A stretch of 51,180 nt of DNA from Chloroflexota bacterium. GTDB taxonomy: Bacteria > Chloroflexota > Dehalococcoidia > Bin125. The notes beneath the pieces were generated by a model that was not told where the DNA came from, searched no databases, and saw only the letters and a program-made list of their open reading frames with translations. Shown here in pieces: positions 1 through 51,180 of this stretch. The stretch is taken from positions 1 through 51,180 of the forward strand of contig VXQT01000004.1 of assembly GCA_009838915.1 (NCBI GenBank). The letters run 5' to 3'. The first letter of the stretch is position 1; each line of letters opens with the position of its first letter. Made by a program: the position numbers and the translations under genes.

Positions 1-45
1 CCCCCCCGGCCCGGGGGGGGGAGATGCCGAAGGCAGAGGGGGGCT
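1..45 (+). repeat. Palindromic repeat copy, broken by the contig edge
   Basis: The contig begins inside the first hairpin (C-run, GGCCC, G-run) of the window's 50-bp palindromic repeat. The second small hairpin (TGCC-GAA-GGCA) and the terminal GAGGGGGG follow intact. The first arm is short or misread. The edge therefore looks like an assembly break at a repeat rather than a biological end. Confidence 0.75.
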
Positions 46-68
46 CCGTGCGCGCGACGTCGGGCGTG

Positions 69-118
69 CCCCCCTCTGTCCCTACGGGACATCTCCCCCC
101 GCGCAAGCGGGGGGAGAG
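69..118 (-). repeat. Palindromic repeat, full copy
   Basis: Reverse-orientation copy, inverted relative to the copy at 1-45. Read on the minus strand it has the strong hairpin CTCCCCCCGC/GCGGGGGGAG, the second hairpin TGTCCC-GTA-GGGACA and a terminal GAGGGGGG. It lies upstream of the M23 gene; no promoter was recognised between it and the start at 194. Confidence 0.85.
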
Positions 119-193
119 GGTTCCTCTTGCCAGGAACTCTGTAGAGTTTGAAAGAGACCGCGGGCGGGCGACAGTCGGGGCATCGTCGGGCAA

Positions 194-1438
194 ATGAGTG
201 CTTGTTCACGGGCGGCGCGGCCGATCCTGGCGATTGCCTTGGCCCTGCTCGCGGGCGTCCTGCTCCTCCTGCCCACGACCGCCCGTGCCGAAGGCGGCGT
301 CCCGATCCCGGCCGAGGCAGGCACGACCTGGAGCATCATCGCCGGATACAACACCGGCACGCACTCCGAGGCCGACGGTAACGATCCCCACGCCATCGAC
401 ATCGTCCGCACCGATGCCGCAACTGATTGGACCGAGGTCCTCTCGCCCGTGGACGGCGAGGTCACCTGGCGCGGCGACGAGTGCTTGACCATCCGCGATA
501 GCGCCGGCTACGCGCACTTGCTCTGCCACATCTCGATCCACGCGCGGTTCCAGCGCGGAGTCCAGGTCAGCATTGGCGACGACCTGGGAATGGTCTATCC
601 CGCCGGGTTGGCCCTGAACGGCGGAGTCGCGCACATCCACTACGCCATCCACGAGACCTACGGCGGCGGATACCTCGCCCACTCAATCCCATTCACCGGA
701 CGCTATGCGATTGAGGGCCGCGAGCTGCACTACACCACGGAGTACAACCTGCACGCCAACGTGGAGTTCACTTCGACCAACGTCCCCGGTTGGATCGCGC
801 CGCAACCGGTGGTCGAGGAGCCGCCCGCCGAAACCACCGAGCCAGGCCCCAACACCGGACCGCACGATCACGCAACGCAACAACCTGATCCGGAAACCTA
901 TGTGGATTCAGGCCCCGCATGGATCGTGCCCGCCGACGCGCCCGTAGGCGGCTGGCGCACGATTGGCGTCTACCAGCGGACCTCGGTCGCCGGGCTGTTT
1001 GCCAACCTCAATTCGCCGCTGCGTGAGTTGGTCGTGCACAATCCCTTCCAGGACACATTCCACCGCTTCGACCCAACCGACGAGGCGTCCGCGCAGATCG
1101 CCGTTCGGTCGCTGCAACCGGGACAGGCCGTCTGGGCGCTCGTTGAGCCTCAGGCTCGCTGGCTGCCCGCACCGCCGGTCGCGCCGCAATCGGTAACCAT
1201 CCGCCTGGCCGCCGGTGTCAACATGGTCTCATGGCAGGGACCCGACCGCGACATCGCCAACGCCCTGCGCAACGTCGACCATCTGGAACGCGCCTACCGC
1301 TACGACGCCTACACGGACACATGGGCCCTCTACAACCCCGGAGCGCCGGACTTCCTCAATACGCTCGACACGCTCAAAGCCGGCGACGCCTTCCATCTGG
1401 TCGTCAGCGCCGGATCCATGTGGACGCAATTGCCCTGA
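194..1438 (+). CDS. Secreted M23 (LytM-like) metallopeptidase-family protein
   Basis: 414 aa. Residues 1-32 form a signal peptide (Arg-rich start, Leu/Ala core, cleavage near TARA|EG), so the protein is exported. Residues about 43-180 resemble the M23 peptidoglycan hydrolase fold: GYNTGTH (His57), AIDIV (Asp69) and the HIH pair (His147/His149) could be the zinc ligands. The H-to-D spacing is longer than in lysostaphin-type enzymes, so activity is uncertain. A Pro/Glu-rich linker (about 200-235) leads to two related C-terminal beta segments (about 250-325 and 335-414), the second containing AAGVNMVSW. I have seen that sort of domain in secreted Chloroflexota proteins, but its function is unknown. 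Likely role is cell-wall remodelling or binding outside the cell. No clear Shine-Dalgarno precedes the ATG. Confidence 0.7.
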   Translation: MSACSRAARPILAIALALLAGVLLLLPTTARAEGGVPIPAEAGTTWSIIAGYNTGTHSEADGNDPHAIDIVRTDAATDWTEVLSPVDGEVTWRGDECLTIRDSAGYAHLLCHISIHARFQRGVQVSIGDDLGMVYPAGLALNGGVAHIHYAIHETYGGGYLAHSIPFTGRYAIEGRELHYTTEYNLHANVEFTSTNVPGWIAPQPVVEEPPAETTEPGPNTGPHDHATQQPDPETYVDSGPAWIVPADAPVGGWRTIGVYQRTSVAGLFANLNSPLRELVVHNPFQDTFHRFDPTDEASAQIAVRSLQPGQAVWALVEPQARWLPAPPVAPQSVTIRLAAGVNMVSWQGPDRDIANALRNVDHLERAYRYDAYTDTWALYNPGAPDFLNTLDTLKAGDAFHLVVSAGSMWTQLP

Positions 1439-1446
1439 TGATCCCA

Positions 1447-1472
1447 TCTCCCCCCGCTTGCGCGGGGGGAGA
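1447..1472. terminator. Strong GC hairpin between convergent genes (first half of the palindromic repeat)
   Basis: TCTCCCCCCGC and its inverse surround a TTGC loop. Only the first hairpin of the repeat family is present here. It lies between two stop codons facing each other (1438 and 1484), where it could end transcription in both directions. There is no U-tract, so terminator function is inferred from position and stem strength. Confidence 0.55.
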
Positions 1473-1483
1473 AATAGACGTTT

Positions 1484-3148
1484 CTACCGCTGGAGCCAGC
1501 CGAATTGCTGCTTCCGACGCTGGGCCTGCGGTGAGATCTCGACGTTGATCAACGTCGAGCCCTCCTGCGCGAACGAGTCGTCGAGCGCCGCTTCCAGCTC
1601 CTCGGGACTGCGCGCGTAGTAGCCCTTGCCGCCGAAGGCTTCCATGATCTTCTCGTAGTGCGCCATCGGCGTGAGCTGCCCCGGCGACAGACCGCCGGTC
1701 TCGTACTCCTCGGGCAGTTCGGGCGCGCCGCCGCCGATGCCGTTGTTGTTGAAAATGATCCAGGTGATCGGCAGCTTCTGACGCACCGCCGTCTCAACCT
1801 CGCCCGGACCGAAGCCGAAGGCCGCGTCGCCCTCGAGCGCGATCACGCGCTTGCCGGGATTGACCACCTGCGCCGCCAGCGCGAAGCCCGGACCGACGCC
1901 CATCGTGCCCCAGGTACCCGCGTCGAGACGCTTGCGCGGCTCGTACGACTGGATCACCTGACGCGCGATCGCCATCGTGTTTTCGCCCTCGGTCACGAAC
2001 ACCGCGTCGCGCGGCATCCGGTCCTGGATTTCCTTGAGCGGGCGGTAGTAGTTCATCGGCGCCTCGTCCGACGACGCCCACTCGGCCTGCTCGGCCGCCT
2101 TGCGCTCGACCTCTGCGTTGATCGAGGCGATCCACTCGGTCGTGTCCTCGAACTGCCAGGGATTCTCGTCCAGGTAGCTGTTGAGCTGACCCATCACTGC
2201 CTTGCCGTCGCCGACCAGCGCGACCTCGGTGGGGACGTTGGTGCCAATCTCTTCCGGCTCGATGTCGAGCTGGATGATGCGCACGCCCTCCTTGAAGCGG
2301 GGCGGCTTGCCGAAGTGCAGGATCCAGTTGAGCCGCGCCCCCAGCAGGACGACGAGGTCGGCGTTGCGCAGCACGTGAGTGCGCGCCGCCGCCGCGTTGT
2401 TGGGCGCATCCGCCGGGACCACGCCCGCACCCATCGGCGTCGACAGCCAGGGGATGCCCGTCTTGTCGACGAACTCCTGGACTTCCTGCTCGGCCTGCGA
2501 CCAGGCCATGCCCTTGCCCACGATGACCAGCGGGTTCGAGGCCGTTTTCAATGCCTCGATCGCCGCCGACACCGACTCCTGCGAGACGGTCGGCCGCTGC
2601 GGCTCCTCGATGCGCGGCGCCCACTGCACTTCGTCCTCGTCCACCACCGCGTCGATGATGTCGCCCGGCAGGTCGAGGTAGACCGGACCCGGCCGACCGT
2701 TGACCGCCGCGCGCGTCGCCTGCGCGATCATCCTGGGGATCAGGCGCACGTCGCGAGCCTGGTCCGACCACTTGACGAACGGCCGCGCGGCCTCCACCTG
2801 CGGCGCGTCCTGGAAGTCGCCCATCTGCGAGAGACCGATGTTGGCCGCCCCGCCCAGCAGGATCATCGGCCAGCAGTTGGCCTGCGCATTGCCCAGCGCC
2901 GAGATCACATTCGTCATCCCCGGCCCCGACACGACCAGCGCCGCCGACAGGTGTCCGCGCATGTACGACGCCGCCTGCGCCGCATAACCGGCCGCCTGCT
3001 CGTGCCGCACGCCGATAAACGGCTTGCCTTCTTGCATCCAAGCCACCGAGATCGGCACCACCGGCACGCCGACCAGGCCGAACATTTCCTCTACACCCTG
3101 GGTCGCCAGGGACTTGGCGACAATCTGCGCGCCACTCAATTCAGCCAC
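1484..3148 (-). CDS. ThDP-dependent 2-hydroxyacyl-CoA lyase / oxalyl-CoA decarboxylase family enzyme
   Basis: 554 aa, full length for the family. The N-terminal domain carries the activating Glu in RHEQAAG and the SGPGMTNV stretch. The ThDP/Mg motif runs from GDAAFGFG to FNNNG near residue 470. The C-terminal pattern HYEKIMEAFGGKGY, LINVEISPQA, FGWL resembles human HACL1 more than bacterial oxalyl-CoA decarboxylase. Family members cleave 2-hydroxyacyl-CoA to formyl-CoA plus an aldehyde, or decarboxylate oxalyl-CoA. Either reaction would pair with the class III CoA-transferases encoded at 6-11 kb and 18-19 kb. It is transcribed alone on the minus strand, convergent with the M23 gene, with a hairpin between them. 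Substrate cannot be decided from sequence. Confidence 0.85.
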   Translation of the reverse strand: MAELSGAQIVAKSLATQGVEEMFGLVGVPVVPISVAWMQEGKPFIGVRHEQAAGYAAQAASYMRGHLSAALVVSGPGMTNVISALGNAQANCWPMILLGGAANIGLSQMGDFQDAPQVEAARPFVKWSDQARDVRLIPRMIAQATRAAVNGRPGPVYLDLPGDIIDAVVDEDEVQWAPRIEEPQRPTVSQESVSAAIEALKTASNPLVIVGKGMAWSQAEQEVQEFVDKTGIPWLSTPMGAGVVPADAPNNAAAARTHVLRNADLVVLLGARLNWILHFGKPPRFKEGVRIIQLDIEPEEIGTNVPTEVALVGDGKAVMGQLNSYLDENPWQFEDTTEWIASINAEVERKAAEQAEWASSDEAPMNYYRPLKEIQDRMPRDAVFVTEGENTMAIARQVIQSYEPRKRLDAGTWGTMGVGPGFALAAQVVNPGKRVIALEGDAAFGFGPGEVETAVRQKLPITWIIFNNNGIGGGAPELPEEYETGGLSPGQLTPMAHYEKIMEAFGGKGYYARSPEELEAALDDSFAQEGSTLINVEISPQAQRRKQQFGWLQR

Positions 3149-3230
3149 GAGAATTCTCCTCTAGTGAAACGACTCACACTGTCCGCAGGCTACACCACGA
3201 AGCCGAGCAGATAGTTGCGAGCAGACAAGC

Positions 3231-3307
3231 TTCTCCCCCCGCCGAAAGGCGGGGGGAGATGTCGCGGAGCAGCCTGCCCCCGCGAAGGCGGGGGACAGAG
3301 GGGGGCT
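3231..3307 (+). repeat. Compound palindromic repeat with a second hairpin nested inside
   Basis: The strong first hairpin (CCCCCCGCC-GAAA-GGCGGGGGG) is followed by the left arm of hairpin 2 (TGTCGC). A further hairpin (TGCCCCCGC-GAA-GGCGGGGG) then intervenes before the closing ACAGAGGGGGG. This looks like one repeat inserted into another copy. It sits between two minus-strand genes, downstream of the surface-protein gene and upstream of the acyl-CoA lyase gene. Confidence 0.8.
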
Positions 3308-3313
3308 TCCCGC

Positions 3314-4003
3314 CTACGCCCGCCGCCGCACTCGCCAGACGCCCAGTCCGAGCGCCAGCGAAGCCAGCACCGCGAGCGTCCCGATCAGCGCCGAGGTCGA
3401 CGGGCCCCGGTCGGCCAGACCGCCGCTGCCGGACACCGGGTACACCTGGTACTCGTCGTCAGATCCTTCTTCAGCCGCCGCGCCGCCGCCCGTGCCCAAC
3501 GCCGGCTCGGAGTCTTCTGCCAGCGCCTCGTCATCCTCGCTCATGTCCATCGTGCTGTAGCCGCTCGACATCGCATCCTCGGCCTCGGCCGCGTCAGAGG
3601 CAGTCTCGCTGACCGCGACAACCGGTTCGTCGTCCGAGTCTTCGCTCGCCTTCGGAGCCATCAGCGTGACGCTCGCGTGCCCTTCACCGGTCGGCCTGAT
3701 CAACACGTCGACGGCGACATCGTTCACGGCAAAGCGCAGCTTCGACATCACATCGGAGTCGCACTGGACCTGGACCGACCACACGCCCGCCGTTTCCACG
3801 GTGGTCGTGCCCAACTGTTCGCCCTCGTCGTCCGTCACGGTGATCGTGTCGCCCGCCTGGCCGTCGCCATAGAGCAGCAGCGGCGGCCGAGACTGAGCCG
3901 ACGCGCTCGCCATCAGGACCGTCAGCCCCACGAACGCGAGTGCTGCCACTATCGCCGCTCGCCAACCAACCGCTATTGTCGCCAGTCGCATCAGACTCTC
4001 CAT
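3314..4003 (-). CDS. Secreted, C-terminally membrane-anchored surface protein of unknown function
   Basis: 229 aa. It has an N-terminal signal peptide (hydrophobic to about residue 35, ASASAQ), then a small beta-rich domain (about 40-115; pattern AGDTITVTDDEG, GVWSVQVQC) like a bacterial Ig-type module. A long acidic Ser/Glu/Asp linker (about 115-190) leads to a single transmembrane helix (about 203-222) ending in RVRRRA. The YPVSGSGG stretch before the helix resembles the anchor region of Gram-positive wall proteins, but there is no LPXTG motif. Topology suggests an extracellular domain on an acidic stalk. Start: ATG at 4003; a second ATG four codons on (MRLATIA) is equally plausible. Function not recognised. 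Confidence 0.6.
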   Translation of the reverse strand: MESLMRLATIAVGWRAAIVAALAFVGLTVLMASASAQSRPPLLLYGDGQAGDTITVTDDEGEQLGTTTVETAGVWSVQVQCDSDVMSKLRFAVNDVAVDVLIRPTGEGHASVTLMAPKASEDSDDEPVVAVSETASDAAEAEDAMSSGYSTMDMSEDDEALAEDSEPALGTGGGAAAEEGSDDEYQVYPVSGSGGLADRGPSTSALIGTLAVLASLALGLGVWRVRRRA

Positions 4004-4202
4004 TCACCTGGGATCACAAGGGGTCACTCTGAGACTCCCCTTGTCCAGGAGCCAGCCAATAATCAGTCATCCATCAACGCCGATTACGTTCCCGATACAC
4101 AGGCAACTATCACCGACGCACCCACGGACTACATGTCGGTGACACCCAGGTGACCAATCGACTCGCAAAAGGCCGCATGTTCGTCAACTTCTTCACAACT
4201 AC

Positions 4203-4216
4203 AGAACATACGTACG
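4203..4216. promoter_or_regulatory. LexA/DinR-like operator upstream of the packaging genes
   Basis: GAACATACGTAC lies 43 bases before the ATG at 4260. It matches the Gram-positive SOS box (CGAACRNRYGTTYC) at 11 of 14 positions, and its core GAACATACGT is identical to the inverse of the operator before the second phage block (11182-11195). A weak -35-like TTCACA (4192) and a -10-like TACTAT (4219) flank it with long spacing. The rest of the 256-base gap (4004-4259) holds a 7-bp inverted repeat CAAGGGG/CCCCTTG (4017-4043) and a direct GGTGAC pair near 4138-4155, neither assigned. Confidence 0.45.
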
Positions 4217-4259
4217 CATACTATCGATCCCATTCACCTCCAACGGGAAGGAGCCGACC

Positions 4260-4562
4260 ATGCCGATTGAACTCGCCTACCGAGCAGCCATGGAGCGGCT
4301 CGCCGAACTCGCCGATTCCAACCATCCGCCACACGTCAGTGTCAAGGCCGCTGTCAAGCTGGTCGATGAGCTGTCTCCCAACAACTCACGCCATGCGGAA
4401 GTGATGCGCGCGCTCAACGGCGACACCATCGAAGCCCAGGTCGTCTCCGAACCGCTCTTCGAACCCGGCCAACACCCCTACACCGCGCTGCTCGAAGACG
4501 GCGAGAGCACTGACAATAGCGATGACCTTGAGAGCGGAGAAGCCGATGACGACCCGCTCTAA
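4260..4562 (+). CDS. Small acidic protein, possible terminase small subunit
   Basis: 100 aa, acidic, starting at an ATG with AAGGAG nine bases upstream. The N-terminal half is helical (about residues 5-50); the C-terminal 40 residues are rich in Asp, Glu and Ser and probably disordered. It overlaps the terminase large-subunit start by 17 bases, so the two are translationally coupled. Small terminase subunits are usually small, divergent and placed directly before terL. I recognise no helix-turn-helix, so the assignment rests on position only. Confidence 0.45.
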   Translation: MPIELAYRAAMERLAELADSNHPPHVSVKAAVKLVDELSPNNSRHAEVMRALNGDTIEAQVVSEPLFEPGQHPYTALLEDGESTDNSDDLESGEADDDPL

Positions 4563-6018
4563 TCCCTCAAGCCTCTCCAGCCACCGTGCTCGACGTTTTT
4601 TTCCCACCGAGCGCCAGAACGAGTTGCTCAAGGCAATCGCCGCAGGCCCTAGACCTGGGCTGATCCTGCTCGGCTACGGTGGCGCCATGGGCGGCGGCAA
4701 GACCCGCGCCATCGTCGAACTCGCCATCGACGCCGCCTTGGCCTTCCCCGGCAACAACATCCTCGTCGCCCGCCAGCACTTCACCGACCTCTCCTCCACC
4801 ACCATGAAGGAGTTCTTCGACGTCTGCCCCGACCGATACATCCGCCGTCGGGTCTCAGCCCCCACCAATCTCGTCGAAGTCGCCAAGCCCGGCGCGCCAG
4901 ACGACGAGATATCAACCATCAACTTCCGCCATCTCACCGAGTGGACCGGCCTCGGTTCCCAGCAATACGGCGCAGTCCTCATTGACGAAGCCGGCGAGGT
5001 TGCCGAGGAGGCCGCGTTGATGCTGCTTACCCGGCTGCGTCACCCGGCTCAGCCGCAGCGATGGTTCGTCGCCGCCTCCAATCCCTGGCCGGGCTGGTTC
5101 GAGCGATGGTTCGCCCGACGCGAGCTCGACGAGGAGGCGTTCGCTGCAGCCAACGGACGGATCGTGTACATCCCCGCCAGGATTCCCGACAACCCGCACC
5201 TACCCGACAACTACGCGGCACAACAGCGGGCGCTGCAGCCGGGCGAGTGGGTCGATCGGTTCATCGAAGGTCGCTTCGACGCGTTCGACGGTCAGATCTA
5301 CCAGCACTTCGACCCGCTGCGGCATTGCTGGGATGCGCCGCTGCCGCACTTCACCCGCTACATCGGCGGGCTCGACTTCGGCGGACAGTCGCCCCGCGAC
5401 CACTACACGGCAGGCGTCGTCGCCGGCATCACCTCCGGTCTCCCTTCTCCCCCCGCGCCCGTGGGAGCAAATGGCGGCTTAGCCTCCTTCCCTTCTCCCC
5501 CCGCGTCAGCGGGGGGAGATGCCGAAGGCAGAGGGGGGGCTCCGGCAAACATCCTGATCCGCCTGGGCGAGTTCGAAGACCGCGGGCCCGGCGTCACCGA
5601 GCGTCTCGAACAGTGGCAGCGCGATTGGCGAGCCAAGCTCGGACCGATCCACTGGTGCGCCGATCGTTCCCAGTCCGCCTGGATCGATCACCAGCGGCGT
5701 CAGGGCAACCGAGTCGTGCCCAGCAAGGGTGGACCCGACTCGGTGAGCTGGGGTATCTCGCTGGTGCAGCAGCGCCTCAACGGCGATCCGCCCAGCTCCT
5801 ACTACACGCCAGGCATGAGGCAGTTCGCCACGCGAATTCGCGAGTACCAGTGGGACCGCTCAGCACCCGACCACGCGCCCAGGCCGCTCAAGCGCAACGA
5901 CGATCTGCTCGACGCCGACCGCTACATGCACGAACTGGTCGTGCAGCGCCGTTCCTCCCCGGGCATGGTGCAGATCGAGCTGCCGCCCCCCGGCCGAGTC
6001 GCCAGGTGGCCGGAGTGA
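4546..6018 (+). CDS. Phage terminase large subunit (DNA-packaging ATPase/nuclease) with an in-frame repeat insertion
   Basis: 490 aa. Walker A GAMGGGKT is at residues 46-53, Walker B VLIDEAGE near 144-151, and the coupling-type motif AASNPWPGWF follows. The RNase H-like nuclease domain shows GGLDFGG (Asp277), WCADRS and DDLLDAD (Asp456/458). These indicate a headful or site-specific packaging motor that translocates and cuts phage DNA. Start chosen at 4546: GAGCGGAG lies upstream and the start overlaps the preceding gene. Residues about 299-332 are encoded by one degenerate and one full copy of the genomic palindromic repeat (SPPAP, SPPAS, EGRGG). They fall between two nuclease-domain strands, VVAGI and NILIRLGEF. 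The frame stays open, but whether the enzyme still works is unknown. No portal gene follows. Confidence 0.85.
   Translation: MTTRSNPSSLSSHRARRFFPTERQNELLKAIAAGPRPGLILLGYGGAMGGGKTRAIVELAIDAALAFPGNNILVARQHFTDLSSTTMKEFFDVCPDRYIRRRVSAPTNLVEVAKPGAPDDEISTINFRHLTEWTGLGSQQYGAVLIDEAGEVAEEAALMLLTRLRHPAQPQRWFVAASNPWPGWFERWFARRELDEEAFAAANGRIVYIPARIPDNPHLPDNYAAQQRALQPGEWVDRFIEGRFDAFDGQIYQHFDPLRHCWDAPLPHFTRYIGGLDFGGQSPRDHYTAGVVAGITSGLPSPPAPVGANGGLASFPSPPASAGGDAEGRGGAPANILIRLGEFEDRGPGVTERLEQWQRDWRAKLGPIHWCADRSQSAWIDHQRRQGNRVVPSKGGPDSVSWGISLVQQRLNGDPPSSYYTPGMRQFATRIREYQWDRSAPDHAPRPLKRNDDLLDADRYMHELVVQRRSSPGMVQIELPPPGRVARWPE
5441..5543 (+). repeat. Palindromic repeat, 1.5 copies in frame inside terL
   Basis: A degenerate first hairpin (5447-5466) is followed by a complete copy (about 5488-5542) with the GTCA loop, second hairpin TGCC-GAA-GGCA and terminal G-run. 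It adds roughly 34 codons with no stop or frameshift. Confidence 0.85.
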
Positions 6019-6101
6019 TCGGACCTTGCCAGTGCTCAGGGGCCCGCGTGCTCCAGCGTCAAAGCAGTGGAACCGCAGCGATCACGTCCTAGACTCTTTC
6101 C

Positions 6102-7313
6102 ATGAACCCTGGACCCCTCGACGGCGTGACCGTCCTCGACCTGACCGAGCACATCGCCGGACCGTACTGCACCAAGCTGTTCGCCGACTTCGGCGCCGAC
6201 GTGATCAAGGTCGAGCGGCCGGACGGGGACCCCTCGCGCTCCGTCGGTCCCTGGCACCAGGGCATTCAGGGTCCCGAGCGCTCGGGCACATTCTTCTACT
6301 TCAACACCAACAAGCGATCGCTGGTGCTGGACATCGAGCGGCCCGAAGCCGTCACGGTGATCGAGCGATTGCTCGCACGAGCCGACATCGTGGTCGAGTC
6401 CCAGCCGGCGGGCCGGCTCGACTCGCTCGGCCTTGGATGGGAACGCGTGTCATCGCTCCGCGACGACTTGCCGATGGTCTCGATTACCCCGTTCGGCCAG
6501 GACTCGCCCTACCGCGACTTCAAGATCTCGGACCTGGTTCTCTACGGTTTCGCAGGCGAGATGTACTCGATCGGCGTGCAGGACCGTGAACCGGTCAAGA
6601 TGTACGGCACGGCGTCGCTGGTCGAGTGCGGTGCAGCCGCGGCAACGGGCGCGATGGCGGCCCTGACCGCCGCCGAGCTACAGGGCGTCGGACAGCATGT
6701 GGACTTCTCGATGGCCGACGCCCAGTTCAACGGCGTCGACCGTCGTCATGCAGCCACGATCGGCTTCGAGTTCGCCGGCCGCCGTTCGCTGCGCGCGCCC
6801 GGTCCGGCTGCGGGCATGCTCGCCGGCGTCTATCCCTGCGCCGACGGCTACATCGAGTTCTCCGGCGCCGCGATCCGCATCCCGCGACTCAACGAGATGC
6901 TGGGCCGTCCCGACTGGTTGCAGGACGAGAAGTGGTGGCAGCCGGGCGTGGGCCTGATTGCCGACCTGGTTGACGAGTTCAACGGGCTGTTCCTGCCCTG
7001 GGCGCTGGAACGGACCAAGCGTGAAATCTGGGAGGCGGCGCGCGAGGCCAAGGTCCTCTGCGGCCCGCTGTTCTCCGTCGACGAGTTGTTCGAGGACACC
7101 CACTTCAGCGATCGCGGCTTCTGGTCCACGGCGGAACACGACGAGCTGGGCGAGGTCAAGCTGCTCGGCCGTCCGTTGACGATGCCCGCATCGCCCTGGT
7201 CGATCCGTCGCCCGCCGCCCCGCCTCGGAGAACACACCGACGAAGTGTTGTCTGAGTTGGGCTTCGAGGACTCGGAGATCGCCGAGCTACGCGCGTCGGG
7301 CGCAACGAGCTGA
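6102..7313 (+). CDS. CaiB/BaiF family (class III) CoA-transferase, catalytic Asp not conserved
   Basis: 403 aa, standard length. The N-terminus has VLDLTEHIAGPY, LFADFGADVIKVERP and DPSR; the C-terminus has LGEHTDEVL and a final SELGFEDSEI-type tail, all typical of the formyl-CoA transferase/carnitine CoA-transferase fold. These enzymes move CoA between carboxylic acids through an aspartyl-CoA intermediate. By alignment of the AAATGAMAAL helix with formyl-CoA transferase, the catalytic Asp position (about 173) is Leu here, with Glu175 two residues on. Either the Glu serves or the protein is not a classical transferase. It is followed 15 bases later by a second CoA-transferase gene, so the two are probably cotranscribed. 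They sit between the two phage blocks. Confidence 0.85.
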   Translation: MNPGPLDGVTVLDLTEHIAGPYCTKLFADFGADVIKVERPDGDPSRSVGPWHQGIQGPERSGTFFYFNTNKRSLVLDIERPEAVTVIERLLARADIVVESQPAGRLDSLGLGWERVSSLRDDLPMVSITPFGQDSPYRDFKISDLVLYGFAGEMYSIGVQDREPVKMYGTASLVECGAAAATGAMAALTAAELQGVGQHVDFSMADAQFNGVDRRHAATIGFEFAGRRSLRAPGPAAGMLAGVYPCADGYIEFSGAAIRIPRLNEMLGRPDWLQDEKWWQPGVGLIADLVDEFNGLFLPWALERTKREIWEAAREAKVLCGPLFSVDELFEDTHFSDRGFWSTAEHDELGEVKLLGRPLTMPASPWSIRRPPPRLGEHTDEVLSELGFEDSEIAELRASGATS

Positions 7314-7328
7314 CTCAGGACCGTCGCC

Positions 7329-8654
7329 ATGCCATTGCCGCTCTCCGGAATCCGCGTAATCGATCTCACCGTCGTCTGGGCAGGAACATTTGCGACGACG
7401 CTGCTGGCCGACCTGGGCGCTGAGGTGATCAAGGTCGAGAACATGCACGTCTGGCAGCCAATGACGCGCGGCGGGCAGGCACGGCCCTCCCCGGCGCTGG
7501 TCAAGGCCGGTGCCGGCTGGGCGACCGGGTACCCCAACTCCGAGCCCGGACCGCGGCCGTGGAACTACTGCCCCACCTTCGTCCAGCAGTACCGCAACAA
7601 GCACTCGATGACCGTCGACCTGGTCTCGGACGAGGGCCGTGAGATCTTTGCGCGGCTCGTGTCCGAGTCCGACGCGCTGGTCGAAAACAATGCCACCGGC
7701 ACGCTGGAGAAGATCGGGATCGGACCCGACTTCCTGCGCGAGGCGCGAGACGATCTGGTCATGCTGCGCATGCCCGCCTACGGCTCGGACGGGCCGTACC
7801 GCTACGCGCGGGCGCTCGGCGTACACCTTGAATCGGTGATGGGCCACACGCTGCTGCGCGGCTATCCCGACCTCGACCCGTCCTACATCACCTCGATCTT
7901 CTCCGGCGACTACGTCGCCGGCGCGCACGGCGCATTCGCCGTGATGTCGGCGTTGCGGCATCGACGTCGCAGCGGCGAGGGACAACTGATCGAGCTCGCC
8001 CAGGCCGAGTGCGCCGGCGGGATGCTGGCCCAGGCGTTCATGGATTTCTCCTTCAACGGCGTCGTGCAGGAACGGATCGGCAATCGCTCGGTTGACGGCT
8101 TTGCGCCCTACAACCTCTATCCGGCTCTCTCCGACGGCGACGGCTCGGACGGCGGCGACCGATGGATCTCGATCTCGGTGTTGGACGATGATCAGTGGCT
8201 CGGCCTGCGCGAGGCGATGGGCGACCCCGATTGGGCGCGCGACGCCGACTTGCGCCACAACGAGGGCCGTCTGGCTCGCCACGACGAACTGGACGAGCGA
8301 ATCTCGGTGTGGACATCCACGCGCAACGACTACGAGCTCATGCACCTGCTGCAGTCGCACGGCGTGCCGGCCGCGCCGGTGCTCGAGGCGGCGCGCATCT
8401 ACGACGATCCCCATGTGCAGCACCGCCAACTCAACGAAGTGCACGAGTTGTACGACGGAGTTGGCGCATTCCGCTTCAACAAGCCGTTCATCCGCTTCTC
8501 GGAGACCCCGCTCGGCATCCGCAAACCGCCGGTCGCGTTGGGCGAGGACAACGACTACGTCTATCGCGAGGTGCTCGGCTACTCCGACGACGAGATCGCC
8601 GGCTTTGTCGAACGCGGCCACATCGGTATGGACTACGACCCGGACATTCCCTAG
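7329..8654 (+). CDS. CaiB/BaiF family (class III) CoA-transferase
   Basis: 441 aa. Opens with SGIRVIDLTVVWAGTF and LLADLGAEVIKVEN, and ends with ALGEDNDYV. The catalytic Asp is present (Asp194 in FSGDYVAGAHG), so the enzyme is expected to be active in transferring CoA between acyl-CoA and free acid. A longer than usual loop lies between residues 40 and 80 (PMTRGGQ to PNSEPGPRPWNY). It lies 15 bases after another CoA-transferase and converges with the fused one, whose stop is only 7 bases away. Substrate is unknown. Confidence 0.88.
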   Translation: MPLPLSGIRVIDLTVVWAGTFATTLLADLGAEVIKVENMHVWQPMTRGGQARPSPALVKAGAGWATGYPNSEPGPRPWNYCPTFVQQYRNKHSMTVDLVSDEGREIFARLVSESDALVENNATGTLEKIGIGPDFLREARDDLVMLRMPAYGSDGPYRYARALGVHLESVMGHTLLRGYPDLDPSYITSIFSGDYVAGAHGAFAVMSALRHRRRSGEGQLIELAQAECAGGMLAQAFMDFSFNGVVQERIGNRSVDGFAPYNLYPALSDGDGSDGGDRWISISVLDDDQWLGLREAMGDPDWARDADLRHNEGRLARHDELDERISVWTSTRNDYELMHLLQSHGVPAAPVLEAARIYDDPHVQHRQLNEVHELYDGVGAFRFNKPFIRFSETPLGIRKPPVALGEDNDYVYREVLGYSDDEIAGFVERGHIGMDYDPDIP

Positions 8655-8661
8655 AAGTGAA

Positions 8662-11094
8662 TCAGCCAAGCGTGCCGGCGGCGGCGAGACGGCCCATGTC
8701 GTCGTCGCTGTAGCCGAGCAGCCCCTGGAGGATGTCCTCGGTGTGCTCTCCCCAGAGCGGGGCACGGACCGCCGGCAGCCGCTCGCCGTCCCAGAGAATC
8801 GGCTCCCTGATGATCTGGAAGGTGCAGCCCTCCGGCGAGTCAGCAGGGTGGTACGCGTCGCGCATGGCGGGATCTTGCCCTGCGAAGAAGTCCTCCAGCC
8901 GCTCAACCGGGCTGGCAGGGACGCCGGCATTGATCAAGAGACGGTACGAGGTCCACTCATCCTGCGAACGCGTCCACTCGGAGACTGCGGCTTCCAGCTC
9001 ATCTTCACTCGCCTGACGACCTGCGACAGTATCCAGATCGGTTCTTGACGCGAGATCCGCGCGACCGATCACGCGGCACAGGTTGCGCCAATCGGCGTCG
9101 TCGCGGCAGGCGATTGCGACCCAGCGATCGTCGCCGGCGGCGGGAAACACGCCGTGCGGCGACATGAACGGAGAGCGGTTGCCCATGCGCGGACGTTCGG
9201 CGACGCCGTTCAGCGTCTCAATCAGCTCGGTGTCCAGCAACTGCACGGCAGTCTCGTACTGGGCGATCTCGAGGTAGCGTCCGCTGCCGCTGCGTTCGCG
9301 ATCGTCCAGGGCGGCCATCACCGACGCGGCGAGATAGTAAGGCACGGTGAAGTCGGAGTGCAGCGTGCCGAGGCCGATCGGCGCGCGGCCTGGGAATCCC
9401 GAGCGATGCGACAGCCCGCACATGGCGATGATCCCGTTGCCGTAGGAGCGCCACTCGGCCCGCGGTCCCTCGATGCCCATCACGGCCACGTTGCAGACGA
9501 TGATGTCGTCCTTGACCTTGCGCAGATCGTCATAGCCGATGCCCCAGCGGTCGAGTCGGTACGGGGTGTAGTTGGAAGTGACGACATCGGCGTGCTCGGC
9601 TAACCGGCGCACGGCTTCGATGCCTTCCTCCGTCTTGAGATTGAGCGTGACCGACCTCTTGCCGCCGGCGCAGTCGTTGAACGTGCCGTTGGTGTTGATC
9701 GAGAAGCGGTCGGGCGGCTGGACGCCGCGGTAGCGGATCGGGTCGATGCGCGATTCGGACTCGATCTTGATCACCTCCGCGCCGAGGTCGGCGAGCAACC
9801 GGGTGCCGAGCGAGCCGGCGATGGCCCAGGTGAAGTCGAGCACGCGAACGCCGTCCAGCGGACGGCGTGGCGGTGGTGGAGCGGAGTTGTACAGCGTCGA
9901 GACGGACGGCGTCCGCCTCTGTCGCTCCGCGAGATCTCCCCCCGCGGAGCGGGGGGAGAGGGGAACGGTGGCATCGAAGAGCTCGTCGTTGTGTTCGCCG
10001 AGGAGTGGGGCGCGGGCGGCGCGGGGTTGCTCGCCTCTCGTGCGGACGGCGGGTCGCGGCAGCGTCAGCGTCGCGCCGAGCTGGGGGTGCTCCACCTCCT
10101 GGAAGTAGTCGCGGGACCAGAGATGCGGATCCCTGGCCACTTCCTCAACGGTGTTGATGGGAAGCACCAGCAGCCCAAGCTCTTGCCCGCGATCGTGCAG
10201 TTCCGTCACGGAGAGGGCGCCGCAGAGCCGCTCGATCCAGGGGCGAATCTCGTCGTAGTGCGCCTCGCGGTACAGCTCGTCGTCCCACTGCGGCTCGCGC
10301 AGCTCGGGAGCGCCCAGCACCTCGTCGACCCAGTTGACGAAGCGCGGCCAATGCGGCGGATGGATCGTGAACGAGACCCAGTGGCTGTCGCCGGCCTGAA
10401 ACGTGGCGCCCGAGCCAATCGGTATGTGGCGGTCGGGCGACATGCCGTGCCAGGTCCAGAAGTTCCCGCTGGCGGTCTGCAGGGTGGTAAACGCGACCGC
10501 CTCCTGTAGCGAGACCGTGATCCGTCCGCAGCCGCCGCCTCGGCGACGCTGGACAATCAGCGCCATGGCGGCTTCGGCCATGGCCAGCGATCCCTGCTTG
10601 TGCGAGAGATTGCCGCCCGGCCAGACCGGCGGATCTTCGGGGTGACCGTTGAGCACGATGTGGCCGCCCGCCGCCATGGCGGTCAGATCGGTCATCGGCT
10701 CCTCCGCGCCTCGGCGGAACACGGCATCGACCAGCGGAATCCTGGACTGCCATGCGCCCTGCCGTCCGCGCGCCAGCCACTCGGCCAGCGGACCGCTCGC
10801 TTCGAGCGGCGCCAACACGACGTCGAAACGGGGCAGCAGCGACTCCATCTCTTGCCAGGTCGCCGGCTCGTCGAAGTCGACGGCAACGGAGCGCTTGCCC
10901 GCGTTGTAGAGCAGATGCGCCCAACCGCGCTCGACGCGGGGCGCGTCCGACTCGACCGCCGGCTCCCGCATTCGCAACCCGTCACCGCGTTGGTCTTCGA
11001 CGCGAATCACCTGCGCGCCCAGGTCGGCCAACAGCCGCGCGCCCAGCGCCAGCGGTTCGTCGGTCAGGTCCAGGATGCGCGTGTCGTTGAGCAT
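8662..11094 (-). CDS. Double-length CaiB/BaiF CoA-transferase (two domains fused through a palindromic repeat)
   Basis: 810 aa, twice the normal size. Domain 1 (about 1-375) starts ILDLTDEPLALGARLLADLGAQVIRVED and ends LLGEHNDELFDA. Domain 2 (about 405-810) starts LDGVRVLDFTWAIAG and ends LWGEHTEDIL. The catalytic Asp is present only in domain 2 (Asp581, HSDFTVPYY). The same site in domain 1 reads LSHKQGS, without Asp, so that half is probably structural. Class III enzymes form interlocked dimers, so a fused pseudodimer with one active site is plausible. The linker (about 378-394) is encoded by a palindromic repeat exactly where domain 1 would normally stop. The repeat may have fused two genes or been inserted in an existing linker. 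Confidence 0.85.
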   Translation of the reverse strand: MLNDTRILDLTDEPLALGARLLADLGAQVIRVEDQRGDGLRMREPAVESDAPRVERGWAHLLYNAGKRSVAVDFDEPATWQEMESLLPRFDVVLAPLEASGPLAEWLARGRQGAWQSRIPLVDAVFRRGAEEPMTDLTAMAAGGHIVLNGHPEDPPVWPGGNLSHKQGSLAMAEAAMALIVQRRRGGGCGRITVSLQEAVAFTTLQTASGNFWTWHGMSPDRHIPIGSGATFQAGDSHWVSFTIHPPHWPRFVNWVDEVLGAPELREPQWDDELYREAHYDEIRPWIERLCGALSVTELHDRGQELGLLVLPINTVEEVARDPHLWSRDYFQEVEHPQLGATLTLPRPAVRTRGEQPRAARAPLLGEHNDELFDATVPLSPRSAGGDLAERQRRTPSVSTLYNSAPPPPRRPLDGVRVLDFTWAIAGSLGTRLLADLGAEVIKIESESRIDPIRYRGVQPPDRFSINTNGTFNDCAGGKRSVTLNLKTEEGIEAVRRLAEHADVVTSNYTPYRLDRWGIGYDDLRKVKDDIIVCNVAVMGIEGPRAEWRSYGNGIIAMCGLSHRSGFPGRAPIGLGTLHSDFTVPYYLAASVMAALDDRERSGSGRYLEIAQYETAVQLLDTELIETLNGVAERPRMGNRSPFMSPHGVFPAAGDDRWVAIACRDDADWRNLCRVIGRADLASRTDLDTVAGRQASEDELEAAVSEWTRSQDEWTSYRLLINAGVPASPVERLEDFFAGQDPAMRDAYHPADSPEGCTFQIIREPILWDGERLPAVRAPLWGEHTEDILQGLLGYSDDDMGRLAAAGTLG
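9916..9963 (-). repeat. Palindromic repeat at the domain junction of the fused CoA-transferase
   Basis: Copy in the sense orientation of the minus-strand gene: hairpin 1 (CCCCCCGC-TCC-GCGGGGGG) followed by hairpin 2 of the TCGC/GCGA type with one mismatch. It is read in a different frame (LSPRSAGG) from the copies in terL and the hot-dog genes. Confidence 0.85.
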
Positions 11095-11164
11095 TGGCGC
11101 AGGATAACGGCGCTCCCGGCGGTGGAGCCCGGTAGTACCGAATACAGCCGCCAGCCGCTGGGGC

Positions 11165-11195
11165 TTGAATTCCGCTTCTCAGGAACGTATGTTCG
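11165..11195 (+). promoter_or_regulatory. Promoter with overlapping LexA/DinR-type SOS box before the capsid/lysis block
   Basis: TTGAAT (11165-11170) and TATGTT (11188-11193) are separated by 17 bases, a plausible sigma-70 promoter. GGAACGTATGTTCG (11182-11195) overlaps the -10. Its complement matches the Bacillus DinR consensus CGAACRNRYGTTYC at all 14 positions. The arrangement suggests repression by LexA and induction after DNA damage. The first gene starts 84 bases downstream. Which box the LexA of this organism uses is not known from the window. Confidence 0.55.
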
Positions 11196-11279
11196 TCTTA
11201 TCAGCGTCGACCTGGATGCGCGCCTCCGAGCGCCGAACGGTACATAGCCGTCGGCGCTCAGTTTGTTTGGAGGCATGCG

Positions 11280-11732
11280 ATGGAAACAGCTCAGTCCGCT
11301 GCGCAGCTTGAAGCTCCGCCCGGCGAGGGCGAGGCAGCACTCGACCAGGGCGCCGAGCGAGCGGGCGCCGATTTGCCGCTGCGCGAGGCAATGCTCACGG
11401 CGATCGGCGAGCTGTCCGAGGACGAGCGGGCGCGCCTGTCCTCGGCCGAGCAGCCCGACGACGTGGCCGGCGTCTGGCGCGACCTGATCGCCGAACGTGC
11501 GGCGCTGGAACGCGAGCAGTCAGTCCGCGCTGAGCTGACCCGCGAGTTCGAGACACAGGTCCGCAACGCGCAACAGCGTCCGACTTCGGGTTTGCACGGC
11601 GGCGCGCCGCCGCCGCAGCCGAGCAGCGTCAACGAGTGGACCGACTTCATCCGTTCGGCGGAGGGTCAGGAGCTGCGCCAGCAGCGTCGGACGCAGTTCG
11701 CCAACTGGTTGGCGGCCCATCCCGAGGCGTGA
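11280..11732 (+). CDS. Putative phage scaffolding/capsid assembly protein
   Basis: 150 aa, acidic and rich in Ala, Glu and Gln, mostly predicted helix. A likely coiled coil spans about 60-105 (DLIAERAALEREQ, LTREFETQ), followed by a Pro/Gly linker and a terminal helix (NEWTDFIRSAEGQELRQQRR). There is a strong GGAGG six bases before the ATG. Small helical acidic proteins directly before a capsid gene are often scaffolds, and that is the reason for the call; no conserved domain was recognised. First gene after the SOS-like promoter. Confidence 0.5.
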   Translation: METAQSAAQLEAPPGEGEAALDQGAERAGADLPLREAMLTAIGELSEDERARLSSAEQPDDVAGVWRDLIAERAALEREQSVRAELTREFETQVRNAQQRPTSGLHGGAPPPQPSSVNEWTDFIRSAEGQELRQQRRTQFANWLAAHPEA

Positions 11733-11753
11733 CGTTCGCGCAGAGAAATCGAG

Positions 11754-11773
11754 ATTCCCGCCTTCGCGGGAAT
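11754..11773. repeat. Short inverted repeat ATTCCCGC/GCGGGAAT
   Basis: Perfect 8-bp arms around CTTC, between the scaffold-like and capsid genes. It differs in sequence from the window's main repeat family. Similar TTCCCGC...GCGGGAATGAC repeats occur dispersed in many bacterial genomes. It could act as a weak terminator or an mRNA stabiliser. Confidence 0.7.
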
Positions 11774-11802
11774 GACGAACAGTCCAGAAAGGAACACACG
11801 GA

Positions 11803-12684
11803 ATGGCAGACACACTCTCTTCCAACATCTCCGCGTCCTACGCGGCGATGGTCGAGCGCACGATTGCGCAGATGCCGCAGTCGGCGCCGATGCTCTCGCT
11901 GGCGCGCAAGTTGATCGTGCCCAAGGGCTCGGGCAGCGCGCAGATTCCGCGCGTGTCGAGCGTCTCGACCGTGCAGACGCCGGCCGAGAACGCCGAACTC
12001 TCGACCACCTCGCGCTTCACCCTGGCCAGCACCACGATCTCGCCCACCTTCCGCGCGATCTACGTGCGCATTCACGTGCGGGCGATCAACTACTCGCAGG
12101 AAGACCTGGTGCGCCTGGTCTCCGACGAGATGGCGCTGTCGCAGGGCCAGGACATCGACACCGACCTGACCGGCGAGTTCGCCAACTGGCACACCGACAA
12201 CGACATCGGCGCGACCGGGAAGAAGCTGACCCTGGCGAAGCTGCGCGAGGCGCGGCGCGTGCTGCAGTCGGTCAAGCGAGCCAAGGGCGGCCCGCCGCGC
12301 GGCGACATCGTCACGGTGCTCTCGCCGGTCGTCGCCGAGCACGTGCTCGAAGACCTCGGCGCGTCCGGCGTGAGCGGCAACTCGGGCTGGATTCCGGCCG
12401 GCATCTCCGAGCGGATGATTCGGCGCTTCCACGTCTCGGAGATCCCGCTGATGGGCACGGCCGTGTTCGTCGACGGCTACATGGCCGCCGACGGCGCCGG
12501 CGACTACATCTGCTCGATGTTCGGTACCGAGGCCTTGGTCTGGGCCTGCTCGATGGATTGGGAGATGTCCGTGTTCGAGGAGGCGGAATGGCCGGGCGTC
12601 ACGCTCCGCTCGATGGCCGACTACGACACGGGGATCGCCGGGTTCGCCCATCACGGCTGCCAGATCACCGCGGACGGAGGCTAG
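11803..12684 (+). CDS. Putative phage major capsid protein
   Basis: 293 aa. A polar N-terminal region is followed by alternating beta and helical segments without signal peptide or membrane helix. The pattern SARKLIVPKGSGSAQIPRV, long helices near RLVSDEMALSQGQDID and KLREARRVLQSVK, VLSPVVAEHVLEDL and the closing EWPGVTLRSMADYDTGIAGFAHHG resembles tailed-phage capsid proteins of the HK97 type. Its place after a scaffold-like gene and before head and lysis genes supports this. GGAAC lies before the ATG. Residue-level identification is not certain, and an encapsulin-like shell is less likely because a lysis cassette follows. Confidence 0.6.
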   Translation: MADTLSSNISASYAAMVERTIAQMPQSAPMLSLARKLIVPKGSGSAQIPRVSSVSTVQTPAENAELSTTSRFTLASTTISPTFRAIYVRIHVRAINYSQEDLVRLVSDEMALSQGQDIDTDLTGEFANWHTDNDIGATGKKLTLAKLREARRVLQSVKRAKGGPPRGDIVTVLSPVVAEHVLEDLGASGVSGNSGWIPAGISERMIRRFHVSEIPLMGTAVFVDGYMAADGAGDYICSMFGTEALVWACSMDWEMSVFEEAEWPGVTLRSMADYDTGIAGFAHHGCQITADGG

Positions 12685-12686
12685 CC

Positions 12687-13004
12687 ATGCCGCTGGACGA
12701 ACGCGGCCTCTGGACGCCGGCCGACTTCTCCGAGCTGCGGTCCGAGCGCTACTCGGCGCCGCGGCTGGGAACCGGACTTCGCGCCCGGCGCGCGCACCTG
12801 CGTGCGCCGAAGCGCGACCACCACGGTCGCGAGTACCTCGGCCGCGATCACGCCCTGTTGGGCCATGGCTTCCACGACGCGCGCGAGGCCGAGCGCCTGC
12901 TGCTCGACACAGCCGAGGGACTGGGTCTGTCGCACGAGTCGGTGGAGATTGAGGCCCAACCCTGGCTCGAGACCGAGATCAATGCCGGTCTCGGTCCGAG
13001 CTGA
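12687..13004 (+). CDS. Small phage-block protein of unknown function
   Basis: 105 aa starting two bases after the capsid stop (ATG at 12687; an upstream open frame in the capsid gene is not real). Composition is rich in Arg, His, Glu and Leu: RARRAHLRAPKRDHHGREYLGRDHALLGHGF. No domain was recognised. Position suggests a head-completion or neck protein, which is inference only. Confidence 0.5.
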   Translation: MPLDERGLWTPADFSELRSERYSAPRLGTGLRARRAHLRAPKRDHHGREYLGRDHALLGHGFHDAREAERLLLDTAEGLGLSHESVEIEAQPWLETEINAGLGPS

Positions 13005-13053
13005 ATCACACAACTCGCACCCGTCCGCAGAGACGGAAGAAAGGAATCACCAC

Positions 13054-13386
13054 ATGGCAACCACCAAGAAGACGAGCAAGCCGGGTAGTCCGGCGCTGGT
13101 CGCGCCCGGTGAGCGGGCCGTCCTGCTCAGCCACCACGAGTACCAGCTCGCGCGGGCGCAGGGCAACGGCCTCGACGGCTACGACCTCGTGATGCGCAAT
13201 CCCGAGGACGCCGACGCCGCAGGTCAGCCGCTCAGCGAGGACGAGCGCTGGCAGGCAGTCCCCGCCGGCAAATACCTCAAGCACCGCGCGATGGAGTGGC
13301 GAGAGGCCGGGTCACTCGACGAGCTGCCTACGCAGTGGCAGGAACTCGCCCAGGACCGCGACCCGTTCCCTCAATCGGAGAGCTGA
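13054..13386 (+). CDS. Small phage-block protein of unknown function
   Basis: 110 aa, with GGAAG eleven bases before the ATG. Lys/Thr-rich N-terminus (TTKKTSKPG), then a mixed region with LLSHHEYQLARAQGNGLDGYDLVMRNPEDAD, KYLKHRAMEW and a Gln/Asp-rich tail. Soluble, no signal peptide. It may be a head or minor tail protein by position. Not recognised as any family. Confidence 0.5.
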   Translation: MATTKKTSKPGSPALVAPGERAVLLSHHEYQLARAQGNGLDGYDLVMRNPEDADAAGQPLSEDERWQAVPAGKYLKHRAMEWREAGSLDELPTQWQELAQDRDPFPQSES

Positions 13387-13430
13387 GCGCAAACAGGCCC
13401 CTGCGCACGCAGACCAATCGAAAGGAACCC

Positions 13431-13688
13431 ATGTCGAGACCACAGTTCGCACCAAACAGTTCGCAGCCGCCCGACTCCACCCCGGAGTCGGGCGGCTGCC
13501 CCGAGTCGTGCACCCAGGCTCCAGGAGTCAGCCAGACCGACGCGCTCTGGCAGTACCTGCACCGAATCGAGAGCGGCCTCGACCAGATCGACGCCCGCAT
13601 CGACCGGCTCTACGTCGCGCTCGGCGGCGGAACCGTCCTGCTGGCCGCGATCGGTCTGGGCTCGGCATTCATTGTCCGGGCCGGCTGA
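13431..13688 (+). CDS. Single-TM protein, holin-like or membrane anchor
   Basis: 85 aa. N-terminal 40 residues are polar (Pro, Ser, Gln), then an amphipathic helix (LWQYLHRIESGLDQIDARIDRLY) and one C-terminal transmembrane segment (about 63-82, GGGTVLLAAIGLGSAFIV). GAAAGGAA precedes the ATG. Such a helix plus tail anchor is like phage holins of the XhlA type (N-terminal coiled coil, C-terminal TM). It lies directly before a second membrane protein and the endolysin. Codons 12-23 are a perfect 16-bp inverted repeat, listed separately. Confidence 0.55.
   Translation: MSRPQFAPNSSQPPDSTPESGGCPESCTQAPGVSQTDALWQYLHRIESGLDQIDARIDRLYVALGGGTVLLAAIGLGSAFIVRAG
13463..13499. repeat. Perfect 16-bp inverted repeat inside the holin-like gene
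   Basis: GCAGCCGCCCGACTCC, a 5-base ACCCC loop, then the exact complement, beginning 32 bases after the start codon. The stem is very stable and in frame (QPPDSTPESGG). It could slow translation or attenuate transcription before the lysis genes, or be another palindromic insertion. No U-tract follows. Confidence 0.8.
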
Positions 13689-13717
13689 GCGGCCCATTAC
13701 ACGAGAGAGGAACACTG

Positions 13718-13993
13718 ATGAGTGGACAGAATCAACCCTTGGCCGGCTCAGATTCGCAGGAGCCGGAGCGGGCCGCGACGCCGGACCCGCTCTGGATGCC
13801 GCGAGGCAGCGTTCGTGCCCTGATCGCGATCGGCGTGGTCGCTGTTTGGGCGTCGCTCGAGACCGGGCTGGTCGGCGTCCCGCCCTCCGACGCTGTGCGC
13901 TCAATCGCGGTCGCCGTGGCCGCCGGCTACGGCGTGCTGCGCAGCCGCGACCAACGCAGCGACCGGTCAGACCGGACGGGAGGACGCGAATGA
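13718..13993 (+). CDS. Two-TM holin-like protein
   Basis: 91 aa. Polar N-terminus, then hydrophobic segments at about 32-52 (ALIAIGVVAVWASLETGLVGV) and 60-73 (SIAVAVAAGYGVL), and a charged Arg/Asp/Ser tail. A GAGAGG site precedes the ATG. Its last four bases overlap the endolysin start (ATGA), the usual arrangement for a holin and its lysin. The tight coupling to an amidase supports a role in releasing the lysin across the membrane. Confidence 0.6.
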   Translation: MSGQNQPLAGSDSQEPERAATPDPLWMPRGSVRALIAIGVVAVWASLETGLVGVPPSDAVRSIAVAVAAGYGVLRSRDQRSDRSDRTGGRE

Positions 13994-14697
13994 CCACCGC
14001 GAAGCTCGATCCGCCGCCCGACCTGGTCGGGATCCGCGGACTGCCGTACGGCGCTCGCCTCATCTGGCGGCCGGCGCATCCGTCCAACTTCTACGCGGCC
14101 TCATCACGGCCGTATTCAGGTGCCGAGAGGCGCTTCGTCGCGATCTGCTACCACACTCCCGAGGAGCCATGGGACGACAACGAGGTCACCCCGGCATGGT
14201 TCGAAGATCCGCGCGCCAACGCCAGTACCAACTACTACGCCGACTCAGATGGTGACCTCTACCAGATGGTCCGCGACCGGGACTTCGCCTGGGCCCAGGG
14301 CGTCCGCCGCAACGACCTGGTCCTGCCTCGTCCCGCCTGGTGGCGCGATGAGTACGTCAGCTACAACGCCTGCATGCTGTCGATTGAGATCGAGGGCTAC
14401 GCGCGAGAAATCGGCGAGACCTTCGTTCCGGGTAGCCGCCAGCTCGAGACGGTCGCCGCCTGGTCGGCGTACGTCTGTAAGAAGTACGGCATTCCCATCG
14501 ACCGCCGCTACCACGTTGGCCATAGCGAGCTGACGCGACAGAAGTCGGACCCGGGCCGCGACTTCCCCTGGAAGGCGCTGCTGAATCGGGTGAGGGAACT
14601 GTCGTCGGGTGACCGCGAAGCTCGCCTGGCCCAGCTCGAACGCCGCGTCGCAGCGCTGGAATCGCACACGCATGGCGGACCAGTCGGCATCGAGTGA
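13990..14697 (+). CDS. N-acetylmuramoyl-L-alanine amidase (Amidase_2/PGRP type), probable endolysin
   Basis: 235 aa without a signal peptide. The amidase fold shows the zinc ligands His in ICYHTPE (residue about 55), His in HVGHSEL (about 177) and Asp in KSDPGRDFPW (about 188). YYADSDGDLYQMV and SIEIEGYA are also typical of the family. It cleaves the bond between muramic acid and the stem peptide. A C-terminal coiled coil (about 207-226, REARLAQLERRVAALES) may oligomerise it. The start overlaps the holin-like gene by four bases. As it lacks a signal it would need the holin for export. Confidence 0.85.
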   Translation: MTTAKLDPPPDLVGIRGLPYGARLIWRPAHPSNFYAASSRPYSGAERRFVAICYHTPEEPWDDNEVTPAWFEDPRANASTNYYADSDGDLYQMVRDRDFAWAQGVRRNDLVLPRPAWWRDEYVSYNACMLSIEIEGYAREIGETFVPGSRQLETVAAWSAYVCKKYGIPIDRRYHVGHSELTRQKSDPGRDFPWKALLNRVRELSSGDREARLAQLERRVAALESHTHGGPVGIE

Positions 14698-14701
14698 GAT
14701 C

Positions 14702-14751
14702 CCTCTCCCCCGCGAAGCGGGGGGAGATGTCGCGGAGCGACAGAGGGGGGC
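14702..14751 (+). repeat. Palindromic repeat between convergent genes
   Basis: Full copy: hairpin 1 CCCCGC-GAA-GCGGGG and hairpin 2 TGTCGC-GGA-GCGACA, then GAGGGGGG. It lies between the endolysin stop (14697) and the MFS gene stop (14777). It may end transcription from both sides and marks the right edge of the phage block. Confidence 0.9.
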
Positions 14752-14776
14752 ACGCGCCATCGCCAGGCGCACCCAC

Positions 14777-16177
14777 CTAGTTGTCGATCTTCTGACCCGA
14801 CATCAGCGCCACGTGGCGCAGCATCGGCGGCGGCGGCATGGCCGACACGGCCACCGCCCCGCCGCCGTTCGTCTCGCCGGCGAGCGCCGGCATCGCCGGC
14901 AGCGGCGGACGATCATACTTGCGAATCGCGAGCCAACCGAAAACGCCCAGCACCGTGATGACCAGCGCCGCCAATCCCATGAGTGCAAAGACTTCGCGCT
15001 CGCCGATGGCGTCGGCCAGCGCGCCAGCCGGTCCGCCCGCGACCATCTGCACGCCCCAGGCCATCATCGTGAAGGACATCACTCGGCCGTAATAGGCCGA
15101 TTCGGTGTGCATCATGATCCGTGCCTGCAGGATCATCACCGGCCCCTGCAAACCCGGACCGAGCAGCGCCATCGCAATCATCGCCTGGCCGAGATTCTGC
15201 GATGCAGCCAGGACGAGGTATCCGATGCCCATCATGGCAACCAGCACGAACACCGCCGGCCAGGCCCAACGGGTCGTCGGTGCTCCTGCCACGACAACGG
15301 CGACGACAGCTGCAGCGATTCCGTTGACCAGGAACAACGGTCCCATGTCGCTGGTCGGACGACTTAGGTGCTGGTCGAGGAACGCCGGCATCAGGATGCG
15401 GAAGAGGAAGCCGATCACGACCGAACTGACGAAGACCAGCAGCATCAACCGCAGGGAGGGACGTGACCAGACGTATCGCGCGCCGTCGGCAATGTCACTG
15501 AGCACGTTCCTGCCTGGCGCCGCAGCGTGTCCTGCCTCGGCTTCGCGCAGCTCCCGCTCCCGCTGGCGATTGGGCATCAGCGCCACGGTGAACACGCCAA
15601 CCGCGACCAGCGCGCCCATCACCACATAGGTCCCACCCGAGCCGACCAGCGATTCCACCAGAATCGACGCGATGAACGGGGACAACGGTTGGCCTAGCGT
15701 GTTGGCAAGCTGGCTCAGCACAATCGCGTTGGCGACCAGCCGCGGCCCAACCAGATCGGCGGTGAAGGCATTGCGGGCCGGTCCCATCACCACAAACGAG
15801 AAGCCGAGCAGCATCATCAACACGAACATCAGCGGCAGCGTCAGCCAGCCGAGCAACAGCAGCAGCCCGGTCAACGCGAGCATCGCCGCGCCGCCGCCCT
15901 GGCCGATCACAATCACCCACTTGCGGTTGGCGCGGTCGGCAATGACGCCGCCAAACGGCGCAAGCAGCATCGCGATCCCGACGCCCATCCCGATCACCCC
16001 GACCGCGGTGTTGTTGCCGGACAGGTCGTAGGCGACGATCGACATGACGAGGAACATCATCATGTAGGCGAAGGTCGCGAACAGCGTGCCCACGAAAAGC
16101 AGGCGGAAGTGGCGGTCGTTCAAGGCCGCAAACGTGTGCTGCCGCCAGGATGAGAGTGCGGAGATACTTCGCGCCAT
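14777..16177 (-). CDS. Major facilitator superfamily transporter (drug/siderophore exporter-like)
   Basis: 466 aa with about 12 hydrophobic segments split 6+6 by a polar loop near residue 215-235 (RQRERELREAEAGH). Motif A-like GGVIADRANRKW lies between TM2 and TM3. The closest pattern is the MFS_3/EntS exporter group, inner-membrane proton antiporters. An extended 40-residue Ala/Pro-rich C-terminal tail (LPAMPALAGETNGGG to SGQKIDN) is unusual. It is the only gene of its transcription unit; its substrate is unknown. Confidence 0.8.
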   Translation of the reverse strand: MARSISALSSWRQHTFAALNDRHFRLLFVGTLFATFAYMMMFLVMSIVAYDLSGNNTAVGVIGMGVGIAMLLAPFGGVIADRANRKWVIVIGQGGGAAMLALTGLLLLLGWLTLPLMFVLMMLLGFSFVVMGPARNAFTADLVGPRLVANAIVLSQLANTLGQPLSPFIASILVESLVGSGGTYVVMGALVAVGVFTVALMPNRQRERELREAEAGHAAAPGRNVLSDIADGARYVWSRPSLRLMLLVFVSSVVIGFLFRILMPAFLDQHLSRPTSDMGPLFLVNGIAAAVVAVVVAGAPTTRWAWPAVFVLVAMMGIGYLVLAASQNLGQAMIAMALLGPGLQGPVMILQARIMMHTESAYYGRVMSFTMMAWGVQMVAGGPAGALADAIGEREVFALMGLAALVITVLGVFGWLAIRKYDRPPLPAMPALAGETNGGGAVAVSAMPPPPMLRHVALMSGQKIDN

Positions 16178-16263
16178 GCGAACAGTCTATGGCTGCGCTA
16201 TCTCGGCCGGGATGGTCGGCGGGCTATCGCGATCGCCACCGGTTCGGGGAGCCGTCGGCTCAG

Positions 16264-17127
16264 CTAGCCTCCGCCGACCTGGTAAATCGTGCGGTGCCGC
16301 AGGCGGGCGATGTCCTCGCCCGACTCGTCGCTAATCGTCACGTCCAGCAAGCAGTACTCGTGCTCCTTGCGCCGGTAGCCGTCGGTCACGTGGCCAGAGA
16401 CGACCAACGTCTGTCCGGCACGGGCCGGCGCGAGCATCTGGATCTGGCTGCCGGCGTGGATGCCCGCCGGGTAGTGGTAGGTGTGCTTGGTCAGTCGCAC
16501 GCAGCGTCCGGCGATCCAGCCGGGATGCAGCCTCGCGCCCTCGCCGCGCCAGCGCGTGTGCGGATCGCGGGCGAAATGGTCGGCGTAGACTTCGGCGTCT
16601 TCGGTAGACATCGGCACAGCCATCGCCGGCAGGTCCTCGCCGATCGGTAGGTTTTGAGGAGTGAGCAGCGTGGGCGGATCAGCCGCGGGTACGGGGTCGC
16701 GATTTCGAGCCACCGCAAGATCTCCGTAGAACTCCGCCTCGCCCATTCCGGCGGCGCCGGCGATGCAGACCTCGCCGGAATCCTTAGCCATGGTGAACTC
16801 GACAGTCGGGAGCCCCCCTCTGTCCCTACGGGACATCTCCCCCCGCGGAGCGGGGGGAGAGCTGACCACACGAGTTGTGATCTCGTCTCCCGGATAGACC
16901 GGGCGGCGGAGGCGGAAGTCGATCCAACCGGAGTCGAGCCACTCTTGGCCGAGGGCTTCGATCAGCGCGGGCACGGCCCACGAGTACACCGTCACGCCGC
17001 CGACCAGCGCGCCGCTGAAGCCAAACTTCGCCGCGCCTTCGGTCGAGTGGATGATGTTGTCGTTCTCGATCGAATCTTCGCCGTCGAGGAAGGCGGTGAT
17101 CGAGCGCTCAATGGTCTGCGCGGTCAT
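16264..17127 (-). CDS. Double hot-dog (MaoC-like/FAS1-like dehydratase) protein with an in-frame repeat insertion
   Basis: 287 aa. Residues about 20-155 and 170-287 form two hot-dog halves, seen in IIHSTEGAAKFGFSGALVGGVTVYSW and in HPGWIAGRC, IHAGSQIQMLAPARAGQTLVVSG. Proteins of this type hydrate or dehydrate acyl-CoAs. Residues about 89-106 (SSPPAPRGEMSRRDRGG) are encoded by a palindromic repeat, placed between strands ITTRVV and VEFTMAKDSGEV. The protein is otherwise colinear with its downstream-transcribed neighbour's paralogue at 17139-17999. It is the last gene of the minus-strand run that begins with hicB and includes a CoA-transferase. The conserved neighbourhood suggests it acts on the acyl-CoA made by that transferase. 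Confidence 0.75.
   Translation of the reverse strand: MTAQTIERSITAFLDGEDSIENDNIIHSTEGAAKFGFSGALVGGVTVYSWAVPALIEALGQEWLDSGWIDFRLRRPVYPGDEITTRVVSSPPAPRGEMSRRDRGGLPTVEFTMAKDSGEVCIAGAAGMGEAEFYGDLAVARNRDPVPAADPPTLLTPQNLPIGEDLPAMAVPMSTEDAEVYADHFARDPHTRWRGEGARLHPGWIAGRCVRLTKHTYHYPAGIHAGSQIQMLAPARAGQTLVVSGHVTDGYRRKEHEYCLLDVTISDESGEDIARLRHRTIYQVGGG
16811..16861 (-). repeat. Palindromic repeat in frame inside a hot-dog gene
   Basis: Sense orientation in the minus-strand gene. Hairpin 1 (CCCCCCGC-TCC-GCGGGGGG) and hairpin 2 TGTCCC-GTA-GGGACA are both complete. It adds about 17 codons. Confidence 0.9.
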
Positions 17128-17138
17128 GGAGTTGCTCC

Positions 17139-17999
17139 TCAGCGTGCGGCCACCTGGTAGATCGTCGGTTGGCGCATGCGAACCAGGTCTCGGCCGTCCT
17201 CCGACGTGATAGTGAGATCGATCACGGCATACTCGTGGCCCTTGCGCTCGTATCCAGAGGCCAGTCGTCCGCTGACCAGTAATCGCTGGTCGGGGTGCAC
17301 CGGCGCGAGATGCTGAATCTGGCTCGATGCGTGGATCGCGGTGTAGCGCCAGGTGTGCGCGAGCAGGGCGTTGGCTCGTTGGGCGATCCAGCCTGGATGG
17401 ACTCGACCTCCAGCGCCGCGCCAGCGTGGGTCGGAGTCGCTCGCTTTCTCATCGGCATATGTTTCGGCATCGACATGACTGAGATCAATCGCCATCGCCG
17501 GAAGGTCTTCACCCAGGGGCGCCAGGGCTCGAGTGATGAATGGTCGCTCTTCCGGCTGGGGGACCGGCGTGCGATCGGCGGCCGACGTGATTTCCGAGCT
17601 GAAGTCGGCGGTGCCGAGTCCGGCGGTACCCCGGACCGCGACCTCGCCGTTGTCCTTGGTCATGGTGAACACGATCGCCGGCGGCCCCCCTCTGTCCCTA
17701 CGGGACATCTCCCCCCGCTTCGCGGGGGGAGAGGAGATCGCCCGGGTGGTGATCACTTCGCTGGGATAGACGGGCTTGCGCAACTGGAACTCGACTCAGC
17801 CCTCGTCCAGCCAGGCGTCGCCCAGAGCCTCGACCAGGGCCGCCGCCGACCATGAGTAGACCGTCGTGCCGCCGACCAATGGACCGCTGTACCCGAAGCG
17901 AGCGGCGCCGGCCGTCGAGTGGATGATGTTGTTGATCTCGAGCGAGTCGTCGCCGTCGAGAAAGGCGGTGATCGAGCGTTCGACGATTGCCGTAGTCAT
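17139..17999 (-). pseudogene. Hot-dog (MaoC-like) dehydratase paralogue interrupted by TGA at codon 68
   Basis: Paralogue of the gene at 16264-17127: the N-termini (ERSITAFLDG, NIIHSTAGAARFGYSG) and C-termini (QIQHLAPVHPDQRLLVSG) align throughout. Translation from the ATG at 17999 meets TGA at 17798-17796, and the same frame continues VEFQLRKPVYPSEV. In the intact paralogue codon 68 is Trp, so TGG has become TGA. The rest (about 214 codons) is open and conserved, so the lesion is recent or a sequencing error. It carries a palindromic repeat at the same site as its paralogue. The start overlaps the CoA-transferase stop (TGATG). Confidence 0.7.
17683..17734 (-). repeat. Palindromic repeat in frame inside the hot-dog pseudogene
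   Basis: Complete copy, hairpin 1 with loop GAA and hairpin 2 TGTCCC-GTA-GGGACA, at the position homologous to the copy at 16811-16861 and read in the same frame (SSPPAKRGEMSRRDRGG). This suggests insertion before the two genes duplicated. Confidence 0.9.
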
Positions 18000-19183
18000 C
18001 AGATCACTCCATCCGCCGCGAGTTGTTCCAGCTCGTCGTCCGATACGCCGAGCAGTCCGCCGTAGATCTCGCGGTTGTGCTCTCCCAGCGTCGGCGCTCG
18101 GTGCTTCACAGATCCTGGCGTTTTGGTGAGGCGCGGTACGATGCCCGGTTGCGGCGTGGCGCCGTGCTGCTCCGAAGGCACGTCGACGATCTGATCGCGC
18201 GCGTCGTAGTGTTCGTCGCTCATGATGTCGGCGGTCGTGTAGACCTTGGTCGCCGGAACGCCGTGCTTGTCCAACAGGTGCTGCACCTGCTCCAGCGTCA
18301 GTGAGCCGACCCAATCGCCGACGATCTCGTGAATCGCCTCGTAGTTCTTGCGCCGCACGACGTGGACCTCGAAGCGAGGATCGCTGAGCAGATCAGGACG
18401 CTGCATCGCCGCGACCAGTCGCTCGAACGTGCCTTGCGTGGTGGCGTTGATGATCAGGTGGTGGCCGTCGGATGTGGCCCACTGCTCCGCCGGCACGACG
18501 CCGGGCCAGTAGTTGCCGCTGCGCTCGCGATTCCGGCCGCTGTGCGCGAACTGCGACGCGTGCGTGCCGGACTGCTTCCAGATCGCCTCGTACAGCGCAA
18601 CGTCGACGTCCTGGCCGAGCCCGCCGTTGACGTCGCGCGCGCGCAGCGCCATCAGCGTGCCCATCGCGGCGAAAACGCCGGCCGAGTAGTCGGCGACCAT
18701 GTAGCCGGGACGCACGGGCGGGCCGTCGGCCCAGCCGGTCTGATAGGTCATCCCGGCGAAGCCCAGCGCGACACGGTCGAAGCCGGCCCGCTCGCGATAG
18801 GGACCGGTCTGTCCATAGCCCGAGACCCGGGTCACGACCAGGCCAGGGTTGAGTTCGCGCAAGGAGTCAGGCGCCAGGTCCATCTTCTCCAGCGTGCCGG
18901 GACGGAAGTTCTCGATCAGCACGTCGGCCTGCAGGCACAGGCGTCGGAACAGGTCCTTGCCTCGCGGATCGGCGAGATTGCAGGTCACCCCCCGCTGCGA
19001 GCGGTTCTCCTGCACATAGGAGATGGTGCCGTGATTTGGTTCGCCCGTGCCGGGTCGTTCGACCTTGATCACGTCAGCCCCAAACTCGGCGAGCATGGTG
19101 GCGCAGTGAGGCGCAGCGAGAATCTGCCCGGCATTGATCACGGTGACGCCGTCGAGCGGCGGTCGGAGTTCGTTGGTAGTCAT
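17999..19183 (-). CDS. CaiB/BaiF family (class III) CoA-transferase
   Basis: 394 aa. Begins PPLDGVTVINAGQILAAP and MLAEFGADVIKVERP; the catalytic Asp is Asp165 (MVADYSAGVFAAMG); ends APTLGEHNREIYGGLLG. All are typical of active family members that attach CoA to carboxylic acids using another acyl-CoA. The ATG at 19183 (MTTNELRPP) fits family alignments; an upstream ATG at 19243 would extend into hicA. It starts 19 bases after hicA and overlaps the downstream hot-dog gene by one base, so toxin, transferase and hydratases are probably on one transcript. Confidence 0.88.
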   Translation of the reverse strand: MTTNELRPPLDGVTVINAGQILAAPHCATMLAEFGADVIKVERPGTGEPNHGTISYVQENRSQRGVTCNLADPRGKDLFRRLCLQADVLIENFRPGTLEKMDLAPDSLRELNPGLVVTRVSGYGQTGPYRERAGFDRVALGFAGMTYQTGWADGPPVRPGYMVADYSAGVFAAMGTLMALRARDVNGGLGQDVDVALYEAIWKQSGTHASQFAHSGRNRERSGNYWPGVVPAEQWATSDGHHLIINATTQGTFERLVAAMQRPDLLSDPRFEVHVVRRKNYEAIHEIVGDWVGSLTLEQVQHLLDKHGVPATKVYTTADIMSDEHYDARDQIVDVPSEQHGATPQPGIVPRLTKTPGSVKHRAPTLGEHNREIYGGLLGVSDDELEQLAADGVI

Positions 19184-19202
19184 GCAGTGGAGGATACGCG
19201 GG

Positions 19203-19412
19203 CTACTCGAATAGGTCTTTGGGAAGTCCTGACTGGTTGACAATGTCGCCCAGGGTCCCCGGTTTGACGGTCCTGTGGCGTGGAACAGTCACGTTCTTCT
19301 CTTCTCCGTTGACGATGCCTCGATATCTCAGGTGGCTGCCGCGCTGCCGTCGAAGAACAAACCCCTGGCGCTCCAGGATTCGGCAGACTTGCTGCCAGGA
19401 GAGCGTGCGCAT
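19203..19412 (-). CDS. hicA: HicA-family toxin (mRNA interferase)
   Basis: 69 aa, normal for the family. The dsRNA-binding-like fold is visible in LSWQQVCRILERQGFVLRRQRGSHLRYRG, with the catalytic His in GSH, then VTVPRHRTVKPGTLGDIV. HicA cleaves mRNA and arrests translation until HicB binds it. The ATG at 19412 is two bases after the hicB stop; a longer upstream frame overlapping hicB is not needed. Confidence 0.85.
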   Translation of the reverse strand: MRTLSWQQVCRILERQGFVLRRQRGSHLRYRGIVNGEEKNVTVPRHRTVKPGTLGDIVNQSGLPKDLFE

Positions 19413-19414
19413 CG

Positions 19415-19714
19415 TCAGTGTGAGAGGACAAAGGGCAAGTCGGCCTCGACGGTGATCGAGCAACTCTCGATGAGCTCACAGCCCTCGAGTATTTCTTCTT
19501 CAGTGATGTGGCTATTGGCGAAGTAGGCGCCGCTGAGGCGGCCCTCGTACTCCTGCTGGCTCATGTCTTCGAGGGTCAATTCCACAGCCTCGATCAGCAT
19601 TTCGCGCGCGTGGTCGATCGTTTCTCCCTGGCTGCCGATACCGAGATCCGTACAGCGGGAGATGTACCAACCGTCCTGCAGATAGATGGCAGCGTTGAGA
19701 GTCAGGCGTTGCAT
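19415..19714 (-). CDS. hicB: HicB-family antitoxin
   Basis: 99 aa. Degraded RNase H-like HicB domain: LNAAIYLQDGWYISRCTDLGIGSQGETIDHAREMLIEAVEL. The part after residue 60 (EYEGRLSGAYFANSHITEEEILEG) does not look like the usual ribbon-helix-helix or HTH DNA-binding domain, so autoregulation may differ from standard HicAB. Order hicB-hicA is the reverse of Escherichia coli but common elsewhere. First gene of the minus-strand run. Confidence 0.75.
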   Translation of the reverse strand: MQRLTLNAAIYLQDGWYISRCTDLGIGSQGETIDHAREMLIEAVELTLEDMSQQEYEGRLSGAYFANSHITEEEILEGCELIESCSITVEADLPFVLSH

Positions 19715-19842
19715 GACGATCTCCTGAGCCCGAGCGTAACAGGATGACGGAGCGGGACGTCGGGTGAGGGAACATCAACAACAGCCAACACCCTACGATC
19801 TGGAGAACCGGGGACTGCCCCTCGACGGAGGAGATTCGGCCC

Positions 19843-21516
19843 ATGACCTACGACTTCGACCTCGGCTCCTATAGCCGCTCGATCACGACTTCTTCCCCAG
19901 CGGCACAACTCTGGTTCGACCGGGGACTGATCTGGACCTACGGATTCAACCACGACGAGGCCGTCCATTGCTTCCGCCAGGCGGTCGATGCCGACCCCGA
20001 CTGCGCCATGGCTCACTGGGGCATCGCCTATGCGATTGGCCCCAACTACAACAAGCCCTGGGAAGCGTTCGGGCGAAAGGAAGTCGCGAACGCTTTAGCG
20101 ACGGCCTACGAGGAAGCCAACCTGGCCGTCTCGCTGTCCGACAATTGCACTCCTGCGGAGCGCGACCTGATTGCCGCTTTGCGGAGTCGCTATCCGCAGA
20201 CCGAGCCGCTGGAAGACATGATGGGCTGGGTCGACGACTACGCCGACGCCATGCGCGAAGTCTACACAAGGCACTCGGACGACTCCGACATCGCCTCGTT
20301 GTTCGCCGAAGCGATGATGAACCGGACGCCTTGGTCGCTCTGGAATCTGGACTCGGGCGAGCCAGCCGACGGCGCCGACACGGACGAGGCGCGCGAGGTG
20401 CTGGAGGGCGCGATGGCGCGCATCGCTCACTGCGGCGAGCCGCGGCATCCCGGCATCCTGCACATGTACATCCACCTGATGGAGATGTCGCCCTTCCCCG
20501 AGCTGGCCCTGCGCGCCGCCGACCAGTTGCGCGGGATTGCGCCGCATTCGGGACACCTGCAGCACATGGCGACGCACATCGACGTGCTCTGCGGCGATTA
20601 CCTCAATGTGATCAACTGGAACGAGCGCGCCATCCAGGCCGACCGGCCGTACGTCGAGGCGCGCGGGCCGTTCAACTTCTACACGATGTATCGAGCGCAC
20701 AACTACCACTTCAAGATCTACGGCGCGATGTTCCTCGGCCAGTTCGAGCCGGCGATCGAGACCGCGCGGGCGATGCAAACGCAGATTCCCGAGGAGCTGC
20801 TGCGGATGGAGACGCCTGATATGGCCGACTGGCTCGAGGCCTTCGTGCCGATCGAGCAGCACGTGTTGGTCCGCTTTGGCAAGTGGGAGGAGATCCTGGA
20901 GCAGGAACTACCCGAGGATCGCGAGCTCTACTGCGTCACCACGGCGACGATGCGCTATGCGCGGGCGATTGCGCTGGCGACGCTGGGCCGGACCGACGAA
21001 GCGGTGGCCGAGGCGGCGGAGTTCGATCGCGCCTACGACCTGGTGCCCGATACGCGCTACCAGTTCAACAATCCCAGCCGCGACATCCTCGCCATCGCAA
21101 AGCAGATGATGCGCGGCGAGATCGCCTATCGGCAGGGCGAGTTCGACACCGCGTTCGCGCACCTGCGACACGCGGTCGAGCTCGATGACCACCTGCACTA
21201 CGACGAGCCCTGGGGCTGGATGCAGCCCGTCCGGCACGCGCTGGGCGCGCTGCTGCTGGAGCAGGACCAAGTGTCGGAGGCGCTCGACGTGTACCGCGCC
21301 GACCTCGGCTACGACTCATCGGTCAGCCGGCCAAGGCAGCACCTGGACAACGTCTGGGCCCTCGCCGGCTATGTCGAGTGCCTCGAGCGCACCGGCCAGG
21401 ACGACCTCGCCGCCGTCGCCCGCCAACGCCTCCACCTCGCCCAGGCCCGAGCCGACACCGAAGTCCACTCCTCCTGCTTCTGCCGCCTCGACCTCGAGGA
21501 CGATTGCTGCGAGTAG
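19843..21516 (+). CDS. Tetratricopeptide-repeat protein with conserved His clusters
   Basis: 557 aa, no signal peptide, helical throughout. TPR-like helix pairs are seen at WTYGFNHDEAVHCFRQAVDADPDCAMAHWG (about 28-58), YARAIALATLGRTDEAVAEA and MRGEIAYRQGEFDTAFAHLRHAVELD. The middle carries HPGILHMYIHLMEMS and GHLQHMATHIDVLCG (about 205-250), a His-rich signature shared by a widespread TPR family and possibly metal-binding. The last 13 residues contain four Cys (SCFCR, DDCC). GGAGGAG precedes the ATG. Function is unknown; protein scaffolding or metal handling are possibilities. Confidence 0.7.
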   Translation: MTYDFDLGSYSRSITTSSPAAQLWFDRGLIWTYGFNHDEAVHCFRQAVDADPDCAMAHWGIAYAIGPNYNKPWEAFGRKEVANALATAYEEANLAVSLSDNCTPAERDLIAALRSRYPQTEPLEDMMGWVDDYADAMREVYTRHSDDSDIASLFAEAMMNRTPWSLWNLDSGEPADGADTDEAREVLEGAMARIAHCGEPRHPGILHMYIHLMEMSPFPELALRAADQLRGIAPHSGHLQHMATHIDVLCGDYLNVINWNERAIQADRPYVEARGPFNFYTMYRAHNYHFKIYGAMFLGQFEPAIETARAMQTQIPEELLRMETPDMADWLEAFVPIEQHVLVRFGKWEEILEQELPEDRELYCVTTATMRYARAIALATLGRTDEAVAEAAEFDRAYDLVPDTRYQFNNPSRDILAIAKQMMRGEIAYRQGEFDTAFAHLRHAVELDDHLHYDEPWGWMQPVRHALGALLLEQDQVSEALDVYRADLGYDSSVSRPRQHLDNVWALAGYVECLERTGQDDLAAVARQRLHLAQARADTEVHSSCFCRLDLEDDCCE

Positions 21517-21546
21517 GCGGGTAGTCCGGCGATCGCCAAAGTCGCT

Positions 21547-22767
21547 TTAGCCGCCCAACCACGCCGACTCCGCCGTTGACGCGATCTCTTCGCCGATCAG
21601 CAGCGACGCCGTCGCGCCGGGACTTGGGGCGTTGAGGATGTGAATCAACCGGTCCTGGTGGGCGATCTCGAAATCGTCGGCCAGACTTCCGTCGCGGCGG
21701 AGGGCCTGGGCTCGGACTCCGGCGCCTCCTCGGACGAGCTGGTCGGGTTCGAGGTTGGGCATCAGGCGCTGGAGGGCGCGGACGAAGGCGGACTTGTTGG
21801 CGCTGCGCCAGACTTCGCCGAGGCCGGTCTGCCAATGGTCGCGGGCGAGGCGGAGGAAGCCGGGCCAGGTGAGCGACTCGGTAGCGTCGCGCAGGGCGAT
21901 ATCGCGCCAGCGGTAGCCCTCGCGCTTGAGGGCGAGGACGGCGTTGGGTCCGGCCTCGACGCTGCCGTCCAGACGTCGGGTGAAGTGGACACCGAGGAAG
22001 GGGAAGGCCGGGTCGGGGACGGGATAGATCAGGTTCCTGAGCATGCCGCGGGCGGCGGGAACGAGGTCGTAGTACTCGCCGCGGAACGGCACGATGCGCA
22101 GGTCGCGAGCCTCAGGCGCGCCGGCGCCGCGGGCAATGCGGTCTGCCTGCAGTCCGGCGCAATTGACGGCGTACTTCGCTTGGACCATTCCGCTCGTGGT
22201 CGCGAGCTGGACGCCGTCGGCATCGACGCGGACGCCTGAGACGCGCGAGCGGAGGCGGACGGATCCGCTGGCGGACTCCAGGAGCTCGCGGTACTTCTCG
22301 CAGACGCTTCGGTAGTCGGCGATGCCGGTCGAGGGGATGTGCAGGGCGGCGACGCCGGCGGCGTTGGGCTCGAACTCGCGCAGCTCGTCGGGTCCGAGTT
22401 CACGGATGTCGGGCACGCCGTTGGCGTCGCCGCGACGGTGGAGTTCGCGCATGCGCTCGAGCTCGGAATCGTGGGTGGCGACGACGACCTTGCCGCAGCG
22501 CTCGGCGCCAATGCCGTGCTCGTCGCAGAAGGCGTACATGCGCTCGGCGCCGGCGACGGCCATGCGCGCCTTGGCCGAGCCGGGCCGGTAGTAGAGGCCG
22601 GAGTGAATCACGCCGGAGTTGTTGCCGCTCTGGTGTCGCCCGACGCCGGATTCCTGCTCCAACGCGACCACGCGGAGGCCGTCGTGCCTGGTTGCGAGAG
22701 CCATCGCGGTGGAGAGTCCGAGGATGCCCGCGCCAATGACGGCGACGTCAGCGTCGTAGTCAGACAC
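21547..22767 (-). CDS. lhgO: L-2-hydroxyglutarate oxidase/dehydrogenase
   Basis: 406 aa, full length for LhgO. The FAD-binding motif is DVAVIGAGILGLSTAMAL (residues 7-24), followed by the family signature GRHQSGNNSGVIHSGLYY. VNCAGLQADRIAR and the C-terminal APSPGATASLLIGEEI complete the DAO fold. It oxidises L-2-hydroxyglutarate to 2-oxoglutarate, passing electrons to the membrane quinone pool. The start is a GTG overlapping the selD stop by 8 bases, so the two genes are translationally coupled. Confidence 0.9.
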   Translation of the reverse strand: MSDYDADVAVIGAGILGLSTAMALATRHDGLRVVALEQESGVGRHQSGNNSGVIHSGLYYRPGSAKARMAVAGAERMYAFCDEHGIGAERCGKVVVATHDSELERMRELHRRGDANGVPDIRELGPDELREFEPNAAGVAALHIPSTGIADYRSVCEKYRELLESASGSVRLRSRVSGVRVDADGVQLATTSGMVQAKYAVNCAGLQADRIARGAGAPEARDLRIVPFRGEYYDLVPAARGMLRNLIYPVPDPAFPFLGVHFTRRLDGSVEAGPNAVLALKREGYRWRDIALRDATESLTWPGFLRLARDHWQTGLGEVWRSANKSAFVRALQRLMPNLEPDQLVRGGAGVRAQALRRDGSLADDFEIAHQDRLIHILNAPSPGATASLLIGEEIASTAESAWLGG

Positions 22768-23863
22768 GGGGGTTCTCGGGCAGACTGACGCTGAGGCGGC
22801 CGCCGTCGGCGGGTTCGGTGACTCGGGCGATGGGTGTTGCGCTGACGCCTCGTTGTTGTAGCTCGTGAATCAGGTGCGGCGCTTCGATGACTCCGGCGGC
22901 AATCAGGAGCCCGCCGGAGGTCTGGGGATCGTAGAGCAGGGCTTCCTCGAATGTAGTCAGTTCGCGGCCACCTGCGACGGTCAGGCGAGCGCCATAGTAC
23001 TCGCGGTTGCGGGACTGTCCGCCTGAGCCGAATCCGGCCGCGACGGCTTCTGAGAGGCCGCCAAGCGCGGGGGCTGCGCCGAGGTCAATCTCAATGGCGG
23101 CGTCGCTGAGTTCGGCCATCTCGTGCAGGTGTCCGGCGAGTCCGAAACCGGTCACGTCGGCGATGGCATGGACGCCGGCAGCGAGGTCGGGGTCGGAGGC
23201 GGCCTCAGCGGCGTCGCGATTGAGCGTCATCATCTGGGCAACGGCGGCGTCCCAGTGATCCTGGGAGACTGCGCCCTCCTGATTGGCGCCGATCAGGACG
23301 CCGGTGCCGAGTTCCTTGTTCAGGATGATCGTGTCGCCGGGCTGCGCGCCGCCGGTCGTGCGAATCAGGTCGCGCGCGACCTCGCCGGTGACGGCGAGGC
23401 CGTACTTGGGTTCCTCGTCGATGATCGTGTGTCCGCCGGCGATGACCGCGCCGGCCTCGCGCACCTTGTCGGCGCCGCCGCGCAACACCTCGGCGATGAC
23501 GTCGGGCGGCAGATCCTCGGGGAACGCGGCGATGTTGAGCGCGAACAGGACGCGACCGCCCATGGCGTAGACGTCGGACATGGCGTTGGCGGCCGCGATC
23601 GCACCGAACTGGTAGGGGTCGTCGACCAGCGGAGCGAAGAAGTCGAGCGTCTGCACGAGGGCGCGCTCGTCGTCGATGGCGTAGACCGCGGCGTCGTCAG
23701 GACGGTCGAGACCGATGAGCAGCTCCGGGTGCTCGGACGGCGGGAACTGGGGACCGAGATGGCTCAACACGTGAGCCAGGCCTTCGGGGCCGAACTTCGA
23801 TCCTCAACCGCCGCAGCGGGCGAGGTCGGTCAATCGGACGGCCCGGGTGTCGCGGTCGGACAT
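22760..23863 (-). CDS. selD: Selenophosphate synthetase, apparently a selenoprotein (UGA read as Sec20)
   Basis: 367 aa if read through an in-frame TGA (23806-23804). It makes selenophosphate from selenide and ATP for selenocysteine and selenouridine. From the ATG at 23863 the peptide reads LARCGG-U-GSKFGPEGL, placing UGA at the active-site Cys/Sec position of the N-terminal loop, followed by the catalytic Lys. The rest is typical: DDAAVY, TLDFFAPLVDDPYQFGAIAAANAMSDVYAMG, GGHTI, ADVTGFGLAGH, YDPQTSGGLL. A TTG start at 23770 would give a truncated protein without the catalytic loop. A hairpin lies just after the UGA. It is the first gene of a two-gene unit with lhgO. Confidence 0.85.
23774..23806 (-). 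promoter_or_regulatory. Sec UGA codon with SECIS-like hairpin in selD
   Basis: The UGA (23806-23804) is followed after 7 bases by an 8-bp stem with one mismatch (AGTTCGGC/GCCTGGCT) and a 7-base loop CCCGAAG. The apical loop starts about 15 bases after the UGA, close to the distance expected for bacterial SECIS elements. Fit to the SelB-binding loop consensus cannot be judged by eye. Confidence 0.55.
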
Positions 23864-23985
23864 ACGCTGAGCGCTCCCATCTCCATCGCAGCGTATCGCG
23901 GGGTGTGGGCGCACTTAGAATAGTACTTGCGTTCTAGCCCCATGATCCATAGCCTGTGACGGAGACGGAAGTTGGGGAACGCACC

Positions 23986-24501
23986 ATGACCGAACACTGC
24001 TGGATTGAGACGCAACTGGGCACGATGTACCTGGCGATCGCCGACGGCGCGCTGCGCGAGGCGGGCTTCGTGGAGACCTGGGCGCGGCCCGTCCTGGAGC
24101 CGGACCCCGAATCGTCTGAGTCCGGTCTGTCGCCCCAGGCGCTGCGTGTCCGCGACGCGGTCGCGGCGTACTTCGAGGGTGATGTCGAGGCCATCGATGA
24201 GATCGCAATTGATCCGCAGGGCACCGACTTCCAGCGCGCGGTCTGGCAGGCCATTCGTGAGGTGCCGGCCGGCAGGACGGTGTCCTATCAGGACATCGCT
24301 CGCGCCGTCGGTAAACCCGCAGCCTACCGGGCGGTCGGTACGGCGACCGGGCGCAACCCGGTCGGGATCGCCGTACCCTGTCACCGCATCGTGCGCGCTG
24401 ACGGCGGCCTCGGCGGTTACGGCGGCGGACTGCACCGCAAGGAGTGGTTCCTCGAGCACGAACGCACGCACCTGCCGGTCAACGGGAATGGACGGGACTA
24501 A
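23986..24501 (+). CDS. ogt: Methylated-DNA-protein cysteine methyltransferase (O6-alkylguanine repair)
   Basis: 171 aa. DNA-binding/active-site domain: TDFQRAVWQAIREVPAGRTVSYQDIARAVGKP, then the acceptor Cys in VPCHRIVRADGGLGGYGGGLHRKEWFLEHE. It transfers methyl groups from O6-methylguanine to itself in a suicide reaction. ATG at 23986 has GGGGAA before it; a GTG ten codons upstream (23956) is an alternative. The stop overlaps the next start (TAATG), so the two are cotranscribed. Divergent from selD. Confidence 0.92.
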   Translation: MTEHCWIETQLGTMYLAIADGALREAGFVETWARPVLEPDPESSESGLSPQALRVRDAVAAYFEGDVEAIDEIAIDPQGTDFQRAVWQAIREVPAGRTVSYQDIARAVGKPAAYRAVGTATGRNPVGIAVPCHRIVRADGGLGGYGGGLHRKEWFLEHERTHLPVNGNGRD

Positions 24502-24881
24502 TGGCTTCAGCATCGGATCCGGGCGTCGCGGAGGCCCTAGCCAACGACCTCGTGATCGACATCACCACGATCGGCCGCTCCAGCGGCGAACCCAAGCGGC
24601 TGGAGATCTGGTTTCACAACGTTGACGACCGCTACTACATCACCGGCCGTCCCGGACCCCGCTCGTGGTACGCGAATGTGATCGCCAATCCTGCGATCAC
24701 GTTCCATTTCAAGCAATCGACCGAGGCCGATCTCGATGGCACGGCTCGCGCCGTCACCGACCCCGCCGAGAAGCGCTCTGTTTTCCTCTCGGCCAAGAAG
24801 CTGAACGAGTACATCAACGAGGACAACGTCCAGGAGTGGGTTGACGGCTCACCGTTGATCGAGGTGGTGTTCGGGGACTAG
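24501..24881 (+). CDS. Deazaflavin (F420)-dependent nitroreductase-family protein
   Basis: 126 aa. The pattern VIDITTIGRSSGEPKRLEIWFHNVDDRYYITGRPGPRSWYANVIANPAITFHFK is the split beta-barrel of the DUF385/nitroreductase (F420-binding) family. Related proteins reduce nitro compounds or quinones with F420H2 or bind other flavins. The start overlaps the ogt stop by one base. It converges with the methyltransferase gene, the ends overlapping by 4 bases. Cofactor and substrate are unproven. Confidence 0.75.
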   Translation: MASASDPGVAEALANDLVIDITTIGRSSGEPKRLEIWFHNVDDRYYITGRPGPRSWYANVIANPAITFHFKQSTEADLDGTARAVTDPAEKRSVFLSAKKLNEYINEDNVQEWVDGSPLIEVVFGD

Positions 24882-25687
24882 CGGGTCGCCAGCACCGCGA
24901 TCTGCGTGAACATGAAGAAGGGCTGATCGGACTCGGCCCAGGTCGCCCAACCCCTCGAGATGCGTTCCAAATCGGACTGTTCGGCGAGCCCGTGCTCGAG
25001 CGCCTGCTCGGCGATGCCGCTGTAGAGGATGCGCTGTGACCAGCTTCGACCCCAGATGCGCGCCTCCTCGCCGTCCATCGCAACTACGTTTGGATGAATC
25101 TCTACCTCCAAGAATCCGGCTGCTCGAACCCAGGCCGGTAGCGTGCGCCCGGCGTCGGGCTCGGCGTGGTTGCGGTATGCAACCCGGTGATAGAGCTCGT
25201 TCCAGTCGAGGAACTCCGGGAACTTGGGGTGCGGTGACATCGTCGCGTAGTCGGCGTCGCGGACGGCGAGCAGACCGCCGGGCTTGAGCACCCGGCGCAT
25301 CTCGCTGATCGCGCGAACCGGGTCAGCGAGGTGCTGCAGGAGCTGGTTGGCGTACACCACGTCGAACGCGCCTTCCGGAAAGTCGAGCGCGTAGACATCT
25401 CCGGCGATGAACGTGACGTTGTCGACCCGTTCCTCTTGGGCATGGCCGCGCGCATGCTCCAGCACGCCGGGCGCCGCGTCGAGTCCGACCACGTTCCCCG
25501 GTGAGACCGTTCGAGCGAGGCCGGTCGTGACCGTGCCCGGACCGCAGCCCGCGTCGAGCAGGCTCATTCCAGGCCCGAGTCGGGGAAGCAGAAACCAGGC
25601 CTCGACCTCGGCGCGGCGGCGCGCGTGCGACTGCACCACCGACTCGTGGTGGCCGTGCGTGTATCGATCCGTGGAGGCGTCACTCAT
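24878..25687 (-). CDS. SAM-dependent methyltransferase (class I, UbiE-like)
   Basis: 269 aa. Motif I LLDAGCGPGTVTTGLA, motif II VVGLDAAPGVLEHAR, a NVTFIAGDVYALDFPEGAFDVVYAN stretch and motif VLKPGGLLAVRDADYA define a Rossmann methyltransferase of the small-molecule type. The C-terminal region (about 180-269) resembles UbiE/COQ5-like proteins of unknown substrate. The ATG overlaps the DUF4202 stop by 8 bases, so the pair forms an operon. Confidence 0.85.
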   Translation of the reverse strand: MSDASTDRYTHGHHESVVQSHARRRAEVEAWFLLPRLGPGMSLLDAGCGPGTVTTGLARTVSPGNVVGLDAAPGVLEHARGHAQEERVDNVTFIAGDVYALDFPEGAFDVVYANQLLQHLADPVRAISEMRRVLKPGGLLAVRDADYATMSPHPKFPEFLDWNELYHRVAYRNHAEPDAGRTLPAWVRAAGFLEVEIHPNVVAMDGEEARIWGRSWSQRILYSGIAEQALEHGLAEQSDLERISRGWATWAESDQPFFMFTQIAVLATR

Positions 25688-26288
25688 CCGCGAATCCGTC
25701 GACCAATCGGGTCAGCGCTTCCACCGTGCGCTGGGAGAGCGTCAGTCGCCGCGCCGCAGCCTGGCCGTTGGGCGACATCTTACGCCAGGTCCGGCCCAAG
25801 GCCCGTCTGAGCTGGCGGTCGTCGAGATCGTCCAGCAGCGGTTCCAGTTGCGTATCCAGGAAGACCAGCGAGAGCGCGTCCTCCAGCGTTTGCGCGTCAG
25901 AGTCGCCTGCTTGCAGCAGGTCAGCCTTGGCGACTAGCGCTGCGACGCGCTCGACCGAGCGGCGCGCATAGCCGCATTCTTCGAGGATCGCCGCAGTCAA
26001 CTCGGCATGGACGGAGTGCAACGCGCGACGCCAGCGAAGGTATGCCGACCGCCCGGCCGGGAACGTCGAGCGAGGGATCATCCAGCGTCGGATGTGATGG
26101 GCCCGAGCCGCGAGCAGCAACTCCTCGGACGCCTGAGGATCGAGTTCGCTCACCCAGCCAGTCATCATCTCCGCGTGGGTCTGCTCCTTGGGCAGCGCTG
26201 CGCCGTCAATGGTGAGCGTGAAGGGATCGTCGGCGTTGGCCGCGTCGATGGCTGCAATGGCGCGTTCGAAGCGTTCGTCGCCGGTCAT
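25680..26288 (-). CDS. DUF4202 family protein
   Basis: 202 aa, all-helical. ERFERAIAAIDAANADDPFTL, EQTHAEMMTGWVSELDPQASEELLLAARAHHIRRWMIPRSTFPAGRSAYLRWR and a later VAALVAKADLLQAGDSDAQTLEDALSLVFLDTQ stretch match the DUF4202 pattern, whose His/Asp residues (HAEMM, AHHIRRW, LEDAL) recall HD-type helical hydrolases. No activity is established for the family. Operon with the methyltransferase, probably also with the upstream deacetylase 9 bases away. Confidence 0.8.
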   Translation of the reverse strand: MTGDERFERAIAAIDAANADDPFTLTIDGAALPKEQTHAEMMTGWVSELDPQASEELLLAARAHHIRRWMIPRSTFPAGRSAYLRWRRALHSVHAELTAAILEECGYARRSVERVAALVAKADLLQAGDSDAQTLEDALSLVFLDTQLEPLLDDLDDRQLRRALGRTWRKMSPNGQAAARRLTLSQRTVEALTRLVDGFADE

Positions 26289-26297
26289 TCGGACAGC

Positions 26298-27197
26298 TTA
26301 GGGCCGCGCCGTCTCCCACTCCGCCGCGAACTCATCGCAGACATCCACAGCTCGGGCGAACGTCACGCCCGACTTGGACTGCATGTACTGGATCAGCCGC
26401 TCCAGCATCGCAACGCGGCCGGGGCGTCCGATGATGTAGGGGTGCATCGTCAGCGTGAACACGCCGCCTCGACGGCGGATCTCGTCGAAGACGGCCTTCC
26501 AGGTCGATTCGACCTGCTCCGGCGCGGCCTGCAGGCGGCGGCCGTCGGTGGGAGCGAAGACGAAGTAGGGATAGTCGTCCAGCGCCCAGTGGATCGGCAA
26601 TTCAACCAGCGCCGAGTCGCCGGCAGCGACCCAGTAAGGCGCGTCCGATCCCATCAAGGAGGAGTCATAGCGGAAGCCGCGCTCAGACATGAGCTCCAAC
26701 GAGACATCACTCAACTCCCACGAAGGCGAGCGGTAACCCGCGACCGGCTCGCCGGTGATGTCCTGCAGAATCTTGCTGCCCCTGTCGAGCACCTCGGCTT
26801 CTTCCTCGGCTGAGAGTGTCGCCGGCGGCTCGTGCAGGTAGCCGTGATGCCCGATCTCGTGTCCGGCGGCGGCGATCTTCTCGACCGTGGCCGGATTGCG
26901 CTCGGCGACCCAGCCGGGGATGTAGAACGACGCCGGCACGTTGGCTCGGGCCAGCGCCGTCAGGATGTGCGGCACCGCGACCGTGGGGCCGTAGTCGCCA
27001 AACGAACGCGCCGAGGGGCGATGCTCGATGCGCGAGTCGCGATTGATCATGCCGGAGGATCCGTCGACGTCAAACGACAACACGACGGTGCATTCCGCCG
27101 CGCCCTGATCGGTGTCGGGAGACCACAGCGCCGCGCCGCAAGCCGGGCAGAAACGGCGCTCGCCGATCCATTCGCAGTGTGGACAGTCGTGAATCAC
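26298..27197 (-). CDS. Polysaccharide deacetylase (NodB) family protein with N-terminal zinc ribbon
   Basis: 299 aa from a GTG at 27197, chosen because GAAGAAGG lies 8 bases upstream and the zinc ribbon follows at once (CPHC and CPAC pairs, residues 4-22). The NodB domain shows the metal Asp in SFDVDG, the HxxxH-type GHEIGHHGYLHE, YRSPSWE and a C-terminal TMHPYIIGRPGR. It removes acyl groups from N- or O-acylated glycans, or opens cyclic imides as in the PuuE-like branch, which this resembles more. An open frame continues upstream to an ATG at 27341 through two palindromic repeats; that extension is probably untranslated. Confidence 0.75.
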   Translation of the reverse strand: MIHDCPHCEWIGERRFCPACGAALWSPDTDQGAAECTVVLSFDVDGSSGMINRDSRIEHRPSARSFGDYGPTVAVPHILTALARANVPASFYIPGWVAERNPATVEKIAAAGHEIGHHGYLHEPPATLSAEEEAEVLDRGSKILQDITGEPVAGYRSPSWELSDVSLELMSERGFRYDSSLMGSDAPYWVAAGDSALVELPIHWALDDYPYFVFAPTDGRRLQAAPEQVESTWKAVFDEIRRRGGVFTLTMHPYIIGRPGRVAMLERLIQYMQSKSGVTFARAVDVCDEFAAEWETARP

Positions 27198-27246
27198 GCG
27201 CTGTGCCTTCTTCGCGAGCAACCACGAGGTCGCCGTGAAACTCCTC

Positions 27247-27297
27247 GCTCCCCCCGCAAAGCGGGGGGAGCTGTCCCGAAGGGACTGAGGGGGGCTC
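27247..27297 (+). repeat. Palindromic repeat upstream of the deacetylase gene
   Basis: Full copy with hairpin 1 loop AAA and hairpin 2 GTCCC-GAA-GGGAC, then GAGGGGGG. Forms an inverted pair with the copy at 27321-27366. Confidence 0.88.
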
Positions 27298-27320
27298 GCC
27301 GAGGGCAGAACCTGCGCAGA

Positions 27321-27366
27321 ACCCCCCTCTGCCTGCGGCATCTCCCCCCGCCAAGCGGGGGGAGAG
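27321..27366 (-). repeat. Palindromic repeat, inverted partner of the copy at 27247-27297
   Basis: Reverse orientation, hairpin 1 loop TTG (minus strand), hairpin 2 TGCC-GCA-GGCA. The repeat contains GGAG next to an ATG, which creates the spurious upstream start of the deacetylase frame. It sits just after the stop of the alcohol dehydrogenase gene and could end its transcript. Confidence 0.88.
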
Positions 27367-27371
27367 AGTAG

Positions 27372-28415
27372 CTAGGCAAAGTCGTTGATCGTGACGAAGC
27401 CCGTGGTCTGGAACGTCGTCATCGACTCGACGACCTCCGGCACCTGATCGATCGAGATGGTTTCCGAGACGATTGTCTCCGGCTGCAGCTTGCCCGAGGC
27501 GACCATGTTGAGCATCGACGGGTAGTTCTGGTTGGGCAGGCCCAGCGAACCGCGGAACTCGATCTCGGACATCGTGATGAAGTCGATCGGCAGGCCGACT
27601 TCGCCAGCCTCGTCGGCCGAGGTGATGCCGATCTGCACGTGCACCCCGCCTTTGCGCAGCGAGTTGACCGAGTTGAGCATCGTCGCCTTGATGCCCAGCG
27701 CGTCGACTGAGACATTGGCGCCGCCGTCGGTGATCTCACGGACCCTCGTTGGTACGTCGTGCTCGAGCGCGTTGATCGTCTCGACGGCCCCTTGCGAGCG
27801 GGCCAGCGAGAGCTTGCCCTCCTCAAGATCGACCGCGATCACCTGCGCGCCGAGCGACGCCGCGACCTGCACCGCCGAGAGGCCAATGCCGCCGCATCCG
27901 TTGACCACGACCCAGTCGCCGCCCGAGACCTCGCCGCGATCGGCAACGCCGTGGTAGGAGGTCATGAAGCGGCAGCCCATCGCCGCGCCGGCCTCGAAGG
28001 AGACGTTGTCGGGCAGCGGTATCGCGTTGAAGTCGGCGTTGTAGATCGCGGCCTTCTGCGCGAATCCGCCTGCGAATCCGCCCTGCGTGTCGCAGATGTT
28101 GGGCAGTCCGCTGCGACAGATCTGGCAGTTGCCGCAGCCGTTGTGGAACGGCGTCAGCACGCGCTGGCCGGGTCGGATGTGCTCGACCTCGTCGCCGACC
28201 GCTTCGACTGTGCCTGCCCACTCGTGGCCGAGCACGCAGGGAATCGGCAGCTCGAAGCCGACCCAGGAGAGGTCGCCCTGCCACAGGTGCCAGTCCGAGC
28301 GGCAAACGCCGCAGGCCTCGACGCGCACCAGCGCGTCCTTGGGTCCAATCACCGGGTCCGGGAACTCGCGCACCACCAGCGGCTGGCGGACGCCTTCCAT
28401 CACGACAGCTTTCAT
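27372..28415 (-). CDS. Zinc-dependent alcohol dehydrogenase (MDR family)
   Basis: 347 aa. Catalytic zinc ligands are in CGVCRSDWHLWQGD and GHEWAGTVEAVGDEV. The structural zinc site has four Cys (CGNCQICRSGLPNIC). The NAD-binding GGIGLSAVQVAASLGAQVIAVD is followed by acidic residues (VDLEEGK), indicating preference for NAD. It oxidises an alcohol to aldehyde or ketone reversibly; the substrate is not evident. Single gene between repeats and the next minus-strand unit. Confidence 0.9.
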   Translation of the reverse strand: MKAVVMEGVRQPLVVREFPDPVIGPKDALVRVEACGVCRSDWHLWQGDLSWVGFELPIPCVLGHEWAGTVEAVGDEVEHIRPGQRVLTPFHNGCGNCQICRSGLPNICDTQGGFAGGFAQKAAIYNADFNAIPLPDNVSFEAGAAMGCRFMTSYHGVADRGEVSGGDWVVVNGCGGIGLSAVQVAASLGAQVIAVDLEEGKLSLARSQGAVETINALEHDVPTRVREITDGGANVSVDALGIKATMLNSVNSLRKGGVHVQIGITSADEAGEVGLPIDFITMSEIEFRGSLGLPNQNYPSMLNMVASGKLQPETIVSETISIDQVPEVVESMTTFQTTGFVTINDFA

Positions 28416-28514
28416 GTCCGATTCCTTCCTAGGAACGACTCTGGAAGCCCAGAGGAGCGGGTGAGAGGAACGCTAGCAAATCCAGCACGCCGACAACACT
28501 CCACCACAGTTCGT

Positions 28515-29072
28515 TCACCCTGCGTCAGCCGCCAACACGCGGCAGGCATCGGGCCGCAGCAGCCGCAGCGGGCCGACCTGCGCGGACTCCGAGACTGCGT
28601 ACGTCGCAAGCGCTTCACGGTAGACGACGCGCCGCTCAGTCTCGGAGACGGGCAGCGATAGCGCCCATGCGTCATGCGGAAAGCCCACGCGCCTCCCATC
28701 GGACAGTTGCACCACCGTGACCTCGGCCCCCAGCGCCGCCTGTTGCAACTCCATCAGCATTGCCGCCAGGGACTTCGACTGCGGTACACGCGAATCGCCG
28801 GCGACAGCCGTCAGCGCCGCCTGCTCGACTTCCGACGCACGAGGGTCCAGTGCATCCCCCATTCGCTCGCGCGGCAGCGAGAACACGTAACGAATCGAAC
28901 GCTCTACCTGCTGCCAGCGGATGCGGTACGACCAGCGCAGCGTCTGCCAGTCGTCGCTCGGCTCAGCCGGCACCGTCGGCACGGCGAGCCGCGCCCGCAG
29001 CCCCGCCTCAGCCTCCATCCGTCCCAGCTCCTCCAGGAGCCAGGGCAACATCGGGTCAGGCGTGTCAGTCAT
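28515..29072 (-). CDS. Hypothetical protein
   Basis: 185 aa starting at ATG 29072 (MTDTPDPMLPW); a longer open frame through the enoyl-CoA hydratase gene is a shadow. Soluble and helical: LLEELGRMEAEAGLRARL, WQTLRWSYRIRWQQVERSIRYVFSLPRERMG, ASEVEQAALTAVAGDSRVPQSKSLAAMLMELQQAA, then a short beta region VTVVQLSDGRRVGFPHDAWAL. I recognise no family. It follows the enoyl-CoA hydratase by 41 bases on the same strand. Confidence 0.6.
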   Translation of the reverse strand: MTDTPDPMLPWLLEELGRMEAEAGLRARLAVPTVPAEPSDDWQTLRWSYRIRWQQVERSIRYVFSLPRERMGDALDPRASEVEQAALTAVAGDSRVPQSKSLAAMLMELQQAALGAEVTVVQLSDGRRVGFPHDAWALSLPVSETERRVVYREALATYAVSESAQVGPLRLLRPDACRVLAADAG

Positions 29073-29113
29073 GGGCCGACCGTAAAGCTCATTCTGAGTG
29101 CGGAAACTAGCCG

Positions 29114-29899
29114 CTAGCGAAACACCGGATCGCGCTTCTCGAAGAAGGCGGCCAGACCCTCCACGGTTTCCGGGCGGCGCGCCGCTTCGGTGATCGCGCG
29201 GGTCTCGTACTCCATCTGGGTCTCGAGACTCTCGTTCCAGGACAGGTGATAGAGCCGCTTGGCCGCGCCGATCGACTCGGTCGGTCCGGCGGCGAGCTGG
29301 GCGGCGAGCGCGTGCGCGGCCTCGTGCAGCTCGTCGTCGGGCACGATCCGGTTGATCATGCCCCAGTCCAGCGCCTCCTGTGCCGAGAGCATGCGGTTGG
29401 TCAGGCACAACTCGATCGCCCGACGCAGTCCAACCAGTCGCGGCAGGAAGTAGGTTGAAGAACCATCGGGCGTCAGACCGATGCGCGAATACGCCATGGT
29501 GAAACGCGACGACTCGCCGGCCAGGGCCAGGTCCCCGATCAGCGCCAGGCTCATCCCCGCTCCGGCGCAGGTGCCGTTGATCGCGGTGATCATCGGCGCG
29601 TCCATGCGCGCGAAGCGCGACACCGCCGCGTGCAAGTAGGTGGTCATCTCCTTGACGAACGTGGCCATTTCGGGACCGGCGGGCGGGAAACCGCGCAGGT
29701 CTGCGCCGGTGCAGAAGAACCGCCCCGAGCCGCGAAAGACGACCGCGCGCACCTCGGGATCGTCGTCGACCTCTATTGAGGCGTGCATCAGCTCCTGACA
29801 CATCTCCATCGAGAGCGAGTTCGCCGCCTCGGGCCGATTGATCGTGATCGTCGCCACGCTGTCGGCGACCTCGTACTCCAACGTGCTGTATTCCGTCAT
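29114..29899 (-). CDS. Enoyl-CoA hydratase/isomerase family protein
   Basis: 261 aa, crotonase fold. NRPEAANSLSMEM, the CoA-binding GSGRFFCTGADLRGF and the oxyanion-hole NGTCAGAGMSLALIGDLALA are clear. In the second catalytic region SRIGLTPDGSSTYFLPRLVG has Asp rather than the hydratase Glu, as in PaaG-type isomerases, so an isomerase or ring-opening role is more likely than simple hydration. The neighbours (alcohol dehydrogenase, dienelactone hydrolase, divergent) fit acid or aromatic degradation. Confidence 0.88.
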   Translation of the reverse strand: MTEYSTLEYEVADSVATITINRPEAANSLSMEMCQELMHASIEVDDDPEVRAVVFRGSGRFFCTGADLRGFPPAGPEMATFVKEMTTYLHAAVSRFARMDAPMITAINGTCAGAGMSLALIGDLALAGESSRFTMAYSRIGLTPDGSSTYFLPRLVGLRRAIELCLTNRMLSAQEALDWGMINRIVPDDELHEAAHALAAQLAAGPTESIGAAKRLYHLSWNESLETQMEYETRAITEAARRPETVEGLAAFFEKRDPVFR

Positions 29900-29987
29900 C
29901 TGCCCGCTCCTGTCGAGAGTTCGCTAGCGTTGATGAGCTGAGTCAACCCCAACATGCTCAGACTACCGCGAGTTCGAAGGGTGACCG

Positions 29988-30731
29988 ATGCCCAATCAAA
30001 CCGTCCAGATCCCCTCTGTCGACGGCGATCTGTCGGCCTATCTGGCCGCGCCCGCCTCGCCGGACGAGTCTCGGCCCGGTGTCCTGGTGCTGCATGAGGC
30101 GTTCGGACTCAACGATGACATGCGCCGCATCGCGCGACGTTTTGCCGAGAACGGCTACGTCGCTCTCGCACCGGATCTCTATTCCCTGGGGCCGCGCCTG
30201 AAGCCGATCTGCATTCGCCGCGCTATGGGCGAGTTGCAGTCCGGCAGCGGGCGGACCTTCGATGACATCGAGGCGGCGCACACCTGGCTCGCCGCGCGGG
30301 ACAACGTCGACGACACCCGGATCGCCGTTGCCGGCTTCTGCATGGGCGGCGGCTTCGCCATCCTCCATGCTGCGCGATCCGACGTGGCCGCCGCTGCTGA
30401 CTTCTATGGAGCGGTACCCAAGGACTCTCATGCGCTCGACGGCATCTGCCCGGTCCTTGGCGCATACGGCGCTCGCGATGGCGTGTTTGGAGCGCAGGCA
30501 GAGCGTCTGCGAGGGCACCTTGAGGAGCTCGGCGTCGAGCATGAGGTGAATGTCTACCCCGACGCGGGACACTCGTTCATGAGTCAATACGGACCCGTCC
30601 TCTCGATCGTGGTCAAGTTCTCGCCGATGAACGCCGGCTATCACGAACCTTCCGCGGAAGCAGCCTGGACAACAATGCTGGACTTCTTTGAGCGCCACTT
30701 GGGCGGAACAACCGAGCCGGCCGAGACGTAA
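29988..30731 (+). CDS. Dienelactone hydrolase family protein
   Basis: 247 aa, alpha/beta hydrolase. VLVLHEAFGLNDDMRRIARRFAENGYVALAPDLY is the typical start. The nucleophile elbow is GFCMGGGFA (Cys), the acid Asp is in YGARDGVFG and the His in DAGHSFM, so the Cys-His-Asp triad of dienelactone hydrolase is complete. It opens dienelactones to maleylacetate or hydrolyses similar esters in the cytoplasm. Transcribed divergently from the enoyl-CoA hydratase across an 88-base gap. Confidence 0.88.
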   Translation: MPNQTVQIPSVDGDLSAYLAAPASPDESRPGVLVLHEAFGLNDDMRRIARRFAENGYVALAPDLYSLGPRLKPICIRRAMGELQSGSGRTFDDIEAAHTWLAARDNVDDTRIAVAGFCMGGGFAILHAARSDVAAAADFYGAVPKDSHALDGICPVLGAYGARDGVFGAQAERLRGHLEELGVEHEVNVYPDAGHSFMSQYGPVLSIVVKFSPMNAGYHEPSAEAAWTTMLDFFERHLGGTTEPAET

Positions 30732-30779
30732 TGTTGGTGAGGGGTCGCGAGAAGCGGCATCCCGCGAAAGGGAGAGGGT

Positions 30780-31652
30780 ATGAAGCTCAATGCACTGCAT
30801 GCAACGTCCGGCAGAGTGCTGGCGTTGCTCGGACTGGCGGTGGTAGCGGCGGCGCTACTGATCGCCGGCGCGCTCAGGGTAAACGCCGAGCAGGAGTACG
30901 ATCTGAAGCTGGTCCCGTCATCGACTGAGCAGTTGACCACGCTCACGATCGAGGGCGCGGCCTCGCGGACGGTTGCATACGACGGCGCGGTTGCCCGCTT
31001 CCGCGTGGTGGTTGAGCGGGATTCGGCGCTCGAGGCGCGCCAGGTCGGCGCAACTGTGGTCGACGCGATCAGAGATGCAATCATGGAGAACTGCACGGTC
31101 GATGAAGGCGACGCCGATCACACGGCGGACCCCACATGCATCTCTCCAAGTGGTTTGCAGACCGTCAGTTTCCGGCTCAACCAGGTCTGGGACTGGACCG
31201 AAGCAGGACGCGTGCTTCGAGGCTGGGAGTACGAGTACCGCCTGCAAATCGCAATCCGCGGGACCGGGTTCGCCGGCGGCCTCGCCGACCTGGTAATCGG
31301 CGCCGGCGGCGACAGCCTGCACTTCGACGGGTTGGACTTCACCGCGTCGCGCAGGGCTGAATTCGAACGGCTGGCCCTGTTGGACGCGATCGACGACGCC
31401 CAGTCGACCGCCGATGCAATCGCCGAGCACATGGAATACGAGATCGTACGGGTGGTGGAGCTCAGTCCAGTAGGCAACCTGTCCGCATCGCGGACGATTC
31501 TCGAATCCGCCGAGGCCGCCTTGGCCGACGAGTCCTTCGAGCCGACGCCGGTCTTTGCAGGAAGCGAGACCGTGACATCCAGGGTGCGCATGGTCTTCGA
31601 GCTACGGCCGATGCCTGCCGTTGCGTCGACAGACGCATCGAACGGCGGCTAG
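30780..31652 (+). CDS. Exported SIMPL-domain (DUF541) protein
   Basis: 290 aa. A single N-terminal hydrophobic segment (about 12-33, VLALLGLAVVAAALLIAGAL) serves as signal or anchor. The rest shows the SIMPL pattern: TLTIEGAASRTVAYDGAVARFRVVVERDSALEARQVGATVVDAIRDAI, VSFRLNQVWDW, GLDFTASRRAEFERLALLDAIDDAQSTADAIAEHM and a closing VTSRVRMVFELRP. SIMPL proteins form periplasmic or extracellular oligomers of uncertain function, linked to envelope stress. GGGAGAGG precedes the ATG. Two Cys (about 105 and 119) could pair. Confidence 0.8.
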   Translation: MKLNALHATSGRVLALLGLAVVAAALLIAGALRVNAEQEYDLKLVPSSTEQLTTLTIEGAASRTVAYDGAVARFRVVVERDSALEARQVGATVVDAIRDAIMENCTVDEGDADHTADPTCISPSGLQTVSFRLNQVWDWTEAGRVLRGWEYEYRLQIAIRGTGFAGGLADLVIGAGGDSLHFDGLDFTASRRAEFERLALLDAIDDAQSTADAIAEHMEYEIVRVVELSPVGNLSASRTILESAEAALADESFEPTPVFAGSETVTSRVRMVFELRPMPAVASTDASNGG

Positions 31653-31698
31653 GGGGGGCTCTGTCTTCCGCATCTCCCCTCGCGGAGCGGGGGGAGAT
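31653..31698 (-). repeat. Palindromic repeat between convergent genes
   Basis: Reverse-orientation copy immediately after the SIMPL stop and 10 bases before the EF-G-like stop. Hairpin 1 has one mismatch (CCCCTCGC); hairpin 2 (TGCGGAAGACA) is degenerate, a mix of two stem variants. Probably acts as a bidirectional terminator. Confidence 0.8.
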
Positions 31699-31707
31699 GG
31701 GAGGTGT

Positions 31708-33669
31708 TTAGCCCGCAGCGGCCGCTTCGGCGTCCTGACGGACCTTCTCGGCGACGTGTTGCGGTACCTGGTCATAGCGGTCGAACTGCCAGGTGAAGGT
31801 GCCTCGACCGCCGGTCATCGAGCGCAGGTCGGTCGCGTAGTGCAGGAACTCGGCCATCGGCCCCTCGGCGAGCACGACCGATGACCCGGGCGGCTCGTCG
31901 GCCGGTTCCATGCCCAGCACCCGCGCGCGGCGCGAGTTGAGGTCGCTGATGATGTCCCCGGTCGAGGACTCGGGCGCCGTGATGCGGAACGTCTGGATCG
32001 GCTCCAACAGGATTGGCCTCGCCGAAGAGACGCTCTCCTTGAGCGCCTGTGACGCCGCCAGCTTGAACGCCATCTCCGATGAGTCGACATCGTGGTGCTT
32101 GCCGTCGAAGAGCGTGACGCGCAGGTCGGTGAGCGGAAACACGCCGCGCGGCAAGGACTCGACGACACCTTTCTCGACCGCCGGGATGTAGTTGCGCGGA
32201 ACCGCGCCGCCGACGATTTCATCGCTGAACTCGAATCCGGCGCCGCGAGGCTGCGGCTCGACGCGTAGCGCCACGCGCGCATACTGTCCGCTGCCGCCGG
32301 TCTGCTTCTTGTGCAGGTACTCGGCCTGCCCGGTTGTGGTCACAGTCTCGCGGTACGGCACGCGGCGGTCCTTGATCTCGACCTCGACGTGGTACTTGCT
32401 GAACAGGCGTCCGGCCGAGAGCTGGACGTGAGACTCACTCAGCCCGCTGAGGATGGTCTCACCGGAGTCGCGGTCGCGTTCGATCTGCAGCGTCGGATCG
32501 CCCTCGACGAGTCTGGCCAGCGATGGTCCGAGTTTGTCCACATCGGCCTTGGTCTTCGGTTCGACGGCGGCGGCGAAGATCGGCAGCGGCATCGAAGGGG
32601 CAGGCACGATCAGTTGGGTCCCCTTGGTTCGCAGCGTGTTGAAGGTGGTGGTGTGCTGCAGCTTGGTCACCACGCCGATGTCGCCGGCGGACAGTTCGGA
32701 CGCGGCGGTGAGCGTCTTGCCCGAGGCTCGCGACAGTCCGGCCAGCCGCTCATCCTCACCGCTCTGCGCGTTGTCGAGATGCACATCGCTGCCAATCGAG
32801 CCGGACACGACGCGCAAGTATGACAGGCGTCCTACAAACTCGTCGGCGGTGGTCTTGAAGACGAACGCCGCCGCGTCGCCCGTGTCCTCGATTCCTTCGA
32901 CAATCGGCGGCGCTTCCGACGGGTCCGGGAACACCTCACCGAGCAGGCGCAGCAGCTCGATGGAGCCTACGCCGTTGACCGCCGAATTCGGCAGCACGGG
33001 GGCCAGCGAGCCAGCCAGGACCGCGGTCTTCAGCGCCGACCGCAGGTCGTCCTCCTCGATCGCCTCATCCTCCAGATAGAGCATCATCAAGTCTTCATCG
33101 GCTTCGACGATCTGCTCGATCAGGCCGTCGCGGCCTTCAGCGTCGGCGTCGCCAAGCACGTCAATCAGCTCACTGAAGGACGATTCGGAACCGTTGGGCA
33201 GGTAGAGCGGCTGGCACTCGGAGCCGAGAATCGACTGCACCGAGGCGAGCGCGTCTTCGAACGACGAATTGTCGCGGTCGAGCCGCGAAATGACCACAGC
33301 CCGGGGAATGCCTCGCTTGCCGGCCATCCGCCAGGCCGCCTCGGTGCCCACCTGGACGCCCGAGGCGGCGTCCACGACGACGATCACCGCGTCCACCACC
33401 GACATCGCGGCCACCAGCTCGCCGATGAAGTCGGCGTAGCCGGGCGCGTCGAGCAGGTTGAGTCGAACCCCCTCGTGTTCGAGCGACACCAACGAGGTCG
33501 AAATCGACATCCCGCGTTCCTGCTCCTCGGTGTCGTAATCCGAGATGGTGTTGCCGTCCTCCACACGACCCAGCCGCGTGGTCGCGCCAATCGCAAACGC
33601 CAGCGATTCGACCAGCGTCGTCTTCCCGGCGCCCTGGTGTCCTACCACTCCAACGTTGCGAACAGTCAT
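31708..33669 (-). CDS. Elongation factor G-like GTPase (EF-G-2 type)
   Basis: 653 aa with all five EF-G domains but shorter than canonical EF-G. P-loop GHQGAGKTTL, switch region EEQERGMSISTS and DAPGYADF are present. The guanine-specificity NKxD is replaced by SRLD (ISRLDRD), so nucleotide binding may be altered. Domain IV is recognisable (TGGSGQYARVALRVEP, ESLPRGVFPLTDLRVTLFDGKHHDVDSSEMAFKLAA) and domain V ends FTWQFDRYDQVP. Such paralogues may act in ribosome recycling or stress rather than elongation. ATG at 33669 has GAGAGGG upstream; an ATG seven codons earlier lacks a better site. Confidence 0.85.
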   Translation of the reverse strand: MTVRNVGVVGHQGAGKTTLVESLAFAIGATTRLGRVEDGNTISDYDTEEQERGMSISTSLVSLEHEGVRLNLLDAPGYADFIGELVAAMSVVDAVIVVVDAASGVQVGTEAAWRMAGKRGIPRAVVISRLDRDNSSFEDALASVQSILGSECQPLYLPNGSESSFSELIDVLGDADAEGRDGLIEQIVEADEDLMMLYLEDEAIEEDDLRSALKTAVLAGSLAPVLPNSAVNGVGSIELLRLLGEVFPDPSEAPPIVEGIEDTGDAAAFVFKTTADEFVGRLSYLRVVSGSIGSDVHLDNAQSGEDERLAGLSRASGKTLTAASELSAGDIGVVTKLQHTTTFNTLRTKGTQLIVPAPSMPLPIFAAAVEPKTKADVDKLGPSLARLVEGDPTLQIERDRDSGETILSGLSESHVQLSAGRLFSKYHVEVEIKDRRVPYRETVTTTGQAEYLHKKQTGGSGQYARVALRVEPQPRGAGFEFSDEIVGGAVPRNYIPAVEKGVVESLPRGVFPLTDLRVTLFDGKHHDVDSSEMAFKLAASQALKESVSSARPILLEPIQTFRITAPESSTGDIISDLNSRRARVLGMEPADEPPGSSVVLAEGPMAEFLHYATDLRSMTGGRGTFTWQFDRYDQVPQHVAEKVRQDAEAAAAG

Positions 33670-33792
33670 GGTGACAACCCTCTCAACCAACTCCGAAGCG
33701 TCGCGCCGAATCTGATTCAGGCTAACGGATGCAACCGCCCGCGCCGCCGCTGACGACAGACCCGTCAGTCCGCTGTAGACGCCGAGGAACGG

Positions 33793-35517
33793 CTACCCGT
33801 CCGAGCTGCTCACCGACAGATCCAGGATCTCCAGCTCGGGTCGCCCGCTGAGACCGCGCCGCAGCCGCCAGACGAGATCGACTTGCGACTGAACCGCCGC
33901 TGCCGCCTTGCCCAGCCGCCAGCCGATCGCCGACCAGCCCTCCAGATCGAGTCGCAGGTGCGCCCCGTCCTGGCCCACGGTCTTGACGCCGCGCACGTCG
34001 ACGCCGTTGCTGAGAAACACCGGCGCAGGATTGCCCTCACCAAAGGGCGCTAGGCGTTCGATCCAGTGGACAATCCCCGGCGTCAAGGCCGTGAGCGGAA
34101 CCTGGGCATTGATGTCCATCCGACCTTCCAGCGCGGCCCACGCGCCGGCGTCGCCGGCGTCGAGTTGCGACTGGGCCGACTCGTTGAAGCGCGCGACCAA
34201 AGCGCCCATGTGCTGCGGCAGCGCGGAGAATCCCGCCGCCATCGCGTGCCCGCCGCCTCGGATCAACAGTTCGCGGGCGCCGTCGAGCATCCGCACGAGA
34301 TCGAATCCGGCGGCGCTGCGGCCCGACGCCCGCGCTTCGCCGTCGACCAGCGACCAGGCGAACGCCGGCCTCGACCACTGGTCGGCCAGTCGTCCGGCCA
34401 CGATGCCGACGATTCCGTGGTGCAGCTCCTCGCCGCCGACGAACAGGACCAGCGGCGCTTGACCGGCAGGATCGAGCTGGCGCTCAATCTGCGACTGCGC
34501 TTCCTTCATCGCCTCGTCGGTCAAACGTCTGCGCTGGTCGTTGAGTTGATTGAGCCGGCCGGCCAGTTCGCGGGCTGCGTCGCGATCCCGCTCCATCAGC
34601 ATCTCCAACGCAAGCGAGGCATCGTCGAGCCTGCCGGCGGCGTTGATCCTCGGCGCGAGTTGAAAGCCGATGGTCTCCGTGTCAATCGGCGCCCGGCTGC
34701 GCCCCGACTGAAGCAGGCTGCGCAATCCGGGACGTTCGGTCGCCTGCAACGCCCGCAGGCCCTGGTGCACGATCCAGCGATTCTCACCGCGCAGCGGCAC
34801 GACATCGGCGACGGTTGACATCGCGGCCAGATCCAGCCAGCGGCGCTGGTCCGCCGGGGACTGCATCCGTTCCGCTACGGCGTGCGCGAATCGATATGCG
34901 AGCCCGCCGGTCGACAGCTCCGAGAGCGGGTGACCGGACGGAGCGAGCTTGGGAGTCACGATGGCGTTCGCCTCCGGCAGGACGTCGGCCGGTTCGTGGT
35001 GATCGAGCACGATCACGTCCATGCCGTGCTGTTCGCGCGCGGCGGCGATCTCGTTCAGCGCGGTGATGCCGCAGTCGGCGGTGATCAGCATCTGTGCGCC
35101 GTCCGACGCCAGCTGCGCCAGCGCCGCATCCTGGATGCCGTAGCCCTCGCGCTCGCGGTGGGGGATGAACGGCCGCGCGTCGATGCCGACTTCGCGCAGC
35201 GCCTCGGTCAGAATCGCGGTCCCGGTGATACCGTCCACGTCGTAGTCGCCGTAGATCGCCACCGCCTCTCCGCGCTGGGCAGCGAGCGCTACCCGCTCAA
35301 TCGCCTCATCCCACTGTCCCAGCACCGACGCATCGGCGGGCTGATACCAGTCGGGGTTGAGGAACTCCTGGGCCGCCGGCACGGTGTCAACGCCGCGCCG
35401 CCGGAGCAGGCGGCCGACGAACGAGGGAGCGTCCAGCCCCTCGATTGGCGGAGCGTCGTGTGGTTCGGCGATTCGCCAGGTCCGTCCGAGCCAGCCGTCC
35501 GTTCGCTCACGCACCAC
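33793..35517 (-). CDS. recJ: Single-stranded-DNA-specific exonuclease RecJ
   Basis: 574 aa. DHH-family metal motifs: AIYGDYDVDGITGTA, ITADCGI, VLDHHEP, then AAMSTVADVVPL. DHHA1 nucleic-acid-binding domain has GGEELHHGIVGIVAGRLADQWSRPAFAWSLVDGEARASGRSAAGFDLVRML and GGGHAMAAGFS. An OB-like C-terminal domain follows. RecJ degrades single-stranded DNA 5' to 3' in recombination and mismatch repair. GTG start. It is 40 bases downstream of fabF on the same strand. Confidence 0.95.
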   Translation of the reverse strand: MVRERTDGWLGRTWRIAEPHDAPPIEGLDAPSFVGRLLRRRGVDTVPAAQEFLNPDWYQPADASVLGQWDEAIERVALAAQRGEAVAIYGDYDVDGITGTAILTEALREVGIDARPFIPHREREGYGIQDAALAQLASDGAQMLITADCGITALNEIAAAREQHGMDVIVLDHHEPADVLPEANAIVTPKLAPSGHPLSELSTGGLAYRFAHAVAERMQSPADQRRWLDLAAMSTVADVVPLRGENRWIVHQGLRALQATERPGLRSLLQSGRSRAPIDTETIGFQLAPRINAAGRLDDASLALEMLMERDRDAARELAGRLNQLNDQRRRLTDEAMKEAQSQIERQLDPAGQAPLVLFVGGEELHHGIVGIVAGRLADQWSRPAFAWSLVDGEARASGRSAAGFDLVRMLDGARELLIRGGGHAMAAGFSALPQHMGALVARFNESAQSQLDAGDAGAWAALEGRMDINAQVPLTALTPGIVHWIERLAPFGEGNPAPVFLSNGVDVRGVKTVGQDGAHLRLDLEGWSAIGWRLGKAAAAVQSQVDLVWRLRRGLSGRPELEILDLSVSSSDG

Positions 35518-35557
35518 GAATAGTGCCCCTGTCCGGCTTGGAGTCGAGCGGCTCGGC

Positions 35558-36799
35558 TCAGCCTTCCCAACGCTTGAAGACGAGACAGGCGTTGTGGCCG
35601 CCGAAGCCCATCGAGTTGGAAAGCGCGACGCGAACCTCGCGTTCGCGGCAAACGTTGGGCGTGTAGTCGAGGTCGCAGTCCGGATCGGGATGATCGAGAT
35701 TGATCGTCGGAGGGATCACGCCGGACCGGATCGCTTCGACCGTCGCTACGGCCTCGACCGCGCCCGCGGCTCCCAACAGGTGGCCGGTCATCGACTTGGT
35801 CGAGGAGATCGACAGGCCGTAGGCCGACTCGCCGAAGACGCTCTTGATCGCCATGGTCTCGAACTTGTCATTGAGCGGCGTCGACGTGCCGTGCGCATTG
35901 ATGTAGTCGACCTCGGACGGCGCGATGTCGGAGCGCTCCAGCGCCAGTGACATGGCGCGGACGCCGCCGTCGCCGCCCTCAGCCGGTTGCGTGATGTGAT
36001 AGGCGTCGCCGACCGACCCGTAGCCGCACATTTCGGCAATGATCTCCGCGCCGCGCGCAACGGCGTGCTCCGCCCGCTCGAGGACCAGCACCGCCGCGCC
36101 CTCGCCCATCACGAATCCGTCGCGTTCGACGTCGAAGGGACGCGACGCGGCAGCGGGGTCTTCGTTGCGGCCCGAGAGCGCGCGAGCCGAAGCAAACCCG
36201 GCCACGGCCATTTCGCAGAGCGGGGCCTCCGCCCCGCCGACCACCATCACGTCGGCCTCGTTGCGGCGAATCGTCTCGGCTGCCAGGCCGAAGGCATCGG
36301 CCGCCGAGGAGCAGGCCGACATCGGCGCGAGATTCGGTCCCCGCGCCTGCAACGCAATCGAGACTTGTCCTGATCCCATGTTCGGCAGCATCATCGGCAC
36401 GGCGAACGGCGACACCCGGTCGGGGCCGCGCGAGTCGAGGATGCGGAATTGCTCCTGGGTCGTGGTGATTCCGCCGATACCGGTGCCAATCATCACGCCG
36501 ACCCGGTCGGAACCGTCGAACCCGCTGTCGAATCCAGCGTCGGCGGCCGCCTCGTGCGAGGCCACGATGGCGAACTGCGAGTAGCGATCCATGCGCCGCG
36601 CGTCCTTGCGCGCCATGTACTCTTCGGGCTTCCAGTCCGACACTTCGGCCGCGATCCGCACTGAGAGGCGCGATGGGTCGAAAATGGAGATCGTCTTGAC
36701 GCCCGAACGTCCCGCAACCAGGGAATCCCAGGTCTCCGCCGCCGTCGCCCCCACTGCCGTGACCGCGCCCATCCCCGTCACCACGATGCGCTCGTCCAT
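35558..36799 (-). CDS. fabF: Beta-ketoacyl-ACP synthase II
   Basis: 413 aa. The Cys nucleophile is in MSACSSAADAFG, the two His are in NAHGTSTPLND and KSMTGHLLGAAGAVEA, and GGGTG-type ending FGGHNACLVF is present. It condenses malonyl-ACP with acyl-ACP in fatty acid elongation. Full length with ATG start. It precedes recJ; acpS is encoded 3 kb away on the same strand. Confidence 0.95.
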   Translation of the reverse strand: MDERIVVTGMGAVTAVGATAAETWDSLVAGRSGVKTISIFDPSRLSVRIAAEVSDWKPEEYMARKDARRMDRYSQFAIVASHEAAADAGFDSGFDGSDRVGVMIGTGIGGITTTQEQFRILDSRGPDRVSPFAVPMMLPNMGSGQVSIALQARGPNLAPMSACSSAADAFGLAAETIRRNEADVMVVGGAEAPLCEMAVAGFASARALSGRNEDPAAASRPFDVERDGFVMGEGAAVLVLERAEHAVARGAEIIAEMCGYGSVGDAYHITQPAEGGDGGVRAMSLALERSDIAPSEVDYINAHGTSTPLNDKFETMAIKSVFGESAYGLSISSTKSMTGHLLGAAGAVEAVATVEAIRSGVIPPTINLDHPDPDCDLDYTPNVCREREVRVALSNSMGFGGHNACLVFKRWEG

Positions 36800-36952
36800 G
36801 AGATCCCCCGTGTGTACTGCTGCCTCAGCCTACCCCGTGGGGGCGTTTGAAGTACCGCAACAGACGCGGGGGGAACCTCACGACCGAGCCCAAGCATCGC
36901 CCAGGCGGATGCCTCCGGCTGATAGTCGGGCCCAAGTCACCGACACTGCAGA

Positions 36953-37357
36953 TCAGCCGCCGGCAGCGGCCTGACCCTGGAGGTCGTGCTCGTACCACTC
37001 CGCGGTCTCTTCGCCGGGTTCGGGCAGCACCATCCCGCCCTCCATCGTCCAGCTCGCCGGACCCTCGGTGATTCGCCCGCTGAAGTCTGCTTCAGCCACG
37101 CCCGTGATCTCACGGAAGGCGCTCATCAGGTCGTTCAGCAACTCGGCCTTGACCTCTTCCGAGCGGCCCGCGCGGTTGCCGCCGTCGAGGAAGAACGGCG
37201 TCTCCCAGCGGTCGTCCGCCTCGTCAAACACCACGTGGACGAAACTGCGCGGTGCGCCTGTGTTCCCGCAGTGAATGTCGGTAAACGCCTTGGCGACCGC
37301 AGCCCGCTGGTCGTACGACACGGAGTCCTTCGGCACGACGCATCGGTAAAACGGCAT
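36953..37357 (-). CDS. Tautomerase-superfamily protein, cis-CaaD-like
   Basis: 134 aa. After Met the chain begins with Pro (PFYRC), the catalytic Pro1 of the superfamily. Relative to cis-3-chloroacrylic acid dehalogenase, His28 is at the same number (FTDIHCGNTG), the two Arg are kept in NRAGRS, and a Glu is near WTMEGG. The Tyr103 equivalent is not evident. The closing MVLPEPGEETAEWYEHD also matches that family. Possible activities are hydration of 3-haloacrylates or related acids, or decarboxylation of malonate semialdehyde. It is followed, by transcription order, by nothing close; a second tautomerase-like gene lies 54 bases upstream. Confidence 0.75.
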   Translation of the reverse strand: MPFYRCVVPKDSVSYDQRAAVAKAFTDIHCGNTGAPRSFVHVVFDEADDRWETPFFLDGGNRAGRSEEVKAELLNDLMSAFREITGVAEADFSGRITEGPASWTMEGGMVLPEPGEETAEWYEHDLQGQAAAGG

Positions 37358-37411
37358 AGGGGACTTCCTCTCTCGTGATCGGGAGTTTCAGGGCTATGTT
37401 ACCGGCCGCAA

Positions 37412-37738
37412 TCACGCATCGCGAGCGGACACGACCAACTCGTCGACTGTACAGCCGCTGATCTCCATCCACATATCGCAGATTCCACGCATCAGCTCCT
37501 CGCGCACGTCCTGCGTCACGCCGCCGCCGATGCTGCCGTTGACCAGCGACGTGGTCGACGGCTCGCCGCCGCGAAATCCGAATCCTGATGGAATGTCGCT
37601 AAAGCTCACCGGGATATCGTCGGGCGACTCTCCGAGCACGCCTTTGGTCACCTGGCGCAATCCATCGGCCAGACGCTCCCGGGTCGCCTCGTCAATCTGA
37701 CCCTCCTGCATCGTGCAGCGAAAACTGACCTTGCTCAT
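37412..37738 (-). CDS. Tautomerase-like protein lacking the N-terminal proline
   Basis: 108 aa from the ATG at 37738 (GGAGGATC upstream). The beta-alpha-beta pattern VSFRCTMQEGQIDEATRERLADGLRQVTKGVLG and VREELMRGICDMWMEISG resembles the 4-oxalocrotonate tautomerase superfamily. The residue after Met is Ser, not Pro, so it cannot use the usual Pro1 chemistry. With the neighbouring Pro1 protein it might form a hetero-oligomer, as in CaaD, or act as a non-enzymatic partner. Family membership is by pattern and is not secure. Confidence 0.5.
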   Translation of the reverse strand: MSKVSFRCTMQEGQIDEATRERLADGLRQVTKGVLGESPDDIPVSFSDIPSGFGFRGGEPSTTSLVNGSIGGGVTQDVREELMRGICDMWMEISGCTVDELVVSARDA

Positions 37739-37775
37739 CGGATCCTCCTGCCTGGCTCGTTCCTCATCGTAGGGT

Positions 37776-39470
37776 TTACTGTTGCCCGCCCAGCAGACCC
37801 TCGAGTCCGCCGCCGAGGCCGCCCTGACCAGCCATCTGGCCGAGGCTGCCCAGGTCGCCCATGCCGCCGCCGAGCCCGGCGGCGAAGCCGCCCATCGACG
37901 GAGCCTCGACCGGCTCCTCGCCGGCCAACGACCGCGCGGCCATCGCCAGTTGATCGGCCACATCGCCTGCGGTCACACCGATCGATCCGTGCTGTCGGGC
38001 CGCCCGATTGCCTGCGTCGCCGTGCAGGTAGACGCCCAGCGTCGCCGCGTCGAACGGACTGACGCCCTGCGCAATCAATGCGCCGATCGCTCCGCTCAGC
38101 ACATCGCCAGTACCGGCAGTGGCCAACGCCGGCTGCGCGACCTCGGAGACCCGCGCGCGGCGATCGGGCGCGGCGACAATCGTGTTCGCGCCCTTAAGCA
38201 CCACGTGACATCCCCACTCGGCGGCGCTGTCGCGGGACAGCGTCAATCTCCGGCCCTGAACATCGTCCGTCGACAGCCCGGTCAAGCGTCCCATCTCGCC
38301 CGGATGCGGCGTCAGCACGACCGGCGCGACCGCATCGGCCAGCCCGGAGACATCCGCCGCCAACAGATTCAGTCCGTCGGCGTCGACAACGACACCACGG
38401 ACGGCTGCGACCTCTTCCGAGATCAGGAAACGGCGAACGAAGACGCCGCTGTGATCGTGCTGTCCGAATCCGCATCCCAGGACGACCGCGTCCACGCCGG
38501 GCAACTCGTCGCGCACGACCTCCCAGGCCGCGTGTCCGGAGATCACCCCGGCATCGTGCTCGGGCAACGGCAGCAGCGTCGCCTCCGGCAGCGCGGCGAT
38601 CAGGTGCAGGGCGATTGACTCCGGCGCCGCAATCGTGACCAGCCCCGCCCCCGCCCGATACGCGCCCCGCGCCGCCAGCAGCGCCGCGCCGGGATATCGG
38701 GTCGAACCGGCGATGACCAGCACGCGGCCAAACGTGCCCTTGTGCGCGTCGGGTGCTCGCACCGGCAGCAACGCCCGAGCCGCCCGACGTTCGAGCACCT
38801 CGGTCTGCAGATCGTCGTCCAGGCCTGGGGGAATGCCGATATCTACGTGCTGAACCGACCCCGCCGCGCCTGCTCCCGGCTGCATGTAAAGCCCAACCTT
38901 GGGCGCATGGAAGGTGACGGTTTCGTCGGCGGCCACCGCCAGCGGATCGAGCCGCCCGCTGTCCGCGTCGAGGCCGGTGGGCAAGTCGACGGCGACCAGC
39001 TTGGGTTTGACCGTCCGTTCGCGCACGGCCGCCAGCCGCTGCATGATCTCGGCCAGGTCGCCTTCGATTTGCCGCGACGACCCGGTGCCAAGCAGCGCAT
39101 CAACGATCGCCTCCGCGCCCGACAGCAACGCCTCCAGCGCCTCGAAGTCCTCATCGTCCGACGCCGCGCCGCAGGGCACGCCCTGCTCCACGGTCTGCGT
39201 CCATTGCGCGTCCGAGCGCTCGCGCAGCGCGTAGACCCGCACCTGCGCTCCCCACTCGTGCAAATGCCGCGCAGCGACCAGGCCGTCGCCGCCGTTGTTG
39301 CCCGGTCCGACGAGCACGGCAATGCGCCGATCCTCCAACGATCCGAGCTGCATCCAGATCTCTTGCGCAACCGCCAGACCTGCGTTCTCCATCAGGGTGT
39401 CGGTCGAGACGCTGGCGGACTCCGCCCGCTGTTCCAGCTCGCGCATCTCGGCCGAGGTCAACAGTTTCAT
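37776..39470 (-). CDS. nnr: Bifunctional NAD(P)H-hydrate epimerase/dehydratase
   Basis: 564 aa. The N-terminal YjeF epimerase half (about 1-225) has VLVGPGNNGGDGLVAARHL and DALLGTG. The C-terminal ADP/ATP-dependent dehydratase half (about 235-520) has HKGTFGRVLVIAGSTRYPGAALLAARGAYRAGAGLV, VLTPHPGEMGRL and the nucleotide motif TAGTGDVLSGAIGALIAQG. It repairs damaged NAD(P)H hydrates. The last 40 residues are a Gly/Leu/Met-rich tail (GGFAAGLGGGMGDLGSLGQM), unusual for the family. It lies 38 bases after acpS, a common pairing. Confidence 0.92.
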   Translation of the reverse strand: MKLLTSAEMRELEQRAESASVSTDTLMENAGLAVAQEIWMQLGSLEDRRIAVLVGPGNNGGDGLVAARHLHEWGAQVRVYALRERSDAQWTQTVEQGVPCGAASDDEDFEALEALLSGAEAIVDALLGTGSSRQIEGDLAEIMQRLAAVRERTVKPKLVAVDLPTGLDADSGRLDPLAVAADETVTFHAPKVGLYMQPGAGAAGSVQHVDIGIPPGLDDDLQTEVLERRAARALLPVRAPDAHKGTFGRVLVIAGSTRYPGAALLAARGAYRAGAGLVTIAAPESIALHLIAALPEATLLPLPEHDAGVISGHAAWEVVRDELPGVDAVVLGCGFGQHDHSGVFVRRFLISEEVAAVRGVVVDADGLNLLAADVSGLADAVAPVVLTPHPGEMGRLTGLSTDDVQGRRLTLSRDSAAEWGCHVVLKGANTIVAAPDRRARVSEVAQPALATAGTGDVLSGAIGALIAQGVSPFDAATLGVYLHGDAGNRAARQHGSIGVTAGDVADQLAMAARSLAGEEPVEAPSMGGFAAGLGGGMGDLGSLGQMAGQGGLGGGLEGLLGGQQ

Positions 39471-39508
39471 CGTGATACTCCAGCTAGAAGTCGGCAGCGA
39501 TCGAATCG

Positions 39509-39892
39509 CTACGTCCGCGTCCGCGGTTGTCCGACCGCGAAGGCGCAGACCATGTGCTTCTCGTGAGTCAGGCTAATCTCGATGCGTTCGAGGCCAATCT
39601 CCCGCGCGCGCTGCCGCGCGCCGCCGTGCAGGATGACGATTGGCTTGCCGCGCGCGTTGGCCAGGATTTCGATTTCCTTCCACTTCACGCCGCGTACGCC
39701 GGTGCCCAGGCACTTCATCACTGCCTCCTTGCCGGCAAACCGGACCGCCATCTCGGCCACGCGACTGCCGCAGTAGTCGCGCTCGCGGTCGGTCAGGATT
39801 CGTTGGGGAAAGCGCTCGGGATGCCGATTGAGCACGCTTTCGAAGCGCTCGATCAACAGCAGGTCCACGCCGCAGGTCAGGTCTCCGAACAT
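39509..39892 (-). CDS. acpS: Holo-[acyl-carrier-protein] synthase
   Basis: 127 aa. CGVDLLLIERFESVLNRHPERFPQRILTDRERDYC carries the metal-binding Asp of the first motif, and RFAGKEAVMKCLGTGVRGVKWKEIEI is the second. SLTHEKHMVCAFAV ends the fold. It transfers phosphopantetheine from CoA to ACP, supporting fabF. ATG at 39892 gives the usual length; the longer upstream frame runs into folD. Confidence 0.93.
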   Translation of the reverse strand: MFGDLTCGVDLLLIERFESVLNRHPERFPQRILTDRERDYCGSRVAEMAVRFAGKEAVMKCLGTGVRGVKWKEIEILANARGKPIVILHGGARQRAREIGLERIEISLTHEKHMVCAFAVGQPRTRT

Positions 39893-39965
39893 CAAGTCGC
39901 AGCGTATCAACGTCCGTTGCCGGCCAGTCCCATGCAGCACTCCGGCTCTGGCGTACGCTGACCGC

Positions 39966-40862
39966 ATGACGGCCACCATCATCGACGGCGCGGCAATCGC
40001 CGCCGGCATCCGCGAGGCGCTGGCCCGGCAGGTCGAAGACATGATCCTGCGTGGGTTGCTGCCCCACCTGGCCGTACTGCTCGTCGGCGACGATCCCGCA
40101 TCCGCTTCCTACGTGCGAGGCAAGGAGCGCGCCGGCGAGCAAACCGGGATCAAGGTCGTGATCCACCGGATTGAGCCTGGCTTCGATCCCGAGCAGACCG
40201 AGCGCCGCGTCCGCGACCGGATCGAGTTGCTCAACGCCGACGCCGATGTGCACGGCATCATCCTCCAGCTGCCACTCCCCGATGGCGTCGACTCCGACGC
40301 GCTGCTCGACCGCATCGACCCGTTCAAGGACGTTGACGGTCTGCATCCCACCAACCAGGGACGGATCATTCAGGGGCGCGAGCGATACCTGCCGGCCACA
40401 CCGCACGGCGTGCAGCAGCTCCTCGTGCGCAGCGGCGCGGATCCGAGCGGCAAGCGAGTGGCTATTGTCGGACGCAGCAGACTCGTTGGTATGCCGCTCG
40501 CGGCCATGCTGGCGCAGAAGCGGCAGGGGGCCAACGCGACCGTGACTGTCTGCCATACCAACACGCCCGAACTCGCCAATGTCACACGCCAGGCCGACAT
40601 CCTGATCGCCGCTGCGGGACGACCACAGACGGTCACCGCAGACATGGTGCGGCCGGGCGCGACAGTGATTGACGTGGGCATCAACCGCGTAGAAGACGAC
40701 TCGCGCAAGCGCGGTTACCGACTGGTCGGAGATGTCGAGTTCGAGTCCGTCAGCCAGGTCGCCGGGGCGCTCACGCCGGTACCAGGCGGCGTCGGCCCAA
40801 TGACGGTCGCGATGCTGCTCAACAACGTGACCAGGGCCGCACGAATCTCGCAACAGCGCTAG
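39966..40862 (+). CDS. folD: Methylenetetrahydrofolate dehydrogenase/cyclohydrolase
   Basis: 298 aa. ASYVRGKERAGEQTGI carries the cyclohydrolase Lys, ILQLPLPDGVD and HPTNQGRI are conserved, and the NADP site is IVGRSRLVGMPLAAML. VAGALTPVPGGVGPMTVAMLLNN ends the protein. It interconverts methylene-, methenyl- and formyl-tetrahydrofolate, and so could take up C1 units linked to formyl-CoA metabolism. It is divergent from acpS, with 73 bases between their starts. Confidence 0.95.
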   Translation: MTATIIDGAAIAAGIREALARQVEDMILRGLLPHLAVLLVGDDPASASYVRGKERAGEQTGIKVVIHRIEPGFDPEQTERRVRDRIELLNADADVHGIILQLPLPDGVDSDALLDRIDPFKDVDGLHPTNQGRIIQGRERYLPATPHGVQQLLVRSGADPSGKRVAIVGRSRLVGMPLAAMLAQKRQGANATVTVCHTNTPELANVTRQADILIAAAGRPQTVTADMVRPGATVIDVGINRVEDDSRKRGYRLVGDVEFESVSQVAGALTPVPGGVGPMTVAMLLNNVTRAARISQQR

Positions 40863-40872
40863 CTGGCGCGCC

Positions 40873-42375
40873 CTAGTCGCGGCGCGGAGCGAGAACCCGC
40901 GCCAGCATCAGACCGCTGAGCAGCACCAGCGCGCCGGCGATGCCGATCAGCGGATACTCCCAGGGGAACGGCTCCGCGACCTCGAAGACCGGACGCTGGC
41001 GGCGTTGATCCTGCCGCCGTTCGATCTCGGCGACACGCTCGGCGATCTCATCCTCCGAACGGGACACCTCAACCTGCTCGGGCAGAGCGTCCTGCGTGTC
41101 CGAGCCTTCGGCGGACTGCTGCGCGGCCTGACGATCGCCGTCCTCCCGCGCCTGCGCGGCTCCCGCCTCGGCCTGCGATTCCGAGTCGCCCTCGCCTGGC
41201 GAATCATCCGCGTCGGCCACCTCCGGTCCGCCGATCACGTCATCCTCGATTCGCGTCGAGCGATCCTCCTCCTGCTCACGCGGCGGCAGACCAACCGAAG
41301 CGCGCCAGGCGTTGTCGAGCCCTTCCCGGTCAAGTCCATAGACCGAGGTCAACGCATCGTTGACCGACTGGCCCTCCTTGAACGCCTGGAAGAGGTCGTT
41401 CATGCGCTCGGTGCCGTACTCGGTGAGCAGGAAGAGCACGACCGCTGCCGACTGTCCGTAGAAGATGTCGACAAAACCGGGACGGTTGGATGGCGACTCC
41501 ATGCTGCGCAGCGACAGCACGAGATCGTTGTTAATCGCGTACTGCAGCGCGCCGCCGCGCCGATCCAGCCAGTCGCCCTCGGCGATCGTGGCCATGCCCT
41601 CGTCGAGCCAGGCCGGCAGGTCGCCGTACGGTCCTTCACCGGCCAGCTTGGTCAACACGTGGGTCAGTTCGTGCCGCACGACCCAGCGCGACGGCGTGTA
41701 AATGTGGACGAGGTCGGCGAGCACGCGCGTGCCGCCGGTAATCACGGATTCCTCGAAGCTCTCCGATTCGATCCGCTCGACCTGACGGGCGTCGTCGGAG
41801 TTGGCCCAGACGTAGACCTTCATCGGGATCAGTTCGTCCAGGCCCAGGAACGGCGCGATCTCTTCAAGCGCTTCAAGCCCTTCCCGCAACATTTGCTCGG
41901 CTACGCCGCGGTCCTGGTAATAGGCAACTTCCAGCACGCCCTCGTGGAGTGACTCCCACTCGAAACGTGGATCCTCGTAGCGCCAGATCTGCGAATCAGT
42001 TTCGTACGTGTCGCCCGACTCGTATTTGAACTCCCAACGCCACTCAAAGTCCGCGCCGGCAGGAATCCAGATCATCGGCTCTCGAGTCGGAAACTCCGCC
42101 GTCACGCGGGTCACGTCGCCGGACTGAATTTCGGCCGGCTCGCGCGTGATCGCGCCCTCCGGCAGCACGGCGTAGAGGAAGGTCGCCGACTCAATCTCCT
42201 CGGCGTTCTGGACCAGCGCGGTGACGGTGACGGAATCGGGCCAGTTGTTTTCGAATCGCATCCCCTGGACGGTCGGCCGGTCCGCCGACTGCGCGCCGAC
42301 CACGGCGGTCAGCGCCAGGCCTGCGATGACGACCGCCGCAGCGACAAGTCCCCGCGCCCGACCCGGAACGCTCAC
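40873..42375 (-). CDS. Exported membrane-anchored zinc peptidase-like protein (peptidase MA-like)
   Basis: 500 aa. Signal peptide at 1-29 (LVAAAVVIAGLALTAVVGAQS), a beta domain (about 35-135), then the gluzincin motif HELTH (VVRHELTHVL) with the downstream Glu in LPAWLDEGMA. A long acidic, Gln-rich, probably disordered segment (about 370-460) precedes a C-terminal TM helix (about 470-492) ending APRRD. It is a membrane-tethered protease domain outside the cell; its target is unknown. The GTG start overlaps the prfB stop (GTGA), so it is translated with prfB. Confidence 0.8.
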   Translation of the reverse strand: MSVPGRARGLVAAAVVIAGLALTAVVGAQSADRPTVQGMRFENNWPDSVTVTALVQNAEEIESATFLYAVLPEGAITREPAEIQSGDVTRVTAEFPTREPMIWIPAGADFEWRWEFKYESGDTYETDSQIWRYEDPRFEWESLHEGVLEVAYYQDRGVAEQMLREGLEALEEIAPFLGLDELIPMKVYVWANSDDARQVERIESESFEESVITGGTRVLADLVHIYTPSRWVVRHELTHVLTKLAGEGPYGDLPAWLDEGMATIAEGDWLDRRGGALQYAINNDLVLSLRSMESPSNRPGFVDIFYGQSAAVVLFLLTEYGTERMNDLFQAFKEGQSVNDALTSVYGLDREGLDNAWRASVGLPPREQEEDRSTRIEDDVIGGPEVADADDSPGEGDSESQAEAGAAQAREDGDRQAAQQSAEGSDTQDALPEQVEVSRSEDEIAERVAEIERRQDQRRQRPVFEVAEPFPWEYPLIGIAGALVLLSGLMLARVLAPRRD

Positions 42376-43509
42376 GCGACCGCCTCCACCCGTCTGGACT
42401 CTCGACCGATCTGGTGCTTGAGCGACGCTCTCAGGAAGTCGCCAATCTCACCGTCCAGCACCGCGTCGGTATCCGACGTCTCGTAACTGGTCCGCAGGTC
42501 CTTGACCATTCGGTAGGGCTGCAACACGTAAGAGCGGATCTGGTTGCCCCAGCCCGCTTCGATGTGCTCACCGCGGATTGCCAGCCGCTCTTCTTCACGC
42601 TTCTGTTCCTCGAGCATAAGCAGCCGCGCTTCGAGCACCCGCATCGCCGACTCGCGGTTGCGGCGCAACGAGCGTTCGTTCTGGCAGCTCACCACGAAAC
42701 CCGTCGGCAGGTGTGTGATTCGCACGGCGGTTGAGTTCTTTTGCACGTTCTGTCCGCCGTTACCCGAGGCGCGGTAGACGTCGATCTTCAGCTCGTCCTC
42801 ATCGATCGACACCTCGGCTGCATCCTCGGTTTCCGGCATGATTTCCACGCGGGCGAAGGAGGTGTGCCGCGCGTGATTCTGATCGAACGGCGAGATACGC
42901 ACCAGTCGGTGCACGCCGTGCTCGGACCGCAACCAACCGTAGGCGCCGCCGCCGTCCGCCTCGCCGCGCACTTCCAGCGTCGCCGACTTCAGTCCCGCTT
43001 CGTCGCCCTGGACGATGTCGACCAGGTCGACGCCGAAGCCGGACCGCTCCGCCCAGCGCTGATACATCCGCAGCAACATCTCGGTCCAGTCCTGGGAATC
43101 GACACCGCCGGATCCAGCGAAGATCGAGATCACCGCCGAACGCGAGTCGTACGGGCCCGAGAAGGCCAACTCGAACGAGCGCCGCTCAATCTCTTCGCCG
43201 ATCGCCTGCGCCTCGGTCGCCAGGTCTTCGGCCAGCTCGTCGTCGTCGGCGAGCTCCAGCAACTCCACTGCGTCAACCAGCCGCGCCTCCAGGCCGCGCC
43301 AGACTTCCACCGTGCGCTGCCGCAAGGCGAGCCGCTTCATGGTTGAACGCGCCCGGTCGGCGTCATCCCAGAATCCCAGCGCCGTGGACTCGGTCTGCAA
43401 CCGGCCCACCTCGGCCTCTACGCCGGTCAGGTCAAAGACGCTCCAGGATGTCGTTCAGCCGACTCTGCAGACCGTCCAGTGTCTCGCGCAACTCGCCAAC
43501 ATCAGCCAC
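42372..43509 (-). CDS. prfB: Peptide chain release factor 2, made by +1 programmed frameshift
   Basis: 378 aa when two frames are joined. Codons 1-25 run from a GTG at 43509 (ADVGELRETLDGLQ) to CTT at 43437-43435; TGA follows and the +1 frame continues DLTGVEAEVGRLQ to the stop at 42372. Joined, it has the helical N-domain, the SPF anticodon-like motif (RISPFDQNHA) that reads UGA and UAA, and the catalytic GGQ (ASGNGGQNVQKN). GGGAG lies 10 bases before the GTG. Reading only from the internal GTG at 43409 would drop the N-terminus. Confidence 0.93.
43431..43446 (-). promoter_or_regulatory. RF2 autoregulatory +1 frameshift site
   Basis: On the minus strand CTGGAG-CGT-CTT-TGA-C: an SD-like GGAG three bases before the slippery CTT, then the UGA that RF2 itself reads. 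This is the classical arrangement in which low RF2 increases the shift and restores synthesis. Confidence 0.9.
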
Positions 43510-43549
43510 AGCGCGTCTCCCGTTTCCGAGTCCTGTGATTTCCAGCGTA

Positions 43550-44416
43550 CTACCGATTGGGCACGATCAGGCCGCCTTCGGTGCGCCGCATCCCCTCCGG
43601 CGTTGCCCCTGATTCACGCGCGCGTCCGGCCGCGGCAGCGACCGGATCGAGCGGTCGTGGCCCGGAATGCTCGTGGACGGGCTGCGGCGGCCGCCAGGGC
43701 GTGGCCGATCCCGGCTGCGGGGTCAATGGATTGAGCTGCGCGTGCTCCGGCCGTGTCTGCCAGAGCGCAATGAACTCGACCATCGACAGCGGCTCAACCA
43801 GCCCGGCGGCGAACAGTCGATCGTCGATGAACAGCGCCGGCAGCGCGTCCACACCGGAACGCGCGCCGATCTCGGCAAACTCCTCTATGGCAAAGACATC
43901 GGTCTGCAGCTTCGGCGAGAGCAGCGTCGCCGCGCATGCCGCCAACGCCGCCTGTCCCGAGTTCGGGTCCATCACCGAGCCGAACAGGCGCAGACGCGTC
44001 GGGCGGCGCAGCTTGCCCAGCGCGCGCTTCATCTGCGCCGATGGTTTGGCCTGTCTCGTCGAGGCGAGCACCATTGCGCGGATCATCGCGACCAGCAGGT
44101 TGCCGTTGGGCGCGCCATAGAAGCGCAACGGACGGTTCAGTTCGCCCCGGATCAGCACGCAGGGGACGTCGACGATGTCGCGGCGCTTGACCTGCTCAGG
44201 AGCATCCTCGTGCTCGTAGATCGTCAACGAGATGTGGTCCGACAGCGAGGCGATTTCCTCGTAGAGTTCTTTCGCCGCTTCACAGGTTGGCCTGTCGGGC
44301 CGCCCGGGGACCATGACCCGGCGCGGGCTCTGATGGAAGTACTCCAGCTTGAGCGGGCCTTCGATCGCCTCGAACTGCTGTCGAATCTGCGCCCGCTCCG
44401 CACCTGCCAGCGCCAT
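43550..44416 (-). CDS. Thioredoxin/glutaredoxin-fold protein with degenerate active sites
   Basis: 288 aa. Residues about 15-115 and 130-225 look like two thioredoxin folds in tandem, like protein disulfide oxidoreductases or the AhpF N-terminus: CEAAKELYEEIASLSDHISLTIYEHED, DVPCVLIRG, then a second LALPALFIDDRLFAAGLVEP-type pattern. The CxxC of fold 1 is CEAA and fold 2 (MDPNSGQAALAAC) lacks it, so classical dithiol exchange is unlikely. The last 60 residues are Pro-rich. It follows a thioredoxin-like lipoprotein gene on the same strand. Confidence 0.6.
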   Translation of the reverse strand: MALAGAERAQIRQQFEAIEGPLKLEYFHQSPRRVMVPGRPDRPTCEAAKELYEEIASLSDHISLTIYEHEDAPEQVKRRDIVDVPCVLIRGELNRPLRFYGAPNGNLLVAMIRAMVLASTRQAKPSAQMKRALGKLRRPTRLRLFGSVMDPNSGQAALAACAATLLSPKLQTDVFAIEEFAEIGARSGVDALPALFIDDRLFAAGLVEPLSMVEFIALWQTRPEHAQLNPLTPQPGSATPWRPPQPVHEHSGPRPLDPVAAAAGRARESGATPEGMRRTEGGLIVPNR

Positions 44417-44461
44417 GCCGATCCTCGCTCTCCCCCTCTAGCGTAGCTGCCGCACATGTGC

Positions 44462-45487
44462 CTAAGGACCGGACTCCTGCACGACCCATTCCACCGCCGA
44501 GCGCAGTTCCGCTTCGGTGACCGCGCCCTCGAACGCGTAACGAATGACGCCGTCGGCGTCGATTACGAACACCCACGGTTCGGACGGCAGACGCCATGCG
44601 ACGAACGCCTCCGACTCCACCAACAGCGCTGGATTGTCGGGATTCTCGAACACTTCCACGTGAATCCCGCTGATCGACTGCGCAAACTCGCGCCAGACCG
44701 ACTTGACCGCCTCCAGGACCGGCGCGCAGGTTCGAGAGTGACAGAACGCCGGCGTAGCGAACGCCAGCAACAGCGGACGTCCTTGCTCCAGCGCCTCCGC
44801 GATCGAGACTGCATACAGTCCCGGCTCCGGATCCGGGTCCGAAGTCAACGCCGCTAGCGACTCAACCTGCGACCTCGTACGTGAATCGACGGAGATCGCC
44901 GGCTCGCCCGCGGGCGGCGCCGACGGTCGTTCCCGAACCGAGAATCGGATTCGTGCCTCCTCCTCGGCGTCGTCCGAGCTCATCTCCAGGAGCATGCCCC
45001 AGAGGCCGGCGGCGTCGAGCTGCATCGGCGCGACATAGACGCCGCGGCCGACCGGCAGCGCCCGGTCCGACACGCTGGAGTTGGCGTGCGCGTGCGCCGC
45101 GATCCCCACGCTCCGGTCGTAGGGGATGAACCTCGCATATTGCACCGAGCGCGGGCGCTCCCGATCCGCGTCCAGGGCGAAGAGCGACACCCGAATCGTG
45201 GGCGCCGGTTCGTTCGCCTGCAAACCGTCCAGGCTGAAGGCGATCCGCTTGACGCCAACGGCCAGATCGCGCGTCGCCAGAACCGGCAGCCAGCGGACGT
45301 CGCCGCCCGCTTCGACGACATCCCAGTCCGAGCTGCCGTCGGTTCCGGGATACTGCGCTGACTGCTGCGAGCTGCCTTCGCCGGCGCAGGCTGTGGCCAG
45401 CAGCACGACTGCGAGCGCGAGCCACCCAGCGCAGAGCAGGGTCCTTCCTCGAGCGAACATAAGGGAGAGTCGAGCAGCGATTGACAT
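44462..45487 (-). CDS. Thioredoxin-like lipoprotein
   Basis: 341 aa from ATG 45487; an ATG nine codons later is an alternative. Signal with lipobox-like LLATAC, so the Cys is probably lipidated and the protein membrane-bound outside the cell. Residues about 60-215 form an unassigned beta-rich domain. The C-terminal thioredoxin domain (about 245-341) has LLAFATPAFCHSRTCAPVLEAV, with two Cys spaced C-x4-C, a family variant rather than CxxC. VFVIDADGVIRYAFEG is typical of redoxin strands. It could reduce or assemble exported proteins. Confidence 0.65.
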   Translation of the reverse strand: MSIAARLSLMFARGRTLLCAGWLALAVVLLATACAGEGSSQQSAQYPGTDGSSDWDVVEAGGDVRWLPVLATRDLAVGVKRIAFSLDGLQANEPAPTIRVSLFALDADRERPRSVQYARFIPYDRSVGIAAHAHANSSVSDRALPVGRGVYVAPMQLDAAGLWGMLLEMSSDDAEEEARIRFSVRERPSAPPAGEPAISVDSRTRSQVESLAALTSDPDPEPGLYAVSIAEALEQGRPLLLAFATPAFCHSRTCAPVLEAVKSVWREFAQSISGIHVEVFENPDNPALLVESEAFVAWRLPSEPWVFVIDADGVIRYAFEGAVTEAELRSAVEWVVQESGP

Positions 45488-45560
45488 TCCGCGCGCAAAG
45501 CGCTTCAATATACAATGCAACTGCATAGGCGCCTGATCAAAAGTCTGGAGGCCGCGAGCC
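45488..45560. promoter_or_regulatory. Divergent intergenic region with AT-rich core
   Basis: The 73 bases between the lipoprotein and the small-protein gene contain the most AT-rich patch nearby (TTCAATATACAATGC, 45504-45518). TACAAT (45511) is a good -10 for the plus strand, but the nearest TTGACA (45481) is 24 bases away, too far. GGAGG precedes the plus-strand ATG. Probably a shared promoter region. Confidence 0.35.
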
Positions 45561-45782
45561 ATGGCCTACTCCACTACCAACCGACGCCAGGAGACATACT
45601 TCCTCCATGCGCGGGACATCGAGTTGCGCAATCATCATGCGCAGCGCATCTACTTCTTCGCCAAGTCGGAGAAGCCGGGTGCAATCGACGAGATTCCCGA
45701 TGGCTATGAGGTCGTCGAGAACTCGCGGACCGGGTTGCCCGTTCTGCGCAAGATCAAGGCACACGCCGACGCCGCCGGTTAG
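45561..45782 (+). CDS. Small conserved-looking protein of unknown function
   Basis: 73 aa, basic and soluble: RRQETYFLHARDIELRNHHAQRIYFFAKSEKPGAIDEIPDGYEVVENSRTGLPVLRK. GGAGG lies 11 bases before the ATG and codon usage fits the neighbours, so it is likely real. The IPDGYEVVENSRTGLPVLRK ending occurs in small proteins near other high-GC genes, but no function is recognised. Confidence 0.6.
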   Translation: MAYSTTNRRQETYFLHARDIELRNHHAQRIYFFAKSEKPGAIDEIPDGYEVVENSRTGLPVLRKIKAHADAAG

Positions 45783-45888
45783 GCGTTCACGGCCGCTCCT
45801 GGCGGGCGCAACTCTCCACCGTGTATCCACTCTGTTCACCGCGTTTCTACAACGGGGCGCGCGCCTCGAGCCAACCTTTGACGCTCCG

Positions 45889-46698
45889 TTAACCTCCCAC
45901 TTGCTCCAGGCGCACGATTGCGGATCGGTGCACATTCGCATTCGCTGCAGCCAACACCTGGGATCCCGACTCGATGGTCAACGCGGATCCTCCCCAATCG
46001 GTCATCTGACCGCCCGCTCCCCGAACGATCGGGGCCAGCGCAAGGTAGTCCCAACTCTTCAGCGAGGCCTCGCACACAATATCCACATACCCCGACGCCA
46101 ACAGGCCATAGGCATAGCAGTCCGCGCCGTATCGAACTCGATCCAGCGAACCTGCAAGTCGCGCCCAGGCCGCTGACTCTTGTCGATCGAACATCTCCGG
46201 CGTGGTAGCGAAGCCCACGCAGTCGGCGAGCGTCACCGTTGACGAGGTGTGGACAACGTGTGAGTTGTGTGTAGTTCGCGCCATTACTTGAGGGACATCA
46301 ACCCCCGACCAGCGCTCCCGCAATATCGGTTGGTCAAGTACGCCCAGCAGCGGCGCGCCGTTCTGCAGCAGTGCAATCAGTGTCCCGAACGTGGGTAGTC
46401 CCGCAACGAAGGCGCCGGTTCCGTCGATCGGATCGACGACCCAGACCCACTCCGCATCGGCTTGCTCGACGCCGAATTCCTCGCCAATCACGCCGTGCCG
46501 TGGGTAGCGGTCGGCAATCCGCTCGCGGATCGCGCGCTCGGCGCCGCGGTCGGCCTGCGTCACCGGTGATCCGTCCTGCTTGCGTTCGACCGTGGAGTCA
46601 CGACGGAACCAGGGGCGGATCGCGTCGCCCGAAGCGTCGGCCAACTCCTCCGCGAACTGCAGGTACATCTCGGCCACGAGTTCGCGAGGATCGGGCAT
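45889..46698 (-). CDS. Inositol-phosphatase superfamily protein (histidinol-phosphatase HisN-like)
   Basis: 269 aa. Metal-binding motifs of the lithium-sensitive phosphatases: GEEFG (Glu), [22 protein letters not shown] (Asp-Pro-Ile-Asp-Gly-Thr) and [17 protein letters not shown]. The GAF..G.P.FGTLIAL variant is common in HisN-type histidinol phosphatases. Its position next to myo-inositol-phosphate synthase also makes inositol-1-phosphate dephosphorylation possible. It is divergent from ino1 with a 196-base gap. Confidence 0.85.
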
Positions 46699-46894
46699 GG
46701 AGCCAGATTACCCCCATCCGTCGCCCCAGCTCGCGCGTCGGTATGTTGCTGGCAACAGCGGGACCAGGGCCTTGCTGGTACATTGCAGTACTCGCAGGTG
46801 GCACATAAGTGTTCTGGCGCGGTCGCCACGACGCGAGCTTCCGATCCAGTTCGGCACGTCGTTGAGACCGCAGCCTGCGCGGAAGGAACAATCC

Positions 46895-48007
46895 ATGTCC
46901 AATGGCTCAAGTGACGCTGACGAGGGTGGCGCACCGACCGGCAAGATCAACGTAGCGATCATCGGCGTCGGCAACTGCGCATCCTCGCTCGTCCAGGGCG
47001 TCACCCACTACCAGAATGCCGAGGACGGCGACGAAATCCCCGGCATCATGCACGCCGTGCTCGGCGGCTACCGCATCTCCGACCTCAACTTCGTCGCCGC
47101 GTTCGACATCGATTCCCGCAAGGTCGGCCTCGACCTCTCCGAAGCCATCTTCACCGAGCCCAACAACACCGTGAAGTTCACCGACGTGCCCAACCTGGGC
47201 GTGCCGGTCGAACGCGGCATGACCCACGACGGCCTGGGCAAGTACCTGTCGGAAGTGATTGACAAAGCGCCCGGCTCCACCGTGGACGTGGCCCAGATAC
47301 TCAAGGACCGCGACGTCGACGTCGTGATCAACTACCTGCCGGTCGGCTCGGAGGAGGCGACCAAGTGGTACGTCGAGCAAGTGCTCGAAGCCGGTTGCGG
47401 ATTCGTCAACTGCATTCCCGTCTTCATCGCCCGCGAGGAGTACTGGGCCAACCGCTTCCGCCGCGCCGGCGCGCCAATCGTCGGCGACGACATCAAGTCC
47501 CAGGTCGGCGCGACGATCGTCCACCGCGTGCTCTCCCGCCTGTTCCGCGACCGCGGCGTGCAAATCGACCGGACCTACCAGCTCAACTTCGGCGGCAACA
47601 CCGACTTCTACAACATGCTCGAACGCGAGCGCCTCGAATCGAAGAAGATCAGCAAGACCAACGCCGTCACCTCGCAGATCGAGTACGAGATGCCCTCCGG
47701 CGACGTGCACGTCGGACCGTCCGACCACGTGCCCTGGCTCGAGGATCGCAAGTGGTGCCACATCCGCATCGAGGGCACGACCTTCGGCGACGTGCCGCTC
47801 AACCTCGAGCTCAAGCTCGAAGTCTGGGACTCGCCCAACTCAGCCGGCGTGGTGATCGACGCCGTGCGCTGCGCCAAGCTGGCGCTCGACCGCGGCCTGT
47901 CGGGGCCGCTGCTGGCGCCGTCGGCCTACTTCATGAAGTCGCCGCCCGAGCAGTGGACCGACGATGTCGCCCGCGACTCGGTCGAAGCCTTCGCCCGCGG
48001 CGAGTAA
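46895..48007 (+). CDS. ino1: Myo-inositol-1-phosphate synthase
   Basis: 370 aa, the size of actinobacterial/archaeal Ino1. NAD-binding [16 protein letters not shown], then [34 protein letters not shown], the active-site [16 protein letters not shown] and [12 protein letters not shown]. It makes inositol-1-phosphate from glucose-6-phosphate, the entry to phosphatidylinositol, glycolipid and inositol-solute synthesis. ATG at 46895 has GGAAGG nine bases upstream. Acyltransferases downstream suggest membrane lipids as the destination. Confidence 0.93.
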
Positions 48008-48035
48008 CCCGGGCGGGCGATTCATCCTCCTCATT

Positions 48036-48085
48036 TCCCTTCTCCCCCCGCGCAGCGGGGGGAGATGCCGAAGGCAGAGGGGGGC
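48036..48085 (+). repeat. Palindromic repeat between ino1 and an acyltransferase gene
   Basis: Full copy: hairpin 1 loop GCA, hairpin 2 TGCC-GAA-GGCA, then GAGGGGGG. It occupies most of the 99-base gap between the two same-strand genes, so it could attenuate readthrough or protect mRNA ends. Confidence 0.9.
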
Positions 48086-48106
48086 ACCGCGCCACTGCGA
48101 TGAGTC

Positions 48107-48955
48107 ATGCACCCCCTAACGATTGGCTACCAGACGCTCGGCCGCGTCGCTCGGATGTTGCCTCGCCCGGCGGCTTACTTGGCCGCCCGGCGGATGATGG
48201 ACGCGGTCTATCTCGGCTGGTCCCGAGGACGACGCGCCGCGTCCCGCAACGCCGCGATCCTGTCTCCACATGTGGATTGGCGCGGCAACGCCGACTCGCT
48301 CGCCCGAGCCCAGTTCCGGCGCTACGGAGAGTATCTGGTAGACGCCGTCCGCCTCGATGAACTGAGCCCGGCGGATTGCTTTGCCGCAGTCGGCGGCGAC
48401 GATCCGGCCTGGGCCGAGCACTGGCAGAAGCTCGAAGACTGGTACGGGCGCCGGCCGATCCTCTTCGCTGTCATTCACTTCGGCAACTGGGACATCCTGG
48501 GTGGCGCCTACACCCACCGCGTCGGTCCGTCGATGGTGCTGGTCGACGATCTTGGCCATCCCGCGCTGAACCGTGCCATCCAGGACCAACGCGCCAGACT
48601 GGGGATGACCCCGGCCGCCGGTCGGAGCGGACTGCGCCGGATCGTCGAACACCTCAACGCCAACGGAACCGCCGCCGTCCTCTTCGACCGACCGCCACGA
48701 CCGGGCGAGCGCACCACTGTGGAGACGCTCTTCGGTCGGGACATCCGATTGCCCGACGAGATTCAGCGTATCGCCGAGCGCACCGGCGCCAGGCTCATCC
48801 CCCTGGCCGCCGAACGCCTGGGACACGATCTTCGATTCCGGCCTCACATCGATCTGAACCACGACCCCCGCAACCCGCTCCTGTCTGCTTTCGAGCCCGC
48901 CCTCCGCTCAGCCCCCGACCAGTGGTACCAGTTCCGCGAGCTGACTCAGTCGTGA
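48107..48955 (+). CDS. Lipid acyltransferase of the LpxL/HtrB (PIM acyltransferase) family
   Basis: 282 aa. The catalytic HX4D is in AVIHFGNWDILGGAY (about 123-130). RGVSWGR-type N-terminus is replaced by LGWSRGRRAASRNAAIL; the GTAAVLFDRPPRPGERTTVETLFGRDIRLPDE stretch is the substrate-site region. Homologues acylate lipid A or phosphatidylinositol mannosides at the inner membrane. Placed 12 bases before a second member, and after ino1, it may acylate an inositol-containing glycolipid. Confidence 0.75.
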   Translation: MHPLTIGYQTLGRVARMLPRPAAYLAARRMMDAVYLGWSRGRRAASRNAAILSPHVDWRGNADSLARAQFRRYGEYLVDAVRLDELSPADCFAAVGGDDPAWAEHWQKLEDWYGRRPILFAVIHFGNWDILGGAYTHRVGPSMVLVDDLGHPALNRAIQDQRARLGMTPAAGRSGLRRIVEHLNANGTAAVLFDRPPRPGERTTVETLFGRDIRLPDEIQRIAERTGARLIPLAAERLGHDLRFRPHIDLNHDPRNPLLSAFEPALRSAPDQWYQFRELTQS

Positions 48956-48967
48956 GAACATGGACGT

Positions 48968-49900
48968 ATGCCCACTGCTGCTGCACTTGGCGTACTGGCG
49001 TCTCTCGCTCGCGTGCTGCCGCGTCGGCTGCTCTACGCCCTCGCCGAGACCGCGGCCGCGCTCGCGCTCCCCTTCTTCGAACGCCGACGGCTGCGCATCC
49101 GCAACAATCTGCAACGGATCCGGCCCGACGACTCCGCGCGCCAACTCAACCGCGCGGCCTCCGAGGTGTTTGCAGAGACTTCCCGCTACTACGCCGACCT
49201 CGCGATCCTGCCCACAATCACGCCGAGACAGGTCCTGGAACGACATCTCCACGTCAGCGGTCTCGATCATCTACTTGACGCGCACCGATCCGGACGTGGC
49301 GTCGTGCTGACCACCGCCCACATCTCCAATCCCGAGGTCGCAGTCAAGGCACTGGCAGCGCTCGACATTCCGGCCGTCGCGCTGGTCGAGCAGCTGAAGG
49401 ACCCGCGTCACCTGGATGCCGTCAACGCGGCCCGCGCTGCGGTCGGCGTCGAGTTCCTGACCGCCACGCAGACCGGTGTCGCGTCCGCATTGCGCACATT
49501 GCGATCGGGCGGAGTGGTCTGCATCCTCTGGGATCGGGATCGCCAGGGCGGCGGCGCTTGCGTGCCCTTCTTCGGCCGACAGGCGCGCTTTCCGGCCGGC
49601 GCGATTGACCTCGCCATCCGCGCCGACGCGGAAGTGCTGCCGCTCTACGCAGTCCGCAGACCAGGACCCGACCGCTTGCAGTTCGACGTAACCTTCATGC
49701 CCCCGCTCGAGCTGCTGCTCAAGGGCAATCGCGCCCTCGACACGCGCACCAACATCGCCGGACTCGCGCGACTCTTCGAGCCGATCATCGCCGAGCACGC
49801 GCACCTGTGGCGCGTCGCCGAGTCGCCCTGGGCGCCGTGCCGCGACACGCCCTGGGACGATCCACATCCCCGCGAACACCCGACGGAGGCACGTCCATGA
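48968..49900 (+). CDS. Lipid acyltransferase of the LpxL/HtrB family
   Basis: 310 aa. N-terminal hydrophobic anchor (ALGVLASLARVLPRRLLYALAETAAALALPFFERRR), then RNNLQRI typical of the family. The catalytic motif is HX4E in LTTAHISNPEVAVKA. CILWDRDRQGGGACVPFFGRQARFPAGAIDLAIRADAEVLPLYAVR is the conserved substrate region. The stop overlaps the PHP gene start (ATGA). With the preceding gene it may place two acyl chains on one lipid. Confidence 0.8.
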   Translation: MPTAAALGVLASLARVLPRRLLYALAETAAALALPFFERRRLRIRNNLQRIRPDDSARQLNRAASEVFAETSRYYADLAILPTITPRQVLERHLHVSGLDHLLDAHRSGRGVVLTTAHISNPEVAVKALAALDIPAVALVEQLKDPRHLDAVNAARAAVGVEFLTATQTGVASALRTLRSGGVVCILWDRDRQGGGACVPFFGRQARFPAGAIDLAIRADAEVLPLYAVRRPGPDRLQFDVTFMPPLELLLKGNRALDTRTNIAGLARLFEPIIAEHAHLWRVAESPWAPCRDTPWDDPHPREHPTEARP

Positions 49901-50661
49901 CCGAGTCCGACGATGCCACTGCCCGTGCAGACCTGCAAGTCCACACCGAGGAATCCGACGGCATGGACGATGCGCTCACGATTCTTGACGCCGCGCACCG
50001 CCGGGGCGTGGACATCGTCGCCATCACCGATCACGACCAGACCCGCGGCGCGCACATCGCCCGCGAAGCTGCCGCGCAGGCAAATCATCCCGTCGAGGTG
50101 ATTGTCGGTAGCGAAGTGACCAGCCGGCAGGGACACATCCTCGCCCTCTGGATCGAGGAGCCGATTCCCTTCTTTCGCAGCGCCGCAGCGACCGTGGAAG
50201 CGATCTGGCAGCAGGGTGGCGTCGCCGTCATTGCGCATCCGGCAGCAGTGTTTCCGCCCGCGTTGAAGATCGGCGAGATCGAGCGTCTCGTCCAGGACCT
50301 CGCACCGGAGAGAAATGGCGAGGGCGCGCCTGTCCTTGCGGTCGAGACCGCGAATCCCATCCCGTTCGCGCGCCGGCGCCGCGACGGGGTGATCGAGGCG
50401 AACCGTCGCTGGAGTCTGCCCACCACCGGCGGTTCCGACGCGCACTTCCACGAACAGGTCGGCTCGGCCGTGACCACGTTCGAGGGCCAGGGCCAGGCCG
50501 CCCTGCGCGCTGCGCTCGAAATGGGCACAACCGCGACCGAGCTGAGGCGCTACCCGAGGCTGAGCAACATCGGTCCAAGCCGACTGCTGCGTCAGCAGTG
50601 GCGAGGCCTCAGCGCCACGCCCAAGGCCCTGCTCCGCCGCACCCTTGGCCCAGACGGTTGA
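49897..50661 (+). CDS. PHP-domain phosphoesterase
   Basis: 254 aa. Metal-binding motifs of the PHP family: ADLQVHTEESDG, IVAITDHDQTRG, VIVGSEVTSRQGHILAL, VAVIAHPAAV and TGGSDAHFHEQVG. Such proteins hydrolyse phosphoesters, for example 3',5'-nucleoside bisphosphates or oligoribonucleotides. It overlaps the acyltransferase gene by four bases, so it may act in the same lipid pathway, perhaps as a glycolipid-phosphate phosphatase. That role is inference only. Confidence 0.85.
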   Translation: MTESDDATARADLQVHTEESDGMDDALTILDAAHRRGVDIVAITDHDQTRGAHIAREAAAQANHPVEVIVGSEVTSRQGHILALWIEEPIPFFRSAAATVEAIWQQGGVAVIAHPAAVFPPALKIGEIERLVQDLAPERNGEGAPVLAVETANPIPFARRRRDGVIEANRRWSLPTTGGSDAHFHEQVGSAVTTFEGQGQAALRAALEMGTTATELRRYPRLSNIGPSRLLRQQWRGLSATPKALLRRTLGPDG

Positions 50662-50679
50662 GATCGGTATCCCAGGGAC

Positions 50680-51099
50680 ATGAGCAATGAGTTTCGCGAT
50701 GCCGATTCGCGAGTCCGCCAACGCGCCATAGTTGCCGCAGCGCGTGCGGGCGACGGTTCAGTTTTGCCGGAACTGGAGCGCCTGGCCCAGTGTGACCCGT
50801 CGCAAGCCGTGCGCCGAGAAGCGGCTAGTGCGATCGGCCGGCTCGCTCGGCGCCATCCTCTTGCATTCGCCATGCTCGTGGGTCTCAGCCAACATGATGA
50901 TCCTGGCGTCCTGACGCAGGCTGCACGAGGTCTGGTGAGCGCGACGACGGACGCTCAGCAAGCCATAGCTCAACCAATCCTCCGGCAACTTGCCCAGCAT
51001 CCCAATGAAGTACTGAGCGATTTCGTTCAGTCCGAGATAACCCGTAGCGCTTCGAAATCGAACGTGCGTCCAATCTCGGGGGGGGGGGGGTTATTATAA
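50680..51099 (+). CDS. HEAT-repeat protein, truncated or corrupted at the contig end
   Basis: The visible frame (139 codons) shows helical HEAT-like repeats: DSRVRQRAIVAAARAGDGSVLPELERLAQCDPSQAVRREAASAIGRLARRHPLAFAMLV and DDPGVLTQAARGLVSATTDAQQAIAQPILRQLAQ. The last eight or so residues come from a G-run and AT-rich tail (51078 on) unlike the rest, so the true reading frame probably continues beyond the contig. Adaptor role by family; partner unknown. Confidence 0.6.
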   Translation: MSNEFRDADSRVRQRAIVAAARAGDGSVLPELERLAQCDPSQAVRREAASAIGRLARRHPLAFAMLVGLSQHDDPGVLTQAARGLVSATTDAQQAIAQPILRQLAQHPNEVLSDFVQSEITRSASKSNVRPISGGGGLL

Positions 51100-51180
51100 A
51101 AATTACCGAGCGTGGGGGAGACTGGTAGTAACATTCGATTTAAAACGGAGGGCGGTGGCCCCGCGATAGCGGGGGGGTGT
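51078..51180. other. Low-quality contig terminus with a partial repeat hairpin
   Basis: A run of ten or more G, then AT-rich sequence out of keeping with the contig, ending in CCCCGC-GATA-GCGGGG (51159-51174), the core of repeat hairpin 1. Best read as assembly breakdown at a repeat copy. Confidence 0.6.

Follow-up and report, generated by a model that had tools for sequence, protein, structure and literature searches.

The 51,180-nt stretch analysed here (the window) carries one open frame of 810 amino acids at positions 8662–11094 of its minus strand in the ORF listing, which is identified as a fused double class III CoA-transferase gene from the frame itself, two PF02515 domains, the orthologues in the genus and an AlphaFold model. 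A profile search gives two CoA_transf_3 (PF02515) matches in the protein (E = 1e-137), the two stretches scoring 459.5 bits against a curated cut-off of 23.3. Domain 1 (residues 1–373; 9976–11094, minus strand) ends in ...APLLGEHNDELFDATVP and has histidine at the position of the catalytic aspartate (His165; codon 10600–10602, minus strand), while domain 2 (residues 410–810; 8665–9867, minus strand) keeps the catalytic residue (Asp581; codon 9352–9354, minus strand), so the class III catalytic aspartate is present in domain 2 only. Between them lies an interdomain linker (residues 374–409; 9868–9975, minus strand), where a repeat is translated as LSPRSAGGDLAERQR, with the start of domain 2 (RPLDGVRVLDF) about 18 residues past it. 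The AlphaFold model (18 orthologues; pLDDT 84.9, pTM 0.89) is confident for both domains, while linker residues 376–408 are without structure (pLDDT < 50) and are predicted to be disordered. An earlier note on this DNA had placed a repeat at the junction of a fused double CoA-transferase whose first domain lacks the catalytic aspartate, and both statements are borne out.

The nearest named relatives of the protein belong to Dehalococcoidia and Chloroflexi MAGs, while the top match among solved structures, by sequence as well as by fold, is the heterodimeric succinyl-CoA:(R)-benzylsuccinate CoA-transferase BbsEF (PDB 9fn0 and 9fol), which also has one subunit with the aspartate and one without. 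Chain A (9fn0_A) is closest to domain 1 (E = 3e-26) and chain B (9fn0_B) to domain 2 (E = 8e-61). BbsEF consists of two separate chains, whereas the window protein is a single chain with an element-bearing linker. The window protein would thus be a covalently joined BbsEF-like pair, with an inactive first half lacking the aspartate and an active second half, and to judge from homology and the confident model the two halves probably form one enzyme together; the earlier reading as an obligate pseudodimer is supported, since the closest matches come from both subunits of a heterodimer. DddD is a fused double CaiB-type CoA-transferase with two class III domains in one chain, and no solved DddD structure is among the structure matches of the window protein.

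The repeat in the linker is a type A copy of a palindromic element, which lies in frame at 9914–9960 (47 nt, minus strand; an improvement on the limits 9916–9963 given earlier) and encodes residues 379–394. It contains hairpin 1 (TCTCCCCCCGC GGA GCGGGGGGAGA; 9935–9959) and hairpin 2 (TGTCGC TCC GCGAGA; 9920–9934), and is slightly decayed: a single pair of hairpin 2 is broken, and the GCCCCCCTCT end is eroded. The element is about 48 bp in size and GC-rich, with two hairpins; its core consists of the hairpin CTCCCCCCGC-N3-GCGGGGGGAG, followed by the hairpin TGTCNC-GNA-GNGACA (short form TGCC-GAA-GGCA) and GAGGGGGG, and its ends read CCCCCCTCT...GGGGGGAGAG. Many copies of the family occur within the window, and an exact search with the type A core pattern finds 185 copies in the 2.87-Mb genome of the uncultured Dehalococcoidia bacterium to which the window belongs (G000), where the same pattern read backwards gives none and shuffled sequence gives none. 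Type A counts in the 15 genus genomes range from 0 (G007) to 185, and those of a related type B element (GGGGGAGGTG...CGGAGGGG) vary independently of them. Among the dispersed copies, hairpin 2 shows compensatory change (22 cells with both sides changed versus 5.1 in shuffles), one of its positions displaying all four Watson-Crick pairs, and the copy list often contains inverted pairs about 60 bp apart.

A census of stretches totalling 266 kb of G000, with genes called by a home-made codon-usage gene caller, places 45 of 48 copies in intergenic sequence, which makes up 9% of the total; the other three lie inside called genes, namely the window gene, a terminase-like gene and a MaoC-like gene. 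The element is a dispersed, non-autonomous, mostly intergenic repeat. An Rfam search with the element returned no match, by which a known RNA family was rejected as its identity, and a REP driven by RAYT was likewise rejected, as the Y1 transposase (PF01797, RAYT) was not found in 14 of the 15 genus genomes including G000, while control genomes gave matches. No cognate transposase was identified for the element, neither excision nor new transposition was observed, and comparison by eye of the orthologous linker and fused-group sites revealed no clear target-site duplication. The element is presumably mobile, to judge from its dispersal and from its presence or absence at orthologous sites.

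Palindromes lying in frame in genes are best known from Rickettsia, and the present case is from a lineage of Chloroflexota (Dehalococcoidia) with a large CoA-transferase expansion. As reviewed in the literature, Rickettsia palindromic elements (RPEs) lie in frame in conserved metabolic genes and add residues at tolerated places, are about 100–150 bp long, and are found inside genes in nearly half of the reported cases (PMC10969869, PMC2229807). The Dehalococcoidia element resembles RPEs, as far as descriptions go, in being inserted in frame in conserved genes, but is shorter (~48 bp), GC-rich, two-hairpin and overwhelmingly intergenic. It shares with the REP/BIME sequences of enterobacteria short palindromes, an extragenic location, a high copy number and frequent inverted pairs, whereas REP/BIMEs are associated with RAYT, the transposase not found in 14 of 15 genomes of this genus. 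In the sections consulted, Coxiella QMITEs and enterobacterial MITEs are small non-autonomous elements able to extend or enter open frames; they are larger (about 100–400 bp) than the Dehalococcoidia element and are not described there at junctions of fused enzyme subunits (PMC5896051, PMC2229807). By analogy, the window-gene palindrome appears to be of much the same kind as MITEs and the palindromes found in frame in Rickettsia, from which its family differs in being shorter, GC-rich, mostly located between genes and concentrated in fused CoA-transferase linkers.

All well-covered orthologues of the window gene are fused, in the genus (79–89% identity), in other genera (about 50–66%; G017 66%, G018 and G019 about 50%) and likewise in Dehalococcoidia that are less closely related. 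The linkers of G000, G009, G010 and G014 contain type A and those of G002, G005 and G011 type B; G001 and G004 have a decayed type B, and G013 has an unrelated palindrome, type C (CCCTCTCCCTGAGGGAGAGGG). No palindrome is present in the linkers of G006 and G007 within the genus, in the outgroups (G017–G019 of the same family, the Dehalococcoidia MAG L058, and L020), or in the further-off fused relatives from G022 and Acidimicrobiia, so that element-type palindromes in these linkers are confined to the genus. The G012 gene L018 is a paralogue and was not counted as an orthologue, and L084 was left out as mis-assigned in domain 1. In the tree, the fused genes of Dehalococcoidia form one clade in both halves, which reaches far beyond the element-bearing genus, while separate gene pairs are found at greater distance, in either order. 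On this phylogenetic evidence the fusion of the two units predates the genus by far. The earlier note had proposed that a stop-free repeat inserted across a stop codon joined the two genes; for the window gene this is refuted, because element-free fused relatives branch outside the element-bearing genus, which is the very pattern it had named as contrary to its idea. The comparison of relatives that it called for did recover separate neighbouring genes and fused genes with and without the repeat, the last of which speak against a repeat-driven origin of this gene.

G000 encodes about 75 class III CoA-transferase domains in 2.87 Mb, an extreme expansion, among them 13 fused genes and 14 separate neighbouring pairs; enrichment of CaiB/BaiF has been reported for SAR202 sponge symbionts (PMC6306507). 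In all 13 fused genes the inactive half comes first and the active half second, and in 12 of the 13 aligned separate pairs exactly one partner has the aspartate, so that the BbsEF-type arrangement of one inactive and one active subunit, adjacent or fused, is found in 13/13 fused and 12/13 split cases. Since split pairs show it too, the asymmetry is a trait of the two-subunit enzyme type that is older than fusion, and the earlier proposal that domain 1 decayed after fusion is rejected. Within CoA-transferase genes the element is seen in interdomain linkers: it is present in 5 of the 13 fused linkers of G000 versus 0 of 14 split-pair gaps (p = 0.016; kinship between genes and genomes ignored) and versus 2 of 259 other coding sequences (p = 2e-6; kinship ignored), which it avoids, while in G001 it is present in 6 of 18 fused linkers versus 0 of 15 split-pair gaps (p = 0.021; kinship ignored). 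Another fused CoA-transferase, L302 (G001 C2:112751–113284), also has an in-frame element and retains the native C-terminal tail of domain 1 before it.

Four other fused groups (L145, L146, L148 and L152) were compared in up to 14 relatives, and in all of them, as in the window, terminase and MaoC-like genes, palindromes lie in frame in conserved coding sequence. Genes of the L146, L148 and L152 groups are fused with or without the element, each group including element-free fused members; the length of every intact linker is divisible by 3, and one and the same linker has received palindromes of several families. Fusion thus preceded the element in four of the five groups compared. Two seeming exceptions were discarded: in G011 the L152 orthologue looks split through an assembly artefact (an N run and homopolymers), and in G002 the L146 gene lies on two contigs because contigs end at the junction. 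With the same enzyme pairs occurring as separate genes, as plain fusions and as fusions that bear palindromes of several kinds, this lineage offers a natural experiment that shows where coding sequence tolerates a selfish insert.

The L145 group (G000 C28:68279–70780) is the one in which the suggestion that repeats could drive gene fusion retains some possibility. Its genes are split and element-free in five genomes (G006, G007 and G012 of the genus, and the outgroups G017 and G019), where a TGATG stop/start overlap is conserved and the spacer is 2 modulo 3, while in ten genomes they are fused, a palindromic element sits precisely at the junction and the spacer length is divisible by 3 (Fisher p = 3e-4, relatedness uncorrected). 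The overlap in the split pairs (L257, L258, L260, L275 and L272) comes after a GW.D motif, suggesting that the split subunits may be translationally coupled. The outgroups make the split state ancestral, a rooting that rests on long outgroup branches, and an AU test did not reject a monophyletic fused set (p = 0.059); G018 was omitted from the final tree for the odd 77% identity of one half. The left flank of the insertion is identical in G000, G001 and G014 and near-identical in G010, which points to an insertion shared among these four. However, the split lineage within the genus is element-poor, with type A counts of 0, 3 and 8, while most fused linkers of the element-rich lineage contain palindromes, also where the fusion was earlier. 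The contrast is thus partly confounded, element load alone accounting for part but not all of it; G012 is not wholly element-free, as its L152 linker has an apparent degenerate element. Essentially, the L145 pattern is one evolutionary contrast.

The window-gene palindrome is best explained as a later in-frame passenger in the tolerant linker of an already fused enzyme and not as the cause of the fusion (probability roughly 0.8). The two genes fused long before the genus arose, and the element would have entered the disordered linker later, in frame and without stop codons, the linker being one of the few coding places where some 16 extra residues could be harmless; an insertion of this size was presumably neutral. 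In sister species this linker has taken up type B or the unrelated type C palindromes instead. Some of the evidence is less favourable to the passenger reading: enrichment in fused linkers over split gaps is also expected if elements cause fusions, fusion and element appear together in L145, and the mobility of the element is read from dispersal and orthologous presence or absence, with no excision, transposition or target-site duplication seen. If the element instead drives fusion, it would insert where the stop and start codons of coupled CoA-transferase genes overlap and remove the stop, yielding one frame. The ancestral split state of L145 and its clean division between five element-free split and ten element-bearing fused genomes agree with this, and it could hold there, whereas the window, L146, L148 and L152 groups all have members fused without an element. 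Even in L145 the proposal is doubtful, as a single phylogenetic contrast with an element-poor split lineage carries it, palindromes are common in the linkers of the element-rich lineage anyway, and the flank homology at the breakpoints between split and fused junctions is too weak to order the steps. Insertion just at such a site is also tolerated without fusion: the S162 control pair is split in 14 of 14 genomes, yet in two of them, G000 (L162, C28:112700–115800) and G011 (L290), a different palindrome (CGTCATCCCCGCG..CGCGGGGACG) follows the second gene's start codon immediately and in frame, just past the stop/start overlap. That palindromes act as gene-joining devices, turning the two-chain L145 enzyme into a single chain by insertion across the overlap, with fused linkers then remaining landing sites for several palindrome families, is accordingly a tentative proposal, and L145 is the one group where more genomes could test element-driven fusion directly.

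Two further explanations concern the linker itself. Fused linkers might be former intergenic spacers that already held elements and brought them along into coding sequence as some other process fused the genes; elements are intergenic elsewhere and the linkers occupy the position of the gap between separate genes, but split-pair spacers never hold an element in G000 or G001, split pairs often have overlapping stop and start codons that leave no room for one, and outgroup fused linkers are without it, which makes this origin very improbable. It is also improbable, though somewhat less so, that the encoded peptide is a selected functional linker or that the hairpin is regulatory in the mRNA. The compensatory changes that keep hairpin 2 among dispersed copies and the recurrence of palindromes at the same site in many species would fit such a role, but palindrome sequence and even family differ between species, two species have none, the segment is predicted to be disordered, and hairpin 2 is broken in the window-gene copy itself.

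In the neighbourhood, the CoA-transferase cluster is flanked by genes for a terminase large subunit (4624–6015), a conserved, possibly capsid-like protein (11803–12684) and an amidase/endolysin (13990–14697). As several other genus members also have the 11803–12684 gene next to these CoA-transferases, this flank may be a domesticated phage block or a GTA-like cluster. The terminase-like gene contains two in-frame palindromes (GLPSPPAPVGANGGLASFPSPPASAGGDAEGRGGAP) at window positions 5444–5546. Farther along, two tandem MaoC-like (double hot-dog) paralogues (16267–17127 and 17142–18000, minus strand) both contain the palindrome in frame between their two halves, at corresponding positions, and the second paralogue has an in-frame TGA upstream of it.
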